A stretch of DNA of 64,000 bases. Source: Saccharothrix sp. Its GTDB lineage: Bacteria; Actinomycetota; Actinomycetes; Mycobacteriales; Pseudonocardiaceae. The notes beneath the pieces are model-generated. The model was not told the DNA's origin, searched no databases, and worked only from the letters and a program-made list of their open reading frames with translations. Position numbers and translations under genes: made by a program. This document shows positions 1 through 64,000 of the stretch, one piece after another. Each line of letters opens with the position of its first letter. Positions within the stretch are counted from its first letter, which is position 1. Location: the NCBI RefSeq assembly GCF_031180885.1, contig NZ_JAPSLK010000030.1:1-64000 (forward strand), written 5' to 3'.

Positions 1-1
1 G

Positions 2-75
<74 letters not shown>

Positions 76-289
76 GGAGGGGCTTGGCCCTTCCGACGGG
101 AGAAACATTAGCACAGCGTCCTACGCGGTTCCCAATCGCCTGGTCAGGGGCGGTGTGCGGGTCCGCAACCAAGGGGAACTTCGCGGGCGTAACGATCCGG
201 CATCTCGGGCAACGGCGTCAACCCTCCAGGCGTCACCTTGTTGTGGGGACACCCGTTGGGGTGTCGTGAGGGGAAGAGAGGCAACGGGG

Positions 290-1480
290 ATGTCGGTGCG
301 CCGGGGGACGCTGAGAGCGTTGGCGGTGGGGTTGGTCGCCTTGGTCGCGGCCGGGTGTACGGCCAGTGGCGCTAGTGAGAGCGCTTCCACCGGGACGAGC
401 ACGAGCACGTCCTCCACGCCGCCGCCCAAGCCCGTGACGTTGAGCACGGGGCCCGCCGACCAGGCCGTCGACGTGGCGCCCGGACTTCCGGTCGTCGCCA
501 CCGCGACCGACGGCAAGATCACCCAGGCCACGCTGACCAACCCCGAGGGCAAGGTCGTCGCGGGTCAGCTGTCGCCGGACGGTCTCCAGTGGACGAACTC
601 CGAGCCGCTGGGCTACGGCAAGACCTACACGCTCTCCGTCACCGGCCAGGGCGCGGACGGCCAGACCGCCACCAAGACGTCCACCTTCACCACCGTGCGG
701 CCGCGCACGTTGACCTTCCTGTCGATCTACCCGCTCGACGGCTGGACCGTCGGCGTGGGCCAGCCGCTCTCGTTCTCCTTCGACGAGCCGATCGCGGACA
801 AGGCCGCGGCCGAGGCGATGATCTCCATAACCACCGAGCCCAAGGTCGAGGGCGCGTTCTACTGGTTCGACGAGAAGACCGTCCACTGGCGCCCGCAGAA
901 CTACTGGGCGTCCGGCACCAAGATCACGGTCAACGCCAAGGTCTACGGCAAGCACCTCGGCAACGGCATCTACGGCGAAGAGGACCGCTCCGCGACCATC
1001 ACCATCGGTGACGCCGTGATCCACGAGGCCGACGGCGGCACCCACCAGGTCGTCACCAAGATCAACGGCCAGGTCGCCCGCACCATGCCCACCTCGATGG
1101 GCAACGCGGAGAACGCCACCCCCACGGGCACCTACGTGACCATGGAGAAGCACGCCGACATCGTCATGGACTCCCGCACCTACGGCCTCTCCCTGGAAGC
1201 CGGCGGCTACGTCACGCCGGTGAAGTGGGCGACCCGCATGTCCCACAGCGGCATCTTCTTCCACAGCGCCCCGTGGTCGATCGGCGACCAGGGTCACCGC
1301 AACGTCAGCCACGGCTGCCTGAACCTGTCCCCGGACAACGCCCGCTGGGTCTACGACATCTCCAAGCCCGGTGACATCGTGATCGTCACCAACTCGGGCG
1401 GGCCGGCGCTGGAGCCCACCGACGGCTTCGGCGACTGGCAGATCCCCTGGGAAGAGTGGGTCAAGGGCGGCAAGCGCTAA
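290..1480 (+). CDS. Lipoprotein L,D-transpeptidase (YkuD) with Ig-like domains
   Basis: This enzyme forms 3-3 cross-links in peptidoglycan outside the membrane; the classical D,D-transpeptidases make the 4-3 type. The 396-residue product begins with a lipoprotein signal whose lipobox VAAGC puts the acylated Cys at residue 23. A Thr/Ser-rich linker, two Ig-like domains (about 45-245) and a YkuD domain (about 250-370) follow. The catalytic motif SHGCLN has its nucleophile at about Cys343, and the partner His lies in HSGIFFHS. The layout matches mycobacterial LdtA/LdtB proteins. I chose ATG at 290 because a purine-rich AGAGAGG lies upstream and because it starts exactly at the signal peptide; the frame is open further upstream. 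The gene stands alone, divergent from tRNA-Lys. The family call is firm; peptidoglycan cross-linking is inferred from the family. Confidence 0.93.
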   Translation: MSVRRGTLRALAVGLVALVAAGCTASGASESASTGTSTSTSSTPPPKPVTLSTGPADQAVDVAPGLPVVATATDGKITQATLTNPEGKVVAGQLSPDGLQWTNSEPLGYGKTYTLSVTGQGADGQTATKTSTFTTVRPRTLTFLSIYPLDGWTVGVGQPLSFSFDEPIADKAAAEAMISITTEPKVEGAFYWFDEKTVHWRPQNYWASGTKITVNAKVYGKHLGNGIYGEEDRSATITIGDAVIHEADGGTHQVVTKINGQVARTMPTSMGNAENATPTGTYVTMEKHADIVMDSRTYGLSLEAGGYVTPVKWATRMSHSGIFFHSAPWSIGDQGHRNVSHGCLNLSPDNARWVYDISKPGDIVIVTNSGGPALEPTDGFGDWQIPWEEWVKGGKR

Positions 1481-1530
1481 CCGGCAGCCGGCAGCCGCCA
1501 ACCGGCAGCGGCCAACCGGAAACCGCTAGC

Positions 1531-3159
1531 TCACAGGTCCTTCACGCGACCCGCCGCCACCTCCAGGCGGCGGGTCGTGCGCACCGCGTCCAGCATCCGC
1601 CGGTCGTGCGTGACCAGCAGCAACGTGCCCGGGTAGGAGTCCAGGGCCTGCTCCAGCTGCTCGATCGCGGGCAGGTCGAGGTGGTTCGTCGGCTCGTCCA
1701 GGACCAGCAGGTTCACGCCCCGGCCCTGGAGCAGGGCCAGCGCCGCGCGGGTGCGCTCGCCGGGGGACAGCGACGCCGCCGGCCGCAGCACGTGCGCCGC
1801 CCTGAGGCCGAACTTGGCCAGCAGCGTGCGGACGTCCGCCGGGGTCATGTCGGGCACGGCCGCGCCGAACGCGTCCACCAGCGCCTCGTCGCCCAGGAAC
1901 AGCCCGCGCGCCTGGTCGATCTCGCCCACCACCACGCCCGGACCCAGCGCGGACGAGCCCGCGTCGAGCGGAACCCGGCCCAGCAGGGCCGCCAGCAGCG
2001 TCGACTTGCCCGCCCCGTTGGCGCCCGTGATGGCCACCCGGTCCGCCCAGTCGATCTGGAGGTCCACCGGTCCGAGCGTGAACGAGCCGCGGGTCAGCGT
2101 GGCGCCCCGCAGGACCGCGACAACGGCACCCGCACGCGGCGCCGCGGCGATCTCCATCCGCAGCTCCCACTCCTTGCGCGGCTCCTCGACGACCTCCAGC
2201 CGTTCGATGAGCCGTTCGGTCTGGCGGGCCTTGGACGCCTGCTTCTCGGTCGCCTCGGTGCGGAACTTGCGGCCGATCTTGTCGTTGTCGCCCGCCTTGC
2301 GCCGCGCGTTCTTGACGCCCTTCTCCATCCACGCCCGCTGCGCCCGGGCGCGCTCCTCCAGCGCCTGGCGGGTCGAGGCGTATTCCTCGTAGTCCTCGCG
2401 GGCGTGCCGGCGGGCGATCTCGCGTTCCTCCAGGTACGACTCGTAGCCGCCGCCGTAGGCGCGGACCTGCTGCTGCGCCAGGTCCAGCTCGACCACCCGG
2501 GTCACCGTGCGGGCCAGGAACTCGCGGTCGTGGGAGACCAGCACGGTGCCCGCGCGCAGGCCCGTGACGAACGCCTCCAGCCGGGCCAGGCCGTCCAGGT
2601 CCAGGTCGTTGGTGGGCTCGTCGAGCAGGAACACGTCGTAGCGGCTGAGCAGCAGCGACGCCATGCCCGCGCGGGCCGCCTGGCCGCCGGACAGCGACGT
2701 CATGGGCTGGTCGAGGCTCATCGTGAACCCGAGGTCCGCGGCCACCTCCTCGGCCCGTTCGGCCAGGTCCGCGCCACCGAGCGCGAGCCACCGCTCCAGC
2801 GCCTCGGAGTACCCGTCGTCGACGCCCGCGGCCAGCGCCTCGGTCGCCCGGTCCAGCTCGGCCTGGGCGGCGGTGACGCCGGTGCGGCGGGCCAGGAAGT
2901 CGCGGACCGTCTCGCCCGGCCGGCGCTCGGGCTCCTGCGGCAGGTGGCCGACGGTCGCGGTGGTGGGGGAGAGGCGGATCACACCCTCGTCGGCCGGCAG
3001 CAGGCCGGCGAGCGTGCGCAGGAGGGTGGACTTGCCCGCGCCGTTCGCCCCGACGAGACCGACGACGTCACCGGGCGCGACGACCAGGTCCAGGCCGGAG
3101 AACAGCACGCGGTCCCCGTGGCCCGCGGCGAGGCCTTTCGCGACGAGTGTGGCGCTCAC
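1531..3159 (-). CDS. ABC-F family ATP-binding protein
   Basis: The 542-residue protein has two ABC ATPase domains and no membrane segments, as in ABC-F translation factors. These bind the ribosomal E site and act in translation control or antibiotic protection. The first domain has Walker A GANGAGKST (residues 37-45) and signature LSGGQ. The second has Walker A GANGAGKST and signature LSPGE. Each has a Walker B ending in DEPTN. A charged, Arg/Lys-rich linker (about 230-300) separates the domains and fits the P-site tRNA interaction motif. I took GTG at 3159 as the start because GAGGAG lies about 10 bases upstream; the frame runs open further, but into the tRNA-His gene. Nothing here says whether the role is resistance or housekeeping. 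Confidence 0.92.
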   Translation of the reverse strand: MSATLVAKGLAAGHGDRVLFSGLDLVVAPGDVVGLVGANGAGKSTLLRTLAGLLPADEGVIRLSPTTATVGHLPQEPERRPGETVRDFLARRTGVTAAQAELDRATEALAAGVDDGYSEALERWLALGGADLAERAEEVAADLGFTMSLDQPMTSLSGGQAARAGMASLLLSRYDVFLLDEPTNDLDLDGLARLEAFVTGLRAGTVLVSHDREFLARTVTRVVELDLAQQQVRAYGGGYESYLEEREIARRHAREDYEEYASTRQALEERARAQRAWMEKGVKNARRKAGDNDKIGRKFRTEATEKQASKARQTERLIERLEVVEEPRKEWELRMEIAAAPRAGAVVAVLRGATLTRGSFTLGPVDLQIDWADRVAITGANGAGKSTLLAALLGRVPLDAGSSALGPGVVVGEIDQARGLFLGDEALVDAFGAAVPDMTPADVRTLLAKFGLRAAHVLRPAASLSPGERTRAALALLQGRGVNLLVLDEPTNHLDLPAIEQLEQALDSYPGTLLLVTHDRRMLDAVRTTRRLEVAAGRVKDL

Positions 3160-3182
3160 TGCGACTGAACTCCTCGAATGAG

Positions 3183-3218
3183 AAAAACGCCCCCGGGCCG
3201 GGTGGCCAGGGGGCGTTT
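3183..3218 (-). terminator. Intrinsic terminator after tRNA-His
   Basis: A perfect 10-bp stem (AAACGCCCCC with GGGGGCGTTT) surrounds a G/C loop. On the minus strand it is followed by a run of T residues. It lies directly downstream of tRNA-His and separates it from the ABC-F gene. Confidence 0.8.
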
Positions 3219-3225
3219 CGCTTGG

Positions 3226-3299
3226 GGTGAGTGACGGGACTTGAACCCGCGACACCTGGGATCACAACCCAGTGCTCTGCCAGCTGAGCTACACCCACC
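3226..3299 (-). tRNA. tRNA-His (anticodon GTG)
   Basis: The minus strand gives a complete cloverleaf: acceptor GTGGGTG/CACTCAC, anticodon stem CTGGG/CCCAG around TTGTGAT, and T-arm GGGTTCAAGTCCC. The anticodon is GTG. The extra G at -1 (position 3299) opposite a C discriminator (3226) is the tRNA-His identity signature. Confidence 0.96.
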
Positions 3300-3361
3300 A
3301 AGACCGGTCGACCCGGCGGCATGAAGCATACAGTGCCCTACCGCCGGGACTGAAATCGACC

Positions 3362-4021
3362 CTATTTCCCGGGCTCGACCGCGTGGTCGGCGGCCCGGTC
3401 CGCGGCGGCCTGCTCGACGTCCCGGTCGGCGGCCAGCAGCTCGGCCGCCACCGCCTGGGCCTGCTCGGTCGACGGACCGGGCTGCGGCACGAACGCGGTC
3501 CGCCGGTAGTAGGCCAGCTCGCGGATGGACTCGCGGATGTCCGCCAGCGCCCGGTGCGCGAGGCCCTTCTCCGGCTGCGCGTAGTAGATGCGCGGGTACC
3601 AGCGCCGGGCCAGCTCCTTGATCGACGACACGTCGACCATCCGGTAGTGCAGGTGGGCGTCCAGCTCGGGCATGTCGCGGGCGATGAAGCCGCGGTCGGT
3701 GGCGATCGAGTTGCCCGCCAGCGGGGCGGTGCGCGGGTCCGGGACCCACTCCTTGATGTAGGCCAGCACCTGCGCCTCGGCGTCGGCCAGCGTCACGGTG
3801 GAGCGGCGGACCTCCTCGGTGAGGCCGGACTTGGCGTGCATCGCCATCACGACTTCCGGCATCGAGTCCAGCGCGGTGTCGTCGGCGTGGATCACCACGT
3901 CGACCCCCTCGCCGAGCACGTTCAGCTCCGCGTCGGTCACCAGCGCCGCGATCTCGATGAGGGCGTCCTTGCCCAGGTCGAGCCCGGTCATCTCGCAGTC
4001 GATCCACACCAAGCGATCCAT
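3362..4021 (-). CDS. orn: Oligoribonuclease
   Basis: This DEDDh-family 3'-5' exoribonuclease removes the 2-5 nt RNAs left by RNA decay and linear dinucleotides from cyclic di-GMP turnover. The 219-residue protein opens with exonuclease motif I ([11 protein letters not shown], metal ligands Asp and Glu). It has motif II around NSIATDRGF and motif III with HRALADI (catalytic His, final Asp). An actinobacterial-style acidic, Ala-rich tail follows. I chose ATG at 4021 because family members begin a few residues before [12 protein letters not shown] at 4057 is in frame but has no better ribosome site. The gene is divergent from the HerA-like gene and upstream of tRNA-His. Confidence 0.94.
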
Positions 4022-4107
4022 CACCCGCGCGAGCCTAGTCGTCGGATCGTCGGACACCGCGGTCGCTTCGAGTGGCGAGACCTACCAATCTCATTACGCT
4101 CGCTGCA

Positions 4108-5619
4108 ATGACGGCTCAGACCGACATCGCCGAGGGCTATGCGTCACAGGGCGCGGCCGTCGAACTAGGGGCCGTGCTGGTCGACGGAACGGTCGACCCC
4201 GCCGCCCGCGTCCGCATCCCGCTGGCCACCCTGAACCGGCACGGCCTGGTGGCGGGCGCCACCGGCACCGGCAAGACCAAGACGTTGCAGCTCGTCGCGG
4301 AGCAGTTGTCGGCGGCAGGCGTGCCGGTGGTCATGGCGGACGTCAAGGGCGACCTGTCCGGGCTGTCGCGGGAGGGTGCGGCCAACGACCGGATCACCAC
4401 CCGGGCCGCGGAGACCGGCGACGACTGGCAGCCCGCCGCGTTCCCGGTGCAGTTCCTGTCGCTGGGCACGGGCGGGTCGGGCGTGCCGGTGCGGGCGACG
4501 ATCACCAGCTTCGGGCCGATCCTGCTGTCGAAGGTGCTGGGGCTCAACGACACGCAGGAGTCCACGCTCGGCCTGATCTTCCACTGGGCCGACCAGCGCG
4601 GGCTGCCGCTGCTGGACACCAAGGACCTGCGGTCGGTGATCACGCACCTGACGTCCGAGGAGGGCAAGGCGGACCTCAAGGGGCTGGGCGGGGTGTCGTC
4701 GGCGACGGCGGGCGTGATCCTGCGGTCGCTGGTGAACCTGGAGGCGCAGGGCGGTGACACGTTCTTCGGTGAACCGGAGTTGGACCCGCGCGACCTGATG
4801 CGGGTGTCGTCCGACGGGCGCGGTGTGGTGTCGCTGCTGGAGTTGGCGGAGTTGCAGTCGAAGCCCGCGCTGTTCTCGACGTTCCTGATGTGGTTGCCGG
4901 CGGAGCTGTTCCAGGAGCTGCCCGAGGAGGGGGACCTGGAAAAGCCGAAGCTGGTGTTCTTCTTCGACGAGGCGCACTTGCTGTTCGCGGACGCGTCGAA
5001 GGCTTTCCTGGAGCAGATCACGCAGACGGTGAAGCTGATCCGGTCCAAGGGTGTGGGGGTGTTCTTCTGCACGCAGCTGCCGACCGATGTGCCGAACTCC
5101 GTGCTGTCGCAGTTGGGTGCGCGGGTGCAGCACGCTCTGCGGGCTTTCACGCCGGAGGACCAGGCGGCGCTGGCGAAGACGGTGAAGACGTACCCGACGT
5201 CGCCGCACTACGACCTGGAGAAGGCGTTGACGTCGCTGGGGATCGGCGAGGCGGTGGTGACCGTGCTGAGCGAGAAGGGCGCGCCGACGCCTGTTGCGTG
5301 GACCCGGCTTCGTGCACCGCGGTCCTTGATGGACACAATCGGGGCGGACGCGATCAAGCAGGCGGCGGGGTCGTCGGAGCTGAACGGGAAGTACGCGGAG
5401 ACGGTGGACCGTGAGTCGGCCTACGAGAAGCTGGCGGCGAAGGTAGCGCCGCCGACTCCCGAGGCGCCGCACCAGGAGCCGGAACGCGCCGAGGAGCCCA
5501 GTGTGGTGGAGAAGGTGCTGGGCAACTCGGCGGTGAAGTCGTTCCTGCGGTCAGCCGCAAGCGCCCTGGGTCGAGAAATCACCCGAGGCATCTTCGGCAC
5601 CGCCCGCAAGCGCCGCTGA
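4108..5619 (+). CDS. HerA-like DUF853 ATPase
   Basis: The 503-residue RecA-fold ATPase belongs to the helicase HerA-like (DUF853) family. Walker A is GATGTGKT (residues 50-57) and Walker B is FFFDEAHLLF. An arginine-finger-like region follows the CTQLPTDVP segment. Relatives are homohexameric motors related to HerA/FtsK, but the role of this bacterial subfamily is not established. There is no obvious nuclease partner next to it, unlike archaeal HerA-NurA or bacterial HerA defence pairs; the neighbours are housekeeping genes. I chose ATG at 4108, as the conserved sequence starts there. A GTG at 4072 is also in frame. The C-terminus (about 430-503) is basic and variable. Confidence 0.88.
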   Translation: MTAQTDIAEGYASQGAAVELGAVLVDGTVDPAARVRIPLATLNRHGLVAGATGTGKTKTLQLVAEQLSAAGVPVVMADVKGDLSGLSREGAANDRITTRAAETGDDWQPAAFPVQFLSLGTGGSGVPVRATITSFGPILLSKVLGLNDTQESTLGLIFHWADQRGLPLLDTKDLRSVITHLTSEEGKADLKGLGGVSSATAGVILRSLVNLEAQGGDTFFGEPELDPRDLMRVSSDGRGVVSLLELAELQSKPALFSTFLMWLPAELFQELPEEGDLEKPKLVFFFDEAHLLFADASKAFLEQITQTVKLIRSKGVGVFFCTQLPTDVPNSVLSQLGARVQHALRAFTPEDQAALAKTVKTYPTSPHYDLEKALTSLGIGEAVVTVLSEKGAPTPVAWTRLRAPRSLMDTIGADAIKQAAGSSELNGKYAETVDRESAYEKLAAKVAPPTPEAPHQEPERAEEPSVVEKVLGNSAVKSFLRSAASALGREITRGIFGTARKRR

Positions 5620-5622
5620 TCC

Positions 5623-6900
5623 TCAGACCGGCTGCGGCACGAGTGGTTCCGGGGTCTTGCGGCGGACCTTCATGGACAGGAAGGCCGCGCCGATGCTCAG
5701 CGCGCCCGCCGCGTACCAAGCCGGGTGGTAGTTGCCGAAGTGGTCGCGGGTGAGGCCTGCCGCGGTGGCGGCGATGGCGGCGCCCAGTTGGTGTGACGCG
5801 AAGATCCAGCCGAAGACGACCGGGGCCGAAGCGCCGAAGACCTCGCGGCACAACGCCACGGTCGGGGGCACGGTCGCGACCCAGTCCAGGCCGTAGAAGA
5901 TGATGAACACCAGCATGCTCGGCTGCACCGACTCGTGGAACAGTTGCGGCAGCACCAGAAGAGACGCGCCGCGAAGCGTGTAGTAGGCCGCCAGCAACAC
6001 ACGGGAGTCGACGCGGTCGGTGAGCCAGCCGGACAGGATCGTGCCGACGATGTCGAAGATGCCGACCAGGGCCAGCAGGCCGGCCGCCGTCGTGGTGGGC
6101 ATGCCGTGGTCGTGGGCGGCGGGGATGAAGTGGGTGCCGACCAGGCCGTTGGTGGTGGCGCCGCAGATCGCGAAACCGCCTGCCAGGAACCAGAACGGGC
6201 CGGTGCGGGCGGCCGACGTCAGAGCGCCGATCGCCCGGCGGGCCGCGCCGGAAGTCCGCTCCGGACGAGGCACGACCTCGGTGCCGCCGTAGAGGGGCAC
6301 GCCCAGGTCGGCCGGGTACTCCCGCAGCAGGAACCACACCAGCGGCACCACGGCCAGCGCCGCCGCCGACACCATCAGCGACGCCGAGCGCCAGCCCGAC
6401 GACTCCGACAGGTGCGCCACCGCGGGCAGGAACACCAGCTGCCCGGTCGCGCCACCCGCCGTGAGCACACCGGTCACCAGGCCCCGGTGCTTGATGAACC
6501 ACCGGCCGGTGATGGTCGCGACGAACGCGAGCGCCATCGAGCCCGTCCCCAGGCCCACCATCACGCCCCAGAACAGCACCAACTGCCACGCGGAGGTCAT
6601 GAACACGGTCAGCCCGCTGCCGATCGCCACCATGACCAGCGCGAACGACACCACCCGCCGCACCCCGAACCGCTCCATCAGGGCGGCGGCGAAGGGCGCG
6701 GTCACGCCGAACAGCACGAGGTTCACCGACACGGCCAGGCCGATCAGGCCGGTGGACCAGCCGAACTCCTGCTGGAGCGGTTCGATCAACGCGCCCGGGG
6801 TCGCGCGGAACGCGGCAGCCCCCACGAGTGCCACGAACGACACCCCGGCAACCACCCAAGCCCAGTTTTGCTTCCTCCCAGTCACGCGGACAGCTTCCAT
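5623..6900 (-). CDS. MFS transporter, oxalate/formate-antiporter type
   Basis: The 425-residue protein is strongly hydrophobic with about 12 transmembrane segments. An RFG-V-R loop follows segments 1-2, and the layout is that of the major facilitator OFA/monocarboxylate branch. That branch moves small organic acids by exchange or proton symport; the substrate is not readable here. I chose ATG at 6900 because it precedes the first basic N-terminus (VTGRKQNW) and first helix. The frame is open upstream but would cross the divergent regulator gene. Only 55 bp separate it from the GlxA-type regulator, so control by that regulator is plausible. Confidence 0.85.
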   Translation of the reverse strand: MEAVRVTGRKQNWAWVVAGVSFVALVGAAAFRATPGALIEPLQQEFGWSTGLIGLAVSVNLVLFGVTAPFAAALMERFGVRRVVSFALVMVAIGSGLTVFMTSAWQLVLFWGVMVGLGTGSMALAFVATITGRWFIKHRGLVTGVLTAGGATGQLVFLPAVAHLSESSGWRSASLMVSAAALAVVPLVWFLLREYPADLGVPLYGGTEVVPRPERTSGAARRAIGALTSAARTGPFWFLAGGFAICGATTNGLVGTHFIPAAHDHGMPTTTAAGLLALVGIFDIVGTILSGWLTDRVDSRVLLAAYYTLRGASLLVLPQLFHESVQPSMLVFIIFYGLDWVATVPPTVALCREVFGASAPVVFGWIFASHQLGAAIAATAAGLTRDHFGNYHPAWYAAGALSIGAAFLSMKVRRKTPEPLVPQPV

Positions 6901-6955
6901 GATCGACGGGGCCGGTGGAAGTGGCCGGACAGCCATTGTGTGAAAGAATCCGGCC

Positions 6956-7921
6956 ATGGACCGCCACGAGGTCGCTGTTCTCGCGCTGGACGAGGTCGTG
7001 GGCTTCGACCTTGGTACACCGCCGCAGGTCTTCAACGCAGCCCGAGATGACGAAGAGCGGCGCTTCTACCGGGTTCGGGTCTGCACCCCGGGCGGTCGGC
7101 CGGTGCACAGCTCGTCCGGGTTCACCGTCACCCCGGACCACGGGCTGGAGTTGCTGACCGAAGTGGACACGGTGGTCGTGTCGGGGGTCCACTCCGGGTC
7201 CGAGGTCCTGGACGGGGTCGTCGCGCCCGAGGTGTGCGAGGCGTTGCAGGCGGCTGCGGCGCGCGGAGCCCGGGTGATGTCGACGTGCACCGGGGCGTTC
7301 GTGCTGGCGGCGGCGGGTCTGCTGGACGGCCGCCGGGCCACCACGCACTGGATGCACGCCGACCGGTTCCGCGCGCTGTACCCGCGGGTCGACCTCGACC
7401 CGGAGGTGCTGTTCGTGGACGACGGGGACGTGCTGACCTCTGCCGGCGTCGGGTCGGCGATCGACCTGTGCCTGCACGTCGTGCGCAACGACCACGGCAG
7501 CGAGATCGCCAACCTGGCCGCGCGCCGGTGCGTGGTGCCCCCGTGGCGGCCGGGCGGTCAGTCCCAGTTCATCGTGCGGCCGGTGCCGGACGTCGCCGAC
7601 ACGTCCACCGCGCCGGCCCGCGCCTGGGCGTTGGAGCACCTGGCCGAGCCGTTGGAGCTGCGGGTGCTGGCGGAGCGGGCGCGGATGAGCGTGCGGACGT
7701 TCACGCGGCGGTTCCGGGAGGAGACCGGGGTGTCGCCGGGCAAGTGGATCACCGAGCGGCGGGTGGAGCTGGCGCGGCACCTGCTGGAGACCACGGACCT
7801 GGGGGTCGACCAGGTCGCGCGGCACTCGGGGTTCGGCACGGGCGCGGCCCTGCGCCAGCAGATGAGCGCGCTGCTGGGCGTGTCACCCAGCGCCTACCGC
7901 ACCACCTTCCGCTCCGCCTGA
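6956..7921 (+). CDS. GlxA family transcriptional regulator (DJ-1/PfpI plus AraC)
   Basis: The 321-residue protein has an N-terminal DJ-1/PfpI class-I amidotransferase-like domain (about 1-185) containing the nucleophile-elbow motif STCTGAF. Two AraC-type helix-turn-helix motifs follow (about 215-315), including RTFTRRFREETG and the PSAYR end motif. Proteins of this layout regulate amine, amino-acid or aldehyde metabolism, and the DJ-1 domain usually serves as a sensor rather than an enzyme. It is divergently placed 55 bp from the MFS carrier, its likely target. Its last 39 bp overlap the convergent PH-domain gene. A GGCC-rich leader without a clear Shine-Dalgarno leaves the ATG choice dependent on domain alignment. 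Confidence 0.9.
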   Translation: MDRHEVAVLALDEVVGFDLGTPPQVFNAARDDEERRFYRVRVCTPGGRPVHSSSGFTVTPDHGLELLTEVDTVVVSGVHSGSEVLDGVVAPEVCEALQAAAARGARVMSTCTGAFVLAAAGLLDGRRATTHWMHADRFRALYPRVDLDPEVLFVDDGDVLTSAGVGSAIDLCLHVVRNDHGSEIANLAARRCVVPPWRPGGQSQFIVRPVPDVADTSTAPARAWALEHLAEPLELRVLAERARMSVRTFTRRFREETGVSPGKWITERRVELARHLLETTDLGVDQVARHSGFGTGAALRQQMSALLGVSPSAYRTTFRSA

Positions 7922-9526
7922 CCGCACTTCTGACCGCACTTCCGAAGGCGCTTCGAGGAACGGGCGCAGGAGGCCCGGCACCGCTTCGTCCGCCACCGCC
8001 AGGCCGTCCGCCTCCGCCACGTCGACGACGTGGTACGCGCCGTCGCCGGCGGCGGTGGTCGCGGAGATGGTGACCAGGCCCGAGCGCCGCTGGAAGAAGG
8101 AGCGGGAGATGCGCCAGCCGATGATGCCGGTGCGCTGCAAGGCGACGGTTTCCCGGATCACCGAGCCCTGGCGGGCCAGGAGGTAGCGGTCGGTCAGGGC
8201 GTGGCCGAGGGAGCGGTAGCGGTCCCACGCGAGGAGTGCGGAGACGGGGAGCAGGGCGATCGGGAGCCACGTCCACGACGGGGCCAGGTACGCCACGACC
8301 GCGGTCAGGACCAGGACCGGGGTGATGGCCCGGATCACGCGGCGGCGCAGGGCGGCGATGGGGTGGCGGCGCAGGGTGGCCTGGGTGGGCGAGGTCGGTT
8401 GGTGCAGGACCAGGGCCGAGACGCGGTGGGCTTCGGTGATCGGGGCCGGTGGGAGGAGGAGGTTGCTCTCGCCCTTGCGGCCCAGGCCCGTGGTGACGGT
8501 CTTGGCGTGCGCGCCGCGCCCGGCCCGCAGGAGCAGGGGTTCCTCGATCTCGACGCCGCGGAGTCGTTGTTCGGCAACGGAAACGGACCTGGTGGTGAGC
8601 AGACCCCGTTGCACGCGAACGGTGTCGTCGGGCTCGCGGGTCAGCCGGTAGCCCCAGAACTGGACGACGTAGACGAGCACCGAACCCAGGCCCGCGATCA
8701 GCAGGACCGCGCCGGTGAACACGGACACCGTCAGCCAGATCGGCTGTTCGACCACCCAGTGCGCGAGGTCGGTCATCGGGCCGAGGACCTCGACGTCGAG
8801 TTCGCGCGCGTAGTTCACGACCAGGCCGAACAGCGCGCCGACCGCGACCAGGCCGGACAGGGTGAGCGGGGCGTAGCGCAGCCAGCGGGTGTCCCAGGTG
8901 GACAGGACGGTGCCTTCGGCGGCCTTCGGCTCGGGGGCTGCGGTGGTGGTGGTGCGGGTGAGGAGGAGTACGCGGAGGCGTTCGGCTTCGGCGGAGGACA
9001 CGGCGTCGAGGGTCAGGCCGTCCTCGCCGGGCTGGTCGCGCTGGCCGGTGCCGACGCGGATCGCGGACAGGCCGAACAGGCGGTGGCCGAGCTTGGCGGT
9101 CAGGTCGACGGTGCGGATGCGGTCGCGGGGCACGGCCAGGCGCTTGCGCACGAACAGACCGGTGTGCAGCTCGACCTGGTCGGCGGTGATGCGGTAGCGG
9201 GTGGTCACCCAGCGCAGCAGGCCGAACACCACGATGGCGACGATCACGCCGACGCTGGCCAGGATGCGCCACGTCTCGCCGCGGCCGAGCAGGAGGAGGC
9301 CGAGGAAGACGGGGACCAGGTTGACGATCTCGTTCAGGGGGCGGACGACGAGCATCCGGACGTCCAGCCGGTGCCAGTCGACGACGGGTTCGGCGTACTC
9401 GGGCGCGACGGGCAGGTCGGTGAGCGGGGCGCTGGTGAGCGGGTCGGCGGGCGGTGCGGCCGGGTGGTCGGCGGGCGGTGCGGCCGGGTCGTCGGCGGGC
9501 GGCGGGGTGGGGTGGTCGGCGGTCAT
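7883..9526 (-). CDS. Large membrane protein with three bacterial PH (bPH2) domains
   Basis: The 547-residue protein resembles Bacillus YdbT. A Pro/Ala-rich cytoplasmic N-terminus (about 1-45) with repeated PPAD blocks is followed by paired helices. Three bPH2 (DUF304) domains then alternate with helix pairs. Each is marked by a tract like RYRITADQVELHTGLF, YRLTREPDDTVRVQRGLL or LTDRYLLARQGSVIRE. In Bacillus the YdbS/YdbT pair belongs to the cell-envelope stress regulon; membrane protection here is inference. Its ATG overlaps the stop of the upstream small PH protein (ATGA), so the two are translationally coupled. Its end runs 39 bp into the convergent regulator gene. Confidence 0.86.
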   Translation of the reverse strand: MTADHPTPPPADDPAAPPADHPAAPPADPLTSAPLTDLPVAPEYAEPVVDWHRLDVRMLVVRPLNEIVNLVPVFLGLLLLGRGETWRILASVGVIVAIVVFGLLRWVTTRYRITADQVELHTGLFVRKRLAVPRDRIRTVDLTAKLGHRLFGLSAIRVGTGQRDQPGEDGLTLDAVSSAEAERLRVLLLTRTTTTAAPEPKAAEGTVLSTWDTRWLRYAPLTLSGLVAVGALFGLVVNYARELDVEVLGPMTDLAHWVVEQPIWLTVSVFTGAVLLIAGLGSVLVYVVQFWGYRLTREPDDTVRVQRGLLTTRSVSVAEQRLRGVEIEEPLLLRAGRGAHAKTVTTGLGRKGESNLLLPPAPITEAHRVSALVLHQPTSPTQATLRRHPIAALRRRVIRAITPVLVLTAVVAYLAPSWTWLPIALLPVSALLAWDRYRSLGHALTDRYLLARQGSVIRETVALQRTGIIGWRISRSFFQRRSGLVTISATTAAGDGAYHVVDVAEADGLAVADEAVPGLLRPFLEAPSEVRSEVRSGGAEGGAVGAG

Positions 9527-10023
9527 GTCGCGTCGCCCGGGGTGGCCTGGGTGGTGGTGGTGAGTTCGTCGGCGAGGCGGACGGCCTCGTCGTGGTCCAA
9601 GCCCTCGATGTGCACCGGGCCGGCGGCGGACGCCGTGGTGACCGTCACCGTGGACAGGCCCAGGAGCTGCTGCAACGGGCCGCGCTTGGTGTCGACGGTC
9701 TGGATGCGGGACACGGGCGCGATGCGCCACTCCTGGTTGAGCCAGCCGGCCAGCGTGTAGACCGCGTCCGGGGTGGCCTCCCAGCGGTGCACCCGGTACC
9801 GCCAGCGCGGCATGACCAGGGTGTGCGCGATGCCCACGACCAGGGTGGCGACCAGGGCCGCGACCTGCCACGACGTGCCGCCGAAGGGCAGCGCGACGAG
9901 TTGGGGCACCAGGAGCACGGCCCAGCCGATCACGGCGTGCAACGTCCAGAGGGTGATCGACTTGCGGCTCACCCGGTGCCGCGGCGCGCGCAGGCGCAGC
10001 TGATCGGTGCTCACACGGTCCAC
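9523..10023 (-). CDS. Small bPH2-domain membrane protein (YdbS-like)
   Basis: The 166-residue protein has two adjacent transmembrane helices (about 25-75) and then one bPH2 domain. The domain contains YRVHRWEATPDAVYTLAG and a conserved RIQTVDTKRGPLQQLLGL segment. It is the small partner of the three-domain protein downstream; the 4-bp ATGA overlap and the known YdbS/YdbT pairing suggest a two-subunit complex. GTG codons at 10023 and 10014 both fit; the second gives MSTDQLRL and is equally likely. No strong ribosome site is visible, so the message may have a very short leader. The palindromic repeat element begins about 20 bp upstream. Confidence 0.85.
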   Translation of the reverse strand: MDRVSTDQLRLRAPRHRVSRKSITLWTLHAVIGWAVLLVPQLVALPFGGTSWQVAALVATLVVGIAHTLVMPRWRYRVHRWEATPDAVYTLAGWLNQEWRIAPVSRIQTVDTKRGPLQQLLGLSTVTVTTASAAGPVHIEGLDHDEAVRLADELTTTTQATPGDAT

Positions 10024-10043
10024 TGTGCCCCAAAGGCCGGCCC

Positions 10044-10179
10044 GCTGTGTTGAATGGCGCGACTGGCGTCGCGCGGCTCGGCCGCCCTGGGTGTCGGCTT
10101 GTCGCGCCGCGTTTTCCGCCGATCGAAGAGCGTGATCGTCGGAAAAGGCGACGCGACAAGCCGACGGCGGCCTCGCGGG
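10044..10179. repeat. Dispersed palindromic element, copy 1
   Basis: The core is a 32-bp inverted repeat (10093-10124 and 10134-10165) around a 9-nt spacer, with about four unpaired positions. A second small hairpin, GCGCGAC-TGGC-GTCGCGC, lies at 10058-10075. The same element, with the same two hairpins and flanks, occurs at 32320-32454. In both places it ends about 20 bp before the start of a minus-strand gene. No transposase is present. It could be a MITE/REP-like mobile palindrome or a structured 5' leader. Confidence 0.85.
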
Positions 10180-10210
10180 CAGACCTGGCCCTGAGGACGT
10201 TCGTTCGGTT

Positions 10211-10357
10211 TTACGGCTGGACGTACGGCGGCGTGAAGATTTCCGAGGCCGTGCTCTCGCCCTGCACTTCCGCGCTCGCCGGGGCGGCGAGCACCGCGCC
10301 GAGGCCCGCGCACAGGGCGGCCACGGCGAGGATTCTGCGGATCGTGTTCACAACCAT
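10211..10357 (-). CDS. Small secreted peptide (48 aa), unknown function
   Basis: The predicted peptide has a textbook Sec signal: basic start (NTIRR), hydrophobic core (ILAVAALCAGLGAVLAA) and cleavage motif PASA. It would release a mature peptide of about 19 residues, EVQGESTASEIFTPPYVQP, which is acidic/polar with no Cys pairs. ATG at 10357 has a GGAG about 9 bases upstream. The larger frame around it reads through low-complexity sequence and is not credible. I recognise no family. Its reality rests on the signal peptide and ribosome site alone. It lies between the repeat element and the LuxR-type operon. Confidence 0.55.
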   Translation of the reverse strand: MVVNTIRRILAVAALCAGLGAVLAAPASAEVQGESTASEIFTPPYVQP

Positions 10358-10735
10358 CGTCTGGCTCCGTTCGATCGGTAGCGGCCTGGACTGGAGGGGT
10401 TCGGCCGGTACGGCCGGCGCGGCGGGGCCGGTTCCGCCTGATCGACCGGCCGCACCCGCACGGCCGGTGGGCACCCGGTGTCGCGGCGCGCGGGTGCGGT
10501 CAGCGGGGCCCCACTGCCCACCGACCACCCGCATCGCACTACCGCCGCTCGCCAGGGGACGCAGGGAGAAGCGTCCAAGCGGAGCATGGCACACAGGTGT
10601 CGTGCGGCTCATCACCCAGTTCTGTCGCAGCGCGATAGGCAAATCCCCCAAGGACGGCGGTGTGATCGTCGTGAACATCCCACCATTGGCGGCACGGATC
10701 GGCCATCCCGGTCACGACGGAGTCCGGATGTGTTC
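10358..10735. other. Intergenic region without a supported gene
   Basis: This 378-bp stretch lies between the small secreted peptide and the end of the TPR-LuxR gene. Its open frames are rich in Arg/Pro/Gly without domain character. It should hold the promoter of the peptide gene. I see no clear hairpin terminator or RNA gene. Confidence 0.5.
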
Positions 10736-12274
10736 TCAGCCACTGGACCCGTCCCCGACCTCCACCCACCACACCGCCGCCCCGGCGCGGTCCCGGACGC
10801 CGATGGTCCGGTAGATGCGCTGGAGGTGGTTCTGCACGGTCTTGGGGGAAAGTCCCAGGTCGGCGGCGATGGCGGCGGTGCTGTCCCCGCCGGCCACCCG
10901 GCGGAGCACCTCGATGCCCCGTTTGGTCAGGCCCGCGTCCAACGCCCGGGCGATGCGCCGGCTGACCTGTTCGGCGGTGGACGTGGCCCGCAGCGGCTCC
11001 CGGCGGTCCGGCGGCCGGGCCACGGTGGCCTCGCGGCGCGGTTCGAACCGCTGGTGCGCCAACTGCTCCACCAGCCGCGCGGACAGGTCGTGCTCGCGCA
11101 TCCGCAACAGGTCCCGGCCCTCCTGGAGTTCCCACAGCCGGTACTGCTCCAGTTGGGCGCGGGCGTGCCGCAGGGCCGCGTCGAGCCGTCCCGTGCGCTC
11201 GTAGGCGGCGCTGAGGGCCCCGTGCGCCCGGACCGCCACCTCACGCGCCAGGCAGCCCATGGCCAGCTCGGCGGCGTGCGCGAGCTGCCTGACCTCGTCG
11301 GTGGACCGGCCGCGCGCCCCGTTGACCCGAGCGCGCGCCATGAGCAGTTCGGCCTTGAGGACGGGCCGGTCGTGGCCGGCGAGCAGGTGGTCGGCGCGCC
11401 GGCACGAGCGCAGCGCCCGGTCGACGTCGCCGAGGTCGAGGCGGACGTGCGCGAGCAGCAGGTTGACCCGGGCCATCCGGATCGGGTCGTCCACCTGCTT
11501 CCACTTCTCCCTGACCTGCGCGCACAGGGATTCGGCGCGCCGCAGCTTGCGCAGGCACGGTTCGCCGTCCGAGCTGCACCGCGCGGCGTCGGAACGGGTC
11601 ATGCAGTGCTCGTGGTACTGCGTGCGCATCAGGTTGGCCTGCTCGAACAGGATCGAGCCGACCAGTTCGTGGTCGCCGGTCATCTCGGCCAGGCCCAGCG
11701 CGCGGGACAGCGAGTGCAGGGACCGTTCGCGGGAGTCCAGGCGCAGTTCGACGACGGCCTGGGCGTAGCTGCACCACGCCTGGAGCTGGGTGTGGCGGTT
11801 GGCGGAGGCGATCTGGCGGATCCGGTCGATGGTGTCCAGGGCGCCGGGCAGCAGGCCGCGCTTGCCGAGCGCGATGGACTGGGTGAGGACGGCGAACGCC
11901 ACGCCTTCCGCGTCGTCGAGCCAGGAGAAGGCGGCCACGGCCTTCTCGGCGGCTTCCAGGGCGTCGCCGGGGCGGCCTTCGTCCAGGGCGCGGCGGGCTT
12001 CGCGCAGGTTGGCGAGGGCACCCGCACGCGGATCCGCCGGCCGGGCGGTCCGCTTGCCCGGCGGGCTGGTCGCATCGGCTGGGGCGGCTGTGTCGGTCGG
12101 CGCGGTCGCGTGGGCTGGAACGGGCGCGTGGGTCGGGACGGTGGCGGCGGCCGGTCCGGGTGCGTCGGCGGGCGCGGGCAGGGGCGGCGCGTCGGGCGCC
12201 GGTGCCGGCGTCGCGTCGGTGCGTGGCACGGGAATCATCGGGTTCGCTCGCCCCCCGACGGGCAGGATACTCAT
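10736..12274 (-). CDS. TPR-containing LuxR-family transcriptional regulator
   Basis: The 512-residue protein starts with a Pro/Ala/Thr-rich segment (about 20-75). A helical TPR-like array follows (about 80-440; e.g. ALANLREARRALDEGRPGDA). The C-terminal LuxR helix-turn-helix is about 445-505, marked by STAAIAADLGLSPKTVQNHL. There is no receiver domain and no Walker motif, so it is neither a two-component regulator nor a full LAL protein; the TPR array probably senses a ligand or partner. Its ATG overlaps the stop of the acyl-CoA ligase gene (ATGA), making it the last gene of a coupled three-gene operon. It probably regulates that operon. A cluster of Cys/His residues near 220-245 (CMTRSDAARCSSDGEPC) may bind metal. 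Confidence 0.85.
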   Translation of the reverse strand: MSILPVGGRANPMIPVPRTDATPAPAPDAPPLPAPADAPGPAAATVPTHAPVPAHATAPTDTAAPADATSPPGKRTARPADPRAGALANLREARRALDEGRPGDALEAAEKAVAAFSWLDDAEGVAFAVLTQSIALGKRGLLPGALDTIDRIRQIASANRHTQLQAWCSYAQAVVELRLDSRERSLHSLSRALGLAEMTGDHELVGSILFEQANLMRTQYHEHCMTRSDAARCSSDGEPCLRKLRRAESLCAQVREKWKQVDDPIRMARVNLLLAHVRLDLGDVDRALRSCRRADHLLAGHDRPVLKAELLMARARVNGARGRSTDEVRQLAHAAELAMGCLAREVAVRAHGALSAAYERTGRLDAALRHARAQLEQYRLWELQEGRDLLRMREHDLSARLVEQLAHQRFEPRREATVARPPDRREPLRATSTAEQVSRRIARALDAGLTKRGIEVLRRVAGGDSTAAIAADLGLSPKTVQNHLQRIYRTIGVRDRAGAAVWWVEVGDGSSG

Positions 12275-13851
12275 TTCAGTTCGCGCTTGAGCACTTTCCC
12301 GGTGGCGTTGCGCGGCAAGGCGTCGAGGAAGACCACGTCGCGCGGCACGGAGAACTTCGCCAGGTTGTCCCGCACGTGCTCGCGCACGGCCTCCGCGTCC
12401 AGCGCGCTGGGCTCGTCGCACACCACGTACGCCGCCAGCCGCTGCCCGAACTGGTCGTCCGAAACACCCACCACGGCCACCTCGCGCACGCCCTTGAGGC
12501 CGGCCAGCAGGTCCTCGACCTCGCGCGGGTACACGTTCTCGCCGCCGGAGATGATCATCTCGTCGTCCCGACCGGCCACGAACAGCAGGCCGGACCCGTT
12601 GCGGTAACCGACGTCGCCGGTGGACATCAGCCCGTCGCGGACCTCCTTGCTGCTGCCGTTGGTGTAGCCGTCGAACAGCATGTCGTTGGTGACGAAGATG
12701 CGGCCGGTCGCGCCGGGCGGCACGGGGCGGCCCTGCTCGTCCAGGATCTCCACGCGGGTGCCGTGCGGCGGGAGGCCGGCGGTGTCGGGGTGGCGGGCCA
12801 GTTCGTCCGGGCGGGCGATGCTGACCCACGAGACTTCCGTCGACCCGTACAGGTTGTAGAGGACAGGCCCGAGTTCTTCGAGGCACCGCTTGGCGACCGG
12901 CGGCGGGAGCGCCGAGCCGCTGGACGCCACGACCCGCAGGTGCGGCAGGTGCGCGCGGTGCTCCAGTTCGAGGATCCGTTGCAGCATCACGGGAACGACG
13001 AACAACGCGTCCGCGCGGTGGTTCCGGGTGTCCGCCACGGTGGTGGCCGGGTCGAACTTGCGGCGCAGCACGAAAGTCGCGCCCAGGACCAGCCCGATCT
13101 GGAACGCGGCCAGGCCCCAGGTGTGGAACAGCGGCGCGGGCACGGCGAACCGGTCGCCCGCGCGGAGCGGGATGCGGGAGAGCAGCGCGGCGGCGGGCAT
13201 GAGGCTCCCCGGTTCGGGCCGCTTGGCGCCCTTGGGCGCGCCGGTGGTGCCGGAGGTGAGGACGATCAGCCGGCCGCGCGGCGGGCGCTTGGGCAGCGTC
13301 GTGGCGGGGGAGCCGGCGATGAGTTCTTCGAGGGTGCGGCTCTTGGTGGGGCTGTCCACCCACGCGATGACGCGGCGGACCTTGCGCGGTGCGTTGGCCA
13401 GCAGGTCGCGGAACTCGGTGTCCGCCACGACGAGCGAGACGTCCTGCTCGCGCAGCACGGTCGCGATCTGGCCGGTGCTGAGGCCGGTGTTGAGCAGGAC
13501 GGTGTCCGCGCCGAGCTTCACGCACGCGGTGGTGGTCTCGATGAAACCCCGGTGGTTGCGGCACAGCACGGCGACCTTGCTGCCCGCGGTGACGCCGAGG
13601 TCGCGCAGGCCGTGCGCGAGGCGGGTGGTGCGTTCGTCGACTTCCTTGTAGGACAACGAACCCAGGTCGTCGACGATCGCGGGCCGGTCCGGGTGGCGGG
13701 CCGCGCCGATGGCGAACCCGGACGCCAGGGTGATGTCCCACTGGAGGTAGGCGTCGAGGACCTTCAGCAGCTTCAACGGGTTCATCGGCCGCACGACCCC
13801 GGCCTTCACCAGCACCAGCAGCGCGCGGACCGCGCCGGCGACCCGGTTCAC
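12271..13851 (-). CDS. Acyl-CoA synthetase (AMP-binding, long-chain type)
   Basis: This ANL-superfamily ligase activates a carboxylic acid as the acyl-adenylate and transfers it to CoA. The 526-residue length is normal. The P-loop LTSGTTGAPKGAK lies near residue 205, the YGSTE adenine motif near 335, and the hinge region GRDDEMIISGGENVYP near 425. The C-terminal catalytic Lys lies in NATGKVLKREL, close to the end. GTG at 13851 overlaps the stop of the upstream SDR gene (GTGA), and its own stop overlaps the regulator start. The pairing with an acyl-CoA-reductase-like SDR suggests an acid is activated and then reduced. The substrate is unknown. Confidence 0.92.
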   Translation of the reverse strand: MNRVAGAVRALLVLVKAGVVRPMNPLKLLKVLDAYLQWDITLASGFAIGAARHPDRPAIVDDLGSLSYKEVDERTTRLAHGLRDLGVTAGSKVAVLCRNHRGFIETTTACVKLGADTVLLNTGLSTGQIATVLREQDVSLVVADTEFRDLLANAPRKVRRVIAWVDSPTKSRTLEELIAGSPATTLPKRPPRGRLIVLTSGTTGAPKGAKRPEPGSLMPAAALLSRIPLRAGDRFAVPAPLFHTWGLAAFQIGLVLGATFVLRRKFDPATTVADTRNHRADALFVVPVMLQRILELEHRAHLPHLRVVASSGSALPPPVAKRCLEELGPVLYNLYGSTEVSWVSIARPDELARHPDTAGLPPHGTRVEILDEQGRPVPPGATGRIFVTNDMLFDGYTNGSSKEVRDGLMSTGDVGYRNGSGLLFVAGRDDEMIISGGENVYPREVEDLLAGLKGVREVAVVGVSDDQFGQRLAAYVVCDEPSALDAEAVREHVRDNLAKFSVPRDVVFLDALPRNATGKVLKRELK

Positions 13852-15710
13852 CGCAGGGCTCGCAGGGTCAGTCGGGTCACGCCGGCGGCCACGGCGGCCG
13901 GCGGTGACGTGCGTTCGCTTCGTTCCGGCATCGCGCGGTATCCCAGGTGCACCAACGACCTCATCGTCTTCGGGGCGAGCTTCCGGGCCAGTTCGACCAG
14001 GACGCCCAGCGGCAGGTTCACTTCCTCGGGGCGGCGTTCGAGCGCGCGCACCACCCACTGCGCGGCGCGTTCCGGTGTGGCGGCGGGGAACGCGTCGTAG
14101 ACCTTGGAGGGACCGATCATCGGCGTGCGCACCAACGGCATGCGCACGGACGTGAAAGTCACGCCGTCCGCGACGGTCTCGGCGGCGGCGACCCGGCTGA
14201 ACGCGTCGAGCGCGGCCTTCGAGGCGAGGTAGGCGGAGAAGCGCGGGGTGTTGATCTGCACGCCCATGCTGGAGATGTTCACGATGTGCCCGAACCGGCG
14301 CTCCTGCATGTGCGGGAGCAGGCCGAGGATCAGGCGCAGCGGGGCGAAGTAGTTCAGCGCCATCGTGCGCTCGTAGTCGTGCAGGCGGTCCACGCTGAGG
14401 TGCACGGAACGGCGGATCGAGCGGCCGGCGTTGTTGACCAGCATGTCGATGCCGTCGTGGTCGGCGAGCACTTGTTTGAGCAGGGCTTCGACGGCTTCGG
14501 CGTCGGTGAGGTCGCACGGGTAGGTGTGGGCCTTGCCGCCGGACTGGTTGATCTCGTCGGCTACCTGGTCGAGTTCTTCCGCTCGTCGGGCCACGAGGAG
14601 GACGGTGGCTTGTTTCTTGGCGACGGCGAGCGCGGTGGCGCGGCCGATGCCCGACGACGCGCCGGTGATCAGGACGGTGCGGCCGGCGAGGCCGTGCTTG
14701 CGGGCTGCGCGGAGCGGGTCGAGGTGGTCCTGCCAGTGGCGCCAGAGGGTTTCGGCGTAGGTGGGGAAGGCGGGTGGTTCGAGGCCGGTGGTGGTGCGGG
14801 TGGCGGTCGAGTCGAACGTGGCGTTGAGGGCCAGGTTGGGCAGGGCGTGCGGGGGGATGCCCAGCTCGGTGAGGGTGCCGGTGAGGATCGCGCTGGTGGG
14901 GGCGGCCGGGAGGGGCAGCGTGGGCCAGGCGGCGCGGACCTTCGGGGCTCCGGCGGGTGCGGCGAGGGCGTTGTAGACGTCGGTGAGGGAGATGTTGTCC
15001 GAGGTCAGGTGGAAGGTGCTGTGGTCGGGGACGTCGGCGTGGATCAGGCGGTCGAGGGCTTCGACGACGTGGTCGACCGGGACGATGTTCGTCGCGCCGA
15101 AGTGCGGGGCCACGAGGGGGAGCCTGGTCGGGAGGTGCGCGAGCGCGGCGATGAGCGGGAAGAAGTAGTACGGGCCGTCGACCTTGTCGATCTCGCCGGT
15201 GGTCGAGTCGCCGACGACCACAGCCGGGCGGTAGACGCGCCAGCGGGTGCCGGTGGCGGCGCGGACCAGTTTTTCGGCCTCGAACTTGGTCCGGTGGTAG
15301 GGGGAGGGGTGGTGCTGGCCGAGGTCGAAGTCGTCCTCGTGGAAGGTGCCCCGGTAGTCGCCCGCGACGGCGATGGAGGAGACGTGGTGCAGGACGCTGC
15401 GGTGCGCGCGGGCGAAGTCGAGGACGTGCCGGGTGCCGAGGACGTTGGTGAGGTGCTGCTCGTCCTCGGGGGCGGTCAGGTCGTAGATCGCGCCGAGGTG
15501 GACGACGTGGTCGGCGGCGGGGGTGTCCGGGTCGATCGGGTTCCGCAGGTCGCCCGGGACGACGGTGAGCTTGTCGTGCTTCGCGACCCGGTCCGCGGAC
15601 TGCGGCCGGACCAGGGCGAACACGTTGTCGCAGTCCGGCCGAGCCAGAAGCCTCTCGACCAGGCGGCGGCCGATGAAGCCCGTCGCGCCGGTGACGAAGT
15701 AGGTGCTCAC
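13848..15710 (-). CDS. Two-domain SDR, fatty acyl-CoA reductase-like
   Basis: The 620-residue fusion has two Rossmann domains. The N-terminal extended SDR (about 1-345) begins YFVTGATGFIGRR, has a Tyr-x3-Lys motif in PYHRTKFEAEK, and resembles the NAD-binding domain of fatty acyl-CoA reductases. The C-terminal classical SDR (about 355-600) has LITGASSGIGRAT and active site SAYLASK. The same layout is known in mycobacterial AcrA1-type enzymes, which reduce acyl-CoA towards alcohol. Together with the coupled ligase this suggests fatty alcohol or wax-lipid formation; that step is inferred. GTG at 15710 is the only start that retains the full Rossmann motif. A TAC/GTA palindrome sits just upstream and may be the operator. 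Confidence 0.88.
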   Translation of the reverse strand: MSTYFVTGATGFIGRRLVERLLARPDCDNVFALVRPQSADRVAKHDKLTVVPGDLRNPIDPDTPAADHVVHLGAIYDLTAPEDEQHLTNVLGTRHVLDFARAHRSVLHHVSSIAVAGDYRGTFHEDDFDLGQHHPSPYHRTKFEAEKLVRAATGTRWRVYRPAVVVGDSTTGEIDKVDGPYYFFPLIAALAHLPTRLPLVAPHFGATNIVPVDHVVEALDRLIHADVPDHSTFHLTSDNISLTDVYNALAAPAGAPKVRAAWPTLPLPAAPTSAILTGTLTELGIPPHALPNLALNATFDSTATRTTTGLEPPAFPTYAETLWRHWQDHLDPLRAARKHGLAGRTVLITGASSGIGRATALAVAKKQATVLLVARRAEELDQVADEINQSGGKAHTYPCDLTDAEAVEALLKQVLADHDGIDMLVNNAGRSIRRSVHLSVDRLHDYERTMALNYFAPLRLILGLLPHMQERRFGHIVNISSMGVQINTPRFSAYLASKAALDAFSRVAAAETVADGVTFTSVRMPLVRTPMIGPSKVYDAFPAATPERAAQWVVRALERRPEEVNLPLGVLVELARKLAPKTMRSLVHLGYRAMPERSERTSPPAAVAAGVTRLTLRALR

Positions 15711-16128
15711 GGCTCGATAGTGGCACTACCTACCCGTGAGTAGGAAGAGCGCGCGGCGAAATTGTCGGTGGGCGGTGGGATGATGGTGAACGGGGGCCGG
15801 CGGCCGGCCGTTGATCGGTTCCGGGCAGCCTGACCTGCGGTTTTTGGTGGTGGGTGGCGGGGGTTGGGCGCGCGGGCGGCACTGTTTCGCGCTGCGGGCG
15901 CGCTGGGCCGGGGCACAGGTGCGCACTTTCGCGCGGGGTGGCGTCCGGTGCTGCGGGGCGTGCGGTGGCTCGCCGTGCTGGGGTGGCCGGCGGGTGCGCG
16001 CGGTGCTGGGGTGGCCGGCGGCGGGCGTGGTGCTGCGATGCTGCGGTGGCCGGCGAGTGAGTGCGCGCGCTGTTTGGAGAGCCCGCGGGTGCACGCGGGT
16101 GTCGCGGGGGTGAGGGTGCGGTGGAGCG
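15711..16128. other. G-rich intergenic region with short repeats
   Basis: This 418-bp gap has open frames dominated by Gly/Arg/Ala and no credible gene. It carries an 18-bp direct repeat (GTGCTGGGGTGGCCGGCG at 15975 and 16003, 28-bp period) and several further GGTGGCCGGCG copies. The left end holds the promoter region of the SDR operon. Confidence 0.6.
15731..15742. promoter_or_regulatory. Candidate TetR-type operator of the SDR operon
   Basis: TACCCGTGAGTA fits the palindrome TACYCRYGRGTA, with CCTAC and GTAGG as further symmetric flanks. It lies 21 bp upstream of the SDR start. Palindromes of this kind are typical of repressor sites on actinobacterial acyl-CoA genes. No TetR gene is adjacent, so the binding protein is unknown. 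Confidence 0.4.
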
Positions 16129-16341
16129 CTAGTGCTCCGGGTTGCCGGAGGCGTTGACCACCGCGTCGCGCAGGGCGGCGCGCAGGCGGCCGACCTCCAG
16201 CGGGGTCAGCACCGCGGCCTCGCCCGGTGGCACGGTCACCACCACGTGCCCCTGGCTGACGAAGACGGTCATGTCACGGCGACGGGATGCGATGTCGCGG
16301 CAGGAGATCTGCCACTCCTTGCCAGTACCCACGGCCCCCAT
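16129..16341 (-). CDS. Small conserved-looking protein (about 70 aa), function unknown
   Basis: The short protein ends with a compact folded-looking segment, SRRRDMTVFVSQGHVVVTVPP, followed by an amphipathic helix (LEVGRLRAALRDAV). There is no signal peptide, membrane helix or cysteine pair. ATG at 16341 has GGGAGG almost touching it. GTG at 16332 lies at better spacing (about 10 bases) from the same ribosome site and would give 67 residues. The frame further upstream crosses the divergent oxidoreductase promoter and is unlikely. I do not recognise a family. It is divergent from the FAD oxidoreductase. Confidence 0.6.
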   Translation of the reverse strand: MGAVGTGKEWQISCRDIASRRRDMTVFVSQGHVVVTVPPGEAAVLTPLEVGRLRAALRDAVVNASGNPEH

Positions 16342-16505
16342 ACCTCCCACTTCTCGACACGGGTGCTCGGACCAATCCGGGTGCACCCGGGGAAGGGACG
16401 CACGCGGGTTGGTGCCATGACGGGAAAAATCCCGACGGGCGACCGTGCCGAGCTGTCGATAGCGTCGCACGTGGTCATCGCTCCAGTCACCTGGGAGGGT
16501 GAAAA

Positions 16506-17711
16506 ATGGCTGAACCGCAACGCATCGTGATAATCGGGTCTGGCCTGGCCGGCGCCTCCGCGGCCGGCGCGTTGCGGGAGCGGGGGTACGACGGCGGCCT
16601 CGTCATCTTCGGCCGGGAGCGGCACCAGCCCTACGAACTGCCCGCGTTGTCCAAAGACGTGCTGGTCGGGAACGCCGAGTGGCCCAATCGGGTGCACGAG
16701 GAGGGGTTCTACGAAGCGCACGGCGTGGAGCTGCGGCTGGGGGTCGAGATCACCGAGGTCCGGGTCGGCGAACGGGTGATCGTGGACTCCGCGGGAGCAA
16801 CGCATTCGTACGATCGGCTGGTCCTGGCCACCGGCTCGGTTCCGCGCACGTTGCCCGTTCCGGGTGGAGACCTCCCAGGTTTGCACCTCCTGCGGACCGT
16901 CGAGGACTCCCTCGGACTGCGCGAGCGGCTGGTGCCCGGGGCCCGCGTCGTGGTGGTGGGTGCGGGGTGGATCGGCTGCGAGGTCGCCGCGGCGGCGCGC
17001 GTGCGCGGGGGTGACGTGACCGTCGTCGATCCGGTCGACCTGCCGCTGCGGCGGGTGCTGGGTCCGGTGGTCGGTGAGGTCTTCCGCGGGCTGCACGCCG
17101 ACCACGGGGTCGCCTGGCGGCTCGGGGTCGGGGTGGACGGCTTCCTGCCGAACGGGGTCCGGCTGGCGGACGGGTCCGTGGTCGAGGGTGACGTGGTGGT
17201 CGTGGGCGTCGGCGCCCGGCCCGCGCTCGAGTTGGCGGAGAAGGCGGGACTGGCGATGGCCGAAGGTGGTGTCGCGGTCGACGCGGCGCTGCGGACGTCG
17301 GTGGCCGGCGTGTGCGCGGTGGGGGACATCGCGTCGCACGACCATCCCCGGTACGGCAGGCGGGTGCGCATCGAGCACTGGGCCAACGCCAAGGACCAGG
17401 GAGCACACGTCGCGGGGACCTTGCTCGGGCGCGGCGAACCGTACGCGGCGGCGCCGTACTTCTTCTCGGACCAGTACGACCTGGGGATGGAGTACCGGGG
17501 GCTGGCGGACGCGGAGAAGGACCAGTTGGTGGTGCGGGGGTCGCTGGAGGAGCGGGACTTCACCGCGTTCTGGCTGCGGGACGGGCGGTTGCGGGCGGCG
17601 ATGAACGTCAACCAGTGGGACGACGGGGTGGCGTTGCAGGCTTTGGTGGACGCCCAGGCGGCCGTTTCTCCTGATCAGCTCCGCTCTTCCAACCTCGCTG
17701 ACCTGGTGTGA
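16506..17711 (+). CDS. FAD-dependent pyridine nucleotide-disulfide oxidoreductase (ferredoxin reductase type)
   Basis: The 401-residue flavoprotein has an N-terminal FAD Rossmann motif (IVIIGSGLAGASAAGAL), an NAD(P) motif (VVVVGAGWIGCEVA, about 150) and the second FAD signature VCAVGDIA (about 270). There is no redox CxxxxC pair. Length and C-terminal reductase domain match ferredoxin/rubredoxin reductases that feed electrons to P450s or oxygenases. No ferredoxin or P450 gene lies beside it, so its partner is elsewhere. GGGAGG precedes the ATG by about 7 bases. It is convergent with the MarR gene, whose stop is only 4 bp away. Confidence 0.9.
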   Translation: MAEPQRIVIIGSGLAGASAAGALRERGYDGGLVIFGRERHQPYELPALSKDVLVGNAEWPNRVHEEGFYEAHGVELRLGVEITEVRVGERVIVDSAGATHSYDRLVLATGSVPRTLPVPGGDLPGLHLLRTVEDSLGLRERLVPGARVVVVGAGWIGCEVAAAARVRGGDVTVVDPVDLPLRRVLGPVVGEVFRGLHADHGVAWRLGVGVDGFLPNGVRLADGSVVEGDVVVVGVGARPALELAEKAGLAMAEGGVAVDAALRTSVAGVCAVGDIASHDHPRYGRRVRIEHWANAKDQGAHVAGTLLGRGEPYAAAPYFFSDQYDLGMEYRGLADAEKDQLVVRGSLEERDFTAFWLRDGRLRAAMNVNQWDDGVALQALVDAQAAVSPDQLRSSNLADLV

Positions 17712-17715
17712 CCGG

Positions 17716-18183
17716 TTACATGCAGGAGCCGCTGTTCGGGCGGTCGTTGGTGGTGATCAGGCGTTCGAGGAGGGTGCGCAGGGTTTCGCGGTCCGAAGGG
17801 TCGAGCGTGGCGGTGAATTCGGTTTCCACCGCGGCGTGAAGTTTTCGGACCTCCGCTTGGACTTCGCGGCCTGCGTCGGTGATGGCGGGGAAGCGGACGC
17901 GGCGGTCGGTGGGATCCGGGTTGCGGATGATCAGGCCGGCGCGTTCGAGGCGGTCCAGTTCCGCGGTGAGGGTGGTTTTGTCCACGCCGAGGGCAGCGCC
18001 CAGAGCCAACTGGGTGCGGGGGAGGGCCTCGGTGGTCAGGGCGGTGAGGACGAGTTGGCCGCGGGTGGTGATGCCGTGCCGGGCGGAGGCCTCCTGGGCG
18101 GCGGTGCCCAGTTGCTGGGCTGCGCGGTGCAGGAGGAAGTTCAGGTCGGAGTGGCTTGCGCAGCCCGGCGGCAGGGGCTCCAT
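17716..18183 (-). CDS. MarR family transcriptional regulator
   Basis: This 155-residue winged-helix regulator has the MarR fold. The recognition region ALGAALGVDKTTLTAELDRLE precedes a wing at NPDPTDRRVRFPAITDAG, with dimerising helices at both ends. I chose ATG at 18183; a TTG at 18201 is also in frame. A TACAAT hexamer ends 6 bases before this ATG, a layout typical of leaderless actinobacterial messages. Two Cys residues (near positions 9 and 154) could in principle sense redox state, but this is speculation. The target is unclear: the neighbouring oxidoreductase is convergent and the TPR gene divergent. Confidence 0.88.
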   Translation of the reverse strand: MEPLPPGCASHSDLNFLLHRAAQQLGTAAQEASARHGITTRGQLVLTALTTEALPRTQLALGAALGVDKTTLTAELDRLERAGLIIRNPDPTDRRVRFPAITDAGREVQAEVRKLHAAVETEFTATLDPSDRETLRTLLERLITTNDRPNSGSCM

Positions 18184-18308
18184 GGACCGATTGTACGTCA
18201 ACAGTGGTTACTTCCCCGGTGAGAAGTCCCAGGTCGGAAGGATCACCCGGTGGGGGACGCGGTTCGGCGCTGTCACACTGTGCGGCGGAGTGCGGGAGGT
18301 GTGTTCAC

Positions 18309-19286
18309 ATGGGCGAGCCGATCGCCGCGGTCGTCGTGCGGGCCGCGGAACTCACCGCACGGGGATTGCCGCGGAAGGCCATCGAACTGCTGCGGCCCGC
18401 GTTGGTGGCTCATCCGCTGCACGCCGAGGCGTGGTGCCGGTTGGCGGCGGCGCACCTCGACGTGGGGGAGCCCGATCCCGCTCTGGACGCGGCCAAGCGG
18501 GCACTCGTGCTGGACGGTGACCACGCCTGGGCGCAGCGGTTGGCGGCCCTGGCGTTGAGCGAGTTGGGGCGGCACGCCGAGGCGGCGGTGGCGGCGCGGG
18601 AGTGCGTGCGGCGCAAGCCCGGCGACTGGCGGTGCCACGTGGTGCTGGCGGAGGTGCTGGCGGCGGCGCCGGACACGCGGCTCGAAGCGGTCGAGGTGGC
18701 GCGGGAGGCGGCGCACCTCGCGCCGACCGAGGCGCGGGCGTTCCAGGTGCTGGGTGACGCGGCGCTGCGGGTGCGGGACTGGGGCACGGCGGAGTGGGCC
18801 TACCGGTCGGCGCTGCGGCTGGACCCGGTGGACGAGGACGTGCACGCGAACCTGGCCACGGTCCAGCGCAAACGGCGTGCGCCGGCCCGACCGCCGTCCG
18901 GGGACGCGTTGAGCCGGGCGCACGAGTTGGTGTGGCCGGTGTTCTCGCGGGTGGCCGCGTTGCTGGTGGCGGGCGGGTTGTTGCTGCTGTTGGCGGGGAT
19001 GCCCAAGCCGACGCCGTTGCTGGGGTGGTTCTCCGCGGCGTTGGTGCTGGCGGTGTGCGTGGTGGTCGGGCAGTTGTTGCTGCGGGCGCGGCGTGCGGTG
19101 TGGGTGTTGCCGCGGTACCGGCCGAAGGTGGCGGTGGTGGCGGCGCTGTTCGGGTTGTCGACGCTGGTGCTGGCGGGGTGGACGGTCGCGTTGTTCCTGG
19201 GCGCGACGACGATGCAGCCGCTGGTGCTCGGCTGGCTGTGCGCGCTGGTCGGCGGATCGGTCGTCGTGCTCGGCGGTGGTCGGTAG
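18309..19286 (+). CDS. TPR membrane protein
   Basis: The 325-residue protein has a cytoplasmic TPR array in its first 200 residues (for example AVDVA-type repeats PLHAEAWCRLAAAHLDVGEP and GTAEWAYRSALRLDPVDEDV). Four predicted transmembrane helices follow (about 215-325). The TPR half probably binds a protein partner at the membrane. I recognise no named family. ATG at 18309 follows GGGAGG by about 9 bases. It precedes a small reading frame and SecDF on the same strand, so a link to protein export is possible but unproven. Confidence 0.8.
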   Translation: MGEPIAAVVVRAAELTARGLPRKAIELLRPALVAHPLHAEAWCRLAAAHLDVGEPDPALDAAKRALVLDGDHAWAQRLAALALSELGRHAEAAVAARECVRRKPGDWRCHVVLAEVLAAAPDTRLEAVEVAREAAHLAPTEARAFQVLGDAALRVRDWGTAEWAYRSALRLDPVDEDVHANLATVQRKRRAPARPPSGDALSRAHELVWPVFSRVAALLVAGGLLLLLAGMPKPTPLLGWFSAALVLAVCVVVGQLLLRARRAVWVLPRYRPKVAVVAALFGLSTLVLAGWTVALFLGATTMQPLVLGWLCALVGGSVVVLGGGR

Positions 19287-19311
19287 CCTGGTCGTCGGGA
19301 GGAGGGCACCC

Positions 19312-19635
19312 GTGACGAGACTGCTGGCGGTCCTGGCGCTGATCGCCGGGTTCGTGCTGGCCGCTCCCGTCGCCCTCGAACGCGGCGATGTCGCGGGTTT
19401 TTCGGCGGCGGTCGACGCCGTCCACCTCCCGGGTACGGCCGCCACGCGGGCCACGACCCACCCGGTCCAGCAGGGGCACCAGGGCCAGCCGCTCGACGGT
19501 GTCCAGCCGGCCGTCCACGTCGCGCCGGAGCCGCGTCGGTTCGCGGATGTGGTTGAGCCCGTACAGCTTGGTGCCGAGCGCGCCGTTCGTGATCTGCTGG
19601 GTGAGCGTGCACCGCCTTTGACCTCCGGTTTCTGA
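19312..19635 (+). CDS. Hypothetical protein with N-terminal signal anchor, doubtful
   Basis: The predicted 107-residue protein starts with a good signal sequence (TRLLAVLALIAGFVLAAPVA) behind an excellent ribosome site, GGGAGGAGGG, 6 bases before GTG. After about residue 30 the sequence loses natural composition (runs of Gln, Val, Pro, Arg) and third-position G/C drops. The opposite strand over 19400-19612 has the better coding signal. The gene may therefore be a remnant joined to unrelated sequence. It lies 39 bp before secDF and could be co-transcribed. No family is recognised. Confidence 0.35.
   Translation: MTRLLAVLALIAGFVLAAPVALERGDVAGFSAAVDAVHLPGTAATRATTHPVQQGHQGQPLDGVQPAVHVAPEPRRFADVVEPVQLGAERAVRDLLGERAPPLTSGF
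19400..19612 (-). pseudogene. Possible gene remnant on the minus strand
   Basis: One minus-strand frame here gives natural-looking protein (e.g. LTQQITNGALGTKLYGLNHI, then RLDTVERLALVPLLDRVG) with almost every codon ending in G or C. It has no start in frame. A ribosome site (GGAGGT) followed 8 bases later by GTG (19612) lies exactly at its beginning but in the neighbouring frame, as if one base had been gained. Beyond about 19400 the coding character fades and no stop follows. It is best read as a frameshifted, 3'-truncated fragment. I cannot name the family. Confidence 0.35.
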
Positions 19636-19674
19636 TCCTCTTCTCCCTTCCCCGACCCCGGAGGTCACCCCGTC

Positions 19675-21837
19675 ATGCCGCGCTTTCGCGCGCGGCGAGA
19701 ACTCCTCGTCCGAGGGCTGTTGTCCCTCGGCGTGCTCGCCGCGTCGACGTTCGTCCTGCTCACCAGCCAGCCGCGCCTCGGTCTCGACCTGCGCGGCGGT
19801 ACTCAGATCGTGCTGGAAACGCCTGTTGAAGCCACCTCTGACAACACCGATCGGGCGATGGAGGTGTTGCGCCGGCGGGTGGACGAGTTGGGTGTCGCCG
19901 AACCTGTTCTGGCGCGGTCGGGTGATCGTCGGATCGTGGTCGAACTGCCGGGGGTGCAGGACCCGGCGGAGGCCGTCGAGGTGCTGGGGCGGACCGCGCA
20001 GTTGGTCGTGCAGCCTGTGACGGGGCCTGGTGACGTGCCGACGCCTGAAGGTGATTCGGTGGCGCTGGGTGCTGTGGTGATGACGGGGGAGGGGATCAAG
20101 GGGGCCCAGGCCGCGCCGAACTCGGCTGGTGCGGGGTACCAGGTGACGGTTGATTTCCAGGGGGACGCGCCTTCGAAGTGGCAGAAGGTGACTGCGGAGG
20201 CTGCCTGTTACCAGCCGGGTGACACCCGTCGGAGGGTGGCGTTCGTGCTGGACGGGAAGGTGGTGTCGGCACCGCGGGTCGACCCGTCGGTGGTGTGCGG
20301 CACGGGCATGATCGGGAGCAGCACGCAGATCACCGGGAAGTTCAGCCAGGACGAGGCGCGTGAGCTGGCGCTGGTGATCCGGTCCGGGGCGTTGCCGGTG
20401 CCGGTGGAGGTCGTCGAGCAGCGGACCGTGGGGCCGACGTTGGGGGCCGAGGCCATCGAGGCCAGTGCGCGGGCGGCGGTCATCGGGATCGCGTTGACCG
20501 GGTTGTTCCTGGTGTTCGTCTACCGGCTCGCGGGGCTGGTGGCGGTGTTGGCGCTGGGTGGCTACGCGGTCCTGGCGTATGCGGCCTTGTTGGGTGTTGG
20601 GGCGACTTTGACCTTGCCCGGGTTGGCCGGGTTCGTGCTGGCCATCGGCATGGCGGTGGATGCGAACGTGCTGGTGTTCGAACGGTCGCGGGAGGAGTTC
20701 GCGCGGCGCAAGCGTTTGCCGCGGTCGGTGGACCAGGGGTTCAAGGGGGCGCTGAGCGCGGTCGCGGACTCGAACGTGACGACGTTGTTGGCGGCCGGGT
20801 TGTTGTTCTGGCTCGCCACGGGGCCGGTGAAGGGGTTCGGGGTCACGCTGGCCATCGGGGTGCTGGCGTCGCTGTTCAGCGCGCTGGTGCTGACCCGGGT
20901 GCTGTTGCAGCTGGTCATGCCGGTGCTGGAGCGGCGGCCCCGGTGGAGCGGGCTGCACGACCTGGGGCGAGTGCGGACGTGGCTCGGCACCAAGGGGTTC
21001 GAGCTGTTCCGGCGGCCTCGGCGGTGGTTGTTCGCGGCGGGTGCGGTCGCGGTGGTGGCGGTGTTGGGGTTGTTCGTGCGCGGGTTGGAGCTGGGGGTGG
21101 AGTTCACCGGCGGGCGGATGATCGAGTACACGGCGTCCTCTGTGGACGCCGGACGGGTGCGGGCGGAGCTGGTGGCGGCCGGGTTCGGGGACGCGGTCGT
21201 GGCGACGTCGGGGGACAACGGGATCTCCGTGCGGACCGGGCCGATCGACGAATCGCAGGCGGCACGGGTTGGTGACGCCGTGGATAGGGCTGCTGGAGGG
21301 GCTTCGCAGGTTCGCAACGAGTTGATCGGGCCGTCGCTGGGGGCGGAGTTGCGGCGCAACGCGCTGGTGGCGTTGGGCATCGCGGTGGCCGCGCAGTTGG
21401 CGTACCTGGCGGTGCGGTTCGACTGGCGGTTGGGACTGGCGACCGTGGTCGCGCTGGTGGCCGATGTCGTGGTGCTCGTGGGCGCGTTCGCGTGGCTGGG
21501 GAAGACGGCGGACGGGGTGTTCCTGGCCGCGCTGCTGACCGTGATCGGGTACTCGGTGAACGACTCGGTGGTGGTGTTCGACCGGGTTCGCGAGCTGCGC
21601 CGGGCGCGGCGGTCGACGCCTTACGCGGACGTGGTGTCCGCGGCGGTGCTGCAAACCGTGCCGCGGACGGTGAACACCGGCATCGGCGTGCTGTTCGTGC
21701 TGGGCGCGCTGCTGGTGCTGGGTGACGGGTCGCTCGCCGACTTCGCCACCGCGCTGCTGATCGGGCTCGTCGCCGGTACCGTCTCGACCGTCCTGACGGC
21801 GGCACCGGTCGCGATCGCGCTGGAGGCTCGACGATGA
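19675..21837 (+). CDS. secDF: Fused protein translocase subunit SecDF
   Basis: The 720-residue protein joins SecD and SecF, the proton-driven export accessory of SecYEG, in one chain. The SecD part has the motif RLGLDLRGGTQIVLE near the start, a periplasmic domain (about 55-255) and GMAVDANVLVFERSREE. The SecF part (from about 430) has GLELGVEFTGGRMIEY and SVNDSVVVFDRVRE. There are twelve predicted membrane helices. Actinomycetes usually carry separate secD and secF next to yajC. A fused copy away from yajC is therefore probably a second system, perhaps for a specialised cargo. The start has GGAGGT about 8 bases upstream. Its stop overlaps the antiporter start (ATGA). Confidence 0.95.
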   Translation: MPRFRARRELLVRGLLSLGVLAASTFVLLTSQPRLGLDLRGGTQIVLETPVEATSDNTDRAMEVLRRRVDELGVAEPVLARSGDRRIVVELPGVQDPAEAVEVLGRTAQLVVQPVTGPGDVPTPEGDSVALGAVVMTGEGIKGAQAAPNSAGAGYQVTVDFQGDAPSKWQKVTAEAACYQPGDTRRRVAFVLDGKVVSAPRVDPSVVCGTGMIGSSTQITGKFSQDEARELALVIRSGALPVPVEVVEQRTVGPTLGAEAIEASARAAVIGIALTGLFLVFVYRLAGLVAVLALGGYAVLAYAALLGVGATLTLPGLAGFVLAIGMAVDANVLVFERSREEFARRKRLPRSVDQGFKGALSAVADSNVTTLLAAGLLFWLATGPVKGFGVTLAIGVLASLFSALVLTRVLLQLVMPVLERRPRWSGLHDLGRVRTWLGTKGFELFRRPRRWLFAAGAVAVVAVLGLFVRGLELGVEFTGGRMIEYTASSVDAGRVRAELVAAGFGDAVVATSGDNGISVRTGPIDESQAARVGDAVDRAAGGASQVRNELIGPSLGAELRRNALVALGIAVAAQLAYLAVRFDWRLGLATVVALVADVVVLVGAFAWLGKTADGVFLAALLTVIGYSVNDSVVVFDRVRELRRARRSTPYADVVSAAVLQTVPRTVNTGIGVLFVLGALLVLGDGSLADFATALLIGLVAGTVSTVLTAAPVAIALEARR

Positions 21838-23051
21838 ACACAGGCCACGCCCTGCTCGCGGTCGGCGGCGCGTTCCTGGCGGCGGGACTGATCGCCCGCG
21901 CCGGTGTCCGGATCGGACTGCCGACCATCCCGCTGTTCATGGTCGCCGGCATCCTGTTCGGTCCGAACACCCCCGGTCTGTCCCTTGTGGACGACCCGGC
22001 CGAGATGGGCGTGCTGGCCAGTCTCGGCCTGGTGTTCCTGCTGTTCTACCTCGGTCTTGAGTTCTCCGTGGACGACCTGGTGTCCGGCGGGCGCAAGCTC
22101 GCGTTCGCGGGCGTCGGGTACCTGGCGCTCAACATCGGCGGCGGGCTGGCGTTCGGGTTCGCGCTGGGGTGGGGTTCGCGGGAGGCGCTGGTCGTGGCCG
22201 GGGCGATCGGGATCTCGTCGTCGGCGATCGTGACCAAGCTGCTGGTGGAGGCTGGGAGACTGCGGCGGCCGGAGTCCCGGCTGGTCATGGGCATCATCGT
22301 GATCGAGGACGTGTTCCTGGCGCTGTACCTGGCGGTGCTGCAGCCGGTGCTCGGCGGGACCTCGGGCGTGCGGGCGCTGCTCGACTTCGGCAAGGCGTTC
22401 CTGTTCCTGCTGGTGCTGGCGGCCATCGCCCGGTGGGGTGGCCGGGTGGTGACCAGGCTGTTCGGGCGGATGGACGACGAGCTGCTGGTGGTGTGCTTCG
22501 TCGGCGTGGCGGTGACCGGTGCGGCGGTGGCGCACGAGCTGGGGGTGTCCGACGCGATCGGCGCGTTCATGGTCGGCGCGGTGCTCGGCGGTTCGGGGGT
22601 GGCGAAGCGGGTGCACAAACTGGTGCTGCCGCTGCGGGACGCGTTCGGGGCGCTGTTCTTCTTCATCTTCGGGCTGAGCATCGACCCGGGGGCGGTCGGT
22701 GGGGTGGTGCTGCCGGTGCTGGCGGCGGTGTTGGTGACGATCGTGCTGAACCTGGGCGCGGGGCTGTTCGCGGCGAAGCTGCACTCGTTCGACCGTCAGC
22801 AGGCGGTGGACATCGGGTTGACGGTGCTGACGCGGGGCGAGTTCTCGCTGGTCCTGGCCGCGATGGCGGTGGCGGCGGGGCTGGACTCCCGGGTCGCGCC
22901 GTTCGTGGCCGGGTACGTGCTGCTGCTGGCGGTGATCGGGCCGTTGGCGGTGCTGCGGTCGGAGCGGCTGACGTGGCTGCTGCCCCGGCGGTGGTTCGGC
23001 GACGACCTTGCGGTGGCCGGGGATCGGGTCGAGCATGATCGGCGGACGTGA
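21834..23051 (+). CDS. CPA2-family cation:proton antiporter
   Basis: This 405-residue integral membrane protein has the Na+/H+ exchanger fold (about 12 helices). Conserved features include GPNTPGLSLVDD near residue 45, FLLFYLGLEFS and the unwound-helix region GISSSAIVTKLL. Family members exchange K+ or Na+ for H+. It lacks the C-terminal TrkA-N regulatory domain of KefB/KefC and ends just after the last helix. Its ATG overlaps the secDF stop, so the two are translationally coupled. The join is unusual: an ion antiporter beside the proton-driven SecDF might balance the proton gradient, but this is conjecture. Confidence 0.9.
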   Translation: MNTGHALLAVGGAFLAAGLIARAGVRIGLPTIPLFMVAGILFGPNTPGLSLVDDPAEMGVLASLGLVFLLFYLGLEFSVDDLVSGGRKLAFAGVGYLALNIGGGLAFGFALGWGSREALVVAGAIGISSSAIVTKLLVEAGRLRRPESRLVMGIIVIEDVFLALYLAVLQPVLGGTSGVRALLDFGKAFLFLLVLAAIARWGGRVVTRLFGRMDDELLVVCFVGVAVTGAAVAHELGVSDAIGAFMVGAVLGGSGVAKRVHKLVLPLRDAFGALFFFIFGLSIDPGAVGGVVLPVLAAVLVTIVLNLGAGLFAAKLHSFDRQQAVDIGLTVLTRGEFSLVLAAMAVAAGLDSRVAPFVAGYVLLLAVIGPLAVLRSERLTWLLPRRWFGDDLAVAGDRVEHDRRT

Positions 23052-23068
23052 TGGCTCGGGAGGGACGC

Positions 23069-24229
23069 ATGACGGGATTCGCCGGGTACCAGAACGAGAT
23101 CTACCTCCAAGGCCTGGCCGGGCAGGTGCCGCCGTTCACCACCGACCCCGAGGCGCTGGAGGCGTCCGCTCGGGAACGGCTCGGGCCGGGGCCGTTCTGG
23201 TACGTCGCGGGCGCCGCCGGGTCGGGGGCCACCGCCCGGGCCAATCGGGAGGCGTTCGACGAGTGGCGGATCGTGCCGCGGATGCTCACCAACGCCACCG
23301 AGCGGCACCTCGGCGTGTCCGTGCTGGGCACGAAGCTGTCCGCGCCGGTGCTGCTCGCGCCGGTCGGGGTGCAGTCGATCCTGCACCCGGACGGTGAGCT
23401 GGCCACCGCACGGGCCGCGGCCGAACTGGGGGTGCCGTTCGTGCTGTCCACCGCCTCGTCGCACACGATCGAGGAGGTGGCGGACGCGGCCGGGGACGGG
23501 GCGCGGTGGTTCCAGCTGTACTGGCCGAACGACCCGGACGTCTGCGTGAGCATCCTGGACCGGGCGCGCAAGGCCGGGTTCTCCGTCTTGGTGGTCACCC
23601 TCGACACGTGGACGCTGGCGTGGCGGCCCCACGACCTCGACCAGTCCTACCTACCGTTCCTGCGCGGCGTCGGGACGGCCATCCCGTTCTCCGACCCGGC
23701 GTTCCGGGCGGGTCTCGCCGCGCCGCCGGAGGAGGACCGGCCGATGGCGATCCTGCGGTGGGTGCAGCTGTTCACCGGCACCGACAAGTCGTGGGACCAG
23801 CTCGCGTTCCTGCGCGAGCACTGGGACGGGCCGATCGTGCTCAAGGGCATCCAGCACCCCGACGACGCGCGCAAGGCCGTCGACGCGGGGGTGCAGGGGA
23901 TCGTGGTGTCCAACCACGGCGGGCGGCAGGTCGACGGGGCCGTGGCGTCGCTGGAGGTGTTGCCGGAGATCGCGGCGGCGGTGGGTGAGCAGGTCGAGGT
24001 GCTGTTCGACTCCGGTGTGCGGACCGGCGCGGACATCGTGAAGGCGTTGGCGCTGGGTGCGTCCGCGGTCATGGTCGGCCGGCCGTTCGCCTACGGGCTG
24101 GCCCACGGCGGGCAGGTCGGTGTGCGGCACGTGCTGCGCGGGCTGCTCGCCGACTTCGACCTGACCCTGGGCCTGTCCGGGCACCGCAGCCCGGCCGAAC
24201 TCAGCCCCGAGGTGTTGCGGCGTCGCTGA
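23069..24229 (+). CDS. FMN-dependent 2-hydroxy-acid oxidase, lactate 2-monooxygenase-like
   Basis: This 386-residue TIM-barrel flavoenzyme oxidises an L-2-hydroxy acid. FMN contacts are in APVGVQSILHPDGELA and STASSHTIEEVA. The catalytic base and substrate Arg are in VSNHGGRQVDG, followed by LFDSGVRTGADIVKALALGA for phosphate binding. The length and N-terminus (FAGYQNEIYLQGL) match mycobacterial lactate 2-monooxygenase better than shorter glycolate oxidases; the substrate remains uncertain. I chose ATG at 23069 because GGGAGG lies 5 bases upstream. A start at 23048, overlapping the antiporter stop, is less likely. Its last 29 bp overlap the convergent EspG gene. Confidence 0.9.
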   Translation: MTGFAGYQNEIYLQGLAGQVPPFTTDPEALEASARERLGPGPFWYVAGAAGSGATARANREAFDEWRIVPRMLTNATERHLGVSVLGTKLSAPVLLAPVGVQSILHPDGELATARAAAELGVPFVLSTASSHTIEEVADAAGDGARWFQLYWPNDPDVCVSILDRARKAGFSVLVVTLDTWTLAWRPHDLDQSYLPFLRGVGTAIPFSDPAFRAGLAAPPEEDRPMAILRWVQLFTGTDKSWDQLAFLREHWDGPIVLKGIQHPDDARKAVDAGVQGIVVSNHGGRQVDGAVASLEVLPEIAAAVGEQVEVLFDSGVRTGADIVKALALGASAVMVGRPFAYGLAHGGQVGVRHVLRGLLADFDLTLGLSGHRSPAELSPEVLRRR

Positions 24230-25022
24230 GCCGGCGCAGGCGGTCCTGGAGGGTGGCGAAGTCCGCGGGCTGCACGGTGATCCACGGTGTCCCGTCGCTG
24301 CCCCTCGACTTCGCGCTCAGGTACCGGCCGGTGACGGTGTCGAAGAACGTCAGCGGGGCCTCGCAGCGCTGCTTGCGGCCGAACCGGTCGCGGCGGGCGG
24401 CGAACAGCTGCCCGCCGCCGGTCCGCTTCTCCGCCAACAGGTTCTTCAGCTGCTGGGTCTCCGCGACGTGCGCGCCGGTCGGCCGGCTGGCCTGCATGAA
24501 GCTGCGCTCGTACTCCTCGTTGTACGACGGCGGTTTCGGCTTGTCGTTCAACGCGTCCGCGGGCAGCGAGATCACCCCGCCCCGGCCCGGCTTGGCCTCG
24601 GGCAGGGCGGCGACCAGCGACTGCACGGCGTCCTCCGGGCGCACCGGTTCCAGCACGAAGTGCTTGTCCGGCCGCAGGACCACGCGCAACGCGTCGTCGC
24701 CCGACTGGGCCACGAGCGCGGTGCGCGTGTCGCCGTCACCCTCGTTGAAGAACGCGTAGTACTCCGTGCCCGCCTCGGCGACGAGCCGCAGCGCGCGGCC
24801 CAGGTCGGGGTGCACCTGCCGGCCGCGCGCCAACCCGAGCCGCTCCAACTCCGCCCAGCCACCCCGCGCGAGGTCCGCCAGACCGCTCAGGTCGCCCTCG
24901 GCGAGGCGGTCCTCGTCGAAGTCGACGTCGGTGAGCAGCGCGTTGTGCAGCGTCGGCAGACCTTCGGCCTGCCAGGCGTTGTAGAGCGCGACGACCGGGA
25001 TCGCCACCTTGGTGTGCAGCAC
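24201..25022 (-). CDS. ESX secretion-associated protein EspG
   Basis: This 273-residue protein belongs to the EspG family, cytoplasmic chaperones that bind the tip of PE-PPE substrates and keep them soluble for type VII secretion. It has the family's alternating beta-sheet/helix character, including the conserved segment TEYYAFFNEGDG and a C-terminal RTGGGQLFAARRDRFG region. GTG at 25022 follows AGGGGAG by 6 bases. The adjoining upstream gene encodes a PPE-like protein, the expected client, which supports the call. No ESX core (EccB-E, MycP) or WXG100 pair is present nearby, so the substrate must be exported by a machine encoded elsewhere. Confidence 0.85.
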   Translation of the reverse strand: MLHTKVAIPVVALYNAWQAEGLPTLHNALLTDVDFDEDRLAEGDLSGLADLARGGWAELERLGLARGRQVHPDLGRALRLVAEAGTEYYAFFNEGDGDTRTALVAQSGDDALRVVLRPDKHFVLEPVRPEDAVQSLVAALPEAKPGRGGVISLPADALNDKPKPPSYNEEYERSFMQASRPTGAHVAETQQLKNLLAEKRTGGGQLFAARRDRFGRKQRCEAPLTFFDTVTGRYLSAKSRGSDGTPWITVQPADFATLQDRLRRLSDAATPRG

Positions 25023-25031
25023 TGTTCTCCC

Positions 25032-26360
25032 CTATTCGCCGATGACCGGCGGGGCCACCATGGTGCCGTCGCCGAAGATGTCCTCGGTCTCTTGGAGGTA
25101 CGAGGCGGCCTTGTGCTCCTTGTCCTCATCCCCCTGCCCCCGACCGGCACCGGCCCCCATACCGGCACCCATGCCCATACCCGCGGCACCACCTCGTCCG
25201 GCCGCGCCCGCGCCGCCTGGCCCGAAACCACCGCCCGCGCCTGGCCCGAAACCGCGCTCACCACCGGGCATGACGGCGGACGTGCCACCGGGGCCGAACC
25301 CGCCACCGGGTCCGCCCATGCCGCCGGGCATACCGGGCATGCGCCCCATTCCGCCACCGCCACCGCCGCGGCCACCACCCGGACCGCCTCCGGGCACACC
25401 GGGTCCGCCCGGGCCGCCGGGTCGTCCGCCACCGGGTCCGGGCACGCGGGGCCGGTTGTTGGGGTTGCGCGGGTCGTTCGGGTTGCGCGGGTCGTAGGGG
25501 AGCCGGGGGTCGTACGGCAGGCGCGGGTCGCCGGGCAGCCTCGGGTCGCCCGGTCGCGAGGGGTCGACGACGACCGGCGGGGGCGGAGGCGGCAGCGGCC
25601 GGTCCGGCGGCGGGAGCACCTCGGACTTCTTCAGGTTGCCGCCACCGTCGTCGACGTTCGGCGGGGGCGGGGTGACCGGCGGCAACGGCGGGTTGGTCCG
25701 GTTCTTGCCGTCGCCGTCGCCGTCGCCACCACCGTCGTCGGGCGGAACGGGCTCCCACTCCTTCGGCGGCTGGATCGGCGGGGGCGTGGGCGGCTCGATC
25801 CCGCCGCCCATCTCGTCCGGGGACTGGAAGGTGGGCATCGAGGCGCTGGCCGAGTTGGCCGCGTTGCCGTACGCGGAGAGGACCTCGACGTTGCGCGAGT
25901 TGACCTGCTGGCTCTTCTCGACCGCGTCGTCGTAGTCGGTGTCCCACGGGACCATGCCGTTGTACCAGGGCTTGTCGGGGACGTCGACGGGCTTCTCGAC
26001 GGAGTCGCGGGCGTGCCGGAAGGAGTCGCTGATGCTGCTGGTGCCCTGGGAGGCGACCATCGCACTGTCCCCGGCGGCGGCGGACCAGGTGGCCAACGGG
26101 GTGGTGGCGGACCTGGCCTGGTCGCCGGCGGCGCCCTCCCAGGAGGCGCCCGAGTCGCGGACGGCCTTCTCGATCAGGTACGTGACCTCGGCGTGGTGGT
26201 CGCGGACCTTGTTCCAGTTGTCCTGGGTGGCGTCGGTGGTCTGCTCCGGGCCTTTGCCGTCCTTGAACCAGCCGTAGATCTTGTCCGCGCCGATGCCCAT
26301 CTGGAGGAGCATGAGGCCGGGCAGGTCCATGTCCACCGCGGGGCCTGAGGGAGGTGCCAT
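25032..26360 (-). CDS. PPE-like type VII secretion substrate with Pro/Gly-rich tail
   Basis: The 442-residue protein has an N-terminal helical PPE/WXG-like domain (about 1-170; WEGAAGDQARSATTPLATW fits the helix-turn-helix region). A very long disordered tail follows. The tail contains Pro-rich stretches, a run of DPR repeats (RLPGDPRLPYDPRLPYDPRN) and then Gly/Met/Pro repeats, ending with ETEDIFGDGTMVAPPVIGE. Such tails suggest a surface or envelope protein. AGGGG lies 9 bases before the ATG; a second ATG at 26330 would remove ten residues. It is followed 9 bp later by the EspG gene, its probable chaperone, and preceded by the DUF3558 lipoprotein gene. Confidence 0.82.
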   Translation of the reverse strand: MAPPSGPAVDMDLPGLMLLQMGIGADKIYGWFKDGKGPEQTTDATQDNWNKVRDHHAEVTYLIEKAVRDSGASWEGAAGDQARSATTPLATWSAAAGDSAMVASQGTSSISDSFRHARDSVEKPVDVPDKPWYNGMVPWDTDYDDAVEKSQQVNSRNVEVLSAYGNAANSASASMPTFQSPDEMGGGIEPPTPPPIQPPKEWEPVPPDDGGGDGDGDGKNRTNPPLPPVTPPPPNVDDGGGNLKKSEVLPPPDRPLPPPPPPVVVDPSRPGDPRLPGDPRLPYDPRLPYDPRNPNDPRNPNNRPRVPGPGGGRPGGPGGPGVPGGGPGGGRGGGGGGMGRMPGMPGGMGGPGGGFGPGGTSAVMPGGERGFGPGAGGGFGPGGAGAAGRGGAAGMGMGAGMGAGAGRGQGDEDKEHKAASYLQETEDIFGDGTMVAPPVIGE

Positions 26361-26363
26361 GGC

Positions 26364-26963
26364 CTACCCCTTCAGCTTTCCTATGACGGTCGCCCCGAAC
26401 TTCTCGGCGGCGTCGCACGGCTTGCCGGCGAAGGCCTTGTCACCGTCGCCGACAGTGGCCTGGATGAGCACGGCCTCCTTGTCGGACGTGCCAATGGCCG
26501 TGTTGCAGTCCAAGGTGCCGCTCGCGGTGTCGTAGCTGACCGCGGGGTAACCGGCCACGGTCGCCTCGCGGAACACCTTGCGGGACTTGTTGCTCTCCCG
26601 GAAGCTCTCCAGCGTCGCGCCCTTGACCACGAGGACCACCTGGTACGAGGAGTCCTCCAGCACGTCTTTGCCGTCCCACGCGCAACTCGGGCCGTTCGGG
26701 CCGTCCGCCTCGGCCTTCGGCGCGTCGAAGTTGCCGAACGGGGCCAGGTCGCCGGCGGCGAGGATGGCGCACGGGTCCTGGGTGAACTTCCGGATGTCCA
26801 GGGCGGCCGGACCACTCGGCTTGGAGCTGGTCTTGGTGGTCGACGTCGCGCCGCCGCCCGTGGTGGGCGCGGGCGTCGGGTTGCCCACGTTGGTCGAGGT
26901 GCAGGCGGCGAGAGCGGCCGCGGCGGCTCCGACGACGAGAACGGACCGGAGAATGCGGTTCAA
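26364..26963 (-). CDS. DUF3558 family lipoprotein
   Basis: This 199-residue lipoprotein has a clear signal (ILRSVLVVGAAAAALAAC) with the acylated Cys at residue 21 and a Thr/Pro-rich linker. The DUF3558 domain (about 50-199) contains the paired cysteines typical of the family (DPCAILAAGDLAPFG, PSCAWDG, DCNTAIG, KPCDAAEKFG). The function of the domain is not established; it is common in mycolic-acid-type and related actinomycetes. The start is TTG at 26963. Four bases separate it from the stop of the upstream small gene, and three from the downstream PPE-like gene, so it sits inside one transcription unit with ESX-associated proteins. Confidence 0.85.
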   Translation of the reverse strand: MNRILRSVLVVGAAAAALAACTSTNVGNPTPAPTTGGGATSTTKTSSKPSGPAALDIRKFTQDPCAILAAGDLAPFGNFDAPKAEADGPNGPSCAWDGKDVLEDSSYQVVLVVKGATLESFRESNKSRKVFREATVAGYPAVSYDTASGTLDCNTAIGTSDKEAVLIQATVGDGDKAFAGKPCDAAEKFGATVIGKLKG

Positions 26964-26967
26964 GAGT

Positions 26968-27381
26968 TCAGTCCCTCGGCTTCAGTGCGTCCTGGGCGGC
27001 CGAGTCGGTGCCCTTGTAGGCCGCCAGCGCGTCTTTGATGTTCTGGATCGTCTGCTTGAGCGCCAGGCGGGCCTTCTCGTTGGCCCAGCCGTAGCCGCCC
27101 TCCTGGTCACCGGCGGTTTCGCGAATCTTCAGGGTGGCGAACCCGCTGTAGGCGTCCTTGCCCGGTGACTGCACCTGGGTGATCTGGTCGGAGTACCGCT
27201 TGGCGTTCCGCAGCTCCAGGTAGGCCTTCTCCAGGCCTTTGATAAGGTTCTCGGCCTCGTCCGGGTCGACGTAGAACCTGGTCTGCGACACCACGTAGCC
27301 GGCCCCGGCGCCGCCGGGTGCCTTGGACACCGTGTCGCCCACGAAGCTGAGCTTCCCGCCCCCGCCTTCGGCGTCGTACAT
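26968..27381 (-). CDS. Small helical ESX-cassette protein, unknown function
   Basis: The 137-residue protein is Gly-rich at the start and then largely helical. A DPDEAENLIKGLEKAYLELRNA helix and an LALKQTIQNIKDALAAYKGT helix flank a short loop. The size and two-helix layout recall WXG100-like ESX partners, but no WXG motif is present (the nearest is YGWANEK). ATG at 27381 has GAGGGGAG about 8 bases upstream, better than the more distal alternative. It is the first gene of the four-gene cassette and may be the co-secreted partner of the PPE-like protein; this is inference from position. Confidence 0.65.
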   Translation of the reverse strand: MYDAEGGGGKLSFVGDTVSKAPGGAGAGYVVSQTRFYVDPDEAENLIKGLEKAYLELRNAKRYSDQITQVQSPGKDAYSGFATLKIRETAGDQEGGYGWANEKARLALKQTIQNIKDALAAYKGTDSAAQDALKPRD

Positions 27382-27524
27382 CGTTCGCGCTCCCCTCACG
27401 CCAACCGCCGGTCAAATCATGGCACAGCAGGTCAGCGCGGTCCGGGAGTTCGAGGTGGTTGCTCCCGGCGGGGGATGTCCGATCTGTTCAAGACGGTGCT
27501 CGTCGGGCGGAATAGCGTCGGGGC

Positions 27525-28388
27525 ATGGTGGATCTGGTGAGGTCGTTCATTTGGCGCAACGCGCGCGTGTTGGAGCAGCGGCGGTTTGAGTTCCTGTTCG
27601 ACGGTGGGTCTGCTGGGTCGGTGGTGGCGGCTGTTTTGGCTTATCGGAACGACGACGGTGGGTTTGGGCATGCGCTTGAGCCTGACGGGCGCGGGCCGAC
27701 CAGTCAGCCGTTGCACACCTACACCGCCCTGAGGTTGCTGCACGAGGTGGGGGAAGAGTCGTACGTGGTCAGTGCGGCGGACTTCTTTGGTTCGGTGGCC
27801 AACGACGACGGTGGGTTGCCGAACTGTCTGGAGACGGCGCGGGACCATCCGCGGGCACCGTGGTGGCAGGTCGGGACTGATACGGACCTGTTGATGACGG
27901 GGTTGGCGGCCGGTGTGTTGCACCAGTTCGGGATTGAGCATGAGTGGTTGAGCAAGGCGACCGAGTTGGTGTGGGACAAGATCGACCGGCTGGGGGACAC
28001 CCACCCGTACGAGGTCAACGCTTGTGCGAGGTTCCTGGACCACGTGCCGGACCGGGCAAGGGCCGAGGTGGCGGCGGAGAAGTTGAGGGAGTTGGTTCGG
28101 GGCAAAGGGCTGGTTGACCTGGGGGACGGGCGGGCGCCTGAGGGGTATGCGGTCGGGGAGACGCACAAGCCGCATCACTACGCGCCCACGCCGGACAGCC
28201 TGGCCCGTCGGTGGTTCAGCGACGATGAGGTTGAGCGTGACCTGGATCGGCTCGAAGCCGAGCAGCAAGAAGACGGTGGCTGGACGTTCCCGTGGGCCGC
28301 TTGGACGCCGGTGACCGAGTACGAGTGGCGGTCGATCGTGACGATCGAAGCCCTCAAGACCCTCCGCGCCTACGGGCGGATCAGCTGA
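27525..28388 (+). CDS. Alpha/alpha-toroid (prenyltransferase/squalene-cyclase fold) protein
   Basis: This 287-residue protein contains QW-like repeats typical of the terpenoid-cyclase/protein-prenyltransferase toroid, such as YRNDDGGFGHALEP, VANDDGGLPNCLE and EQQEDGGWTFPWAAW. Catalytic DxDD or zinc-ligand motifs are not evident, and it is much shorter than true squalene cyclases. An enzymatic role is therefore uncertain; many actinomycete proteins of this type are uncharacterised. Third-position G/C is somewhat lower than in the neighbours. It stands alone and overlaps the convergent AraC gene by 19 bp. Confidence 0.7.
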   Translation: MVDLVRSFIWRNARVLEQRRFEFLFDGGSAGSVVAAVLAYRNDDGGFGHALEPDGRGPTSQPLHTYTALRLLHEVGEESYVVSAADFFGSVANDDGGLPNCLETARDHPRAPWWQVGTDTDLLMTGLAAGVLHQFGIEHEWLSKATELVWDKIDRLGDTHPYEVNACARFLDHVPDRARAEVAAEKLRELVRGKGLVDLGDGRAPEGYAVGETHKPHHYAPTPDSLARRWFSDDEVERDLDRLEAEQQEDGGWTFPWAAWTPVTEYEWRSIVTIEALKTLRAYGRIS

Positions 28389-29059
28389 CCCAGGGACACG
28401 CCGGCCAACTCCTTCACCTCGCGGGACAGGTGCGCCTGGTCGGCATAACCGGTGCGGTACGCGATGTCGGCGAACGGGACGCCGGTCCACGCCAGCTTCA
28501 CCGCGCGGTCGAATCGCAGCACCCGGTGCAGGACCTTGGGTCCGTAGCCGAACGCGTCCAGGGACCTGCGGTGCAGGTGACGGGTGCTCAGGCCCAGGTC
28601 GGCGGCAAGGTTGGCGACGGTTGAAGAGGGGACCGCATGGGCTACGGCCTGGGCTAGAGGGTCTGGTGGGGTGGTGCGGAGTCGAGTTAAGGCGGCTTGG
28701 GCGAGCACTGCGCACGGGTCGTCGGCGGTGTGCAGGGCGTCTTCCAAGGCTGAGGACTGGCCCCACAGGTCCGTTAGAGGAACGCGCAGGTCGCGTAGGG
28801 CGTGGGCGGGGACACCGAGGACGGACGGGCCTACGCCGGGAGCGAAGCGGACGCCGTAGAGCGTTCCGGGGTGCATGGTGGTGAGGTGGGCCGTGGTGTC
28901 CGGGCCGGCTACGAACAACTCGCCGGAGGACGACCACATCAGGTCGGTGCAGCCGTCTGGAACTACCCGGCCGGTGGTGGGGACGGGCGACGAACGCCGC
29001 CAGGCGCAGGCCAGGCCCGCGACCGGACGTTCCTCGTACTCGCTGACGAGCGCCCGCAC
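28370..29059 (-). CDS. AraC family transcriptional regulator
   Basis: The 229-residue regulator has an N-terminal ligand-type domain (DUF6597-like, with VVPDGCTDLMWSSSGELFV). A C-terminal AraC DNA-binding domain (about 130-229) contains VANLAADLGLSTRHLHRRSL and FADIAYRTGYADQAHLSRE. I prefer GTG at 29059 because the sequence before it is Arg/Pro-rich; the frame is open to 29137. A TTGACA hexamer lies just upstream, and no ribosome site is evident. The target is unknown; the toroid gene is convergent and the GH16 gene lies upstream on the same strand, separated by a hairpin terminator. Confidence 0.85.
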   Translation of the reverse strand: MRALVSEYEERPVAGLACAWRRSSPVPTTGRVVPDGCTDLMWSSSGELFVAGPDTTAHLTTMHPGTLYGVRFAPGVGPSVLGVPAHALRDLRVPLTDLWGQSSALEDALHTADDPCAVLAQAALTRLRTTPPDPLAQAVAHAVPSSTVANLAADLGLSTRHLHRRSLDAFGYGPKVLHRVLRFDRAVKLAWTGVPFADIAYRTGYADQAHLSREVKELAGVSLGQLIRP

Positions 29060-29090
29060 CCTGTCAACCCTAACCGGGATCGGTGGGGAT

Positions 29091-29126
29091 GGCGGGCCGC
29101 GGAGGAGGAGGCATCCGCGGCCCGCC
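29091..29126 (-). terminator. Hairpin terminator after the GH16 gene
   Basis: A perfect 13-bp stem (GGCGGGCCGCGGA with TCCGCGGCCCGCC) encloses a 10-nt purine-rich loop. It starts 12 bp after the GH16 stop and lies before the AraC gene. There is no U tract, as is usual in GC-rich actinomycetes. Confidence 0.7.
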
Positions 29127-29137
29127 AGGTCAACCAC

Positions 29138-30529
29138 TCAGGTGCTGAATTTCAGCCAGTTCACGCTCACGTAAGCCGCGGGCTGGCCGCTGGTGAAGGT
29201 GATGTAGACGTCGTGGGTGCCGGTGACGCCGGAGATGTTCGCCGGGACGGTGCGCCAGCTCTGCCAGCCGCCCGTGTTGGCGATGGCGAAGCTGCCGATC
29301 GGGGTGGCCGTCGGGCTGTCCAGCCGCACCTCCACCAGGCCGCTCACGCCACCGGCCGCGCCCGACGCCGCCCGTGCGATGAACTGGCGCGCGGTGCCCG
29401 AGCCGAAGCGGACGCCGGAGAAGTGGAGGCGGTCGCCGTTCTTGAGCAGGCCCACGTCCTGGCCGCCCTCGGAGCACGCCTCCACCACCCCGCCGGAGCG
29501 GGACGTCGCCTGTTCGGCCTGGATTTCCGCGTACGCGTCCCAGCCGCTGCCGCCGGGCGTCGTGGTCGTGGTGGTCGGCGGGGTGGTGCCGCCGCCGGCG
29601 GTCCAGACCGCGACGTAGTCGACGACCATCGAGTGACCGGGCACGGTGGCGGCGGTCGGGGTGGCGTGGCCCGCGACACCGTTGGGGAACGCGCCGCCCA
29701 TGGCCAGGTTCAGCAGGATGAAGTAGCCCGCGTGGCCGGTCATGTTGTTCCACGTCGTCGCGTCGAACTGGTTCTGGCTGACGCTGTGGAACTGCTGCCC
29801 GTCCACGTACCAGCGGAACTGCTTCGGGCTGACGCTCTCGTCCCACTCGAACCGGTAGGTGTGGAACGCCGACTGGCACGTCGAGCCGGGGCACGCGCGG
29901 CTCGCGCCCAGGCCGTTGGTCTCGTTGCACGGCCCGCCGGGGTTGACGCCGCAGTGCAGCACGCCCCACACGGAGTTGATGCCGTTGACGTTCTCCATGA
30001 TGTCGAACTCGCCGATGGCGGGCCAGTTCCAGTAGTTGCCGCGGTAGGGCGAGCCGAGCGCCCAGAACGCGGGCCAGTAGCCGAGGGCGGCGCTGCCGGT
30101 GACGTTCGGCATCTGGATGCGGCCCTCGATGGCGAGCTTGCCGCCGGCGGGTGGGCGGAAGTTCGCGCGCTGGGTCTCGATGCGGGCGGACGTCCAGTTG
30201 CCGGCGCCGTCGCGCAACGCGGTGATGCGCAGGTTGCCGTTGCCGTCGAGGCGGATGTTCGAGGTGGAGTTGGTGTAGTTCTGGATCTCGCCGGTGCCCC
30301 AGTTCGCGGGGCCGCCGGGGTAGTTGTGGCCGAGGTCGAAGATCCAGTTGGCGCCGGAGGGCAGGGTGTTCGCGGCGCCGGTGAAGTCGTCGCTCCACTG
30401 GAGCGTCCAGCCCGGTGGCGTGGGCGGCACCGAGGCGTCGGCCGAGATCGTGGCGAAGACCGCGGCGGGAACGGCGGTGAGCAGGGCGGCGGCGGTGGCG
30501 AGCGCGCGCCGCCGACGGCTGGGTTCCAT
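29138..30529 (-). CDS. Secreted GH16 endo-beta-glucanase with C-terminal CBM6-like module
   Basis: This 463-residue extracellular enzyme cleaves beta-1,3 or mixed-linkage glucans. An N-terminal signal (about 1-32) precedes the GH16 domain (about 38-310). The catalytic motif GEFDIMENV has its nucleophile at Glu174, assisting Asp176 and acid/base Glu179; the extra Met in the motif points to the laminarinase-type subgroup. A Gly/Thr-rich linker (PPTTTTTTPGG) leads to a beta-sandwich carbohydrate-binding module (about 335-463) of CBM6 type. AAGGAGG precedes the ATG by about 11 bases. A 14-bp palindrome 59 bp upstream matches CebR-type repressor sites, so induction by glucan oligosaccharides is likely. 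Confidence 0.93.
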   Translation of the reverse strand: MEPSRRRRALATAAALLTAVPAAVFATISADASVPPTPPGWTLQWSDDFTGAANTLPSGANWIFDLGHNYPGGPANWGTGEIQNYTNSTSNIRLDGNGNLRITALRDGAGNWTSARIETQRANFRPPAGGKLAIEGRIQMPNVTGSAALGYWPAFWALGSPYRGNYWNWPAIGEFDIMENVNGINSVWGVLHCGVNPGGPCNETNGLGASRACPGSTCQSAFHTYRFEWDESVSPKQFRWYVDGQQFHSVSQNQFDATTWNNMTGHAGYFILLNLAMGGAFPNGVAGHATPTAATVPGHSMVVDYVAVWTAGGGTTPPTTTTTTPGGSGWDAYAEIQAEQATSRSGGVVEACSEGGQDVGLLKNGDRLHFSGVRFGSGTARQFIARAASGAAGGVSGLVEVRLDSPTATPIGSFAIANTGGWQSWRTVPANISGVTGTHDVYITFTSGQPAAYVSVNWLKFST

Positions 30530-30587
30530 GCGCGGGTGACCTCCTTGTCACTCGTTCTGCACGGCAACGAACCGGGTTGTCCGTTCA

Positions 30588-30601
30588 TGAGAGCGCTCTC
30601 A
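30588..30601. promoter_or_regulatory. CebR/LacI-type operator upstream of GH16 gene
   Basis: TGAGAGCGCTCTCA is a perfect 14-bp palindrome that differs from the known cellulose/glucan repressor box TGGGAGCGCTCCCA at one symmetric pair. It lies 59 bp upstream of the glucanase start, where a LacI-family repressor would block transcription. The repressor gene is not in the window. Confidence 0.75.
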
Positions 30602-30636
30602 CGACCGAGACTCAATCGACCGAACGGCGCAATGGC

Positions 30637-32307
30637 CTACTTGGCGTCCGCGTAGCACTCCACCGGGACGGCGTGGATCGGGAAGCGGACCGGGGTGTCA
30701 CCGAAGACCAGGGAGGAGGCCTCGGCACCGGCCGCGGCGACCTCGGCGCACACCGCCTCCGCCGACTCGGTCGGTGTGTGCACCAGGACCTCGTCGTGCT
30801 GGAAGAAAACCAGGTGCGCGCCCGGCGCTGTTCGGCGCAGGCGTCTTCGCAGCGCGCCCAGGAGCGCGGCGGTCCAGTCGGCCGCGCTCGCCTGCACCAC
30901 GAAGTTGCGGGTGAACCGGCCCCAGTCGCGGGCCGCCCGCCGGGACTGCCGGGCCTCCTCCTCGCCCTCCTCGGCGTTGCCGGTCAGCGCGTGCCACGCC
31001 TCGGACGGTGTCGGACTGGTGCGGCCCAACCGCGAGCGGACCATCCGGCCCTGCTCACCGGCCACCGCGGCGGCCTCCACGTACCCCACCGCCTCGGGGA
31101 ACCGGCGTCTCAGGACGGCCAGCAGCGGACCGGCCTCGCCGCTGGTGCCGCCGTACATCGCGGACAGCATGGCGATCTTCGCCCGCCCCCGGTCGCCGTC
31201 GAACGCGTCCGCCGCCAGGGTCGTGTACAGGTCGTCGTCGCCGGCCACTTCCGCCAGGCGGCGATCACCCGACAGGGCCGCCAGCACGCGCGGCTCCAGC
31301 TGGGACGCGTCCGCCGCCACCAACGACCACCCCGGATCGGCCACCACGGCCCGCCGCAGCGTCCGGGGGATCTGCAGGGCCGCCCCACCCCGCGTCGCCC
31401 ACCGACCGGACACCACGCCGCCCACCACGTAGTCCGGCCGGAACCGGCCCTGCGACACCCACTGGTCCAGCCACGACCACCCGTGCGCCACCCACAGCCG
31501 CGCCAGTTCCTTGTACTCCAGCAGGGGCGCGACCGCCGGGTGGTCGACCTGCTTCAACACCCACGCCCGGGTGGACGGGACGTCGATGCCCTCCCGGCCG
31601 AACGCCCGCACGATGCCCGCCGGCGCGTCCGGGTTCACCGAACGCCCGCCGAACGCGGCCGTGATCCGGTCGGCCAGCTCGGCGAGCTTGGCCGGCCGGG
31701 CGCCGTTCACCGGACGCGGCCCCAGCATCTCGGTGAGCAACGCGTCGTGGACGTCCTCGCGCCAGGGCAGGCCGTGGAAGGTCATCTCGGCCGCCGCCAG
31801 GGCGCTCGCGGACTCGGCGGCCACCAGCAGCCGGAGGCGGTCGGCGTGGGGCAGGCCGGCGAGTGTTCGCTGCTGCTCCGCGTGGACGGCGATCACGGCG
31901 TCGAGCGGGTCCGCGTCACCGGGCAGGGGTTCGCGTTCGGGTTCGAACAGGGTGGGCTGGGACTCGCGCTTGCGCGGCCCCTGGTCCTCGGGGACGGGGA
32001 GCCCCCGCAGCCGCGCGAGCGCCGCGCCCAGGCCGCGGGGTTCGCGGTGTCTGCCCTGGTAGGCGAGCAGCAGCGATTCCACGTGCCACAGGTCCAGGCA
32101 TCGCTGCACCCGCACGCCCCGGGCCAGCAGCTCGGGATAGATCTCCGCCGTGGACGACCACAGCCAGCGCGGCTCCCGCAGCTCCCACTCCGCGACGGTG
32201 GCGGCCAGGTCGGACGTCTCGATCACCGGCCCGGTGGGCACGCCGGCGTCGGAGAGCGGCCGGAGGCGACCGGCGTTCTCCGCGTGCGGCACCAGAGCGA
32301 TGAACAT
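30637..32307 (-). CDS. Bifunctional 3'-5' exonuclease/family-A DNA polymerase
   Basis: The 556-residue protein resembles the C-terminal two thirds of DNA polymerase I without the 5' nuclease. The polymerase motifs are clear: motif A VAADASQLEPRVLAALS, motif B RAKIAMLSAMYGGTSG (altered from the usual RxxxKxxxFxxxYG) and motif C FQHDEVLVHTP. The N-terminal half keeps only an exonuclease-like fold; its metal ligands (DEDD) are not obvious. It is a second family-A polymerase found across actinomycetes, distinct from housekeeping PolA (about 900 aa); its function is not established. ATG at 32307 was chosen because the frame before it enters the palindromic repeat. The repeat element ends 13 bp upstream. 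Confidence 0.9.
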   Translation of the reverse strand: MFIALVPHAENAGRLRPLSDAGVPTGPVIETSDLAATVAEWELREPRWLWSSTAEIYPELLARGVRVQRCLDLWHVESLLLAYQGRHREPRGLGAALARLRGLPVPEDQGPRKRESQPTLFEPEREPLPGDADPLDAVIAVHAEQQRTLAGLPHADRLRLLVAAESASALAAAEMTFHGLPWREDVHDALLTEMLGPRPVNGARPAKLAELADRITAAFGGRSVNPDAPAGIVRAFGREGIDVPSTRAWVLKQVDHPAVAPLLEYKELARLWVAHGWSWLDQWVSQGRFRPDYVVGGVVSGRWATRGGAALQIPRTLRRAVVADPGWSLVAADASQLEPRVLAALSGDRRLAEVAGDDDLYTTLAADAFDGDRGRAKIAMLSAMYGGTSGEAGPLLAVLRRRFPEAVGYVEAAAVAGEQGRMVRSRLGRTSPTPSEAWHALTGNAEEGEEEARQSRRAARDWGRFTRNFVVQASAADWTAALLGALRRRLRRTAPGAHLVFFQHDEVLVHTPTESAEAVCAEVAAAGAEASSLVFGDTPVRFPIHAVPVECYADAK

Positions 32308-32319
32308 GCCTCGGATTGT

Positions 32320-32454
32320 GCTGTATCGGATGGCCGCGACTGGCGTCGCGGCGGCGAGGCCGCCCGGAAGTCGGCTCGTCGCGCCGCGTTTCCCGCCGAT
32401 CGAAAAGCATGATCGTCGGGAAGGGCGACGCGACAAGCCGACGCGGCCTCGCGG
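32320..32454. repeat. Dispersed palindromic element, copy 2
   Basis: This is the second copy of the element at 10044-10179. The long inverted repeat is 32370-32401 and 32411-32442, with a 9-nt spacer. The small hairpin here is GCCGCGAC-TGGC-GTCGCGGC (32333-32352), one base pair longer than in copy 1. In the long stem a T-A pair has become C-G, so the pairing is kept although the sequence has changed. It lies 13 bp upstream of the polymerase gene start and 65 bp before the divergent TPR gene. Confidence 0.85.
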
Positions 32455-32518
32455 GAGCGGGGGCGGTCGGAGGGACCAACCCGATCGTGGTTCGCGGGCG
32501 GGTGCAGGATATGGGCCC

Positions 32519-34522
32519 GTGATCGGATCGCCAGGTGCGCTGCTGGACCCGCGGCACGAGGTGGTGCCCTTCCACGGCCGGGCCGCCGAACTCGCCGGGC
32601 TGGCGCGCTGGCGGGACGCGGCCGTGCTGCGGTCGGTGCTGCTCCTGCACGGTCGGTCCGGGGTGGGCAAGACCCGGCTGGCCCGGCGGTTCGCCGACGA
32701 CGGGCTGGTCGTGCTGGACGACGCGGACCTCCTGCCGTGGCACGACGTCCACGCCGTCCTGCGCGACGGGCCGACCCGGGTGCTGCTGGTCGCCCGCGGC
32801 GCGGGCTGGTGGTGGTCGGCCACCCGCCAACGCGCCCGCGACCTGCACTACGCGACCGAGGACCTCGAACTCGGACCATGCCCCGAGGAGCACGAGTGGT
32901 CGTTCGCGACCGCCTGCGAGCGGTTCGCCGACGCGCTGGACCTGCCCCGGCCCCGCGTGGAAACCCCGCCCTGCGACACGTTCTACGACGTCCACCTGGC
33001 CGCGCTGGCCGCCGTCCACGGCGATCCCGGCGACCACCTCGTCGACCGCGTCCGCCGGGTGGTCAGCGTCGACCCGAACCCGCCGACCACCGGCCGCCTC
33101 GCCGAGGACGCCCTCGCGGTGACCCTCCTGGACAACCGCATCGCACCCGCGCCGGACGCCCTGGACACCCTCCTGCGCGCCGCCGAGCGCTGGCCGCACG
33201 TCCGCGACCGGGCGGTCGAGCTGTTCGCCGCCGACCCCGGACTGGTCGCCAAGGCGGGCATCGGGCCGTTGCGGGTCCTCCACGACCACCCGGAAGTCGT
33301 TGCGCGCCAAGTGTTCGACGATCCGCGCTGCCATGGTGACGTCCTGCCCGCCCTCCTCACTCAAGCGCTGTTGAGGAACACGGACGACATCGCCGCACGG
33401 GCCGAGCTGAACGGGCTGCTCAGCGCCCGCGCCGCGCTCGCCGCGCTGGGCGAGGAGGCCGTGCAGGCGTCCCGCGCGGAAGTCGCGCTGTACCGGCAGT
33501 TGGTCGACCGGGAACCAGTCGCGCACCGGTTGGCGAACGCGTTGGGGGACTTGAGCTTGCGCCTGGTGGCGGTGCGGCGGAACGACGAAGCCCTGGTGGC
33601 GGCGGAGGAAGCGGTCCGCTGGTGCCGGTTGCTGGTCACCGGCGACCCGGACACCCTTGCACCGCTCGCCGCCGCTCTCGACCGGTTGGGCCTGCGGTAC
33701 GCGGCGGTGGGCCGCAAGGAGGACGCGGCGGCGGCCGTCACCGAGTCCGCCGGGCTGTTCGACGACCTGGCCCGCCGGCAACCCGCGCGGTTCCGGCTCG
33801 ACGCCGCGAAGGCCGCGCACCACCTGGCGGCCCGGCTGTTCGACGTGGGCCGGCGCGCGGAGGCCGGGCACGCGACGCGGCGCGCGGTGCTCCAGTGGCG
33901 GGCGGTCGCGGGCGACGACCCGCGCTACGAAGCCGAGTTCGCCCGGACGTTGCGGTCCGTGGCGGCGCTGCTGGCGTCGTTCGGCAGGCCCACGGAGGCG
34001 GCGGCGGTGGTGCGCGAGTCGATCGGCGTGCTGCGGAGGCTGGCCGAGGTCAACCCGCGCGACTTCGAGCCGGTCCTGGCTTCTGCTTTGGGCGATCTGG
34101 GCGTGCTGTTCCGGAGGCTGGACCGCCGGTCCGAGGCGGCGCAGGCGTTCGAGGACGCGGTGGCGGTGTGGCGGCGGGTGCCCCGGGCGACCGTGCGGCT
34201 GGCCGAGGCGTGGCACCTGCTGGCCGACAGCGCGGTCACCAACGAGGACGCCCGGATCGGCGCGCGCACGGCGTTGCTGCTGTGGCACCTAACCGGACAC
34301 GGGGACGAGATCCGTTACGCCGAAACGCTTTCGCTGTACGCGCGGCGGTGCGCCGAGGTCGGCGCGGATCTCGATCGCGCCCTGGCGGCGGCGCACAAAG
34401 CGGTGGCGCTGCTGCGGTCCGCGCAGGCCGATCCGGAACGGCTGGCCCGCGCGGAGCACGCGGTGGCGGAGGTGGTCCGGGCGCACCCCACGCGCACCCC
34501 GGACCTCCCCAGCTCTTCCTAG
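32519..34522 (+). CDS. P-loop NTPase with TPR array
   Basis: This 667-residue protein has an NTPase domain at the N-terminus (Walker A HGRSGVGKTRLARRF at about 40-55; Walker B-like VVLDDADLLP). A long helical region follows, then tetratricopeptide repeats (about 280-650; for example DEALVAAEEAVRWCRLLVTG). This resembles the STAND/AfsR-type regulators of actinomycetes but lacks any DNA-binding domain. It may therefore act through protein contacts. I chose GTG at 32519, with AGGA about 10 bases upstream; the earlier part of the frame runs through the repeat element. It ends 4 bp into the convergent proline dehydrogenase gene. Confidence 0.8.
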   Translation: MIGSPGALLDPRHEVVPFHGRAAELAGLARWRDAAVLRSVLLLHGRSGVGKTRLARRFADDGLVVLDDADLLPWHDVHAVLRDGPTRVLLVARGAGWWWSATRQRARDLHYATEDLELGPCPEEHEWSFATACERFADALDLPRPRVETPPCDTFYDVHLAALAAVHGDPGDHLVDRVRRVVSVDPNPPTTGRLAEDALAVTLLDNRIAPAPDALDTLLRAAERWPHVRDRAVELFAADPGLVAKAGIGPLRVLHDHPEVVARQVFDDPRCHGDVLPALLTQALLRNTDDIAARAELNGLLSARAALAALGEEAVQASRAEVALYRQLVDREPVAHRLANALGDLSLRLVAVRRNDEALVAAEEAVRWCRLLVTGDPDTLAPLAAALDRLGLRYAAVGRKEDAAAAVTESAGLFDDLARRQPARFRLDAAKAAHHLAARLFDVGRRAEAGHATRRAVLQWRAVAGDDPRYEAEFARTLRSVAALLASFGRPTEAAAVVRESIGVLRRLAEVNPRDFEPVLASALGDLGVLFRRLDRRSEAAQAFEDAVAVWRRVPRATVRLAEAWHLLADSAVTNEDARIGARTALLLWHLTGHGDEIRYAETLSLYARRCAEVGADLDRALAAAHKAVALLRSAQADPERLARAEHAVAEVVRAHPTRTPDLPSSS

Positions 34523-35442
34523 CCCTTCGTGACCAGCGACCGGAGGAAGAACGCCACGTTCGCCGGGCGCTCGGCCAGCCGCCGCATGAAGTAGCCGTAC
34601 CACTCGTCGCCGTAGGGCACGTACACCCGCATCCGGTTGCCCTCGGCGGCGATCCGCTTCTGCTCGTCGGGGCGAATCCCGTAGAGCATCTGGAACTCGT
34701 AGGAGTCCTTGGCCCGGCCCGCCGCCAGGTCCGCCGCGATGGCGATCAGGCGCGGGTCGTGCGAGGCGACCATCGGGTAGCCCTCGCCCTTCATCAGGAC
34801 CTTCAGGCACCGCACGTAGGACAGGTCCACTTCGGACTTGTCCTGGTAGGCCACGGAAGCCGGCTCCTGGTAAGCGCCCTTGCACAGCCGGACCCGCGAC
34901 CCGGCGCGCGCCAGGTCCCGGCAGTCCTGCTCGGTGCGCTTGAGGTAGGCCTGGAGCACCGCGCCCACCCACGGGAAGTCGACCCGCAGCTCCCGCAGGA
35001 TGCCCAGCGTCGAGTCCGTGGTGGTGTGGTCCTCCATGTCGAGGGTGACGGTGGTGCCCACGGACTCGGCGGCGGAACAGATCTTCCGCGCGTTCTCCAG
35101 GGCGATCTTCTCGCCGTCCAGCGGCAGGAACTGGCCCACCGCGGACAGCTTCACCGACACCTCGGCGCGGTCGGCGTACCCGGCGTCGCGCAGCCGGCCG
35201 AGCAGTTCGAGGTAGGCGTTGACGGTGGCGCCGGCCTGGGCCGCGTCGCGGGTGTCCTCGCCGAGGTGGTCCAGCGTGACGAGCCGGCCGTCGGCGAGCA
35301 CCCCACCGGTGGTGGCGACGGCGCCGTCGACGTCGTCCCCGGCGATGAACCGCTTGACCACGGGCTTGGTCAGCGGGGTGCTCTCCACGAGCCTGCGGAT
35401 GGCGCCGGACCGCGAGGCGGCCAGCAGGGTCGAGCGCAGCAT
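34519..35442 (-). CDS. putB: Proline dehydrogenase
   Basis: This 307-residue monofunctional, FAD-dependent TIM-barrel enzyme oxidises L-proline to pyrroline-5-carboxylate at the membrane and passes electrons to quinone. Conserved signatures are EVSVKLSAVGQFLP, TLDMEDHTTTD, RVRLCKGAYQEP (FAD/substrate region), MVASHDPRL and EFQMLYGIR. It follows the PruA gene directly: ATG at 35442 lies 3 bp after the PruA stop and CAGGGG lies about 5 bases upstream. A GTG at 35448 would overlap that stop. The product of this enzyme is the substrate of PruA, so both steps to glutamate are encoded here. Its end overlaps the TPR NTPase gene by 4 bp. Confidence 0.94.
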   Translation of the reverse strand: MLRSTLLAASRSGAIRRLVESTPLTKPVVKRFIAGDDVDGAVATTGGVLADGRLVTLDHLGEDTRDAAQAGATVNAYLELLGRLRDAGYADRAEVSVKLSAVGQFLPLDGEKIALENARKICSAAESVGTTVTLDMEDHTTTDSTLGILRELRVDFPWVGAVLQAYLKRTEQDCRDLARAGSRVRLCKGAYQEPASVAYQDKSEVDLSYVRCLKVLMKGEGYPMVASHDPRLIAIAADLAAGRAKDSYEFQMLYGIRPDEQKRIAAEGNRMRVYVPYGDEWYGYFMRRLAERPANVAFFLRSLVTKG

Positions 35443-35444
35443 GG

Positions 35445-37070
<1,626 letters not shown>

Positions 37071-37134
37071 AAGCAGCTCCTTCGCCACATGGTTGGGTGT
37101 CCGTCCACGGTAGGTCGGCCGACCCTGCGCCCCG

Positions 37135-37182
37135 TTGTCCGGACGTCTAGGCTTGCCCCCTCGCGCTTGTACGAACGGACAA
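37135..37182. promoter_or_regulatory. Inverted repeat between pruA and the PucR gene
   Basis: TTGTCCG at 37135-37141 is mirrored by CGGACAA at 37176-37182, and a related TGTCCG lies at 37098-37103. These sit in the 154-bp divergent region where a proline-responsive PucR-type activator would bind. The arms are short and widely spaced, so this is a weak candidate. Confidence 0.35.
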
Positions 37183-37224
37183 AGGCTGCGCCGACTGGCC
37201 GCCGTCCGAAGGAGGGCGGCTGGG

Positions 37225-38766
37225 ATGAGCCTGCGGCAGGTGTTGATCGCCTTGGGGGATCCGCTCGTCGAGGTCCAGGTGGCGCCGCACGGGCTTGAGG
37301 TCGAGGTCCACGACGTCGTCATCCTCGACCCCGATGACGTGCCCGACGTCCGGCCCGGCGATCTCGCCCTGGTGATCGGGGCGCGCGGGCGAGCCGCGTT
37401 GCCGCTGGTCAGGGCCGCTGGAGCGGGTGGGGCGGCGGCGGTGGCGGTGAAGGTGGACGCGCCGTCCCCGGTGTTGCGGCAGGCCGCTGCCGATGTCGGG
37501 GTGGCGTTGTTGGCGGTTCGGCCCGAGGTTCGGTGGGAGCACCTTGAGTCGTTGGCACGGGGAGTGGTTTCCACTGCTCGGATCACCGCCGATGCTGGTG
37601 CGACCGAGGTGCTGGGGGATCTGTTCGCCTTGGCGCAGACCATTGCCGCGCTCACCGGGGGAATCGTCAGCATCGAGGACACCGCCAGTCGGGTGCTCGC
37701 CTATTCGCGGTCGTCCGATGAAGTCGACGAATTGCGGCGGTTGTCGATCCTGGGGCGGCAGGGGCCGGAGCCCTATTTGAAGATGCTCCGGGAGTGGGGG
37801 GTCTACCAGCGGCTTCGGTCCGGTGAGGAGGTCGTTCGCATCGACGAGCGGCCTGAGCTGGGGATTCGGCGGCGGATCGCGGTCGGCATCCACGCCGGTG
37901 CGCAGCCGTTGGGCACTATTTGGGTGCAGGAGGGTGGCACGCCGCTCACCGAGCAGTCGGAACGGGCGTTGTTGGGGGCGGCTCGGGTCACCGCGTTGCA
38001 CCTGGTCCAGCAGCGGGAGCCCACTGCGGCATTTCGGGAGAACCTTTTGGGTTCACTGCTCGACGGGCGGATGGACGCGGTTTCCGTGGCCGAGCAGATC
38101 GGGGCGGATCCGGGGAAACCGGCGGCCGTCGTGGTGTTCGCTTTGCGGGGGCAGGAGCACACCGATCGGATCCAGCACGAGTTGCGGCGCGCGGAGATGA
38201 CCAGCCTGATCTCGGTGCACGCCGCCGCCTACCGGCGGAGTGCGCTGGTCAGCCAGTCGTCGGGGCGGACCTACGTGCTGTTGCCCGACCTGCCGCCGGG
38301 GGCGCCGTTGATGGCGTTGACCAAGGAGATCGTGGCGGCGGCGCGCAAGCACATGGGGTTGCGGGTGCAGGGGGCGATCGGGTCCACCGTGTCGACGATG
38401 GACGACGTGATGGTGGCGCGGGTCGAAGCCGACCGGGTGTTGGACGCCATGGCGCGGGACCTCGACGCGGACGTCGCCACGTTGGCCGATGTGCGGTCAC
38501 AGGTGCTGGTCAGCGAGGTGTTGGCGCTGCTGGCCGAGCATCCTCGGATCCGGGACCCGCGCTTGGCACGGCTCGATGCCGATCTCGCCAGGTCGCTGCT
38601 GGCCTACCTGGACGCGTTCGGGGACGTCCGGACCGCCGCCGCCCGGCTGCACGTCCACCCGAACACCCTGCGCTACCGGGTCCGGCGGGCGGCGGAGGTG
38701 GGCGGGTTCGACCTGGACGACCCGCTGCTCCGGTTGTTCGCCCAGTTGCAACTCAGGCTGACCTGA
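37225..38766 (+). CDS. PucR family transcriptional regulator, probable proline-catabolism activator
   Basis: The 513-residue protein has an N-terminal PucR domain (about 1-120), a GGDEF-like middle domain and a C-terminal PucR helix-turn-helix. The last is marked by AFGDVRTAAARLHVHPNTLRYRVRR (starting near residue 466). GGAGG precedes the ATG at 37225 by about 9 bases. In Bacillus and Streptomyces the PutR-type member of this family lies beside putB/pruA and activates them with proline as effector. The divergent arrangement 154 bp from pruA makes that role likely here. Confidence 0.9.
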   Translation: MSLRQVLIALGDPLVEVQVAPHGLEVEVHDVVILDPDDVPDVRPGDLALVIGARGRAALPLVRAAGAGGAAAVAVKVDAPSPVLRQAAADVGVALLAVRPEVRWEHLESLARGVVSTARITADAGATEVLGDLFALAQTIAALTGGIVSIEDTASRVLAYSRSSDEVDELRRLSILGRQGPEPYLKMLREWGVYQRLRSGEEVVRIDERPELGIRRRIAVGIHAGAQPLGTIWVQEGGTPLTEQSERALLGAARVTALHLVQQREPTAAFRENLLGSLLDGRMDAVSVAEQIGADPGKPAAVVVFALRGQEHTDRIQHELRRAEMTSLISVHAAAYRRSALVSQSSGRTYVLLPDLPPGAPLMALTKEIVAAARKHMGLRVQGAIGSTVSTMDDVMVARVEADRVLDAMARDLDADVATLADVRSQVLVSEVLALLAEHPRIRDPRLARLDADLARSLLAYLDAFGDVRTAAARLHVHPNTLRYRVRRAAEVGGFDLDDPLLRLFAQLQLRLT

Positions 38767-38799
38767 GGGCGTCACCGACCGCCCCTTAGGCTGCGCGCC

Positions 38800-39828
38800 G
38801 TGAGCACCGATGTGTCGCCTCGGCGCGGCAGCGACTTCGCCGAACTGTCCAGGCTGGTCAAGCAGGCGGGTCTGCTCGACCGCCGGACCGGCTACTACGT
38901 GGTGTGCCTGGTGACGGCCGTGGCCGTCCTCGCCGCCACCTGCGCCGCCGTCGTCCTCATCGGCGACTCGTGGTGGCAGCTCGTCCCCGCCGTGGTCCTC
39001 GCGGTCGTGTTCACCCAGATCGCGTTCCTCGGGCACGACGCCGGGCACAAGCAGGTGTTCACCGCCAACCGGACCAACGCGGTCACCGGGCTGGTGCTGG
39101 GCAACCTGCTGATCGGCGTGGGCTACGGCTGGTGGATGAGCAAGCACAACCGCCACCACGCCAACCCCAACCACGAGGACGAGGACCCGGACGTCGACAT
39201 CGCGGTCCTGGCGTTCAGCGCCGAGCAGGCCGAGCGCAAGCGCGGGTTCTTCCGGTTCGTGGTGAAGCACCAGGCGTGGCTGTTCTTCCCGTTGCTGCTG
39301 CTGGAGGGCTTCAGCCTGCACGTCATCGGGGCGGTCCCGGTGGTGCGGCGCGAGGTCCGGGCGTGGCGGGTGGAGGCGGCGCTGCTGGTGGTGCACGCGA
39401 TCGGGTACTTGACGCTGGTCTTCGCGTCCATGTCACCGGTGAAGGCACTTGTGTTCATCGCGGTGCACCAGGGGCTGTTCGGCGTGTACATGGGGTGCTC
39501 GTTCGCGCCCAACCACAAGGGGATGCCGGTGCTGTCCGCCGGGCACCAGTTGGACTTCCTCCGCAAGCAGGTCCTGACCTCGCGGAACGTGACCGGCGGC
39601 CGGTTCACGGACTTCCTGCTGGGCGGCCTCAACTACCAGATCGAGCACCACCTGTTCCCGAACATGCCGCGCCCGCACCTGCGCCGGGCGCAGGCCCTGG
39701 TCCGGGACTTCTGCCGGCAGCGGTCGATCTCCTACGCAGAGTGCGGGCTGTTCACGTCGTACGGGTACGTCCTGAAGTTCCTGCACGAGGCGGGGGCGCC
39801 GCTGCGCGCGGAGAAGGTCCCGGTCTAG
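38800..39828 (+). CDS. Fatty acid desaturase
   Basis: The 342-residue membrane-bound di-iron desaturase introduces a double bond in an acyl chain, with electrons from a ferredoxin or cytochrome. The three histidine boxes are complete: HDAGH (about 75), HNRHH (about 110) and QIEHH (about 280). The helix pairs expected on either side are present. The last box (QxxHH) is typical of front-end and some delta-9 enzymes; regiospecificity cannot be read. The start is GTG. It is convergent with the DUF3152 gene; a 24-bp imperfect tandem repeat fills the space between the two stops. Confidence 0.92.
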   Translation: MSTDVSPRRGSDFAELSRLVKQAGLLDRRTGYYVVCLVTAVAVLAATCAAVVLIGDSWWQLVPAVVLAVVFTQIAFLGHDAGHKQVFTANRTNAVTGLVLGNLLIGVGYGWWMSKHNRHHANPNHEDEDPDVDIAVLAFSAEQAERKRGFFRFVVKHQAWLFFPLLLLEGFSLHVIGAVPVVRREVRAWRVEAALLVVHAIGYLTLVFASMSPVKALVFIAVHQGLFGVYMGCSFAPNHKGMPVLSAGHQLDFLRKQVLTSRNVTGGRFTDFLLGGLNYQIEHHLFPNMPRPHLRRAQALVRDFCRQRSISYAECGLFTSYGYVLKFLHEAGAPLRAEKVPV

Positions 39829-39915
39829 CGCGGCCACGGGTCGGCGGCCGGCGCGGCCTTGGGGTCGGGGGCGGGCGCGGCCATGGGGTGGTCGTCTAGC
39901 GCGGCCACGGGTCGG
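39828..39915. repeat. 24-bp imperfect tandem repeat at convergent gene ends
   Basis: GCGCGGCC starts at 39828, 39851, 39875 and 39899, each followed by a related GGGGTCGG tract. The first and last units share 22 identical bases (GTCTAGCGCGGCCACGGGTC plus GG), including a stop codon on each strand. The last units encode the DUF3152 C-terminus, and the first could encode the same six residues, suggesting slippage duplication of the 3' end. Confidence 0.7.
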
Positions 39916-40651
39916 GGCGGCAGGTCTTGCCGTCCGCCGGGGCCTCACCGCTGAGCGCCGCGAGTTCGTCGTTGGCGGTGCTCAGCGTCTGCTGCATCAT
40001 CACCGGCGCGGGGGCGCCGTGCTCGGGACAGGGTTCGTGGCCGTACCCGAGGAAGTGCCCGACCTCGTGGTTGACCACGTAGGTCCGGTAGGCGGTGAGG
40101 CTGTCGTAGGTGTGCGCGCCGCGGATCCAGCGGGGTGCGCTCAGGTACACCGTGTCGCCGATGCGGCAGGACGTGTCGAAGGGCAGGTCGAAGCCGCACA
40201 GCTCGCGTGCCGTGCTCTGGGTGGCGAGCCTGATCCGGAGGGTCGGCGCGCTGTCGACCCGGCGGAACTCGAAACCTCTTCGCTTCCAGCCGAGCGGGTG
40301 GACGAGGGTGTGGTGGACCTGGGCGGCGAACGGCTGGTCGCCTTCGCGCAGGGTGATGCCCTCCTCGACCTCGACGGAGTACGCGAAGGCGGGACCGGTG
40401 CCGGCCGGTTTGGCGGTGCCGGGGACCACGCGCCACCGACCGGTGCCCTGGGCGGGGAACGGTGCGCCCGGCGGCAGGTCGGCCCCGAAGCCGCGGACGG
40501 GCTGGGGGGCGGGGTGGCTGGACGTGGTGACGGTGGGTGGGCGGCCGGCGGTGACGCGCATCGGGACGGCGCGGGTGTCCAGTGCCAGCACGGTGGCCGC
40601 GGCCAGCGAGAGCCCGGCCACGTAGTGCACCACCGCCAACCGCCCCGTCAC
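39896..40651 (-). CDS. DUF3152 protein, putative secreted matrixin-like metalloprotease
   Basis: The 251-residue protein has an N-terminal membrane anchor or signal (about 5-27), a disordered Thr/Pro linker and a DUF3152 domain (about 75-245). The domain contains NHEVGHFLGYGHEPC, a full HExxHxxGxxH zinc-metzincin motif. A downstream Met (APVMMQQ) is at the position of the Met-turn. Catalysis is likely but not shown for the family. Its GTG start overlaps the stop of the DivIVA-like gene (GTGA), so the two are coupled. The end lies in a tandem repeat. Confidence 0.82.
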   Translation of the reverse strand: MTGRLAVVHYVAGLSLAAATVLALDTRAVPMRVTAGRPPTVTTSSHPAPQPVRGFGADLPPGAPFPAQGTGRWRVVPGTAKPAGTGPAFAYSVEVEEGITLREGDQPFAAQVHHTLVHPLGWKRRGFEFRRVDSAPTLRIRLATQSTARELCGFDLPFDTSCRIGDTVYLSAPRWIRGAHTYDSLTAYRTYVVNHEVGHFLGYGHEPCPEHGAPAPVMMQQTLSTANDELAALSGEAPADGKTCRPDPWPR

Positions 40652-41568
40652 GACCCGTCCGCCGCGGAAGCCGCAGGGGCTGCCGGAGCCGCCTGCGCCG
40701 CCGCCCCCTTCGCCGGTGCCGGCGGGGCCGCCGGCTCGGGCTCCGCGCCCGACCCCGCCGCTTGCGCGGCCGAGCCTGCGGCCGGTGCCGGCGGTGCTGC
40801 CGCAGCAGGCTGAGCGGCCAAGCCCTCCGCCTGCGCCGCCGAGCTTGCCGCTTGCGCCGCCGAGCTTGCCGCTTGCGCCGGCGAGCCCGCCGCTTGCGCC
40901 GGCGAGCCCGCCGCCGCTGGGTCGGTTGGCGCTGGGTCGGCTGGCGCTGGGTCGGCCGGCGCTGGGTCGGGTGCGGGTGCGGTGCCTGCCGCTGGGGCGC
41001 ACAAATCGACCGTGGGCTCCTCGGTGTCGTCGTCGCGCGGGCCTGGGATGTCCAGTTCCGCGCACCAGCGGTCGAGCAGTTTGCGGCGTTCCACCAGCTC
41101 CGCCGCGATCGCCCGTGCCTCGTCCGCCGCCCGCTCCACGATCTCCCGCGCCCGCCGGTCGGCCTCCGCCAACCTGCGCTGCGTCTCCTGCTCGGTCTCG
41201 TCCAGCAGCACGGCCTGCCGGTCCGCCATCTCCCGCGCCCGGGCCACCAGGGTCTCCGCCCGCTCGTGCGCGGCCTGCTCCTCGCGTTCCGCCTTCTGCC
41301 GGGCGACGTGCATCAGGTACCGGATGGTCCCCGACACGGTGTTCTCCTTGGAGTACCCGGCGTGCAGCATCCGGTACTCCGCCAGCTCCGCCCGAGCCGC
41401 CTCCAACTCGCGCCCCACGTCGTCGGCGGTCGCCAGGGCCGCGTCGCGGTCGACGGTGAGCTGCTCCAGCCGCTCGGTGAGCTGCCGGATCGCCGCGTCG
41501 ACCTCCCGCCGCTGGTAGCCGCACCACTCGCGGTTGAAGGACCCCGGGGTGAACTCCTCGCCGGCCAT
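40648..41568 (-). CDS. DivIVA-like coiled-coil protein with repetitive Ala/Pro tail
   Basis: The 306-residue protein starts with a short DivIVA-type N-terminal domain (FNREWCGYQRREVDAAIRQL). A coiled coil (about 25-175, rich in Glu/Arg/Ala) follows, then a low-complexity tail. The tail has a DPAPADPAPADPAP run encoded by 15-bp repeats and a series of SPAQAAS/SAAQAAS repeats. DivIVA-family proteins mark curved membranes and recruit cell-wall enzymes at poles or septa. A septal or polar scaffold is therefore plausible, but the membrane-binding tip residues are not clear. The repeat tract (about 40770-40980) may vary in length between strains. It is coupled to the metalloprotease gene. Confidence 0.72.
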   Translation of the reverse strand: MAGEEFTPGSFNREWCGYQRREVDAAIRQLTERLEQLTVDRDAALATADDVGRELEAARAELAEYRMLHAGYSKENTVSGTIRYLMHVARQKAEREEQAAHERAETLVARAREMADRQAVLLDETEQETQRRLAEADRRAREIVERAADEARAIAAELVERRKLLDRWCAELDIPGPRDDDTEEPTVDLCAPAAGTAPAPDPAPADPAPADPAPTDPAAAGSPAQAAGSPAQAASSAAQAASSAAQAEGLAAQPAAAAPPAPAAGSAAQAAGSGAEPEPAAPPAPAKGAAAQAAPAAPAASAADGS

Positions 41569-41571
41569 GGT

Positions 41572-43140
41572 CTAGAGCCCCGCCGTGTCGTAGCGGCACG
41601 CCGGGTTCCACAGCAGGAACGACTTCACCCCGGCGTCGGCGGACGCGGTCACCTGCGCCTGCACCTCTCCCGGCCCGTAGTGGTGCTTGAGCGAGAACGC
41701 CTGCAGCCACGGGATGACCGTCGCCCCGGTGTCCTTGGTCAGCTCGACGAAGTGCGCGATCGACGCCTTCACGATCTCGTACGGCATGCCCTCCGGGTTG
41801 TCCACGCCGTACTCGCCCGGCCCCCAGTGCGACGGGTAGACCATCGGCGACACGTAGTCCACGTGCGCGGACAGCGCGGGGATGTCCTGGGCGATGTCCG
41901 TAGCGGAGTGCGCGGCGATGCCGAACACCGAGGCGCCCAGGTACGCGCCGTGCGGCCGGACCGCCGCCCGCGAGTCGCGCAGGAAGTCCACTATGGACTG
42001 CTCCGGGGTCACCGAGAGGCCGGCGAACTCCATCTGCCCCAACGGGCCGTCCGGTCGACGCACGTAGTCGTACAGGATGTCGTCGAACCCCAAAGCCGCC
42101 GCCTCCCTGGCGATCGCGATGTTGTACTCGCGCACCTCGGGGTTGGCGAAGTTGGTGAAGGCGTACTCGCCGTAGTGCCGCGACCACGGCCCGCCGCCCT
42201 TGTTGCGGGCCAGCCGGTCGTGCGCGCCGGCCTGCCAGGACGCCCTGCCCAGCACGGGGTCCCGGAACGCGACCAGCCGGCCGACGACCCGCAACCCCAT
42301 GCCGTGCAACTGGTCCAGGGCCGCCTTGGCGTCGTAGTACCCGCGGTTCGCGCCGATCTGCTGGGCCAGCGGCACCTGCGAGGTGTAGCCGATCTCGCCG
42401 CTCTCGTCCTTGATGTCCAACTGGATGGCGTCGATCTTCTTGTCCCGGGCCAGCGCCAGCACCGGTTCCCGCAACTCCGCCGTCGCCCACGCGGCCGCGC
42501 TCATGTGCACCGCCCGCATCCCGGGGTGCGGCACCTTGACCGCCATCTCGTGCCGCCCGGAGTTGCCCGCCGCGTCCTTGGCCTGCAGCAGCAGGCTCGC
42601 CGGCACGGCGTTCAGCGACACCTCGAACTTGCCGTCCTTGACCGGCACCCGCTGGTCGCCCACCTGCACCTCGTCCGCCCCCTCGACCGCGCCGCGCACG
42701 GTCAGCGGACCGCGCGGCGACTTGGCGTCGACCTGCTCGACGGACACCTTCGGCGGGGTGTTGTCCAGGGTGAACCGGCGCTCGATGACGGCGTCGGGCA
42801 GCCACGGCAGCGGGTTGGCCGCGCGCACCGTCAGGGTGTGCGGGCCCTCGGCGAGTTGCAGCCCGGACAACGTCATGCCCTTTTCCCCGCGCCGCGCTTC
42901 CACCGGTCGGCCGTCCACCTCGACAATCACCCGATCGAGTTCGCCCGGATCGTCCGCGGTGATGGCCACGCGCTCCCAGCCCGAATGGGTGACGGCGCCG
43001 CCGTCGGCCAATTCGGCGACCGCGAGGCTGGTCGGCCGGTGCTGCACGAATGTCGTGATCATGCCCGCTACCAGGAGCAACGCCACCGCGGCGGCCGCCG
43101 GGAAGAGGACCCTTCTCGTTTTTCGCGTGGATTTCGACAT
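41572..43140 (-). CDS. Membrane-anchored DUF4015 putative glycoside hydrolase
   Basis: The 522-residue protein has a single N-terminal membrane anchor (about 12-32), two Ig-like beta domains (about 35-200) and a C-terminal DUF4015 TIM barrel (about 210-520). The barrel shows strand-end acidic motifs such as DAIQLDIKDESG, FDDILYDYVRRPDG and YVSPMVYPSHWGPGEY, which resemble GH13/GHL10-type catalytic regions. The substrate is likely an extracellular polysaccharide. It is divergent from a polysaccharide deacetylase-like lipoprotein across 128 bp, suggesting joint action on an envelope or biofilm polymer. It ends 3 bp from the start of the DivIVA-like gene. Confidence 0.82.
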   Translation of the reverse strand: MSKSTRKTRRVLFPAAAAVALLLVAGMITTFVQHRPTSLAVAELADGGAVTHSGWERVAITADDPGELDRVIVEVDGRPVEARRGEKGMTLSGLQLAEGPHTLTVRAANPLPWLPDAVIERRFTLDNTPPKVSVEQVDAKSPRGPLTVRGAVEGADEVQVGDQRVPVKDGKFEVSLNAVPASLLLQAKDAAGNSGRHEMAVKVPHPGMRAVHMSAAAWATAELREPVLALARDKKIDAIQLDIKDESGEIGYTSQVPLAQQIGANRGYYDAKAALDQLHGMGLRVVGRLVAFRDPVLGRASWQAGAHDRLARNKGGGPWSRHYGEYAFTNFANPEVREYNIAIAREAAALGFDDILYDYVRRPDGPLGQMEFAGLSVTPEQSIVDFLRDSRAAVRPHGAYLGASVFGIAAHSATDIAQDIPALSAHVDYVSPMVYPSHWGPGEYGVDNPEGMPYEIVKASIAHFVELTKDTGATVIPWLQAFSLKHHYGPGEVQAQVTASADAGVKSFLLWNPACRYDTAGL

Positions 43141-43268
43141 CGACCACTCCGATCAGCGCGGCGCTTTGCCAATGCGCGACATACCGCCTCAGGAGGCAGG
43201 TAAACCAGATGTCATCCGAATGTGTCAAACCGGGCGACCCGGAGTGGACCGGCGTACCTTGCGGAATC

Positions 43269-44309
43269 GTGAACCCCACCGCGTCGCCGTCCAAACGCGC
43301 CCTGGCCGTTGCCGCGCTCCTGGCCGTCCTCACCGCGTCGTGCGCCGAGCCGGCCGCCCAACAGCCCCCCAACTCGCCGATCGCCGCGTCCTCCGCGCCG
43401 ACCACGACGTCGTCCGCGCCGCCCGACCCGGCCGCGGTGGGGGCCAACGAACTGGGCCAGGTGCCGGTCCTGATGTACCACCGGCTGGTCGCCCAGCCGA
43501 CCTCGGTCTACGACCGGACCCCCGAGGCGTTCCGGGCCGAACTGGAGCGGCTCGTCGCCGAGGACTACGTGCCGGTGACCACCCTGGAGTACGCGACCGG
43601 CCGGATCGACATCCCGGCGGGCAAGCACCCGGTGGTGCTCACGTTCGACGACGGCGACCCGACCCAGTTCGCGCTGGACGCCTCCGGGCAGCCCGCGCCC
43701 GGCACGGCGATCGCGATCCTGCTCGACGTGGCCGCGAAGCACCCGGGGTTCCGGCCGGTGGCGAGCATGTACGTCAACGCAGCGCCGTTCGGGTCGGCGG
43801 ACGGCTCCGGCGTGCTGCCGTGGCTGCGGGACCACGGTTTCGAGATCGGCAACCACACGCTGTACCACACGAACCTGTCCTCGGTGCCCGCCGACCAGGC
43901 GCAGAAGGCGATCAGCGACGGCCAGCGCGAGATCCAGCGGGCCGTGCCGGACTACCAGGTCAAGAGCCTGGCGCTGCCGTTCGGCGCGATCCCGCGCGAT
44001 CCGGTGCTGGCCATGCGGGGCGGGGCGGACGGCACGTCGTACGACTACGCGTGCGTGCTGCTGGTCGGCTCGAACCCGGCCCCGTCGCCGTTCGCGGCCG
44101 ACTTCGACCCGCTGAACACGCCCCGCATCCGGTCCCAGGACGCGACCGGCGAGGACGCCGCGTTCGGCTCGACGGTGTGGCTGGACAAGCTCGCCGCGAA
44201 CCCGGCCCAGCGCTACACCTCGGACGGCGTGCTCGACCGGATCTCCTACCCGTCGACGGCCGGCGTGGTCCCGTCACCCCAGTTCACCGCCCGGGCAGTG
44301 GCATATTGA
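43269..44309 (+). CDS. Polysaccharide deacetylase-family lipoprotein
   Basis: The 346-residue protein has a lipoprotein signal (RALAVAALLAVLTASC, Cys at about 25), a Thr/Ser/Pro linker, and a carbohydrate esterase 4 fold (about 70-340). The substrate pocket segments VPVLMYHRL and VVLTFDDGD and the metal-site motif EIGNHTLYHTN are present. These supply the Asp and two His that hold the metal. CE4 enzymes remove N-acetyl groups from chitin-like or PIA-type polymers. I chose GTG at 43269 because it begins the signal sequence. An ATG at 43209 with AGGAGG 13 bases upstream would add 20 residues. It is divergent from the DUF4015 glycosidase gene. Confidence 0.85.
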   Translation: MNPTASPSKRALAVAALLAVLTASCAEPAAQQPPNSPIAASSAPTTTSSAPPDPAAVGANELGQVPVLMYHRLVAQPTSVYDRTPEAFRAELERLVAEDYVPVTTLEYATGRIDIPAGKHPVVLTFDDGDPTQFALDASGQPAPGTAIAILLDVAAKHPGFRPVASMYVNAAPFGSADGSGVLPWLRDHGFEIGNHTLYHTNLSSVPADQAQKAISDGQREIQRAVPDYQVKSLALPFGAIPRDPVLAMRGGADGTSYDYACVLLVGSNPAPSPFAADFDPLNTPRIRSQDATGEDAAFGSTVWLDKLAANPAQRYTSDGVLDRISYPSTAGVVPSPQFTARAVAY

Positions 44310-44446
44310 CCTGCGGGTATACCCCTCGACGGGCGTTGCGTAACCGGTTGGGGCCGCCTTCCACCCGAAAGGGAAAACTCGCATGTCCCGGTGGGTGCGC
44401 GGGCACTCAACCCGTAGCAGGCGAGGAGAGGAAGGCGAGCTGAGCA

Positions 44447-44824
44447 ATGGACCGGAACATCGACTGGGAGCCGTTCATCGAGTCACTGCACGAGGCGGCG
44501 TGCCGGTGGGACACCGGTCTGGCGAGCTGCGCCGAACCGCCCGACCTGGGCGCCGCCGGGGACGAGCTGGCCGACCAGGCGCCGCGGGTCGTGCCGATCA
44601 CCTCGGAGGAGGCGGAGAACCTCATGACCGCCGTCGCGTTCCTGGCGCGCAGGCTGAGCGTGGCCGCCGAGTGCGTCGTCTACACCACGGCCGAGGAGCG
44701 CCTGGACGGCGAGGACGCCGACCCCGAGGAGCAGGCCGACGTCCTCTCGCTGACCGCGCTGCACGCCCAGGCCATGCGGCACGCCGCCGACCTGGCCAGC
44801 GAGGTCTACCGCCGCTGCGCGTGA
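44447..44824 (+). CDS. Hypothetical protein (125 aa)
   Basis: The predicted protein is acidic, cytoplasmic and helical, with natural actinomycete codon use. A segment of conserved appearance is EEAENLMTAVAFLARRLSV. A GAGGAGAGGAAGG tract lies about 12 bases before the ATG, so translation is likely. There is no membrane helix, metal motif or fold I can name. It follows the deacetylase gene after 137 bp and ends 19 bp into the convergent YidC gene. Confidence 0.7.
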   Translation: MDRNIDWEPFIESLHEAACRWDTGLASCAEPPDLGAAGDELADQAPRVVPITSEEAENLMTAVAFLARRLSVAAECVVYTTAEERLDGEDADPEEQADVLSLTALHAQAMRHAADLASEVYRRCA

Positions 44825-45459
44825 ACCACGGGTTCCTTGATCGTGCGGTACAGGTACGCGCGTTCGGCGAGCGTCCACGCGGTCGTGGTGAGCAGGTAGA
44901 CCCCGGCCGCCAGCGGCAGCACGGCCGCGATGAAGACCGTGCCGAGCGGCAACAGCCGCAGCACCTGCGCGAACGGCGGCTGCGGACCACCGCTGCGCGC
45001 CGCGACCGCCGCCTGCCGGCGCGAAGTGGCGAACGCGATCGCCGTCAGCGCCGCGAACAGGCCGAGGAACACCGCGTTGTGGCCGAACGCGCCGAACCAG
45101 TGCGTGCCCAGCGGGGTGCCGAACAGGGTGCCGTCCAGCAGCGGGTTCGGGGTGGTGACCAGCCGGTACATGACCATGAAGAACGGCAGCTGCACCAGCG
45201 CGGGCAGGCACCCGGCGAACAGCGAGGTGCCGTTGTCCTTGTAGAGCTTCAAGGTCTTCTCTTGGAGCTTCACCGGGTCCTTGCCGTACTTGGCCTGGAC
45301 CTCCCGCATCTGCGGGGCGAGCGCGGCCCGCGCCTTCTCACCGCGCACGGCGGCGCGGCTGAGCGGGTGCATGAGCAGTCGGACGGCGGCGGTGAACAGG
45401 ACGATGGCGAGAGCGGGCGTGGCGATGCCCGCCAGGGCAGAGCCCAAGGCGTGGAACAA
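44806..45459 (-). CDS. yidC: YidC/Oxa1-family membrane protein insertase (short paralogue)
   Basis: The 217-residue protein contains the five-helix YidC core without the large extracytoplasmic domain, typical of Gram-positive types. The conserved hydrophilic-groove Arg is in FTAAVRLLMHPLSR. A coiled cytoplasmic loop follows (EVQAKYGKDPVKLQEKTLKLY), then PALVQLPFFMVMYRL. The housekeeping yidC normally lies next to rnpA and jag near the origin. This copy has neither neighbour, so it is probably a second insertase. The start is TTG at 45459, preceded by GGAGAG. A small membrane protein is encoded just upstream and may be its partner. Confidence 0.9.
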   Translation of the reverse strand: MFHALGSALAGIATPALAIVLFTAAVRLLMHPLSRAAVRGEKARAALAPQMREVQAKYGKDPVKLQEKTLKLYKDNGTSLFAGCLPALVQLPFFMVMYRLVTTPNPLLDGTLFGTPLGTHWFGAFGHNAVFLGLFAALTAIAFATSRRQAAVAARSGGPQPPFAQVLRLLPLGTVFIAAVLPLAAGVYLLTTTAWTLAERAYLYRTIKEPVVHAQRR

Positions 45460-45503
45460 CTTCTCTCCGTCTGGGTGCGAGCTGGGAAGGGGGACGTCGG
45501 CAG

Positions 45504-45761
45504 TTAGAAGCCGAGTCCCGGTGCTCGCGGACGGGGGCGACCGGCGGCGTCGGGGTCGCGCAGGCGCAGGAATGCCGTGCGCAAAGCCTTGTCGCGCAAG
45601 GAAAGCGACCGGACCCAGGCGGGCGCGGCCTGGACGTCGGGTGCGGCGGTGAGCAGCAGCACCACGACCGCGACCGCGGCGAGGGCGGCCACCAGTTCGG
45701 TGGGCGAGTGCAGGAGGGTGAGCGCGAACAGACCCGCCAGCAGCAGGTGCAGCCTGGTCAT
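45504..45761 (-). CDS. Small membrane protein (DUF6412-like)
   Basis: The 85-residue protein has two hydrophobic helices (about 5-45), then a basic stretch RSLSLRDKALRTAFLRLRDP. This size and context, directly upstream of a YidC paralogue, fits the DUF6412 family; the function is unknown. I chose ATG at 45761 (the preceding GTG lies too close to GGAGG). Forty-four bases separate it from yidC, so both may be on one transcript. Confidence 0.7.
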   Translation of the reverse strand: MTRLHLLLAGLFALTLLHSPTELVAALAAVAVVVLLLTAAPDVQAAPAWVRSLSLRDKALRTAFLRLRDPDAAGRPRPRAPGLGF

Positions 45762-45774
45762 CACGCCTCCTCTC

Positions 45775-46395
45775 CTATCCCGGACCCACTGTACCCACGA
45801 GAGCGGGCCGGGCGGGGTGGTCGTAGCGCACCGTCACATCCGCTCCGGGTTCGTAGTCCTCGTAGGCGGGGAGGGTCCAGCGCTCCTCTTCGGGTGTCTG
45901 GCGTTCCAGGGCGGCCTTGGACAGCCACAGGTGGACGGTCAGTTCGGCGGGCAGCCACTTGTCCAGCAGGAGGGTGCCGTCGAGGAGCAGCACCCCGCCG
46001 GGCGGGAGGGTGACGTAGTCGGCGCGGCTGGCGCGGTCGCGGTCGGCGTCCCACAGCGAGGGCAGGACCCGGCCGGTGCCGCCGGGGTCGAGCGGGTCGA
46101 GGACCTCGCGGAGCAGGCCGCCGACGTCCAGCCAGTTCGTGCGGAACGACTCGGGGTCGGTGCGGCCGTGCTCCAGGCGGACGGACGCGGGGCGCAGGAA
46201 GTCCCCGGCGGACACCCGCAGCGTCGGCCGGCCCTTGGCGCGGAGCGGGTCGACCAGGGCGTCGGCCAGCGCGCCGGGCCGGGTCGGGGGCGCGCCGTCG
46301 ACCAGCACCCGGGTCCAGGTGTCCTTGGGGAACGCGTCGACGCGCTCGACCAGTTCGGCGACGAGGGTGTCCGGGGTCAGGGGCTGGATCCTCAC
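45775..46395 (-). CDS. Uridine kinase-like P-loop protein with altered Walker A
   Basis: The 206-residue protein has the layout of actinobacterial uridine-kinase-like NTPases: a beta strand then glycine loop (RVLVDGAPPTRPGALADALV), a substrate segment (LRVSAGDFLRPAS) and a lid-type region. A late acidic motif is in PPGGVLLLDGTLLLDKW. The nucleotide loop lacks the GKT/S of a working Walker A, so catalysis may be lost or altered. GTG at 46395 overlaps the stop of the DUF402 gene (GTGA); the two form a coupled pair. Confidence 0.72.
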   Translation of the reverse strand: MRIQPLTPDTLVAELVERVDAFPKDTWTRVLVDGAPPTRPGALADALVDPLRAKGRPTLRVSAGDFLRPASVRLEHGRTDPESFRTNWLDVGGLLREVLDPLDPGGTGRVLPSLWDADRDRASRADYVTLPPGGVLLLDGTLLLDKWLPAELTVHLWLSKAALERQTPEEERWTLPAYEDYEPGADVTVRYDHPARPALVGTVGPG

Positions 46396-46991
46396 GGCAG
46401 CGGGTAGTCCTCCCAGCCGTCGGGCAGCACCGGGACGGGCCAGTCCGGGTCGGGGGTGAAGTCGGCCCAGCGGGTGTCCCACCAGGTGGCGCCGGCGTCG
46501 AGCATGGCGACGATCTCCTTGCCGGTGCGGCGGATGTCGTCGGCCTGCGCGGGGTCGTACTTGCCCTCGGCGACCTGCTCCTCGAACTCGTCGCGGTCGC
46601 GTTCCTCCCAGCGGCCGTCGGCGTCGAGCCAGTAGTCGAGGGCGTGGTCGAGCGTGTCGAAGCCGAGCGGGGTGCGCCGGAACGGGTCCTGGAGGTTGAG
46701 GTACCAGCCCTGGAACCGCCGGTCCTCGCCGCTCCAGAACAGTTCGACGGAGTAGGCGTCGCCGGGCCGGTGCAGTTGGAGCTTGCCGTGGCCGCGCCAG
46801 TGCGTGTTCCCCTTGGCCCGCCAGGGGTGGCCGTAGTGGTGGTCGGGATAGCCGAACACGGTCCCGGGCACGATGAACACGGCGAGCAGGTCCGGCCCGT
46901 CCTGCACCACCCGCGTCGGCATGACCGACCACGGCTTCCCGTGCAGCACTTCCCGACGCAACACCACGTCCCCCGGCGCGAAGAACCCCAT
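46392..46991 (-). CDS. DUF402 family protein
   Basis: The 199-residue protein has the DUF402 beta-barrel signature WYLNLQDPFRRTPLGFDTLDHALDYWLD, in which conserved acidic residues form a metal site. Family members include nucleotide phosphatases (Ntdp), but individual specificities vary. The C-terminal half is an acidic helix region. It is coupled by a 4-bp overlap to the kinase-like gene downstream, suggesting a joint role in nucleotide handling. It lies 10 bp from the end of the GAF-regulator gene. Confidence 0.85.
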   Translation of the reverse strand: MGFFAPGDVVLRREVLHGKPWSVMPTRVVQDGPDLLAVFIVPGTVFGYPDHHYGHPWRAKGNTHWRGHGKLQLHRPGDAYSVELFWSGEDRRFQGWYLNLQDPFRRTPLGFDTLDHALDYWLDADGRWEERDRDEFEEQVAEGKYDPAQADDIRRTGKEIVAMLDAGATWWDTRWADFTPDPDWPVPVLPDGWEDYPLP

Positions 46992-47001
46992 GCGGACCAG
47001 G

Positions 47002-48411
47002 TTAGGCGAGGGCGCGGCGCAGGCGGGTGCGAGCCAGGTCGCGTCGTGGGTCCGTGGCCGGCAGCACCTGCGTTAGGCGTTCGAGGACTTCGATGTCGTC
47101 GGTGCTGCCGGCGAAGGTCCAGAGGAGTTCCGGGTCGTCGGTGGCCAGGACTGCTCGGCGGACGGCGGCCGACAGGTCTTCGCGTTCGTCGGACACGACC
47201 GGGGCGTCGGAGCGGGGGAGGAGGTCGCCGCGGTAGGTCGTGACCGCCTTCGCGATGTCGCCGGCGCGGACCGCCTTGCGGACGGTCAGGAAGTCCGCCT
47301 TCACGTCGGCCGCCAGGCGGTACGGCCGGGTTTGCAGGACGTCGGCGAGTTGGGCGCGCAGGCGGTGGAGTTCGGCGCGGATGGTGGTGGGGTTGCCGCG
47401 TTCGCCGTAGAGGTGGAGGGCGAGTTGTTCCGCGGTGCGGCCTCGGGGGTGCAGGGCCAGGGCGGTGAGGAGTTCGGCGTGTCTCAGGGACAGGACCAGG
47501 GGGCGGCCGTCCAGTGAGCCGGTGAGGCCGCCGAGGAAGTGCAGGGACAGGGTGGGGCGGCGGGTCGTTCGTCGGGGGACGCGGAGCAGGTAGCCCTCGT
47601 CCAGGGGTTCCAGGTGGGCCTCGCGGCCGTCGGGCAGGTGGACGGGGGTGCTCAGGTCCACGCGTGAGCCGATCAGGCCCTGGGGTTCGGCGGCCAGGAC
47701 GCGGCCGGTGGGGCTGAGCAGGGCGCCGGGTTCGCCGCGCAACGCGATGAGGTGGCGCATGTTGGCCGCGCGGAGGTGTTCCTCACGGGCCGCCAACTCG
47801 ATCTGGAGTTGGGTCTCGACCAGGCGCGCGGCGGTCCGGACCAGGGCGCCGGTCACCGGGTGCCGGCTGGTCACCGGGCCGCTGAGGTCGACCACGCCGA
47901 GAGTCGCGCCGGTGTCGGGGTCGCGCACGGGGCTCGCCGCGCAGGTCCAGCCGTGGTAGGTGCGGACCAGGTGCTCGGCGGAGTGCACGGTCACCGGGCT
48001 GCCCACGGCCAGCGCGGTGCCCATGGCGTTGGTGCCGATGGCGTCCTCGCTCCACCGGGAGCCCTCGGTGAGGCGGGCGCGTTCGGCGAGCCGGTGGACG
48101 TCCCGGGCGCCCTCGCACCACAGGATGTGGCCGTCGGCATCGGTGATGATCATGACGTGCTGGGCGTCGTCCGCGATGGTCACCAGGGTTTCCCGCAGCA
48201 TCGGCAGCATCGGGGCCAGCGGGTGGGCGTCGCGCAGGTCCGCCACCTCGTCGGGGGCCAGCACCACGGGCGCCTCGTGGCGGTCCGGGTCCACCCGGGC
48301 GGCCAGCGAGCGCCGCCACGACTCGATGATCACCGGCCGCGCGCCTCGCGCCGCCGACCCGCTGAGGACAGCCGTGTGGAGAGCGGCCAGCCGGCGCGGG
48401 TCGGGGTGCAT
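47002..48411 (-). CDS. GAF-domain transcriptional regulator (aldehyde dehydrogenase-linked)
   Basis: The 469-residue protein contains a GAF sensor domain (about 70-200). Its features include IITDADGHILWCEG, the AcoR-like motif GSRWSEDAIGTNAMGTAL and DLSGPVTSRHPVT. An OmpR/SARP-type winged-helix or tetratricopeptide-like region follows (about 300-469; LSLRHAELLTALALHPRGRT). There is no sigma-54 AAA domain. Similar proteins lie beside ExaC/AdhA-type aldehyde dehydrogenases and activate them. It is divergent from such a gene across 150 bp. ATG at 48411 follows GGAGG by 8 bases. Confidence 0.87.
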   Translation of the reverse strand: MHPDPRRLAALHTAVLSGSAARGARPVIIESWRRSLAARVDPDRHEAPVVLAPDEVADLRDAHPLAPMLPMLRETLVTIADDAQHVMIITDADGHILWCEGARDVHRLAERARLTEGSRWSEDAIGTNAMGTALAVGSPVTVHSAEHLVRTYHGWTCAASPVRDPDTGATLGVVDLSGPVTSRHPVTGALVRTAARLVETQLQIELAAREEHLRAANMRHLIALRGEPGALLSPTGRVLAAEPQGLIGSRVDLSTPVHLPDGREAHLEPLDEGYLLRVPRRTTRRPTLSLHFLGGLTGSLDGRPLVLSLRHAELLTALALHPRGRTAEQLALHLYGERGNPTTIRAELHRLRAQLADVLQTRPYRLAADVKADFLTVRKAVRAGDIAKAVTTYRGDLLPRSDAPVVSDEREDLSAAVRRAVLATDDPELLWTFAGSTDDIEVLERLTQVLPATDPRRDLARTRLRRALA

Positions 48412-48485
48412 GGCGGGAACCTCCTGGCCACCCAGGATGACGCGCGGCGGCGCGGCGCGGCAAGCCGGCGGGTGGTCCGATCGGG

Positions 48486-48508
48486 TGCAACGTGACTGCA
48501 ACGTTGCG
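48486..48508. promoter_or_regulatory. Direct repeat/palindrome, candidate regulator site
   Basis: TGCAACGT at 48486 recurs at 48497, where it extends into the palindrome GCAACGTTGC (48498-48507). The two sit one helical turn apart in the divergent region between the GAF regulator and aldehyde dehydrogenase genes, about 55 bp before the latter. The spacing suits a dimeric activator. Binding by the GAF protein is inferred. Confidence 0.45.
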
Positions 48509-48561
48509 CCGCCTACCTTTCGGCCGTTGATCGACGACGACGACGCGGGAGGCGAGTGGGG

Positions 48562-50085
<1,524 letters not shown>

Positions 50086-50093
50086 CCACGACG

Positions 50094-50126
50094 GCAGCAC
50101 GGCCCGGCGAAGCCGGGCCGTGCTGC
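50094..50126 (+). terminator. Perfect 15-bp hairpin terminator
   Basis: GCAGCACGGCCCGGC pairs without mismatch with GCCGGGCCGTGCTGC around a GAA loop, starting 9 bp after the aldehyde dehydrogenase stop. No U tract follows. Two CCGCCGCAGGCGG hairpins follow to 50182 and may end transcription of the convergent hexosaminidase gene. Confidence 0.75.
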
Positions 50127-50265
50127 CCGCCGAAGCCGGGGCTTCCGCCGCAGGCGGGGGCGTTTCCGCCGCAGGCGGTGCTTTTGGTGGCTCTTGCCGG
50201 GGTGGCTTGGCGGGGGTGGTGGATGGGGATGCCCAACGCGAGCAACCCCCACCCCACCCCTCCAA

Positions 50266-51879
50266 CTACTTCCAGGGCACCTGCGGCGACGGGTAGAAGT
50301 TGATCCCCAGCACGTGCCAGCGGTCGGCCTGCGCAGCCAACCGAACCTTGAAGTCGTCCCAGCTGTGCGTCGACCACGGCGACCAGCCCAACTCGGCGAT
50401 GGCGGGCAGCCGCGGGAACGCCATGTACTCCAGATCCGCCGACTTGGTCAACGTCTCCGTCCACAGTGGAGCTTCGACACCCTTCACCGCCTCCGCGGGC
50501 AGGTCCTGGACGTACGCCCCCGGGTTCCAGTCGTACGCGTCCTCGACGTCGGTGTAACCCGCCCACTTCAGCCCCAACGGCGTGTGCTCGTCGTACTTCA
50601 TGTCCAGGTACGCCTTGGTGGCCGGGGACAGCACGATCTCGTTGCCGCGCTTGGCCGCCTCGACCATGTCGGCCGCGACCGTCTTGGTCCCCCAGAACTG
50701 CGGGACGGCCGACGCGGGCGGGTTCGCCTTGACGAACTCGTGCCAGCCGGAGGCCTGCTTGCCGTACTTGGTCACCATCGGCAGGACCTTGTTCATGAAC
50801 GCGATGAAGTCCGGGTCCGTGGTGGCGTGGGCCTCGTCGCCGCCGATGTGGATGTACTTGCCGGGGGTCAGCGCGGCGACCTCGCGCAGCACGTCGTCGA
50901 CGAACTTGTAGGTGATGTCCTTGTCGATGCACAACGACGAGAAGCCGACCTCGATGCCGGTGTACAGCGGCGGTGCGACGCCGTCGCAGTTCAGTTCCGC
51001 GTACGACGCCAGCGCGGCGTTGGTGTGGCCCGGCATGTCGATCTCCGGGATCACCTCGATGTGCCGGGCCGCCGCGTACGCGACCAGGTCCTTGTACTGC
51101 TCCTGCGTGTAGTAGCCGCCCGGTCCGCCGCCGACCTCGGTGCTGCCGCCGTAGGTCGCCAGGCGGGGCCAGCTCTTGATCTCCAGCCGCCAACCCTGGT
51201 CGTCGGCCAGGTGCAGGTGCAGCTTGTTCACCTTGTACAGCGCGATCTGGTCGATGTACCGCTTGACCTCGTCGACGGAGAAGAAGTGCCGTGCCACGTC
51301 GAGCATCGCGCCGCGGTGGGCGTATCGCGGGTAGTCCAGGATGCTGCCACCGGGCGCGGTCCACGGGCCGCGCTGCTTGGACTTCGCCTCGACCTTCGCG
51401 GGCAGGATCTGGCGGAACGTCTGGACGCCCGCGAACAGCCCGGCGGCGGTCTTCGCCCGGATCACCACGCCGCGGCGGGTCACGTCGAGCTGGTAGCCCT
51501 CGTCGCCCACGCGCGGGTCGGCGCCGGTGAGCAGCAGGCTGACGCCCTTGCCGGACGCGCCGGGCACGACCGGCAGCCGGTACCCGGTGGACGGCCGCAG
51601 CACGTCCGCCAAGAACTCGCCGACCTGTTCGGCCGCGCGCGAACCGGGGTGGGTGTAGATGCGCGTGTCGGGGGTCAGGTGGTAGGTCGTCCCCGGTCTC
51701 GGCGTGACCCGGACCGGGGCGGGAACGATGTGCTGCAACGGTTTCTCCGGGACTGCGGCGTGTGCGGGGTCCGCCTGGGCCGCGGTCGGGCCGGCGTGGG
51801 CCGGGAGCGCCGGGGCCGCGGCGCCGACCGCGAGCAGCAGGGTGGCCAGGGCTCTTGCGGTTCTTCCGAGTCGGGGCAC
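50266..51879 (-). CDS. Secreted GH20 beta-N-acetylhexosaminidase
   Basis: The 537-residue exoenzyme releases terminal N-acetylglucosamine from chitin oligomers or muropeptides. It has a Sec signal ending at about residue 29, a GH20b beta-alpha domain (about 45-175) and the catalytic TIM barrel (about 185-520). The catalytic pair Asp348-Glu349 lies in YIHIGGDEAH. Substrate residues occur in HLHLADDQGW and PEIDMPGHT. GTG at 51879 follows AGGAGG by 7 bases. A dre-like DasR site lies about 80 bp upstream, so repression in the absence of glucosamine phosphate is probable. Confidence 0.94.
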   Translation of the reverse strand: MPRLGRTARALATLLLAVGAAAPALPAHAGPTAAQADPAHAAVPEKPLQHIVPAPVRVTPRPGTTYHLTPDTRIYTHPGSRAAEQVGEFLADVLRPSTGYRLPVVPGASGKGVSLLLTGADPRVGDEGYQLDVTRRGVVIRAKTAAGLFAGVQTFRQILPAKVEAKSKQRGPWTAPGGSILDYPRYAHRGAMLDVARHFFSVDEVKRYIDQIALYKVNKLHLHLADDQGWRLEIKSWPRLATYGGSTEVGGGPGGYYTQEQYKDLVAYAAARHIEVIPEIDMPGHTNAALASYAELNCDGVAPPLYTGIEVGFSSLCIDKDITYKFVDDVLREVAALTPGKYIHIGGDEAHATTDPDFIAFMNKVLPMVTKYGKQASGWHEFVKANPPASAVPQFWGTKTVAADMVEAAKRGNEIVLSPATKAYLDMKYDEHTPLGLKWAGYTDVEDAYDWNPGAYVQDLPAEAVKGVEAPLWTETLTKSADLEYMAFPRLPAIAELGWSPWSTHSWDDFKVRLAAQADRWHVLGINFYPSPQVPWK

Positions 51880-51954
51880 GAGACGTCCTCCTGGTCGGCG
51901 TGGATCACCCGAGGCGGCGGCCCGATCACCGTTACAGCCGGACCAGGTGGTGTC

Positions 51955-51970
51955 AAGGTCTGGACCAATT
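51955..51970. promoter_or_regulatory. dre-like DasR binding site
   Basis: AAGGTCTGGACCAATT holds GGTCT/GGACC half-sites and differs by few bases from the DasR consensus (core TGGTCTAGACCA) that controls chitin and N-acetylglucosamine genes in actinomycetes. It lies 76-91 bp upstream of the secreted hexosaminidase and just at the stop of the CYTH-CHAD gene. Confidence 0.75.
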
Positions 51971-53450
51971 ACCGCAGCTTCGGGCGGCCCAGGTCCGCCC
52001 AGACGGCGGGGAACCGTTCCTCCACCCGCCGCGCCCGCGCGGTCTCCCGGCCGTGCAGCACGCCGAAGGTGAACCCGTTCTCGCCGTCGAGGTGGGCCTG
52101 CGCGCCCAGTTCCCGCAGCACCGGCCGCGCGACGACGCTGTCCTGGTGCTCGCCGAGCAGCGTCTGGAGCTGCTTGAGCCGCTTGCGGTACTTCTTGGCG
52201 GACTTGCCGAACACCGGCTCGACGGTCTCCACCGCGTACCGCAGCCGCTTGGCGGCCTTGCGGGCCTCGTGCAGGGACGTGTCGTCGTGGGCGTTGTCCG
52301 CGGCCTTCTTCAACCGGCGGTACGTCTTGTCGACGAACCGCGGCAGCACCTTCTTCGCCTTGCCGGACGCCAGCGGCGTCAGCGGCGGGTCGGCGATCAG
52401 GGCGTCCACCGCGTCGAGCAGGTCGAAGTAGCGGCGGCTGTCCAGCGCGGTCACCGCGGCCTGGTGCGCCTGCTCCTCGCGCGGCGCGAAGTAGCGGGTG
52501 AGCTGCGCGGGGACGGCGCCGAGCACGAGTTCGCCGGGCAGGTCGGCGACGTGCGCCTCGAACGCGGCGCGCAGGACCTCGGCGTCGCGGGCCTCGCCGA
52601 GCACCCCGGCGATCCACTTCAGCTCGTCGGTCAGCGCCCGGGTCTCGTCGCGCTCGACGACCTGGCCGAACGCCTGGAGCGCGCTGCGCATCCGGCGGGT
52701 GGCGACCCGCATCTGGTGGACGGCGTCCTCCTCGCGGCGGCGGACCTTGGGGTCGTGCGCCTTGAGCGAGTCCGCCTGCTCGCGCAGGTAGGCGAGGACG
52801 ACCCCGCCGGCGGTGTTGTCGGTCCGCGGCGGCGGCGTCGGCCCGATGCGGTCGGCCAGGAGCTTCGCGAGCTTGGCGGACGAGGTCGACCGGTGGATGC
52901 CGACGCCGTTGAGGCGCTGCTCGACCCGGTCGAGCAGGTCGGTGTCGCCGCCGTCGCCGAGCTCGACCTCGATCTCGCGCCAGGAGTCGACGTTCGAGTC
53001 GTCGGTGACGTCCTGCGCGGACACCAGGTCCTCGACGACCTCGGCCAGCAGGCCGCCCTTGTCGTCGACGAGCTGCCAGCGTCGGCGGTTGGTCCGGATG
53101 CGGGCGACGGGCGACAACGCGTCACCGCGGGCGTGGACCTGGACCAGCGAGCCCAGTTCCCGCGGCGGGTGCTTGGCCGCGCGCCCCGGTGGCAGCCGCA
53201 CCTCCTCGCGGGTGTCGCCGTCGACCGGGAGCTTGAGGTGCCAGCCCGCGTCGTCGCCCCCGGTGCGGCGGCGCAGCGTCAGGCCGGCGCGGGCCAGGCG
53301 GAGGTCGGCGGTGTCGTAGTAGACGGCTTCCAGTTGCTGCTGCTCCGGGCCGGACACCGCGGCGACACCAGGCAGGTCGGCCAGATCCGGGAGGTCGGCG
53401 CCCGTGGGCGCATCGAACTTTCGTTCGGTCTCGCGCACTGATGTCGACAT
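51969..53450 (-). CDS. CYTH-CHAD domain protein
   Basis: The 493-residue protein fuses a CYTH triphosphate-tunnel domain (about 1-195; signature ETERKFDAP) to a helical CHAD domain (about 215-490). The CHAD domain has repeated conserved His/Arg/Lys motifs such as DAVHQMRVATRRMRSALQAF and HEARKAAKRLRYAVE. CHAD binds inorganic polyphosphate granules, and CYTH domains bind or hydrolyse triphosphates, so a polyphosphate-associated function is likely. There is no ribosome site before ATG at 53450, suggesting a leaderless or short-leader message. It precedes the hexosaminidase gene on the same strand, but an operator lies between them. Confidence 0.9.
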   Translation of the reverse strand: MSTSVRETERKFDAPTGADLPDLADLPGVAAVSGPEQQQLEAVYYDTADLRLARAGLTLRRRTGGDDAGWHLKLPVDGDTREEVRLPPGRAAKHPPRELGSLVQVHARGDALSPVARIRTNRRRWQLVDDKGGLLAEVVEDLVSAQDVTDDSNVDSWREIEVELGDGGDTDLLDRVEQRLNGVGIHRSTSSAKLAKLLADRIGPTPPPRTDNTAGGVVLAYLREQADSLKAHDPKVRRREEDAVHQMRVATRRMRSALQAFGQVVERDETRALTDELKWIAGVLGEARDAEVLRAAFEAHVADLPGELVLGAVPAQLTRYFAPREEQAHQAAVTALDSRRYFDLLDAVDALIADPPLTPLASGKAKKVLPRFVDKTYRRLKKAADNAHDDTSLHEARKAAKRLRYAVETVEPVFGKSAKKYRKRLKQLQTLLGEHQDSVVARPVLRELGAQAHLDGENGFTFGVLHGRETARARRVEERFPAVWADLGRPKLR

Positions 53451-53601
53451 GTTCTAGACATACACCGTTGGGGACTCATTTACCCGAATGTCGCTGTGCG
53501 TAGTCGACCGTTGACCCTGATGGGCGGTTGTTGCCGTTTGTCTGTGTGGTTTTTCGGCTGCGGGCCTGGTGAGACGGGGTTCGTGGGGTTGGCTGGATCG
53601 C

Positions 53602-54399
53602 GTGGCGCCCACCGAGAAAGAGCGACTCGACCAGGTCGAGCCGACCGTCGCCGACCTGATCACGACGACCCAGGTGCTGACCGCCGAACTGGGCCGGGTC
53701 AGCGCGCGGCTGCTCGTGCTGGAGCGCCGCCTGTCCGGCGCCGGTTCGGGACCGGACGAGGACCTCGACGCCGTGGACGGCGAGGTGGCCGACATCGTGG
53801 CCGCGCTGCGGGCGGCGTGGGAAGCCGAGCAGGAGGTGTTGGCCGACTCGGTCCGCGTGGAGCTGCGGCAGGAAGTCGCCGAGTACGAGGCGTTGAAGGA
53901 ACGCCGGGACGCGGGCGGGGCGCGCCTGGCGTCGGGCCGGATGCCGAGGTTCGAGCGGGACGCGCTGGAGCACGAGGTGCACCAGCTCGACTGGCAGATC
54001 GGGGCGCGCGAAGCCGGTGCGCTGGATGCGGCGACCCGGTTGGCGGCGGACAGCGCGGCGGCCGAGGAGGCGTGGCGGCAGGAGGCGATCGTCGCCGGCG
54101 AGAAGGCGCGCGAGGAGATCTGGGACGCGGCGGCGCGGCGGCTGGAACGCGCGCTGGCGCAGGACTTGCGGATGCCGGTGTGGTTCCGGGTGGGGCTCGG
54201 GGAGATCACCAGCCCGGACCCGTCGCCGTGGCTGCGGGCGGCCACCGGGTTGATCGCGTACCGGTTGGAGTACGGGGTGCGGACGGCCGTGGACCCGTTG
54301 GGGGACCCGCCTTCGGCCGCTTCGGGGTCGGCGGCTTGGGTTCGGCGGACCGAGGCTTACACGGATCTGGTGGACCAGCTGCAGTCCCTGCGCCCCTGA
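53602..54399 (+). CDS. Hypothetical coiled-coil protein (265 aa)
   Basis: The protein is rich in Ala, Glu and Arg and has long predicted helices (about 10-200), for example LAEQ-type runs VLADSVRVELRQEVAEYEA and EEIWDAAARRLERALAQDL. Its C-terminal part has more mixed sequence around WLRAATGLIAYRLEYGV. There is no membrane helix or known catalytic motif. GTG at 53602 was chosen over an earlier in-frame GTG at 53569 because the intervening sequence is not natural (RRGSWGWLDR). It may be followed on the same transcript by the small protein at 54419. Confidence 0.65.
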   Translation: MAPTEKERLDQVEPTVADLITTTQVLTAELGRVSARLLVLERRLSGAGSGPDEDLDAVDGEVADIVAALRAAWEAEQEVLADSVRVELRQEVAEYEALKERRDAGGARLASGRMPRFERDALEHEVHQLDWQIGAREAGALDAATRLAADSAAAEEAWRQEAIVAGEKAREEIWDAAARRLERALAQDLRMPVWFRVGLGEITSPDPSPWLRAATGLIAYRLEYGVRTAVDPLGDPPSAASGSAAWVRRTEAYTDLVDQLQSLRP

Positions 54400-54418
54400 G
54401 GCGAGGTAGCGTGCCCGG

Positions 54419-54850
54419 GTGCTGCTGGCGGGCGACGACCACGACATCGTGACGGACTACCGGATGTTCGGCCTGGTGGACGGATCGGCGCGTGATCTGC
54501 CCGGGCCGCCGGGGAAAGCCGGGCTGAGCGTGGGTGAGACGGCTGTGTTCCTCGGGACCGAGGACGACGTCATCCGGGCGCGACTGCGGGTCGAGTTCTG
54601 GGACGAGCCTGCGCCGTTCGACGGCCGAGAATGGCCTCGGGTGGAGGACGTGACGCTGTCCCTGCCGAGCGGGCGGTTGGTGATCGACCAGAACACCGCG
54701 GGCGGGGCGGTCCTTGAGGTGCCTGGTGGTCCTGGGCGTTATCGCGTGCGGTTGGCGTGGCGGGAGTTGCCGTTCGACGAGGTCGGCGAGGGCGAGCCGG
54801 AAGCGTTGGGGCTGGCCCAGCTCTGGCCGGCTACTTCGGGCACTGGGTGA
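54419..54850 (+). CDS. Hypothetical protein (143 aa)
   Basis: The predicted protein is acidic, cytoplasmic and mainly beta-sheet, as judged from alternating segments such as VIRARLRVEFWD, LPSGRLVIDQN and RYRVRLAWRELPF. I recognise no family, though the small sandwich appearance is like immunity or carbohydrate-module-type proteins. It follows the coiled-coil gene by 19 bp, which suggests co-expression. Its end overlaps the convergent HNH gene by 20 bp. The start is GTG with no strong ribosome site. Confidence 0.65.
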   Translation: MLLAGDDHDIVTDYRMFGLVDGSARDLPGPPGKAGLSVGETAVFLGTEDDVIRARLRVEFWDEPAPFDGREWPRVEDVTLSLPSGRLVIDQNTAGGAVLEVPGGPGRYRVRLAWRELPFDEVGEGEPEALGLAQLWPATSGTG

Positions 54851-55496
54851 TCATCGAGGCCAGGGCGTCGTGCTCGGCCTGGTCGATGGTGAGCTTGTAG
54901 GTCGTCTTGACGGAGATCCAGTTCAGCGCGTAGGTGCACCAGTAGCCCTGCACCGGCGGCTTCCACTTGGCCGGGTCCTGGTCGCCCTTCGCCCGGTTGC
55001 TGGTGGCCGAGACCGCGATCAGCTGGATGCCGCCCAGGTCGTTGGCGAACTTCTGGCGCTGCTCGTCGGTCCACTTGTCCGCGCCCGAGCGCCACGCTTC
55101 CGCCAGCGCCACGGTGTGGTCGATGTCGAGCTTGCCCGCGTCGGTGATGGTCTCGCCGTCGTACACGCTGACCCATGTGCCGGAGGTCGCGCGGCACTGG
55201 TCGTCGCTGCGGACGTCCGAACCCTGGCGCTGCAGCACGATCTCCCTGGTGTCGCACGAGTTGCCCTGGCTGCTCCAGTGCGGGAAGCGGTCCCGGCTGT
55301 AGCCGGCCATCTTGCCCTCGGGTGCGATGGTCAGGGCCGCGAGTTGCGCTGCCGGGTCCTGGCCGGGTTCGGCGGGTCCCTGGGTGGTGGTGGGTGGTGC
55401 GGTCTCGTCCTGGTAGCGGGTCAGGTAGTACCCGATGACGATCAACAGGAGGAACACGACCACGCTGACCCACGTCGTCGACCGCTTCCGGCTCAT
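54831..55496 (-). CDS. Membrane-anchored HNH endonuclease (DUF1524)
   Basis: The 221-residue protein has an N-terminal transmembrane anchor (VVVFLLLIVIGYYLT at about 12-26), a Pro/Thr linker and a DUF1524 HNH nuclease domain outside the membrane (about 60-221). The metal/catalytic core DIDHTVALAEAW supplies Asp-His, with the Asn region SATSNRAKGDQDP and four Cys residues probably forming disulfides. Actinomycete members are thought to degrade external DNA. ATG at 55496 starts at the basic MSRKRSTTW. It is convergent with the small gene at 54419. Confidence 0.87.
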   Translation of the reverse strand: MSRKRSTTWVSVVVFLLLIVIGYYLTRYQDETAPPTTTQGPAEPGQDPAAQLAALTIAPEGKMAGYSRDRFPHWSSQGNSCDTREIVLQRQGSDVRSDDQCRATSGTWVSVYDGETITDAGKLDIDHTVALAEAWRSGADKWTDEQRQKFANDLGGIQLIAVSATSNRAKGDQDPAKWKPPVQGYWCTYALNWISVKTTYKLTIDQAEHDALASMITQCPK

Positions 55497-55568
55497 GGCC
55501 CAATGATCAGCGATCACGGTCACGACGAGATCACCGGGTGCGAAAAGAGACGGCGGGCCAACGGGTTT

Positions 55569-55595
55569 CGGGGTGCCCGGCCACCGGGCACCCCG
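55569..55595 (-). terminator. Hairpin after the formyltransferase gene
   Basis: A perfect 12-bp stem (CGGGGTGCCCGG with CCGGGCACCCCG) around a three-base loop lies 7 bp downstream of the formyltransferase stop. No U run follows. Confidence 0.65.
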
Positions 55596-55601
55596 CGGCC
55601 G

Positions 55602-56549
55602 TCAGGGGCGGCTGGTGAGGTAGCCGCCCATGTGCGTGAAGTACTCCGCGGCGGGCAGTTCGCGGCCGTCCTCGGTGCGGACCTTCTTGACCAGCAACGC
55701 GCGGTTGCGGCCCCGGCGCGCTTCGGCGCCCGCGACGATCGCCACGCCGTCGCCCTCGCGGTAGAAGATCCGGCCGGGCGTGCCGCCGTAGCGGGCCGCC
55801 GAGACGTCCGCCTCGACGATCTCCAGGCGCTTGCCCTTGTGGAAGCAGAACGCGCTGGGGTACGGGGCGCACTGCGCGCGGACCAGGCGGTCGAGTTCCT
55901 CGGCCTCCCACGTCCAGTCGATGCGCAGGTCCTCCTCCGCGCGCTTGTGGAAGAAGCTGGCCTTGGACCGGTCCTGCTTGGTGAAGTCGGTGCGGCCCTT
56001 GGCGATTTCGGCCAGGCCGTCGACGGTGATCGGGCCGAACAGTTCGAGCGTCTTGTGGAACAGGTCGGTGGTGGTGTCGCGCGGGCCGACCGGGACGGCG
56101 CGCTGGAGGACGATGTCGCCCGCGTCCAGCGTCTCGTCCATCATGTGCGCGGTGACGCCGACCTCCTTCTCGTCGTTGATCAGGGCCCAGATCAGCGGCG
56201 AGAAGCCCGCGTAGGCGGGCAGGAGGGAGTCGTGGACGTTGAGGGTGCCGTGCTGGGGCAGGGTGAAGATGTGCGGCGGGATCCAGGTGCGCCAGTTGGT
56301 GGCCACGATGACGTCCGGGGCGACCTCCTTGAGCTTCTGGAACAGCTCGTCGTCGTCCGGGCGGTTGCGGATGACGACCTCGACGCCGTGCTCGGTGGCC
56401 AGGTCGGCGACGGAGTCGCTCCAGATGCGCTCGTAGGCGTGGTCGCTCTTGGGGTGGGTGACGACCAGCGCCACCTCGTGCTCGGAGTCCAGCAGGGCTT
56501 GCAGCGTGCGGTGGCCCCAGGTCTGGTAGCCGAACATGACGACCCGCAT
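55602..56549 (-). CDS. Formyltransferase (methionyl-tRNA formyltransferase-like), iron-regulated
   Basis: The 315-residue protein has the formyl-transferase fold with the catalytic triad: Asn in VATNWRTWIPP, His in LNVHDSLLPAYAGFSPL and Asp in DETLDAGDIVL. A C-terminal FMT domain (about 205-300) follows. Housekeeping fmt lies beside def or rpe in actinomycetes; this copy does not. An IdeR-type iron box ends 17 bp before its ATG, and GAGGAGG lies 7 bases upstream of it. Together these suggest it formylates a hydroxamate siderophore precursor such as hydroxyornithine, as CchA does; that role is inference. It is divergent from an amidohydrolase gene. Confidence 0.87.
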   Translation of the reverse strand: MRVVMFGYQTWGHRTLQALLDSEHEVALVVTHPKSDHAYERIWSDSVADLATEHGVEVVIRNRPDDDELFQKLKEVAPDVIVATNWRTWIPPHIFTLPQHGTLNVHDSLLPAYAGFSPLIWALINDEKEVGVTAHMMDETLDAGDIVLQRAVPVGPRDTTTDLFHKTLELFGPITVDGLAEIAKGRTDFTKQDRSKASFFHKRAEEDLRIDWTWEAEELDRLVRAQCAPYPSAFCFHKGKRLEIVEADVSAARYGGTPGRIFYREGDGVAIVAGAEARRGRNRALLVKKVRTEDGRELPAAEYFTHMGGYLTSRP

Positions 56550-56565
56550 CGGGCCCCTCCTCGGT

Positions 56566-56584
56566 TTAGGCTCGCCTAAGTTAT
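56566..56584. promoter_or_regulatory. IdeR/DmdR iron box 1
   Basis: TTAGGCTCGCCTAAGTTAT matches the actinobacterial IdeR/DtxR 19-bp consensus (TTAGGTTAGCCTAACCTAA) at 14 of 19 positions. Its first 14 bases form perfect TTAGGC/GCCTAA arms. It lies between the ribosome site of the formyltransferase gene and iron box 2. Confidence 0.8.
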
Positions 56585-56599
56585 CTAACCCTAACCTAA
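56581..56599. promoter_or_regulatory. IdeR/DmdR iron box 2
   Basis: TTATCTAACCCTAACCTAA matches the same iron-box consensus at 15 of 19 positions. It overlaps box 1 by four bases, so two repressor dimers could bind side by side. It covers the -35 region of the amidohydrolase promoter: TAGCCT at 56613-56618 ends 6 bases before that gene's GTG. Confidence 0.8.
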
Positions 56600-56624
56600 G
56601 GAGGCGGTTCGCTAGCCTGCACGG

Positions 56625-58163
56625 GTGATCCTCGACCTCAAGCTCACCGGCGGCCGGTTCGTGACGCTCGACCCGGACCGACCGTCCGCGTCCTCGGTGG
56701 GCGTGTGGGGCGGTCGGATCGTGGCGCTGGACACCGACCTGCCGGCGCGCCGGGTGGTGGACCTGGGTGGCGCGACCGTCCTGCCCGGGTTCATCGACGC
56801 GCACACCCACCTGGCGTGGGCCGGTCGGGCGTCGCGCGTGCCGGATGTGTCCAGGTGCCGGACCGTCGCCGAGGTGCTGGAGGTGTTGCGGGCCGCGCCG
56901 CGCGGGACGTGGCTGGAGGCGGCGGGGTACGACCACCGCGTGCTGGACCGGCCGTTGACCGCGCGTGATCTGGACTCGGTCGGGTCGCGGGTGTACGTGC
57001 AGGACGTGTCTGGGCACGCGTGCGTGGTGAGCAGTGACGTGCTCGGGTTGCTGGGGGTGCCCTCGTCTGATGGGTTTCTGGCGGAGAGCGCGCAGACGGC
57101 GGTGCGGGCGTTGATCCTGCCGTACCCGGTGGCGGACATCGCGTCGGACGTGCGGCTGGGGGCGGAGCAGTGCCTGCGCGAGGGGGTCGTGCTGGCCGCC
57201 GAAGCCGGGGTGGGGGCGGGGTTGATCGGGAGCAGTCCGATCGAGGTCGCCGCGTACCAGCGGGAGCCGTTGCCGATCCGGGTGCAGTTGATGGTGTCCG
57301 CGATGGAGTTGCGCGAGGTGGGGGCGCACCCGGCGGACGGGGTGCGGCGGGCGTTGCCGTTGGGGATCCGGACGGGGCTGGGGTCGGACTGGCTGTCCAT
57401 CGGGGCGCTGAAGCTGTGGACCGATGGCGGGATGATCGCCCGGACGGCGGCGTTGACCCAGCCCTACACGGTGGGCGGGGTGGGGCAGTGGCAGGACGAC
57501 CCGGCGGTGATGCGGGCGGCGTTGCTGGACGGGCACGCGGCCGGGTGGCAGCTGGCGGTGCACGCGATCGGGGACCGGGCGATCGACTTCGCGTTGGATG
57601 TCGTGGAGGAGGCGCAGCGGTTGGTGCCTCGGCCGGGGGCGCGGCACCGGATCGAGCACTGCGGGTTGGTGCGGCCGGACCAGTTGGACCGGATTGCTTC
57701 GCTGGGGCTGATTCCCGTTGTGCAACCTGCGTTTTTGTGGGCTTACGGGGACGATTACGCGGAGATCATGGGGCCGGAGCGGGCGCCTTGGTTGTACCGG
57801 GGGCGGTCGTTCCTGGAGCGGGGGATCGTGGTGGCGGGGTCTTCGGACCGGCCGGTGGCGGACGGGAATCCGTTGCGGGGCATCAGGTTCATGGTGGAGC
57901 GGCGGTCGCGGACGGGGTTGGCGGTGGGGTCGGGGGAGGCGGTCTCGGTGACCGAGGCGTTGGCGGCTTACACGCGCGGGGCGGCTCATGCGTGTGGGGT
58001 GGAGGGGGTGTTGGGGTCGATCACGCCGGGGAAGTTGGCGGATTTCGCGGTGTTGGACGGTGATCCGCGGGAGGTTTCGGTGGAGCGGATCTCGGAGATC
58101 GCGGTGCTGGCCACGGTGGTGGGCGGCGAGTTCCGGCACGATCCGGCGGGGTTCGCCGACTGA
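56625..58163 (+). CDS. Amidohydrolase, YtcJ-like (amidohydrolase family 3)
   Basis: The 512-residue metal-dependent hydrolase has a beta-sandwich flanking a TIM barrel. The barrel carries the HxH zinc motif (PGFIDAHTHLAWAG), later His ligands in AVHAIGDRAIDFA and RIEHCGLV, and the catalytic Asp in GSSDRPVADGNPL. Family 3 members cleave amides, N-formyl or cyclic ureido groups. Its promoter holds a double iron box and a -10 hexamer (TAGCCT) whose spacing to GTG fits a leaderless message. With the divergent formyltransferase, an attractive but unproven idea is that one enzyme adds and the other removes an N-acyl group during siderophore production or recycling. Confidence 0.88.
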   Translation: MILDLKLTGGRFVTLDPDRPSASSVGVWGGRIVALDTDLPARRVVDLGGATVLPGFIDAHTHLAWAGRASRVPDVSRCRTVAEVLEVLRAAPRGTWLEAAGYDHRVLDRPLTARDLDSVGSRVYVQDVSGHACVVSSDVLGLLGVPSSDGFLAESAQTAVRALILPYPVADIASDVRLGAEQCLREGVVLAAEAGVGAGLIGSSPIEVAAYQREPLPIRVQLMVSAMELREVGAHPADGVRRALPLGIRTGLGSDWLSIGALKLWTDGGMIARTAALTQPYTVGGVGQWQDDPAVMRAALLDGHAAGWQLAVHAIGDRAIDFALDVVEEAQRLVPRPGARHRIEHCGLVRPDQLDRIASLGLIPVVQPAFLWAYGDDYAEIMGPERAPWLYRGRSFLERGIVVAGSSDRPVADGNPLRGIRFMVERRSRTGLAVGSGEAVSVTEALAAYTRGAAHACGVEGVLGSITPGKLADFAVLDGDPREVSVERISEIAVLATVVGGEFRHDPAGFAD

Positions 58164-58209
58164 GCTTGTGTTCGCGGTATTGATCTGCGGTGTTCGGGCA
58201 GCGTGAGTG

Positions 58210-58237
58210 GGCGGGCCTCCGGGGGTGGAGGCCCGCC
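58210..58237. terminator. Bidirectional hairpin between convergent genes
   Basis: An 11-bp perfect stem (GGCGGGCCTCC with GGAGGCCCGCC) around a 6-base loop lies 47 bp after the amidohydrolase stop and 18 bp after the stop of the convergent SOS-box gene. It can serve both. Confidence 0.75.
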
Positions 58238-58254
58238 GTGTGGGGGTCTGGGAG

Positions 58255-58878
58255 TCAGGCGCTCATGCGCCAGTGGACCACGTAGCCGGCGGCTTCGGCG
58301 GCGATCAGGGCGTCGAGCTTGGCCAGGTTTGTTCGCCTCGACATGCGGAAGGCGCGGCCTCGGCGGGCGTCCAGCAGGAGCGGGGTGGCGCCGGGCAGGG
58401 TCTTGTCGATCGTGTGTTGGAGGATGCGCAGGCCCACGTTCGCCGCCTCCTGGGTCATCGGTGTCTCCTTCACGTACACCAGGACCGCCGCCGTCGAACC
58501 GTCCGGCATGCGCAGGCCCAGGTGGGGGCGCACGCGCAGGGTCAGGTCACCGGCCTCCCACCTCGTCGCCGCCACCGGCACACCGGTCGCCCTCGTCGAG
58601 CGCAGCCACGGCAGGAAGCCCTCGCGCAGCTCCTCGAACGCCCTGGGCTGGCCGTTCCTGGACGCCGAGCGCACCGCCGCGTCCAGCTCGGCATCCGGGT
58701 CGATCGAGTTCGCCGCCCGGCGCATGGCGTCCCTCATCGGGTTGTAGAACCCGCACACCCACGGGTCGACACCCAGGTACACGCTGCGCTGCTCGGACAC
58801 GATGCTGATGCGCCCGCGCTGACCGCTCATCACGTACTCGGTGAACGACAACGCGGTCACGCTGACCGGCTCCACCAC
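58255..58878 (-). CDS. Unknown protein behind a LexA box
   Basis: The 207-residue protein is cytoplasmic with mixed helix and sheet. It contains ISIVSEQRSVYLGVDPWV, a core DLTLRVRPHLGLRMPDGSTA and VLVYVKETPMTQEAANVGLR, then a basic C-terminus (ARRGRAFRMSRRTNL). I cannot assign a family. The DGS...VYVKE arrangement faintly recalls a nuclease core, but no catalytic set is complete. GTG at 58878 or 58875 follows GGGGAG by 6-9 bases. A perfect SOS box 17 bp upstream makes DNA-damage induction likely. It lies alone, next to a MarR gene. Confidence 0.75.
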   Translation of the reverse strand: MVEPVSVTALSFTEYVMSGQRGRISIVSEQRSVYLGVDPWVCGFYNPMRDAMRRAANSIDPDAELDAAVRSASRNGQPRAFEELREGFLPWLRSTRATGVPVAATRWEAGDLTLRVRPHLGLRMPDGSTAAVLVYVKETPMTQEAANVGLRILQHTIDKTLPGATPLLLDARRGRAFRMSRRTNLAKLDALIAAEAAGYVVHWRMSA

Positions 58879-58894
58879 GGCAGGCTCCCCTCGA

Positions 58895-58910
58895 TCGAAC
58901 TTACGTTCGA
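58895..58910. promoter_or_regulatory. LexA (SOS) box
   Basis: TCGAACTTACGTTCGA fits the mycobacterial/actinobacterial SOS box (TCGAAC-N4-GTTCGA) perfectly. It is 17 bp upstream of the unknown gene on the minus strand, where LexA would cover the transcription start. It is the only perfect copy I noticed in the window's intergenic regions. Confidence 0.88.
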
Positions 58911-59015
58911 ATTCTACCGGGCGGGTACGACAATTTCGGGTGGCCGAACGGGTGCACGGACGGGTGCACGGAGGGGTGATCGAGTGAGTGCGGAGCGGGT
59001 GCCGAGCAGGGGTGG

Positions 59016-59426
59016 CTAGGCGCGGACCTTGGACAGGAGGGGGCCGAGGTCGGGGTCGGCCTCGACCTCGTCGAAGATCGCCTTCAAGGTCTCCTCGAAG
59101 AACGGGGCCGCGCTCTCGTACACCGCCCGCCCCTCCGCGGTGATCTTGCTGTACACCCCGCGCCGGTCCGTCTCGCACACCTCGCGGGCGGTCAGGCCGG
59201 ACTGCTCCAGGCGCGCCACCAGGCGGCTCACCGAACTCTGGTTCAGGCCCACCACCTCGGTCAGCTCCTGCATCCGCAGCTCACCGTCGGGCGCCTCGTG
59301 CAGGGCGGACAGCGCGGTGAACTCCGACATCCCGAAGTGGAACTTCCGCTGCAGGGCGCGCTCCAGGCTGGCGTTGATCCGGTGGTGCAGCGCGTGCAGG
59401 TCGGACCAGGCGGCGCGGACGGACAA
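59016..59426 (-). CDS. MarR family transcriptional regulator
   Basis: This 136-residue winged-helix regulator has a recognition helix in VVGLNQSSVSRLVARLEQSG and wing residues in CETDRRGVYSKITAEGRAV. It is a compact MarR protein with dimer helices at the ends and no cysteine pair. The start is TTG at 59426, with a G-rich leader. No close divergent gene is present, so the target is unknown; the neighbouring SOS-box gene is on the same strand downstream. Confidence 0.85.
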   Translation of the reverse strand: MSVRAAWSDLHALHHRINASLERALQRKFHFGMSEFTALSALHEAPDGELRMQELTEVVGLNQSSVSRLVARLEQSGLTAREVCETDRRGVYSKITAEGRAVYESAAPFFEETLKAIFDEVEADPDLGPLLSKVRA

Positions 59427-59503
59427 CTCGGACCCCCGGGAGCGCAGGTGTGGGCCTACATCCTATGCCTGCGGCGGGGTGTCGCCGACGAGTGAGAGCG
59501 CGC

Positions 59504-59938
59504 TCAGCCGCACCCGGAAGGTTCGTCCAGTTCGACCACGGCGGCACCCTCGGACAGCACCACCTCCTCGTACGCGCCGTCGCGCAGGGCGAGGCAGCGC
59601 AGCGCGGGCAGGTCCGGGTCGACCAGCCGGTAGTGCGGGCACCCGGCCTCTCCCAGCTTGACCCGCTTGAGTTCCAGGTCGACCAGGCGGGTGCGCGGCG
59701 AGTGCACCTCGACGGGCCGGCACGGGCGGCCCGATCGACGCCCGGGTGGTGAACGCGGACCGGTCGCCCGGAAGCACCGCGGAGCGTGCACGACCACGTC
59801 GGGGATGAACACGGTGTCGTCGGCCAGCACGACGTCCACCGGCACGGGCAGCACCTCCCAGTCCGGAGGGCACACCGCGGTCAACGCGATCGCGAGCGGT
59901 TCGCGCGGCTGGCGGCGTTGGGTCGGAAGTGCTGAGGA
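59504..59938 (-). pseudogene. Decayed Uma2-family endonuclease gene
   Basis: The C-terminal half matches Uma2 (DUF820) proteins: VDVVLADDTVFIPDVVVHAP and later PVEVHSPRTRLVDLELKRVK, HYRLVDPDLP. The normal 60-residue N-terminal part is missing and no start fits. The segment between the two motifs is scrambled in frame and improves in the next frame (GDRSAFTTRASIGPPVPAR). The gene is thus 5'-truncated and probably frameshifted. The truncation runs into a tandem repeat. Intact Uma2 proteins are about 180-190 residues. Confidence 0.65.
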
Positions 59939-59940
59939 TG

Positions 59941-59996
59941 GTCTGTGCGTCTGTGCGTCTGTGCGTCTGTGCGTCTGTGCGTCTGTGCGTCTGTGC
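59941..59996. repeat. 8-bp tandem repeat (seven GTCTGTGC units)
   Basis: Seven perfect GTCTGTGC units lie between the decayed Uma2 gene and the end of the sugar transferase gene. The perfect identity of the units indicates recent slippage. Confidence 0.95.
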
Positions 59997-60007
59997 GCCG
60001 GGGACCG

Positions 60008-61255
60008 TCAACCGGCCCAGATGCCTGCGACGAACAGCAGGAACACGCCGGTCTGCACGAGGGAGGACGCGTACATCCAGCCGTACAGCGCGGGCTTGAG
60101 CGCCGGCTTGCGCTGTGCGGCCACCACCATCGCCACGTAGATCACCACGCACGGCAACAGGTACCGGTGCACCGACACGACGTTGCTGTTCAGCGTGAAC
60201 ATCACGAACGACGCCAACCCGAAGGCGGCCAACGGGATGCCGTCCTTCTTCAGCGCCGCGAACAGGTACACGAAGAGCGCTACGAGCACTGCCAGACCGA
60301 ACAGCGGCAGGATGTGGCTGATCAGGTCCCAGTTGCTCGGCCGCCCGCCGGCCAGGGCGTGCAGCGACACCTTCAGCTCGCCCCACAGCGTCGCCGGGAT
60401 GTTCGGGTTCGCCACGTGGTAGCCCCACGTCGACACGGTGTCGTAGGCGGAGAACATCGCGAGCGGGTCGCCCTTGACGATCTTCAGCACCAGCGCGTAG
60501 GCCGCGACCCCGAGACCGGCGGCCGGGAACCACAGCAGGTGCCATGACAGCAGCCCGCGGAGCTTCCACTCCTTGGCGCGGTAGAACTCCAGGAAGCACA
60601 GGCCCACGAAGAGAACGGCGGTGATGCGGGTCGCGGTGAGCGGGATGAGCGTGAGCCCCATGAAGACCCACTGCCGCCGCAACGCGAACAGGTACGCCCA
60701 GAACCCGAGGGCGCAGAACACCGCCTCGCTGTAGAAGGCGTGCGCGAAGAACGCCGTCGGCGCGGTCAGGAACGCCGCCACCACCAGCCACGGCGCGCGC
60801 TCACCGGTCACGAAGTGCCGGGCGATCCGCAGCAGCGCCACGGCGGCCAGCCACGTCGCCAGGACGTTGACGACCATGCCCGCGGCCAGGAAACCGAGCA
60901 GCCCGAAAGAGATCGTCTCGACCAGCCACACGAGGAACGGGAAGAACGGGTAGAACGCGGGCACCCACGGCGTCGCCTCGTTCGCGTAGCCGCCGTTGGT
61001 GATCTGGTGGAAGTTCTCGGCGTCCCACCGGTAGGTGTGCGACAGCAGGGTGGCGTCCGGGCCGAGCACCTTCACCGGGTAGCCCTCGCCGACCGGCAGG
61101 GAACCCTGGAACAGCACGGCGACCGCGGACAGCACCGCGTGCCAGGCGAGGACCAGGGCGAACGCCCGTGCCCAGTCCGTGTGGTGCCACCGGGGTTTGT
61201 GCTCTCGGGCGGACTCCGGGGAGGCCTGCTCGGTGCGGGTCATCACGTCCGTCAT
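60008..61255 (-). CDS. GT-C mannosyltransferase-like membrane protein
   Basis: The 415-residue protein has about 10 transmembrane helices and resembles the PIG-V/GT-C glycosyltransferases of actinobacteria. After the first helix a long extracytoplasmic loop holds the acidic and aromatic residues typical of the active site (TYRWDAENFHQITNGGY). These enzymes use polyprenyl-phosphate sugars outside the membrane. The ATG at 61255 shares its A with the stop of gtrA-like gene (TGATG), so it is coupled to the GtrA and GT2 genes, which make and flip such a sugar donor. Confidence 0.85.
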   Translation of the reverse strand: MTDVMTRTEQASPESAREHKPRWHHTDWARAFALVLAWHAVLSAVAVLFQGSLPVGEGYPVKVLGPDATLLSHTYRWDAENFHQITNGGYANEATPWVPAFYPFFPFLVWLVETISFGLLGFLAAGMVVNVLATWLAAVALLRIARHFVTGERAPWLVVAAFLTAPTAFFAHAFYSEAVFCALGFWAYLFALRRQWVFMGLTLIPLTATRITAVLFVGLCFLEFYRAKEWKLRGLLSWHLLWFPAAGLGVAAYALVLKIVKGDPLAMFSAYDTVSTWGYHVANPNIPATLWGELKVSLHALAGGRPSNWDLISHILPLFGLAVLVALFVYLFAALKKDGIPLAAFGLASFVMFTLNSNVVSVHRYLLPCVVIYVAMVVAAQRKPALKPALYGWMYASSLVQTGVFLLFVAGIWAG

Positions 61256-61665
61256 CAGGCGGCTTCCTTGGGTCTGAAGACGAGCCTGCTGTAGAGCGTG
61301 TAGTTCCACACCAGGTTGAACACCAGCGCGGACAGCTTCGGCCCGACCACGGCGACCACCGGGTGCGTCCCCTCGAACGCCCCGGTGACCAGGCTAATCA
61401 CGATCGGCTGCACCACCCACAGGCCGAACGCCGTGACCAGCAGGAACAGCGCGGCCTGGGACTTCACGTCGCCGGTGCGGGCGCGGAAGGTGAACGACCG
61501 GTTGAGGGTGAAGCTGCACGCCATGCCGGCCGAGGTGGACAGCAGGTTCGCCACGAACATCGGCACGCCGGCCAGGGAGAGGAGCGTGTAGGCCACGAGG
61601 TCGACGAGCGTGTTGGCGATGCCCACCAGGCCGAACCGGATCTTGGTGGCTAGTCCGGGTCTCAC
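61255..61665 (-). CDS. GtrA family membrane protein
   Basis: The 136-residue protein has four helices and the GtrA signature (KIRFGLVGIANTLVDLVAY, then ACSFTLNRSFTFR with a conserved NxxxTF segment). GtrA proteins are proposed flippases for polyprenyl-linked sugar. GTG at 61665 overlaps the stop of the GT2 gene (GTGA), and its own stop touches the GT-C gene start. The order GT2-GtrA-GT-C parallels the gtrB-gtrA-specific-transferase cassettes that glucosylate surface polymers. Confidence 0.9.
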   Translation of the reverse strand: MRPGLATKIRFGLVGIANTLVDLVAYTLLSLAGVPMFVANLLSTSAGMACSFTLNRSFTFRARTGDVKSQAALFLLVTAFGLWVVQPIVISLVTGAFEGTHPVVAVVGPKLSALVFNLVWNYTLYSRLVFRPKEAA

Positions 61666-62762
61666 CGCACGAGGCTCCGGTCCTGGTTGTGGGTGCGGCT
61701 GGGTAGGGCAGTGCGCACGGAGGCGACCGTGTAGAGCGGGCGGGCCTGGGACTGGGCGTAGGTGCGGCCGATGTAGCTGCCCAGCACGCCGAGCATGGTG
61801 ATCTGGATGCCGCCCAGGAAGAACATGCCGATCGTGATGAACGCCCAGCCCGGCACTGCGGTCTCCGGCGCGAACAGCTTCACGCCCCCGACGTAGAGGA
61901 TGCCCAGGAAGCTGAGGAACGAGATGAAGTAGCCCAGCCGGCTGATGAGTTTCAGGGGAGCGACGGAGAAGCCGAGGATGCCGTCCGCGGCGAACCGCAG
62001 CATCTTGCTCAGCGGGTAACCGGTCACGCCCGCGTGGCGCTCGTCGCGGTCGAACAGCACGCCGGTCTGCCGGAACCCGATGTAGCTGACCAGCCCGCGC
62101 AGGAACCGGTCCCGCTCGCGGTACTTGCGCAGCTCGTCGACGACCTTGCGGTCGATCAGGCGGAAGTCGCCGGTGTTGCGCGGGATGTCGATCGAGGCGA
62201 CCTTGCGCAGGAACAGGTAGAACGCGCTGGCGGTGAGCTTCTTGAACGCGGTGTCCTGGCGCGAGCGGCGCTGGGCGTAGACGACCTCGTAGCCCTGCTC
62301 CCACTTCTCGACCAGCTCCAGGCTGACCCGGGGCGGGTCCTGCATGTCGCTGTCCATGATGATCACGGCGTCGGCGTCGGCCAGGTCGAGGCCCGCGGTG
62401 ACCGCCATCTGGTGGCCGAAGTTGCGGGACAGCTCGATCACGGTGACCCGGTCGTCCCGGTCGGCGAGGGCCTGGAGGTGGGTGAGGGACTCGTCCTTGC
62501 TGCCGTCGTCGACGTAGATGAAGCTCACGTCGTAGCGGTCGGCGAGTTCCTCGGTGACCTGGGAGACTGTGCGGTGGAGGAGGTCGATGTTCCCGGCCTC
62601 GTTGTAGATCGGGAAGATGTAGGTGACGTGCTTCTTCCCGCCCTCGGGGGCTTGGGGTGCCTCGGGGGCCCGGAGTGTTTGGGGTGCGGGTGCCTCGGGG
62701 GCTTGGAGTGCTTGGGATGCGGGTGCCTCGGGGGCGGGTGCCTCGGTTGCCTCGGCGCTCAC
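61662..62762 (-). CDS. GT2 family polyprenyl-phosphate glycosyltransferase (GtrB-like)
   Basis: The 366-residue enzyme transfers a sugar to polyprenyl phosphate on the cytoplasmic face. The GT-A domain has FPIYNEAGNIDLL, YVDDGSKDES and VIIMDSDMQDPP (DxD-type metal site). Two C-terminal membrane helices follow (about 270-330), as in GtrB/DpgS proteins. A disordered N-terminus (about 1-43) consists of repeated APEAP blocks, absent from most homologues. GTG at 62762 is the first gene of the coupled three-gene cassette. Confidence 0.93.
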   Translation of the reverse strand: MSAEATEAPAPEAPASQALQAPEAPAPQTLRAPEAPQAPEGGKKHVTYIFPIYNEAGNIDLLHRTVSQVTEELADRYDVSFIYVDDGSKDESLTHLQALADRDDRVTVIELSRNFGHQMAVTAGLDLADADAVIIMDSDMQDPPRVSLELVEKWEQGYEVVYAQRRSRQDTAFKKLTASAFYLFLRKVASIDIPRNTGDFRLIDRKVVDELRKYRERDRFLRGLVSYIGFRQTGVLFDRDERHAGVTGYPLSKMLRFAADGILGFSVAPLKLISRLGYFISFLSFLGILYVGGVKLFAPETAVPGWAFITIGMFFLGGIQITMLGVLGSYIGRTYAQSQARPLYTVASVRTALPSRTHNQDRSLVR

Positions 62763-62880
62763 GGGCCAACCGTCCTTTGCTCGTGCCTTTGCTCGTGACA
62801 GGAGTGGCGCCCGGCCTCACCACGGGCGGTCGGCGCGCACTATACGCAGGTCGGGCTCCGGCTCGTTCGGCAGGCTGCGC

Positions 62881-62930
62881 TGTCACCCCGTCGCTGTCAC
62901 CCCGTCGCTGTCACCCCGTCGCTGTCACCC
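62881..62930. repeat. 14-bp tandem repeat (TGTCACCCCGTCGC, three units and part of a fourth)
   Basis: Three identical 14-bp units at 62881-62922 are followed by a partial fourth unit and then by degenerate GCCTTCGTGGCCACC-type repeats to about 62990. It lies about 120 bp upstream of the GT2 start. Confidence 0.9.
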
Positions 62931-63143
62931 GCCTTCGCTGTTGCCCGCCTTCGTGGCCACCCTGCCTTCGTGGCCACCCGCCTTCGCTGCCGCTCCCTCG
63001 GTGTCACCCGGCTGTGCCCAGGGGCTGGCTCGCTGCCCCAGCCTGCTGGTGCTGCTCGGTGGGCTGAACGAACGGCTTTGTCGTACCCGCGTGAGATGAT
63101 TGAAGCGGGGGCCGGAGGCAAGCCGCAGGCGCTTCGCTCTTCC

Positions 63144-63263
63144 ATGCGCTGCGCGTTTCAAGATCAACGCGCTGCGCGCTCTCAAGCGGACGCGCTGCGC
63201 GCTCTCAAGCGGACGCGCTGCGCGCTCTCAAGCGGACGCGCTGCGCGCTCTCAAGATCAAAAG
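63144..63263. repeat. 23-bp tandem repeat array
   Basis: Three identical 23-bp units start at 63167, 63190 and 63213 (ACGCGCTGCGCGCTCTCAAG plus CGG). A diverged unit precedes them and another follows from 63236. Each unit contains the palindromic GCGCTGCGCGC, so the array can form repeated small stems. It lies about 245 bp upstream of the acyltransferase gene. Confidence 0.92.
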
Positions 63264-63507
63264 CGGCGCTCGCCGCGCGGCAGGCGCCCTTCCTGTGGCT
63301 GATAGCCCGAGCAAAAGCCGCGCCTGCGGCGCGAAAGCAACCGCGCTTCGTGCGGAGGGCGGCGCCAGGGGCGGGTGCTTGGGGTGTGTGGAGCTGGAGG
63401 TCACTGTCCTGCACCGATGCGGGGATGGGCTCGGGGGCTCGGGTACCGTGTGGCGTCCCCGACGCCGGTTCTGGCGTGTGGAGTCCCCACGGAAAGGGCT
63501 GTGCGCG

Positions 63508-64000
63508 GTGCTGACCCATGCCGAGTTCAGGGCCATGCGGAGGTTTCCCGCGCTCGACGGCCTCCGGGCCGTGGCCGCCGTCATCGTGGTGGTCTCGCAT
63601 TTCGCGGGGCCGAAGTGGCTCTGGGTGTCCGGGTGGGTCGGGGTCTACATCTTCTTCGTGCTCTCCGGGTTCCTCATCACCACGCTGCTCCTCCGCGAGC
63701 AGAGCACGACCGGCCGGATCTCGCTCAAGGCGTTCTACCTGCGCCGGGTCTTCCGCATCCTGCCGCCCTACCTGGTGATCCTCGGCTTCATCGTCGTCTT
63801 CTGCTGGCTGCGCGGCGAGTTCCACTCCCGCGAGTTCCCGACCGCCCTCCCGTATTACCTGACCTTCTTCAACGAATTCCTCCCCGAGGCCAACCCGACC
63901 GGCCCGAACAACTTCTTCAGCGGCTCCTGGACGCTCGGCATCGAGGAGAAGTTCTACCTGTTCTGGCCCGCCCTGATGGTGGTCGTGGGCGTGGCGGCGG
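63508..64000 (+). CDS. Acyltransferase 3 family membrane protein (OafA/YrhL-like), partial
   Basis: The window ends inside this gene; about 164 residues are visible. The family O-acetylates surface polysaccharides or secondary metabolites. Visible marks are the opening FPALDGLRAVAAVIVVVSHF (with the Arg and His of the active site), the motif RRVFRILPPYLV after the second helix, and GSWTLGIEEKFYLFWP, which carries the conserved Glu. GTG at 63508 has GGAAAGGG about 12 bases upstream; ATG at 63535 is a later alternative. It is divergent from the GT2 operon, so both may modify the same envelope glycan. Confidence 0.88.
   Translation, partial: MLTHAEFRAMRRFPALDGLRAVAAVIVVVSHFAGPKWLWVSGWVGVYIFFVLSGFLITTLLLREQSTTGRISLKAFYLRRVFRILPPYLVILGFIVVFCWLRGEFHSREFPTALPYYLTFFNEFLPEANPTGPNNFFSGSWTLGIEEKFYLFWPALMVVVGVAA

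What the first reader, a model, noticed from the sequence alone, without database searches (positions are those of the whole stretch)
10044..10179. Dispersed ~135-bp two-hairpin element, copy 1, just upstream of a PH-domain operon
A 32-bp inverted repeat and a small second hairpin occur here and again at 32320-32454, with shared flanks. Between copies a T-A pair becomes C-G in the long stem, and the small stem gains a full base pair. Selection thus appears to act on pairing, not sequence. Both copies end about 20 bp before the start of a minus-strand gene. This fits either a MITE-like element or a structured leader/regulatory RNA class.
Basis: seen in the sequence. Interest (0 to 1): 0.72.

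Follow-up and report, generated by a model that had tools for sequence, protein, structure and literature searches.

The report
Mobile structured hairpin element, many copies
The 135-base hairpin seen twice in this window is one of dozens of copies of a non-coding mobile element in a soil actinobacterium whose folded single strand, rather than its exact sequence, is preserved, and whose truncated copies mostly keep the same end, as if it were copied from that end.

Summary
I kept 83 near-full places in the own genome (Saccharothrix group); 22 of 25 genomes of the genus, the own included, have matches. All share one architecture on the minus strand: P1 enclosing a long hairpin P2 with a 5-6 nt bulge, a small hairpin P3 and a conserved 3' tail NATYCAACACAG. 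Pairing is kept by massive covariation (35 of 43 pairs changed on both sides), and mispairs are G-U on that strand far more than A-C (311:62), so one single strand is under selection. In the 20 relatives fetched per site, none has the element at site 1 and three have other insertions at site 2. Neighbouring genes are unrelated and orientation is mixed, so it is no leader class. It is a non-autonomous mobile element, without terminal inverted repeats or a constant target duplication. Most truncated units lost the 5' side, arrays are head-to-tail, and some insertions replaced target DNA. I favour 3'-anchored copying of the folded strand, perhaps RNA (SINE-like), by an unidentified enzyme. One genome with at least 63 copies has neither RVT_1 nor Y1 genes, so that step is inference.

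The parts
10044..10179 (-). Element copy 1 (136 bp); the selected (RNA-like) strand is minus, so its 5' end is at 10179 and its 3' end at 10044
   Evidence: blast family; covariance model 151.8 bits
10166..10176 (-). P1, 5' arm (GCGAGGCCGCC on the minus strand), pairs with 10076-10086
   Evidence: covariation
10133..10165 (-). P2 long hairpin, 5' arm (33 nt)
10126..10132 (-). P2 terminal loop (as in the DNA fold)
10093..10125 (-). P2 long hairpin, 3' arm (33 nt)
10087..10092 (-). Unpaired bulge of 5-6 nt between P2 and P1 on the 3' side, also seen in most elements of other genera folded
10076..10086 (-). P1, 3' arm
10057..10074 (-). P3 small hairpin (7 bp, loop 10064-10067)
10044..10056 (-). 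Conserved unpaired 3' tail CATTCAACACAGC (family NATYCAACACAG)
32320..32455 (-). Element copy 2, same architecture (P3 8 bp, P1 uninterrupted)
9523..10023 (-). Neighbour gene, bacterial PH domain (bPH_2); not part of the element
30637..32307 (-). Neighbour gene, DNA polymerase family A domain; not part of the element
32519..34522 (+). Divergent neighbour gene, AAA/TPR protein; copy 2 lies between two divergent starts

Best explanation
The feature is a non-autonomous, non-coding mobile element. Shown: many dispersed copies, orthologous sites without it, separate insertions in one intergenic region, a fold conserved by massive covariation on one specific strand. Inferred: the folded single strand is the mobile intermediate; an enzyme acting in trans recognises the 3' part (P3 plus the tail ATYCAACACAG) and copies the element from its 3' end into a broken or nicked target, so that interrupted copying leaves 5'-truncated copies, jumping to a second template leaves head-to-tail arrays joined at the tail, and repair of the target leaves a long duplication, a deletion or neither. 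The intermediate is most likely RNA read through from neighbouring genes and reverse transcribed (SINE-like); single-stranded DNA is not excluded. The enzyme is not identified.
For: Copy number. Sites without the element and separate insertions. Covariation: A4, 118 rows, 97.6% of cells paired, 35 of 43 pairs changed on both sides, 0 of 500 shuffles as high; A6, 53 rows across genera, 97.8%, 38 of 43. One strand: with an arm alignment that treats both strands alike, G-U against A-C is 184:46 (83 A4 rows, own genome), 71:4 (35 A4 rows, G020), 34:8 (20 elements of other genera), 22:4 (14 of other Saccharothrix genomes); element by element 124 have more G-U and 5 more A-C. 3' end: pattern GCVATYCAACACAG with at most 1 mismatch, 55 hits in the own genome against 0 for the reversed pattern. 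Polarity: of the 23 partial-unit rows of at least 75% identity (28 rows) I read 12 as 5'-truncated with the 3' part kept, 3 as internal deletions with both ends (L092, L102, L128), 1 as lacking the 3' part (L138 2483-2517) and 7 as full or nearly full. In the 10 array junctions among the 12, the upstream unit keeps its tail, and in 8 of 10 the truncated unit starts after a GC that matches the tail's terminal GC. Target alteration: direct repeats of 47 bp (C51:741103) and 11 bp (C70:29850) flank two copies; target sequence is replaced, against one relative, at C51:687016, C51:752984 and C23:71138.
Against: No reverse transcriptase of family RVT_1 found in G020 (at least 63 copies listed), G001 or G006, while two genomes in which no copy was found, G011 and G026, have one. 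So either the enzyme is of another kind or was lost, or the RNA step is wrong. Most insertions show no target duplication above chance. Part of the truncation can be deletion of the unstable palindrome: G031 keeps only P3 plus tail where G000 has a full copy (C34:103755), G021 has an insertion with both ends but no long hairpin, and GC microhomology also fits slippage. Partial copies were counted only in the flanks of full copies and in loci fetched by a 3'-end pattern; a genome-wide search with a 5'-end pattern was not run. Several of the 12 truncated units share a start point and are not independent. G-T pairs are also tolerated in single-stranded DNA (recalled). Transcription was not observed.
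Confidence: 0.42

Rival explanations
1. An ordinary non-autonomous DNA element (MITE in the loose sense) moved in trans by an unrecognised DNA transposase; the fold is needed for the transposase or for stability, and truncation comes from deletion of the palindrome.
For: Dispersed copies, sites without them in relatives; no RVT_1 found in G020; hairpin loss seen at C34:103755 and in G021; internal deletions with both ends.
Against: No terminal inverted repeats by reading of the alignment; no constant target duplication; by eye, no transposase among the protein clusters recurring next to copies; strand-specific G-U excess; truncation mostly at the 5' side.
Confidence: 0.33
2. A single-stranded DNA element of the HUH kind (REP/RAYT, IS200/IS605, IS91 or Helitron-like): a tyrosine HUH enzyme cuts beside P3 at the conserved tail.
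For: Conserved unpaired sequence next to a small hairpin; insertion into the loop region of an older inverted repeat at site 1, my reading; head-to-tail arrays; Y1_Tnp genes exist in two genomes of the genus with many rows, G022 and G028.
Against: Y1_Tnp (PF01797) not found in G000, G020, G031, G001, G006, G010; no strand bias per half of the G020 chromosome among the 63 copies listed (16:16 and 17:14). Two-tyrosine enzymes were not searched.
Confidence: 0.13
3. A functional RNA or terminator module that hosts keep: it replaces terminators after stop codons and stabilises or ends transcripts.
For: In the own genome, among the 46 copies between co-directional genes, 33 lie closer to the stop and 33 are in sense orientation (p 0.0045 each); in G020 convergent gaps are used more than divergent ones (12:4); at C51:687016 the relative has a terminator-like hairpin where G000 has the element, at C51:752984 half of one is replaced.
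Against: In G020 co-directional orientation is 9:9; divergent and convergent gaps are equally used in G000 (16:16); the sites lack the element in relatives; no run of T follows the hairpins in the consensus.
Confidence: 0.08
4. A 5' leader or riboswitch class.
For: Both window copies lie 12-20 nt upstream of a minus-strand gene; strong fold and covariation.
Against: Mixed orientation and position over 83 copies; unrelated genes beside the window copies; orthologous sites without it; no Rfam match to it at gathering scores in the window; low-threshold scans gave only hits far below gathering scores, mostly eukaryotic microRNA hairpin models.
Confidence: 0.03

Closest known systems
bcr1-bcr18 repeats of the Bacillus cereus group (PMC3446304, passages read; the original papers are known only from its reference list and recall)
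   Same: Intergenic dispersed elements; bcr1-bcr3 called MITE-like, bcr10 and bcr18 with conserved secondary structure; about half of copies transcribed
   Different: Other phylum; bcr1 has a target duplication of its own (recalled), not found here; sequences were not compared
REP/BIME and REPINs with RAYT transposases (PMC3733652, abstract and passages)
   Same: High-copy intergenic palindromes, non-autonomous, predominantly downstream of coding regions
   Different: REPs are 20-40 bp with a GTAG or CGTC tag; here 135 nt, no such tag noticed, and no Y1_Tnp gene was found in six of the eight searched Saccharothrix genomes that have 20 or more rows
Stem-loop repeat families of bacterial genomes such as ERIC, NEMIS/Correia, YPAL, RUP, BOX (PMC2267715, abstract and one section read)
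   Same: Models of 46-168 bp in that survey, dispersed, mostly intergenic, hairpin-forming
   Different: Terminal inverted repeats and TA-type duplications are recalled for several; here the two ends differ. The table read lists no Pseudonocardiaceae species
SINEs mobilised by LINE reverse transcriptases (eukaryotes; recalled)
   Same: Conserved 3' part, 5' truncation, variable target duplications and deletions, no inverted ends, movement in trans
   Different: Not known to me from bacteria; partner reverse transcriptase not found; no A-rich tail
Integron attC sites (recalled)
   Same: Structure rather than sequence conserved on one strand; ATCCAAC in the tail fits the RYYYAAC box
   Different: By eye only one such box, with no GTTRRRY partner at the other end, and the elements carry no cassette

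Membership tests
MITE | Short, non-coding, many dispersed copies, missing from orthologous sites | tested here: met
MITE | Terminal inverted repeats at both ends | tested here: not met
   5' end (ccc)GCGAGGCCGC and 3' end ATYCAACACAG are not complementary; P1 is internal on the 3' side
MITE | Target duplication of constant length | tested here: not met
   117 junction pairs at chance level except 47 bp and 11 bp; three further high scores in G020 are C-rich stretches or neighbouring copies by my reading
MITE | Autonomous parent transposon with the same ends | tested here: inconclusive
   No transposase seen by eye among recurring neighbours; not searched by end sequence over whole genomes
REP/RAYT (and IS200/IS605) | Y1_Tnp (PF01797) transposase in the genome | tested here: not met
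   Not found in G000, G020, G031, G001, G006, G010; found in 5 of 19 genomes: G022, G028, G025, G032, G223
Retroposon (SINE-like) | Intact 3' end with 5' truncation | tested here: met
   12 units 5'-truncated against 1 lacking the 3' part and 3 internal deletions (my reading); flanks of full copies only
Retroposon (SINE-like) | Variable target duplications or deletions | tested here: inconclusive
   Two duplications; replacements at three sites against one relative
Retroposon (SINE-like) | Reverse transcriptase available in copy-rich genomes | tested here: not met
   RVT_1 found in 9 of 19 genomes (G000, G022, G028, G031, G010, G011, G026, G025, G243) but not in G020, G001, G006; present-day absence does not exclude a past enzyme
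Retroposon (SINE-like) | Element is transcribed and reverse transcribed | not testable with these tools
   no expression data
Riboswitch or leader RNA class | Constant position and orientation upstream of related genes | tested here: not met
Known Rfam family | Match above gathering score | tested here: not met
   window (two tRNA genes elsewhere only); low-threshold scans searches gave only hits below gathering scores (best: mir-3130, E 4.5e-10, 60.6 of 95 bits, in L207)
Integron attC | Paired R boxes at both ends | tested here: inconclusive
   Only read by eye; one RYYYAAC-like box, no partner seen

The most novel reading that the evidence does not exclude
A bacterial SINE: a short non-coding RNA parasite of actinobacteria that spreads by 3'-primed reverse transcription in trans, with 5' truncation and template jumping, and that overwrites transcription terminators of its host.
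Probability: 0.28. Interest if true: 0.9.

Novelty: new variant of a known kind. Interest (0 to 1): 0.6.

Why it matters
Short dispersed hairpin repeats in bacteria are usually explained by DNA transposases or by RAYT enzymes. This family keeps a complex fold on one strand by compensatory change over several genera, shows mostly one-sided (5') truncation and replaces target sequence at some sites, and occurs in genomes where neither a Y1 transposase nor a reverse transcriptase of the common family was found (G020, G001, G006). It gives a testable case of whether structured RNA or single-stranded DNA parasites exist in bacteria outside group II introns and retrons, and it yields a ready covariance model for a structured family for which I found no Rfam entry.

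Tried and rejected
Leader/riboswitch reading: rejected by position, orientation and gene content. Known Rfam family: none above gathering score in the window apart from two tRNAs elsewhere; low-threshold scans gave hits below gathering scores, mostly microRNA-type hairpin models that fit long hairpins. REP/RAYT: no Y1_Tnp found in six copy-bearing genomes, though two others with many rows, G022 and G028, have it. Reverse transcriptase partner: RVT_1 not in all copy-rich genomes and present in two genomes without copies found; the G000 gene at C38 is a group II intron maturase with an HNH domain, and no element was found in the 12 Y1 and RT loci fetched; for L237 I scanned another frame than the reverse transcriptase's, so that gene was not typed. 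Phage or plasmid carriage: no match to copy 1 in either collection. Recurrent gene next to copies: only common domains by eye. The first alignment was wrong because genome-search loci are not turned to the match strand; corrected. The reading 'truncated copies are only retro-copies' was weakened by hairpin loss at C34:103755 and in G021. The first count of partial units, 18 three-prime-only against 3 five-prime-only (tests), was too crude; after reading the junctions I use 12 against 1, with 3 internal deletions apart. The microhomology test used 7 of 9; the recount is 8 of 10 and was not re-tested. The family search scored 13 candidates a genome and the class search 8, so absences there are weak.

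Rows dropped: (142 rows) I kept 83 places; left out were opposite-strand echoes of the palindrome, C118:5-140 and C51:9-108 at contig ends, and weak partial places (such as C34:30063-30138 and C51:602514-602592). A4 holds 118 rows (83 own genome, 35 G020), not the same set as the 83 places: it includes one echo on the other strand (L109) and one variant subfamily copy (L005 1770-1903). From G020 I read 34 copies in context of at least 63 listed.

Full report
Observation. The two copies are real at 10044-10179 and 32320-32455. Copy 1 folds with z-scores of -5.1 (RNA, plus), -7.8 (RNA, minus) and -6.7 (DNA, plus), 0 of 200 shuffles as good in each. The compensatory T-A to C-G change and the extra pair in the small stem are present.

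Family. A blast search of the own genome scored 40 of 207 first-look candidates and gave 40 distinct places in one orientation, plus echoes and one short piece. A covariance model R1 from 28 copies gave 142 rows in the own genome among 150 scored candidates; I kept 83 distinct near-full places. In the genus 22 of 25 genomes, the own included, match at E 0.001; G020 has 133 rows, as many as were scored, of which 63 places are in the capped list. In the family 36 of 249 genomes match at E 1e-6, in 7 of 46 genera. In the class 3 of 394 match at E 1e-5 with model R2 (built): the own genome and two genomes of another family of the order. The last two searches scored only 13 and 8 candidates a genome. 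The genus is taken as Saccharothrix: an exact pattern matched S. algeriensis and S. tamanrassetensis contigs whose lengths equal those of G006 and of a G010 contig. No match to copy 1 in the plasmid or phage collections.

Anatomy. On the strand opposite to the printed one: (ccc)GCGAG opens P1; P2 is a hairpin of about 30 bp here and up to about 44 bp in other genera; a bulge of 5-6 nt follows; P1 closes; P3 is a 7-8 bp hairpin with a short loop; the tail NATYCAACACAG ends the element. Elements of other genera and variant subfamilies in the own genome have quite different P2 and P3 sequences with the same kind of fold.

Covariation. On A4 (118 rows) 97.6% of cells pair, 35 of 43 pairs have a change on both sides, covariation score 0.267 against 0.087 in shuffles and at most 0.059 when slid. 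On A6 (53 rows over genera) the values are 97.8%, 38 of 43, 0.602 against 0.165 and at most 0.100. Both alignments were fitted to the model, which leans towards it. The plain alignment A2 of 28 copies, not so fitted, has 7 of 43 pairs with a change on both sides.

Which strand. Under a pure double-strand constraint C to T and G to A are mirror images, so G-U and A-C mispairs should be equal. Aligning each element with its own reverse complement, which favours neither strand, gave G-U:A-C of 184:46, 71:4, 34:8 and 22:4 in four sets; 124 elements have more G-U, 5 more A-C, the rest are even. With fixed columns it is 243:27, and 48:25 (p 0.0095) when I leave out the five pairs richest in G-U, so much of the excess sits in a few columns. 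The strand is minus in the window for both copies. This shows a single-strand constraint; it does not by itself separate RNA from single-stranded DNA.

Position. Three of 83 copies lie inside a called gene. The other 80 are 33 between two sense genes, 13 between two antisense genes, 16 divergent, 16 convergent, 2 with one side not called. Among 46 between co-directional genes 33 are closer to the stop codon (p 0.0045). In G020 (34 copies read) 13 of 18 are closer to the stop (p 0.10), orientation is 9:9, and 12 are convergent against 4 divergent. The gene calls come from my own codon-usage script.

Sites in relatives. Stretches of 20 genomes were fetched for each window copy. Model R1 finds no element in the 20 of site 1 and elements in 3 of the 20 of site 2: G005, G006 and G021. 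At site 1 six genomes were aligned base by base (G031, G010, G020, G009, G006, G025); they have about 10 nt in the loop of an older inverted repeat, and these resemble the element's ends. At site 2 the G005 and G021 insertion starts 14 nt from ours, in the same orientation, with the long hairpin lost in G021, and G006 has one in the opposite orientation further on, so this gap was hit at least three times. Of ten more G000 sites searched in G031: three are occupied in both (C51:107508 with the same junctions; C121:53185 and C51:741103 with different elements and junctions); four lack the element in G031 (C51:687016, C51:752984, C23:71138, C24:89053); at C34:103755 G031 keeps P3 and the tail only; for C105:26025 and C34:37006 one flank only was found. 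At C51:687016 G031 has a long terminator-like hairpin after the stop codon where G000 has the element; at C51:752984 the element stands in place of the 5' arm and loop of such a hairpin; at C23:71138 it replaces about 44 nt; at C24:89053 little changed. The direction of change is inferred from one relative.

Junctions. No target duplication above chance in 117 copies except 47 bp (two mismatches) at C51:741103 and 11 bp at C70:29850; three other high scores, all in G020, are C-rich stretches or neighbouring copies by my reading. At C51:741103 G031 carries a different element with a shorter duplication and other breakpoints (my reading).

Partial copies. A 3'-end pattern gave 55 hits in the own genome, reversed control 0. 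Of the 18 that I inspected outside the R1 places, some are P3-plus-tail remnants, some the 5' end joined to the 3' module, some variant subfamilies and some perhaps chance. In the flanks of full copies 28 partial rows were found; after dropping 5 under 75% identity and reading the other 23, 12 are 5'-truncated, 3 are internal deletions, 1 lacks the 3' part and 7 are full or nearly full. Ten of the 12 follow the tail of another copy; 8 of those 10 start after a GC that matches the tail's end. Several share start points. Starts fall near P2's loop, in its 3' arm and at P3.

Mechanism. The facts fit copying that starts at the 3' end and may stop in the hairpin, with jumps between templates. That is how non-LTR retroelements behave (recalled). 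Against it, RVT_1 was not found in G020, G001 and G006, and was found in G011 and G026, in which no copies were found. Y1 transposases were not found in G000, G020, G031, G001, G006 and G010 but were found in G022 and G028, which have 64 and 35 rows. No copy is more than 95.3% identical to another in the A4 set of the own genome, 99.3% in G020, so recent activity in the own genome is not shown and the enzyme may be gone.

Literature. Searches for Saccharothrix with miniature inverted-repeat (0 papers), dispersed repeats in actinobacteria (3 papers), bcr1 (5), Pseudonocardiaceae palindromes (582, 8 listed), Nocardia repeats (14, 8 listed), actinobacterial MITEs (91, 10 listed), Saccharothrix hairpin repeats (4,260, 10 listed) and prokaryotic SINE or template jumping (51, 10 listed) showed no description of this family among the titles and abstract starts listed. 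The library holds open-licence papers only, and most hits were not listed.

Noticed in passing
window 32308-32518 and L148, L151, L152: One intergenic gap received at least three separate insertions of the family in different species, in both orientations.
   Followed up: partly
L193 2039-2172 (G000 C105): A variant subfamily copy with a wholly different P2 sequence but the same kind of fold and tail lies about 125 bp from a standard copy (L193 1780-1913).
   Followed up: partly
L256, L259-L261, L263, L265, L267 (G294): In a genome of another family the element has up to about 40 nt of extra conserved sequence before its 5' end (GCCGAGTYYWRCGAGGCCCTGA).
   Followed up: partly
G020 copies in L075-L076, L081, L083, L125-L144: The 5' flanks of many G020 copies look rich in C and poor in G, and the 5' end stands more than 30 nt from the called gene on that side in all 34 copies read.
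   Followed up: no
L155 (G030) and L164 (G028): About 1.2 and 1.7 kb lie between the two flank matches of the intergenic region that is orthologous to copy 2; no element was found in the fetched stretches, the rest was not examined.
   Followed up: no
L233 (G000 C38): A group II intron maturase with reverse transcriptase, maturase and HNH domains; no element copy found in the fetched locus.
   Followed up: yes
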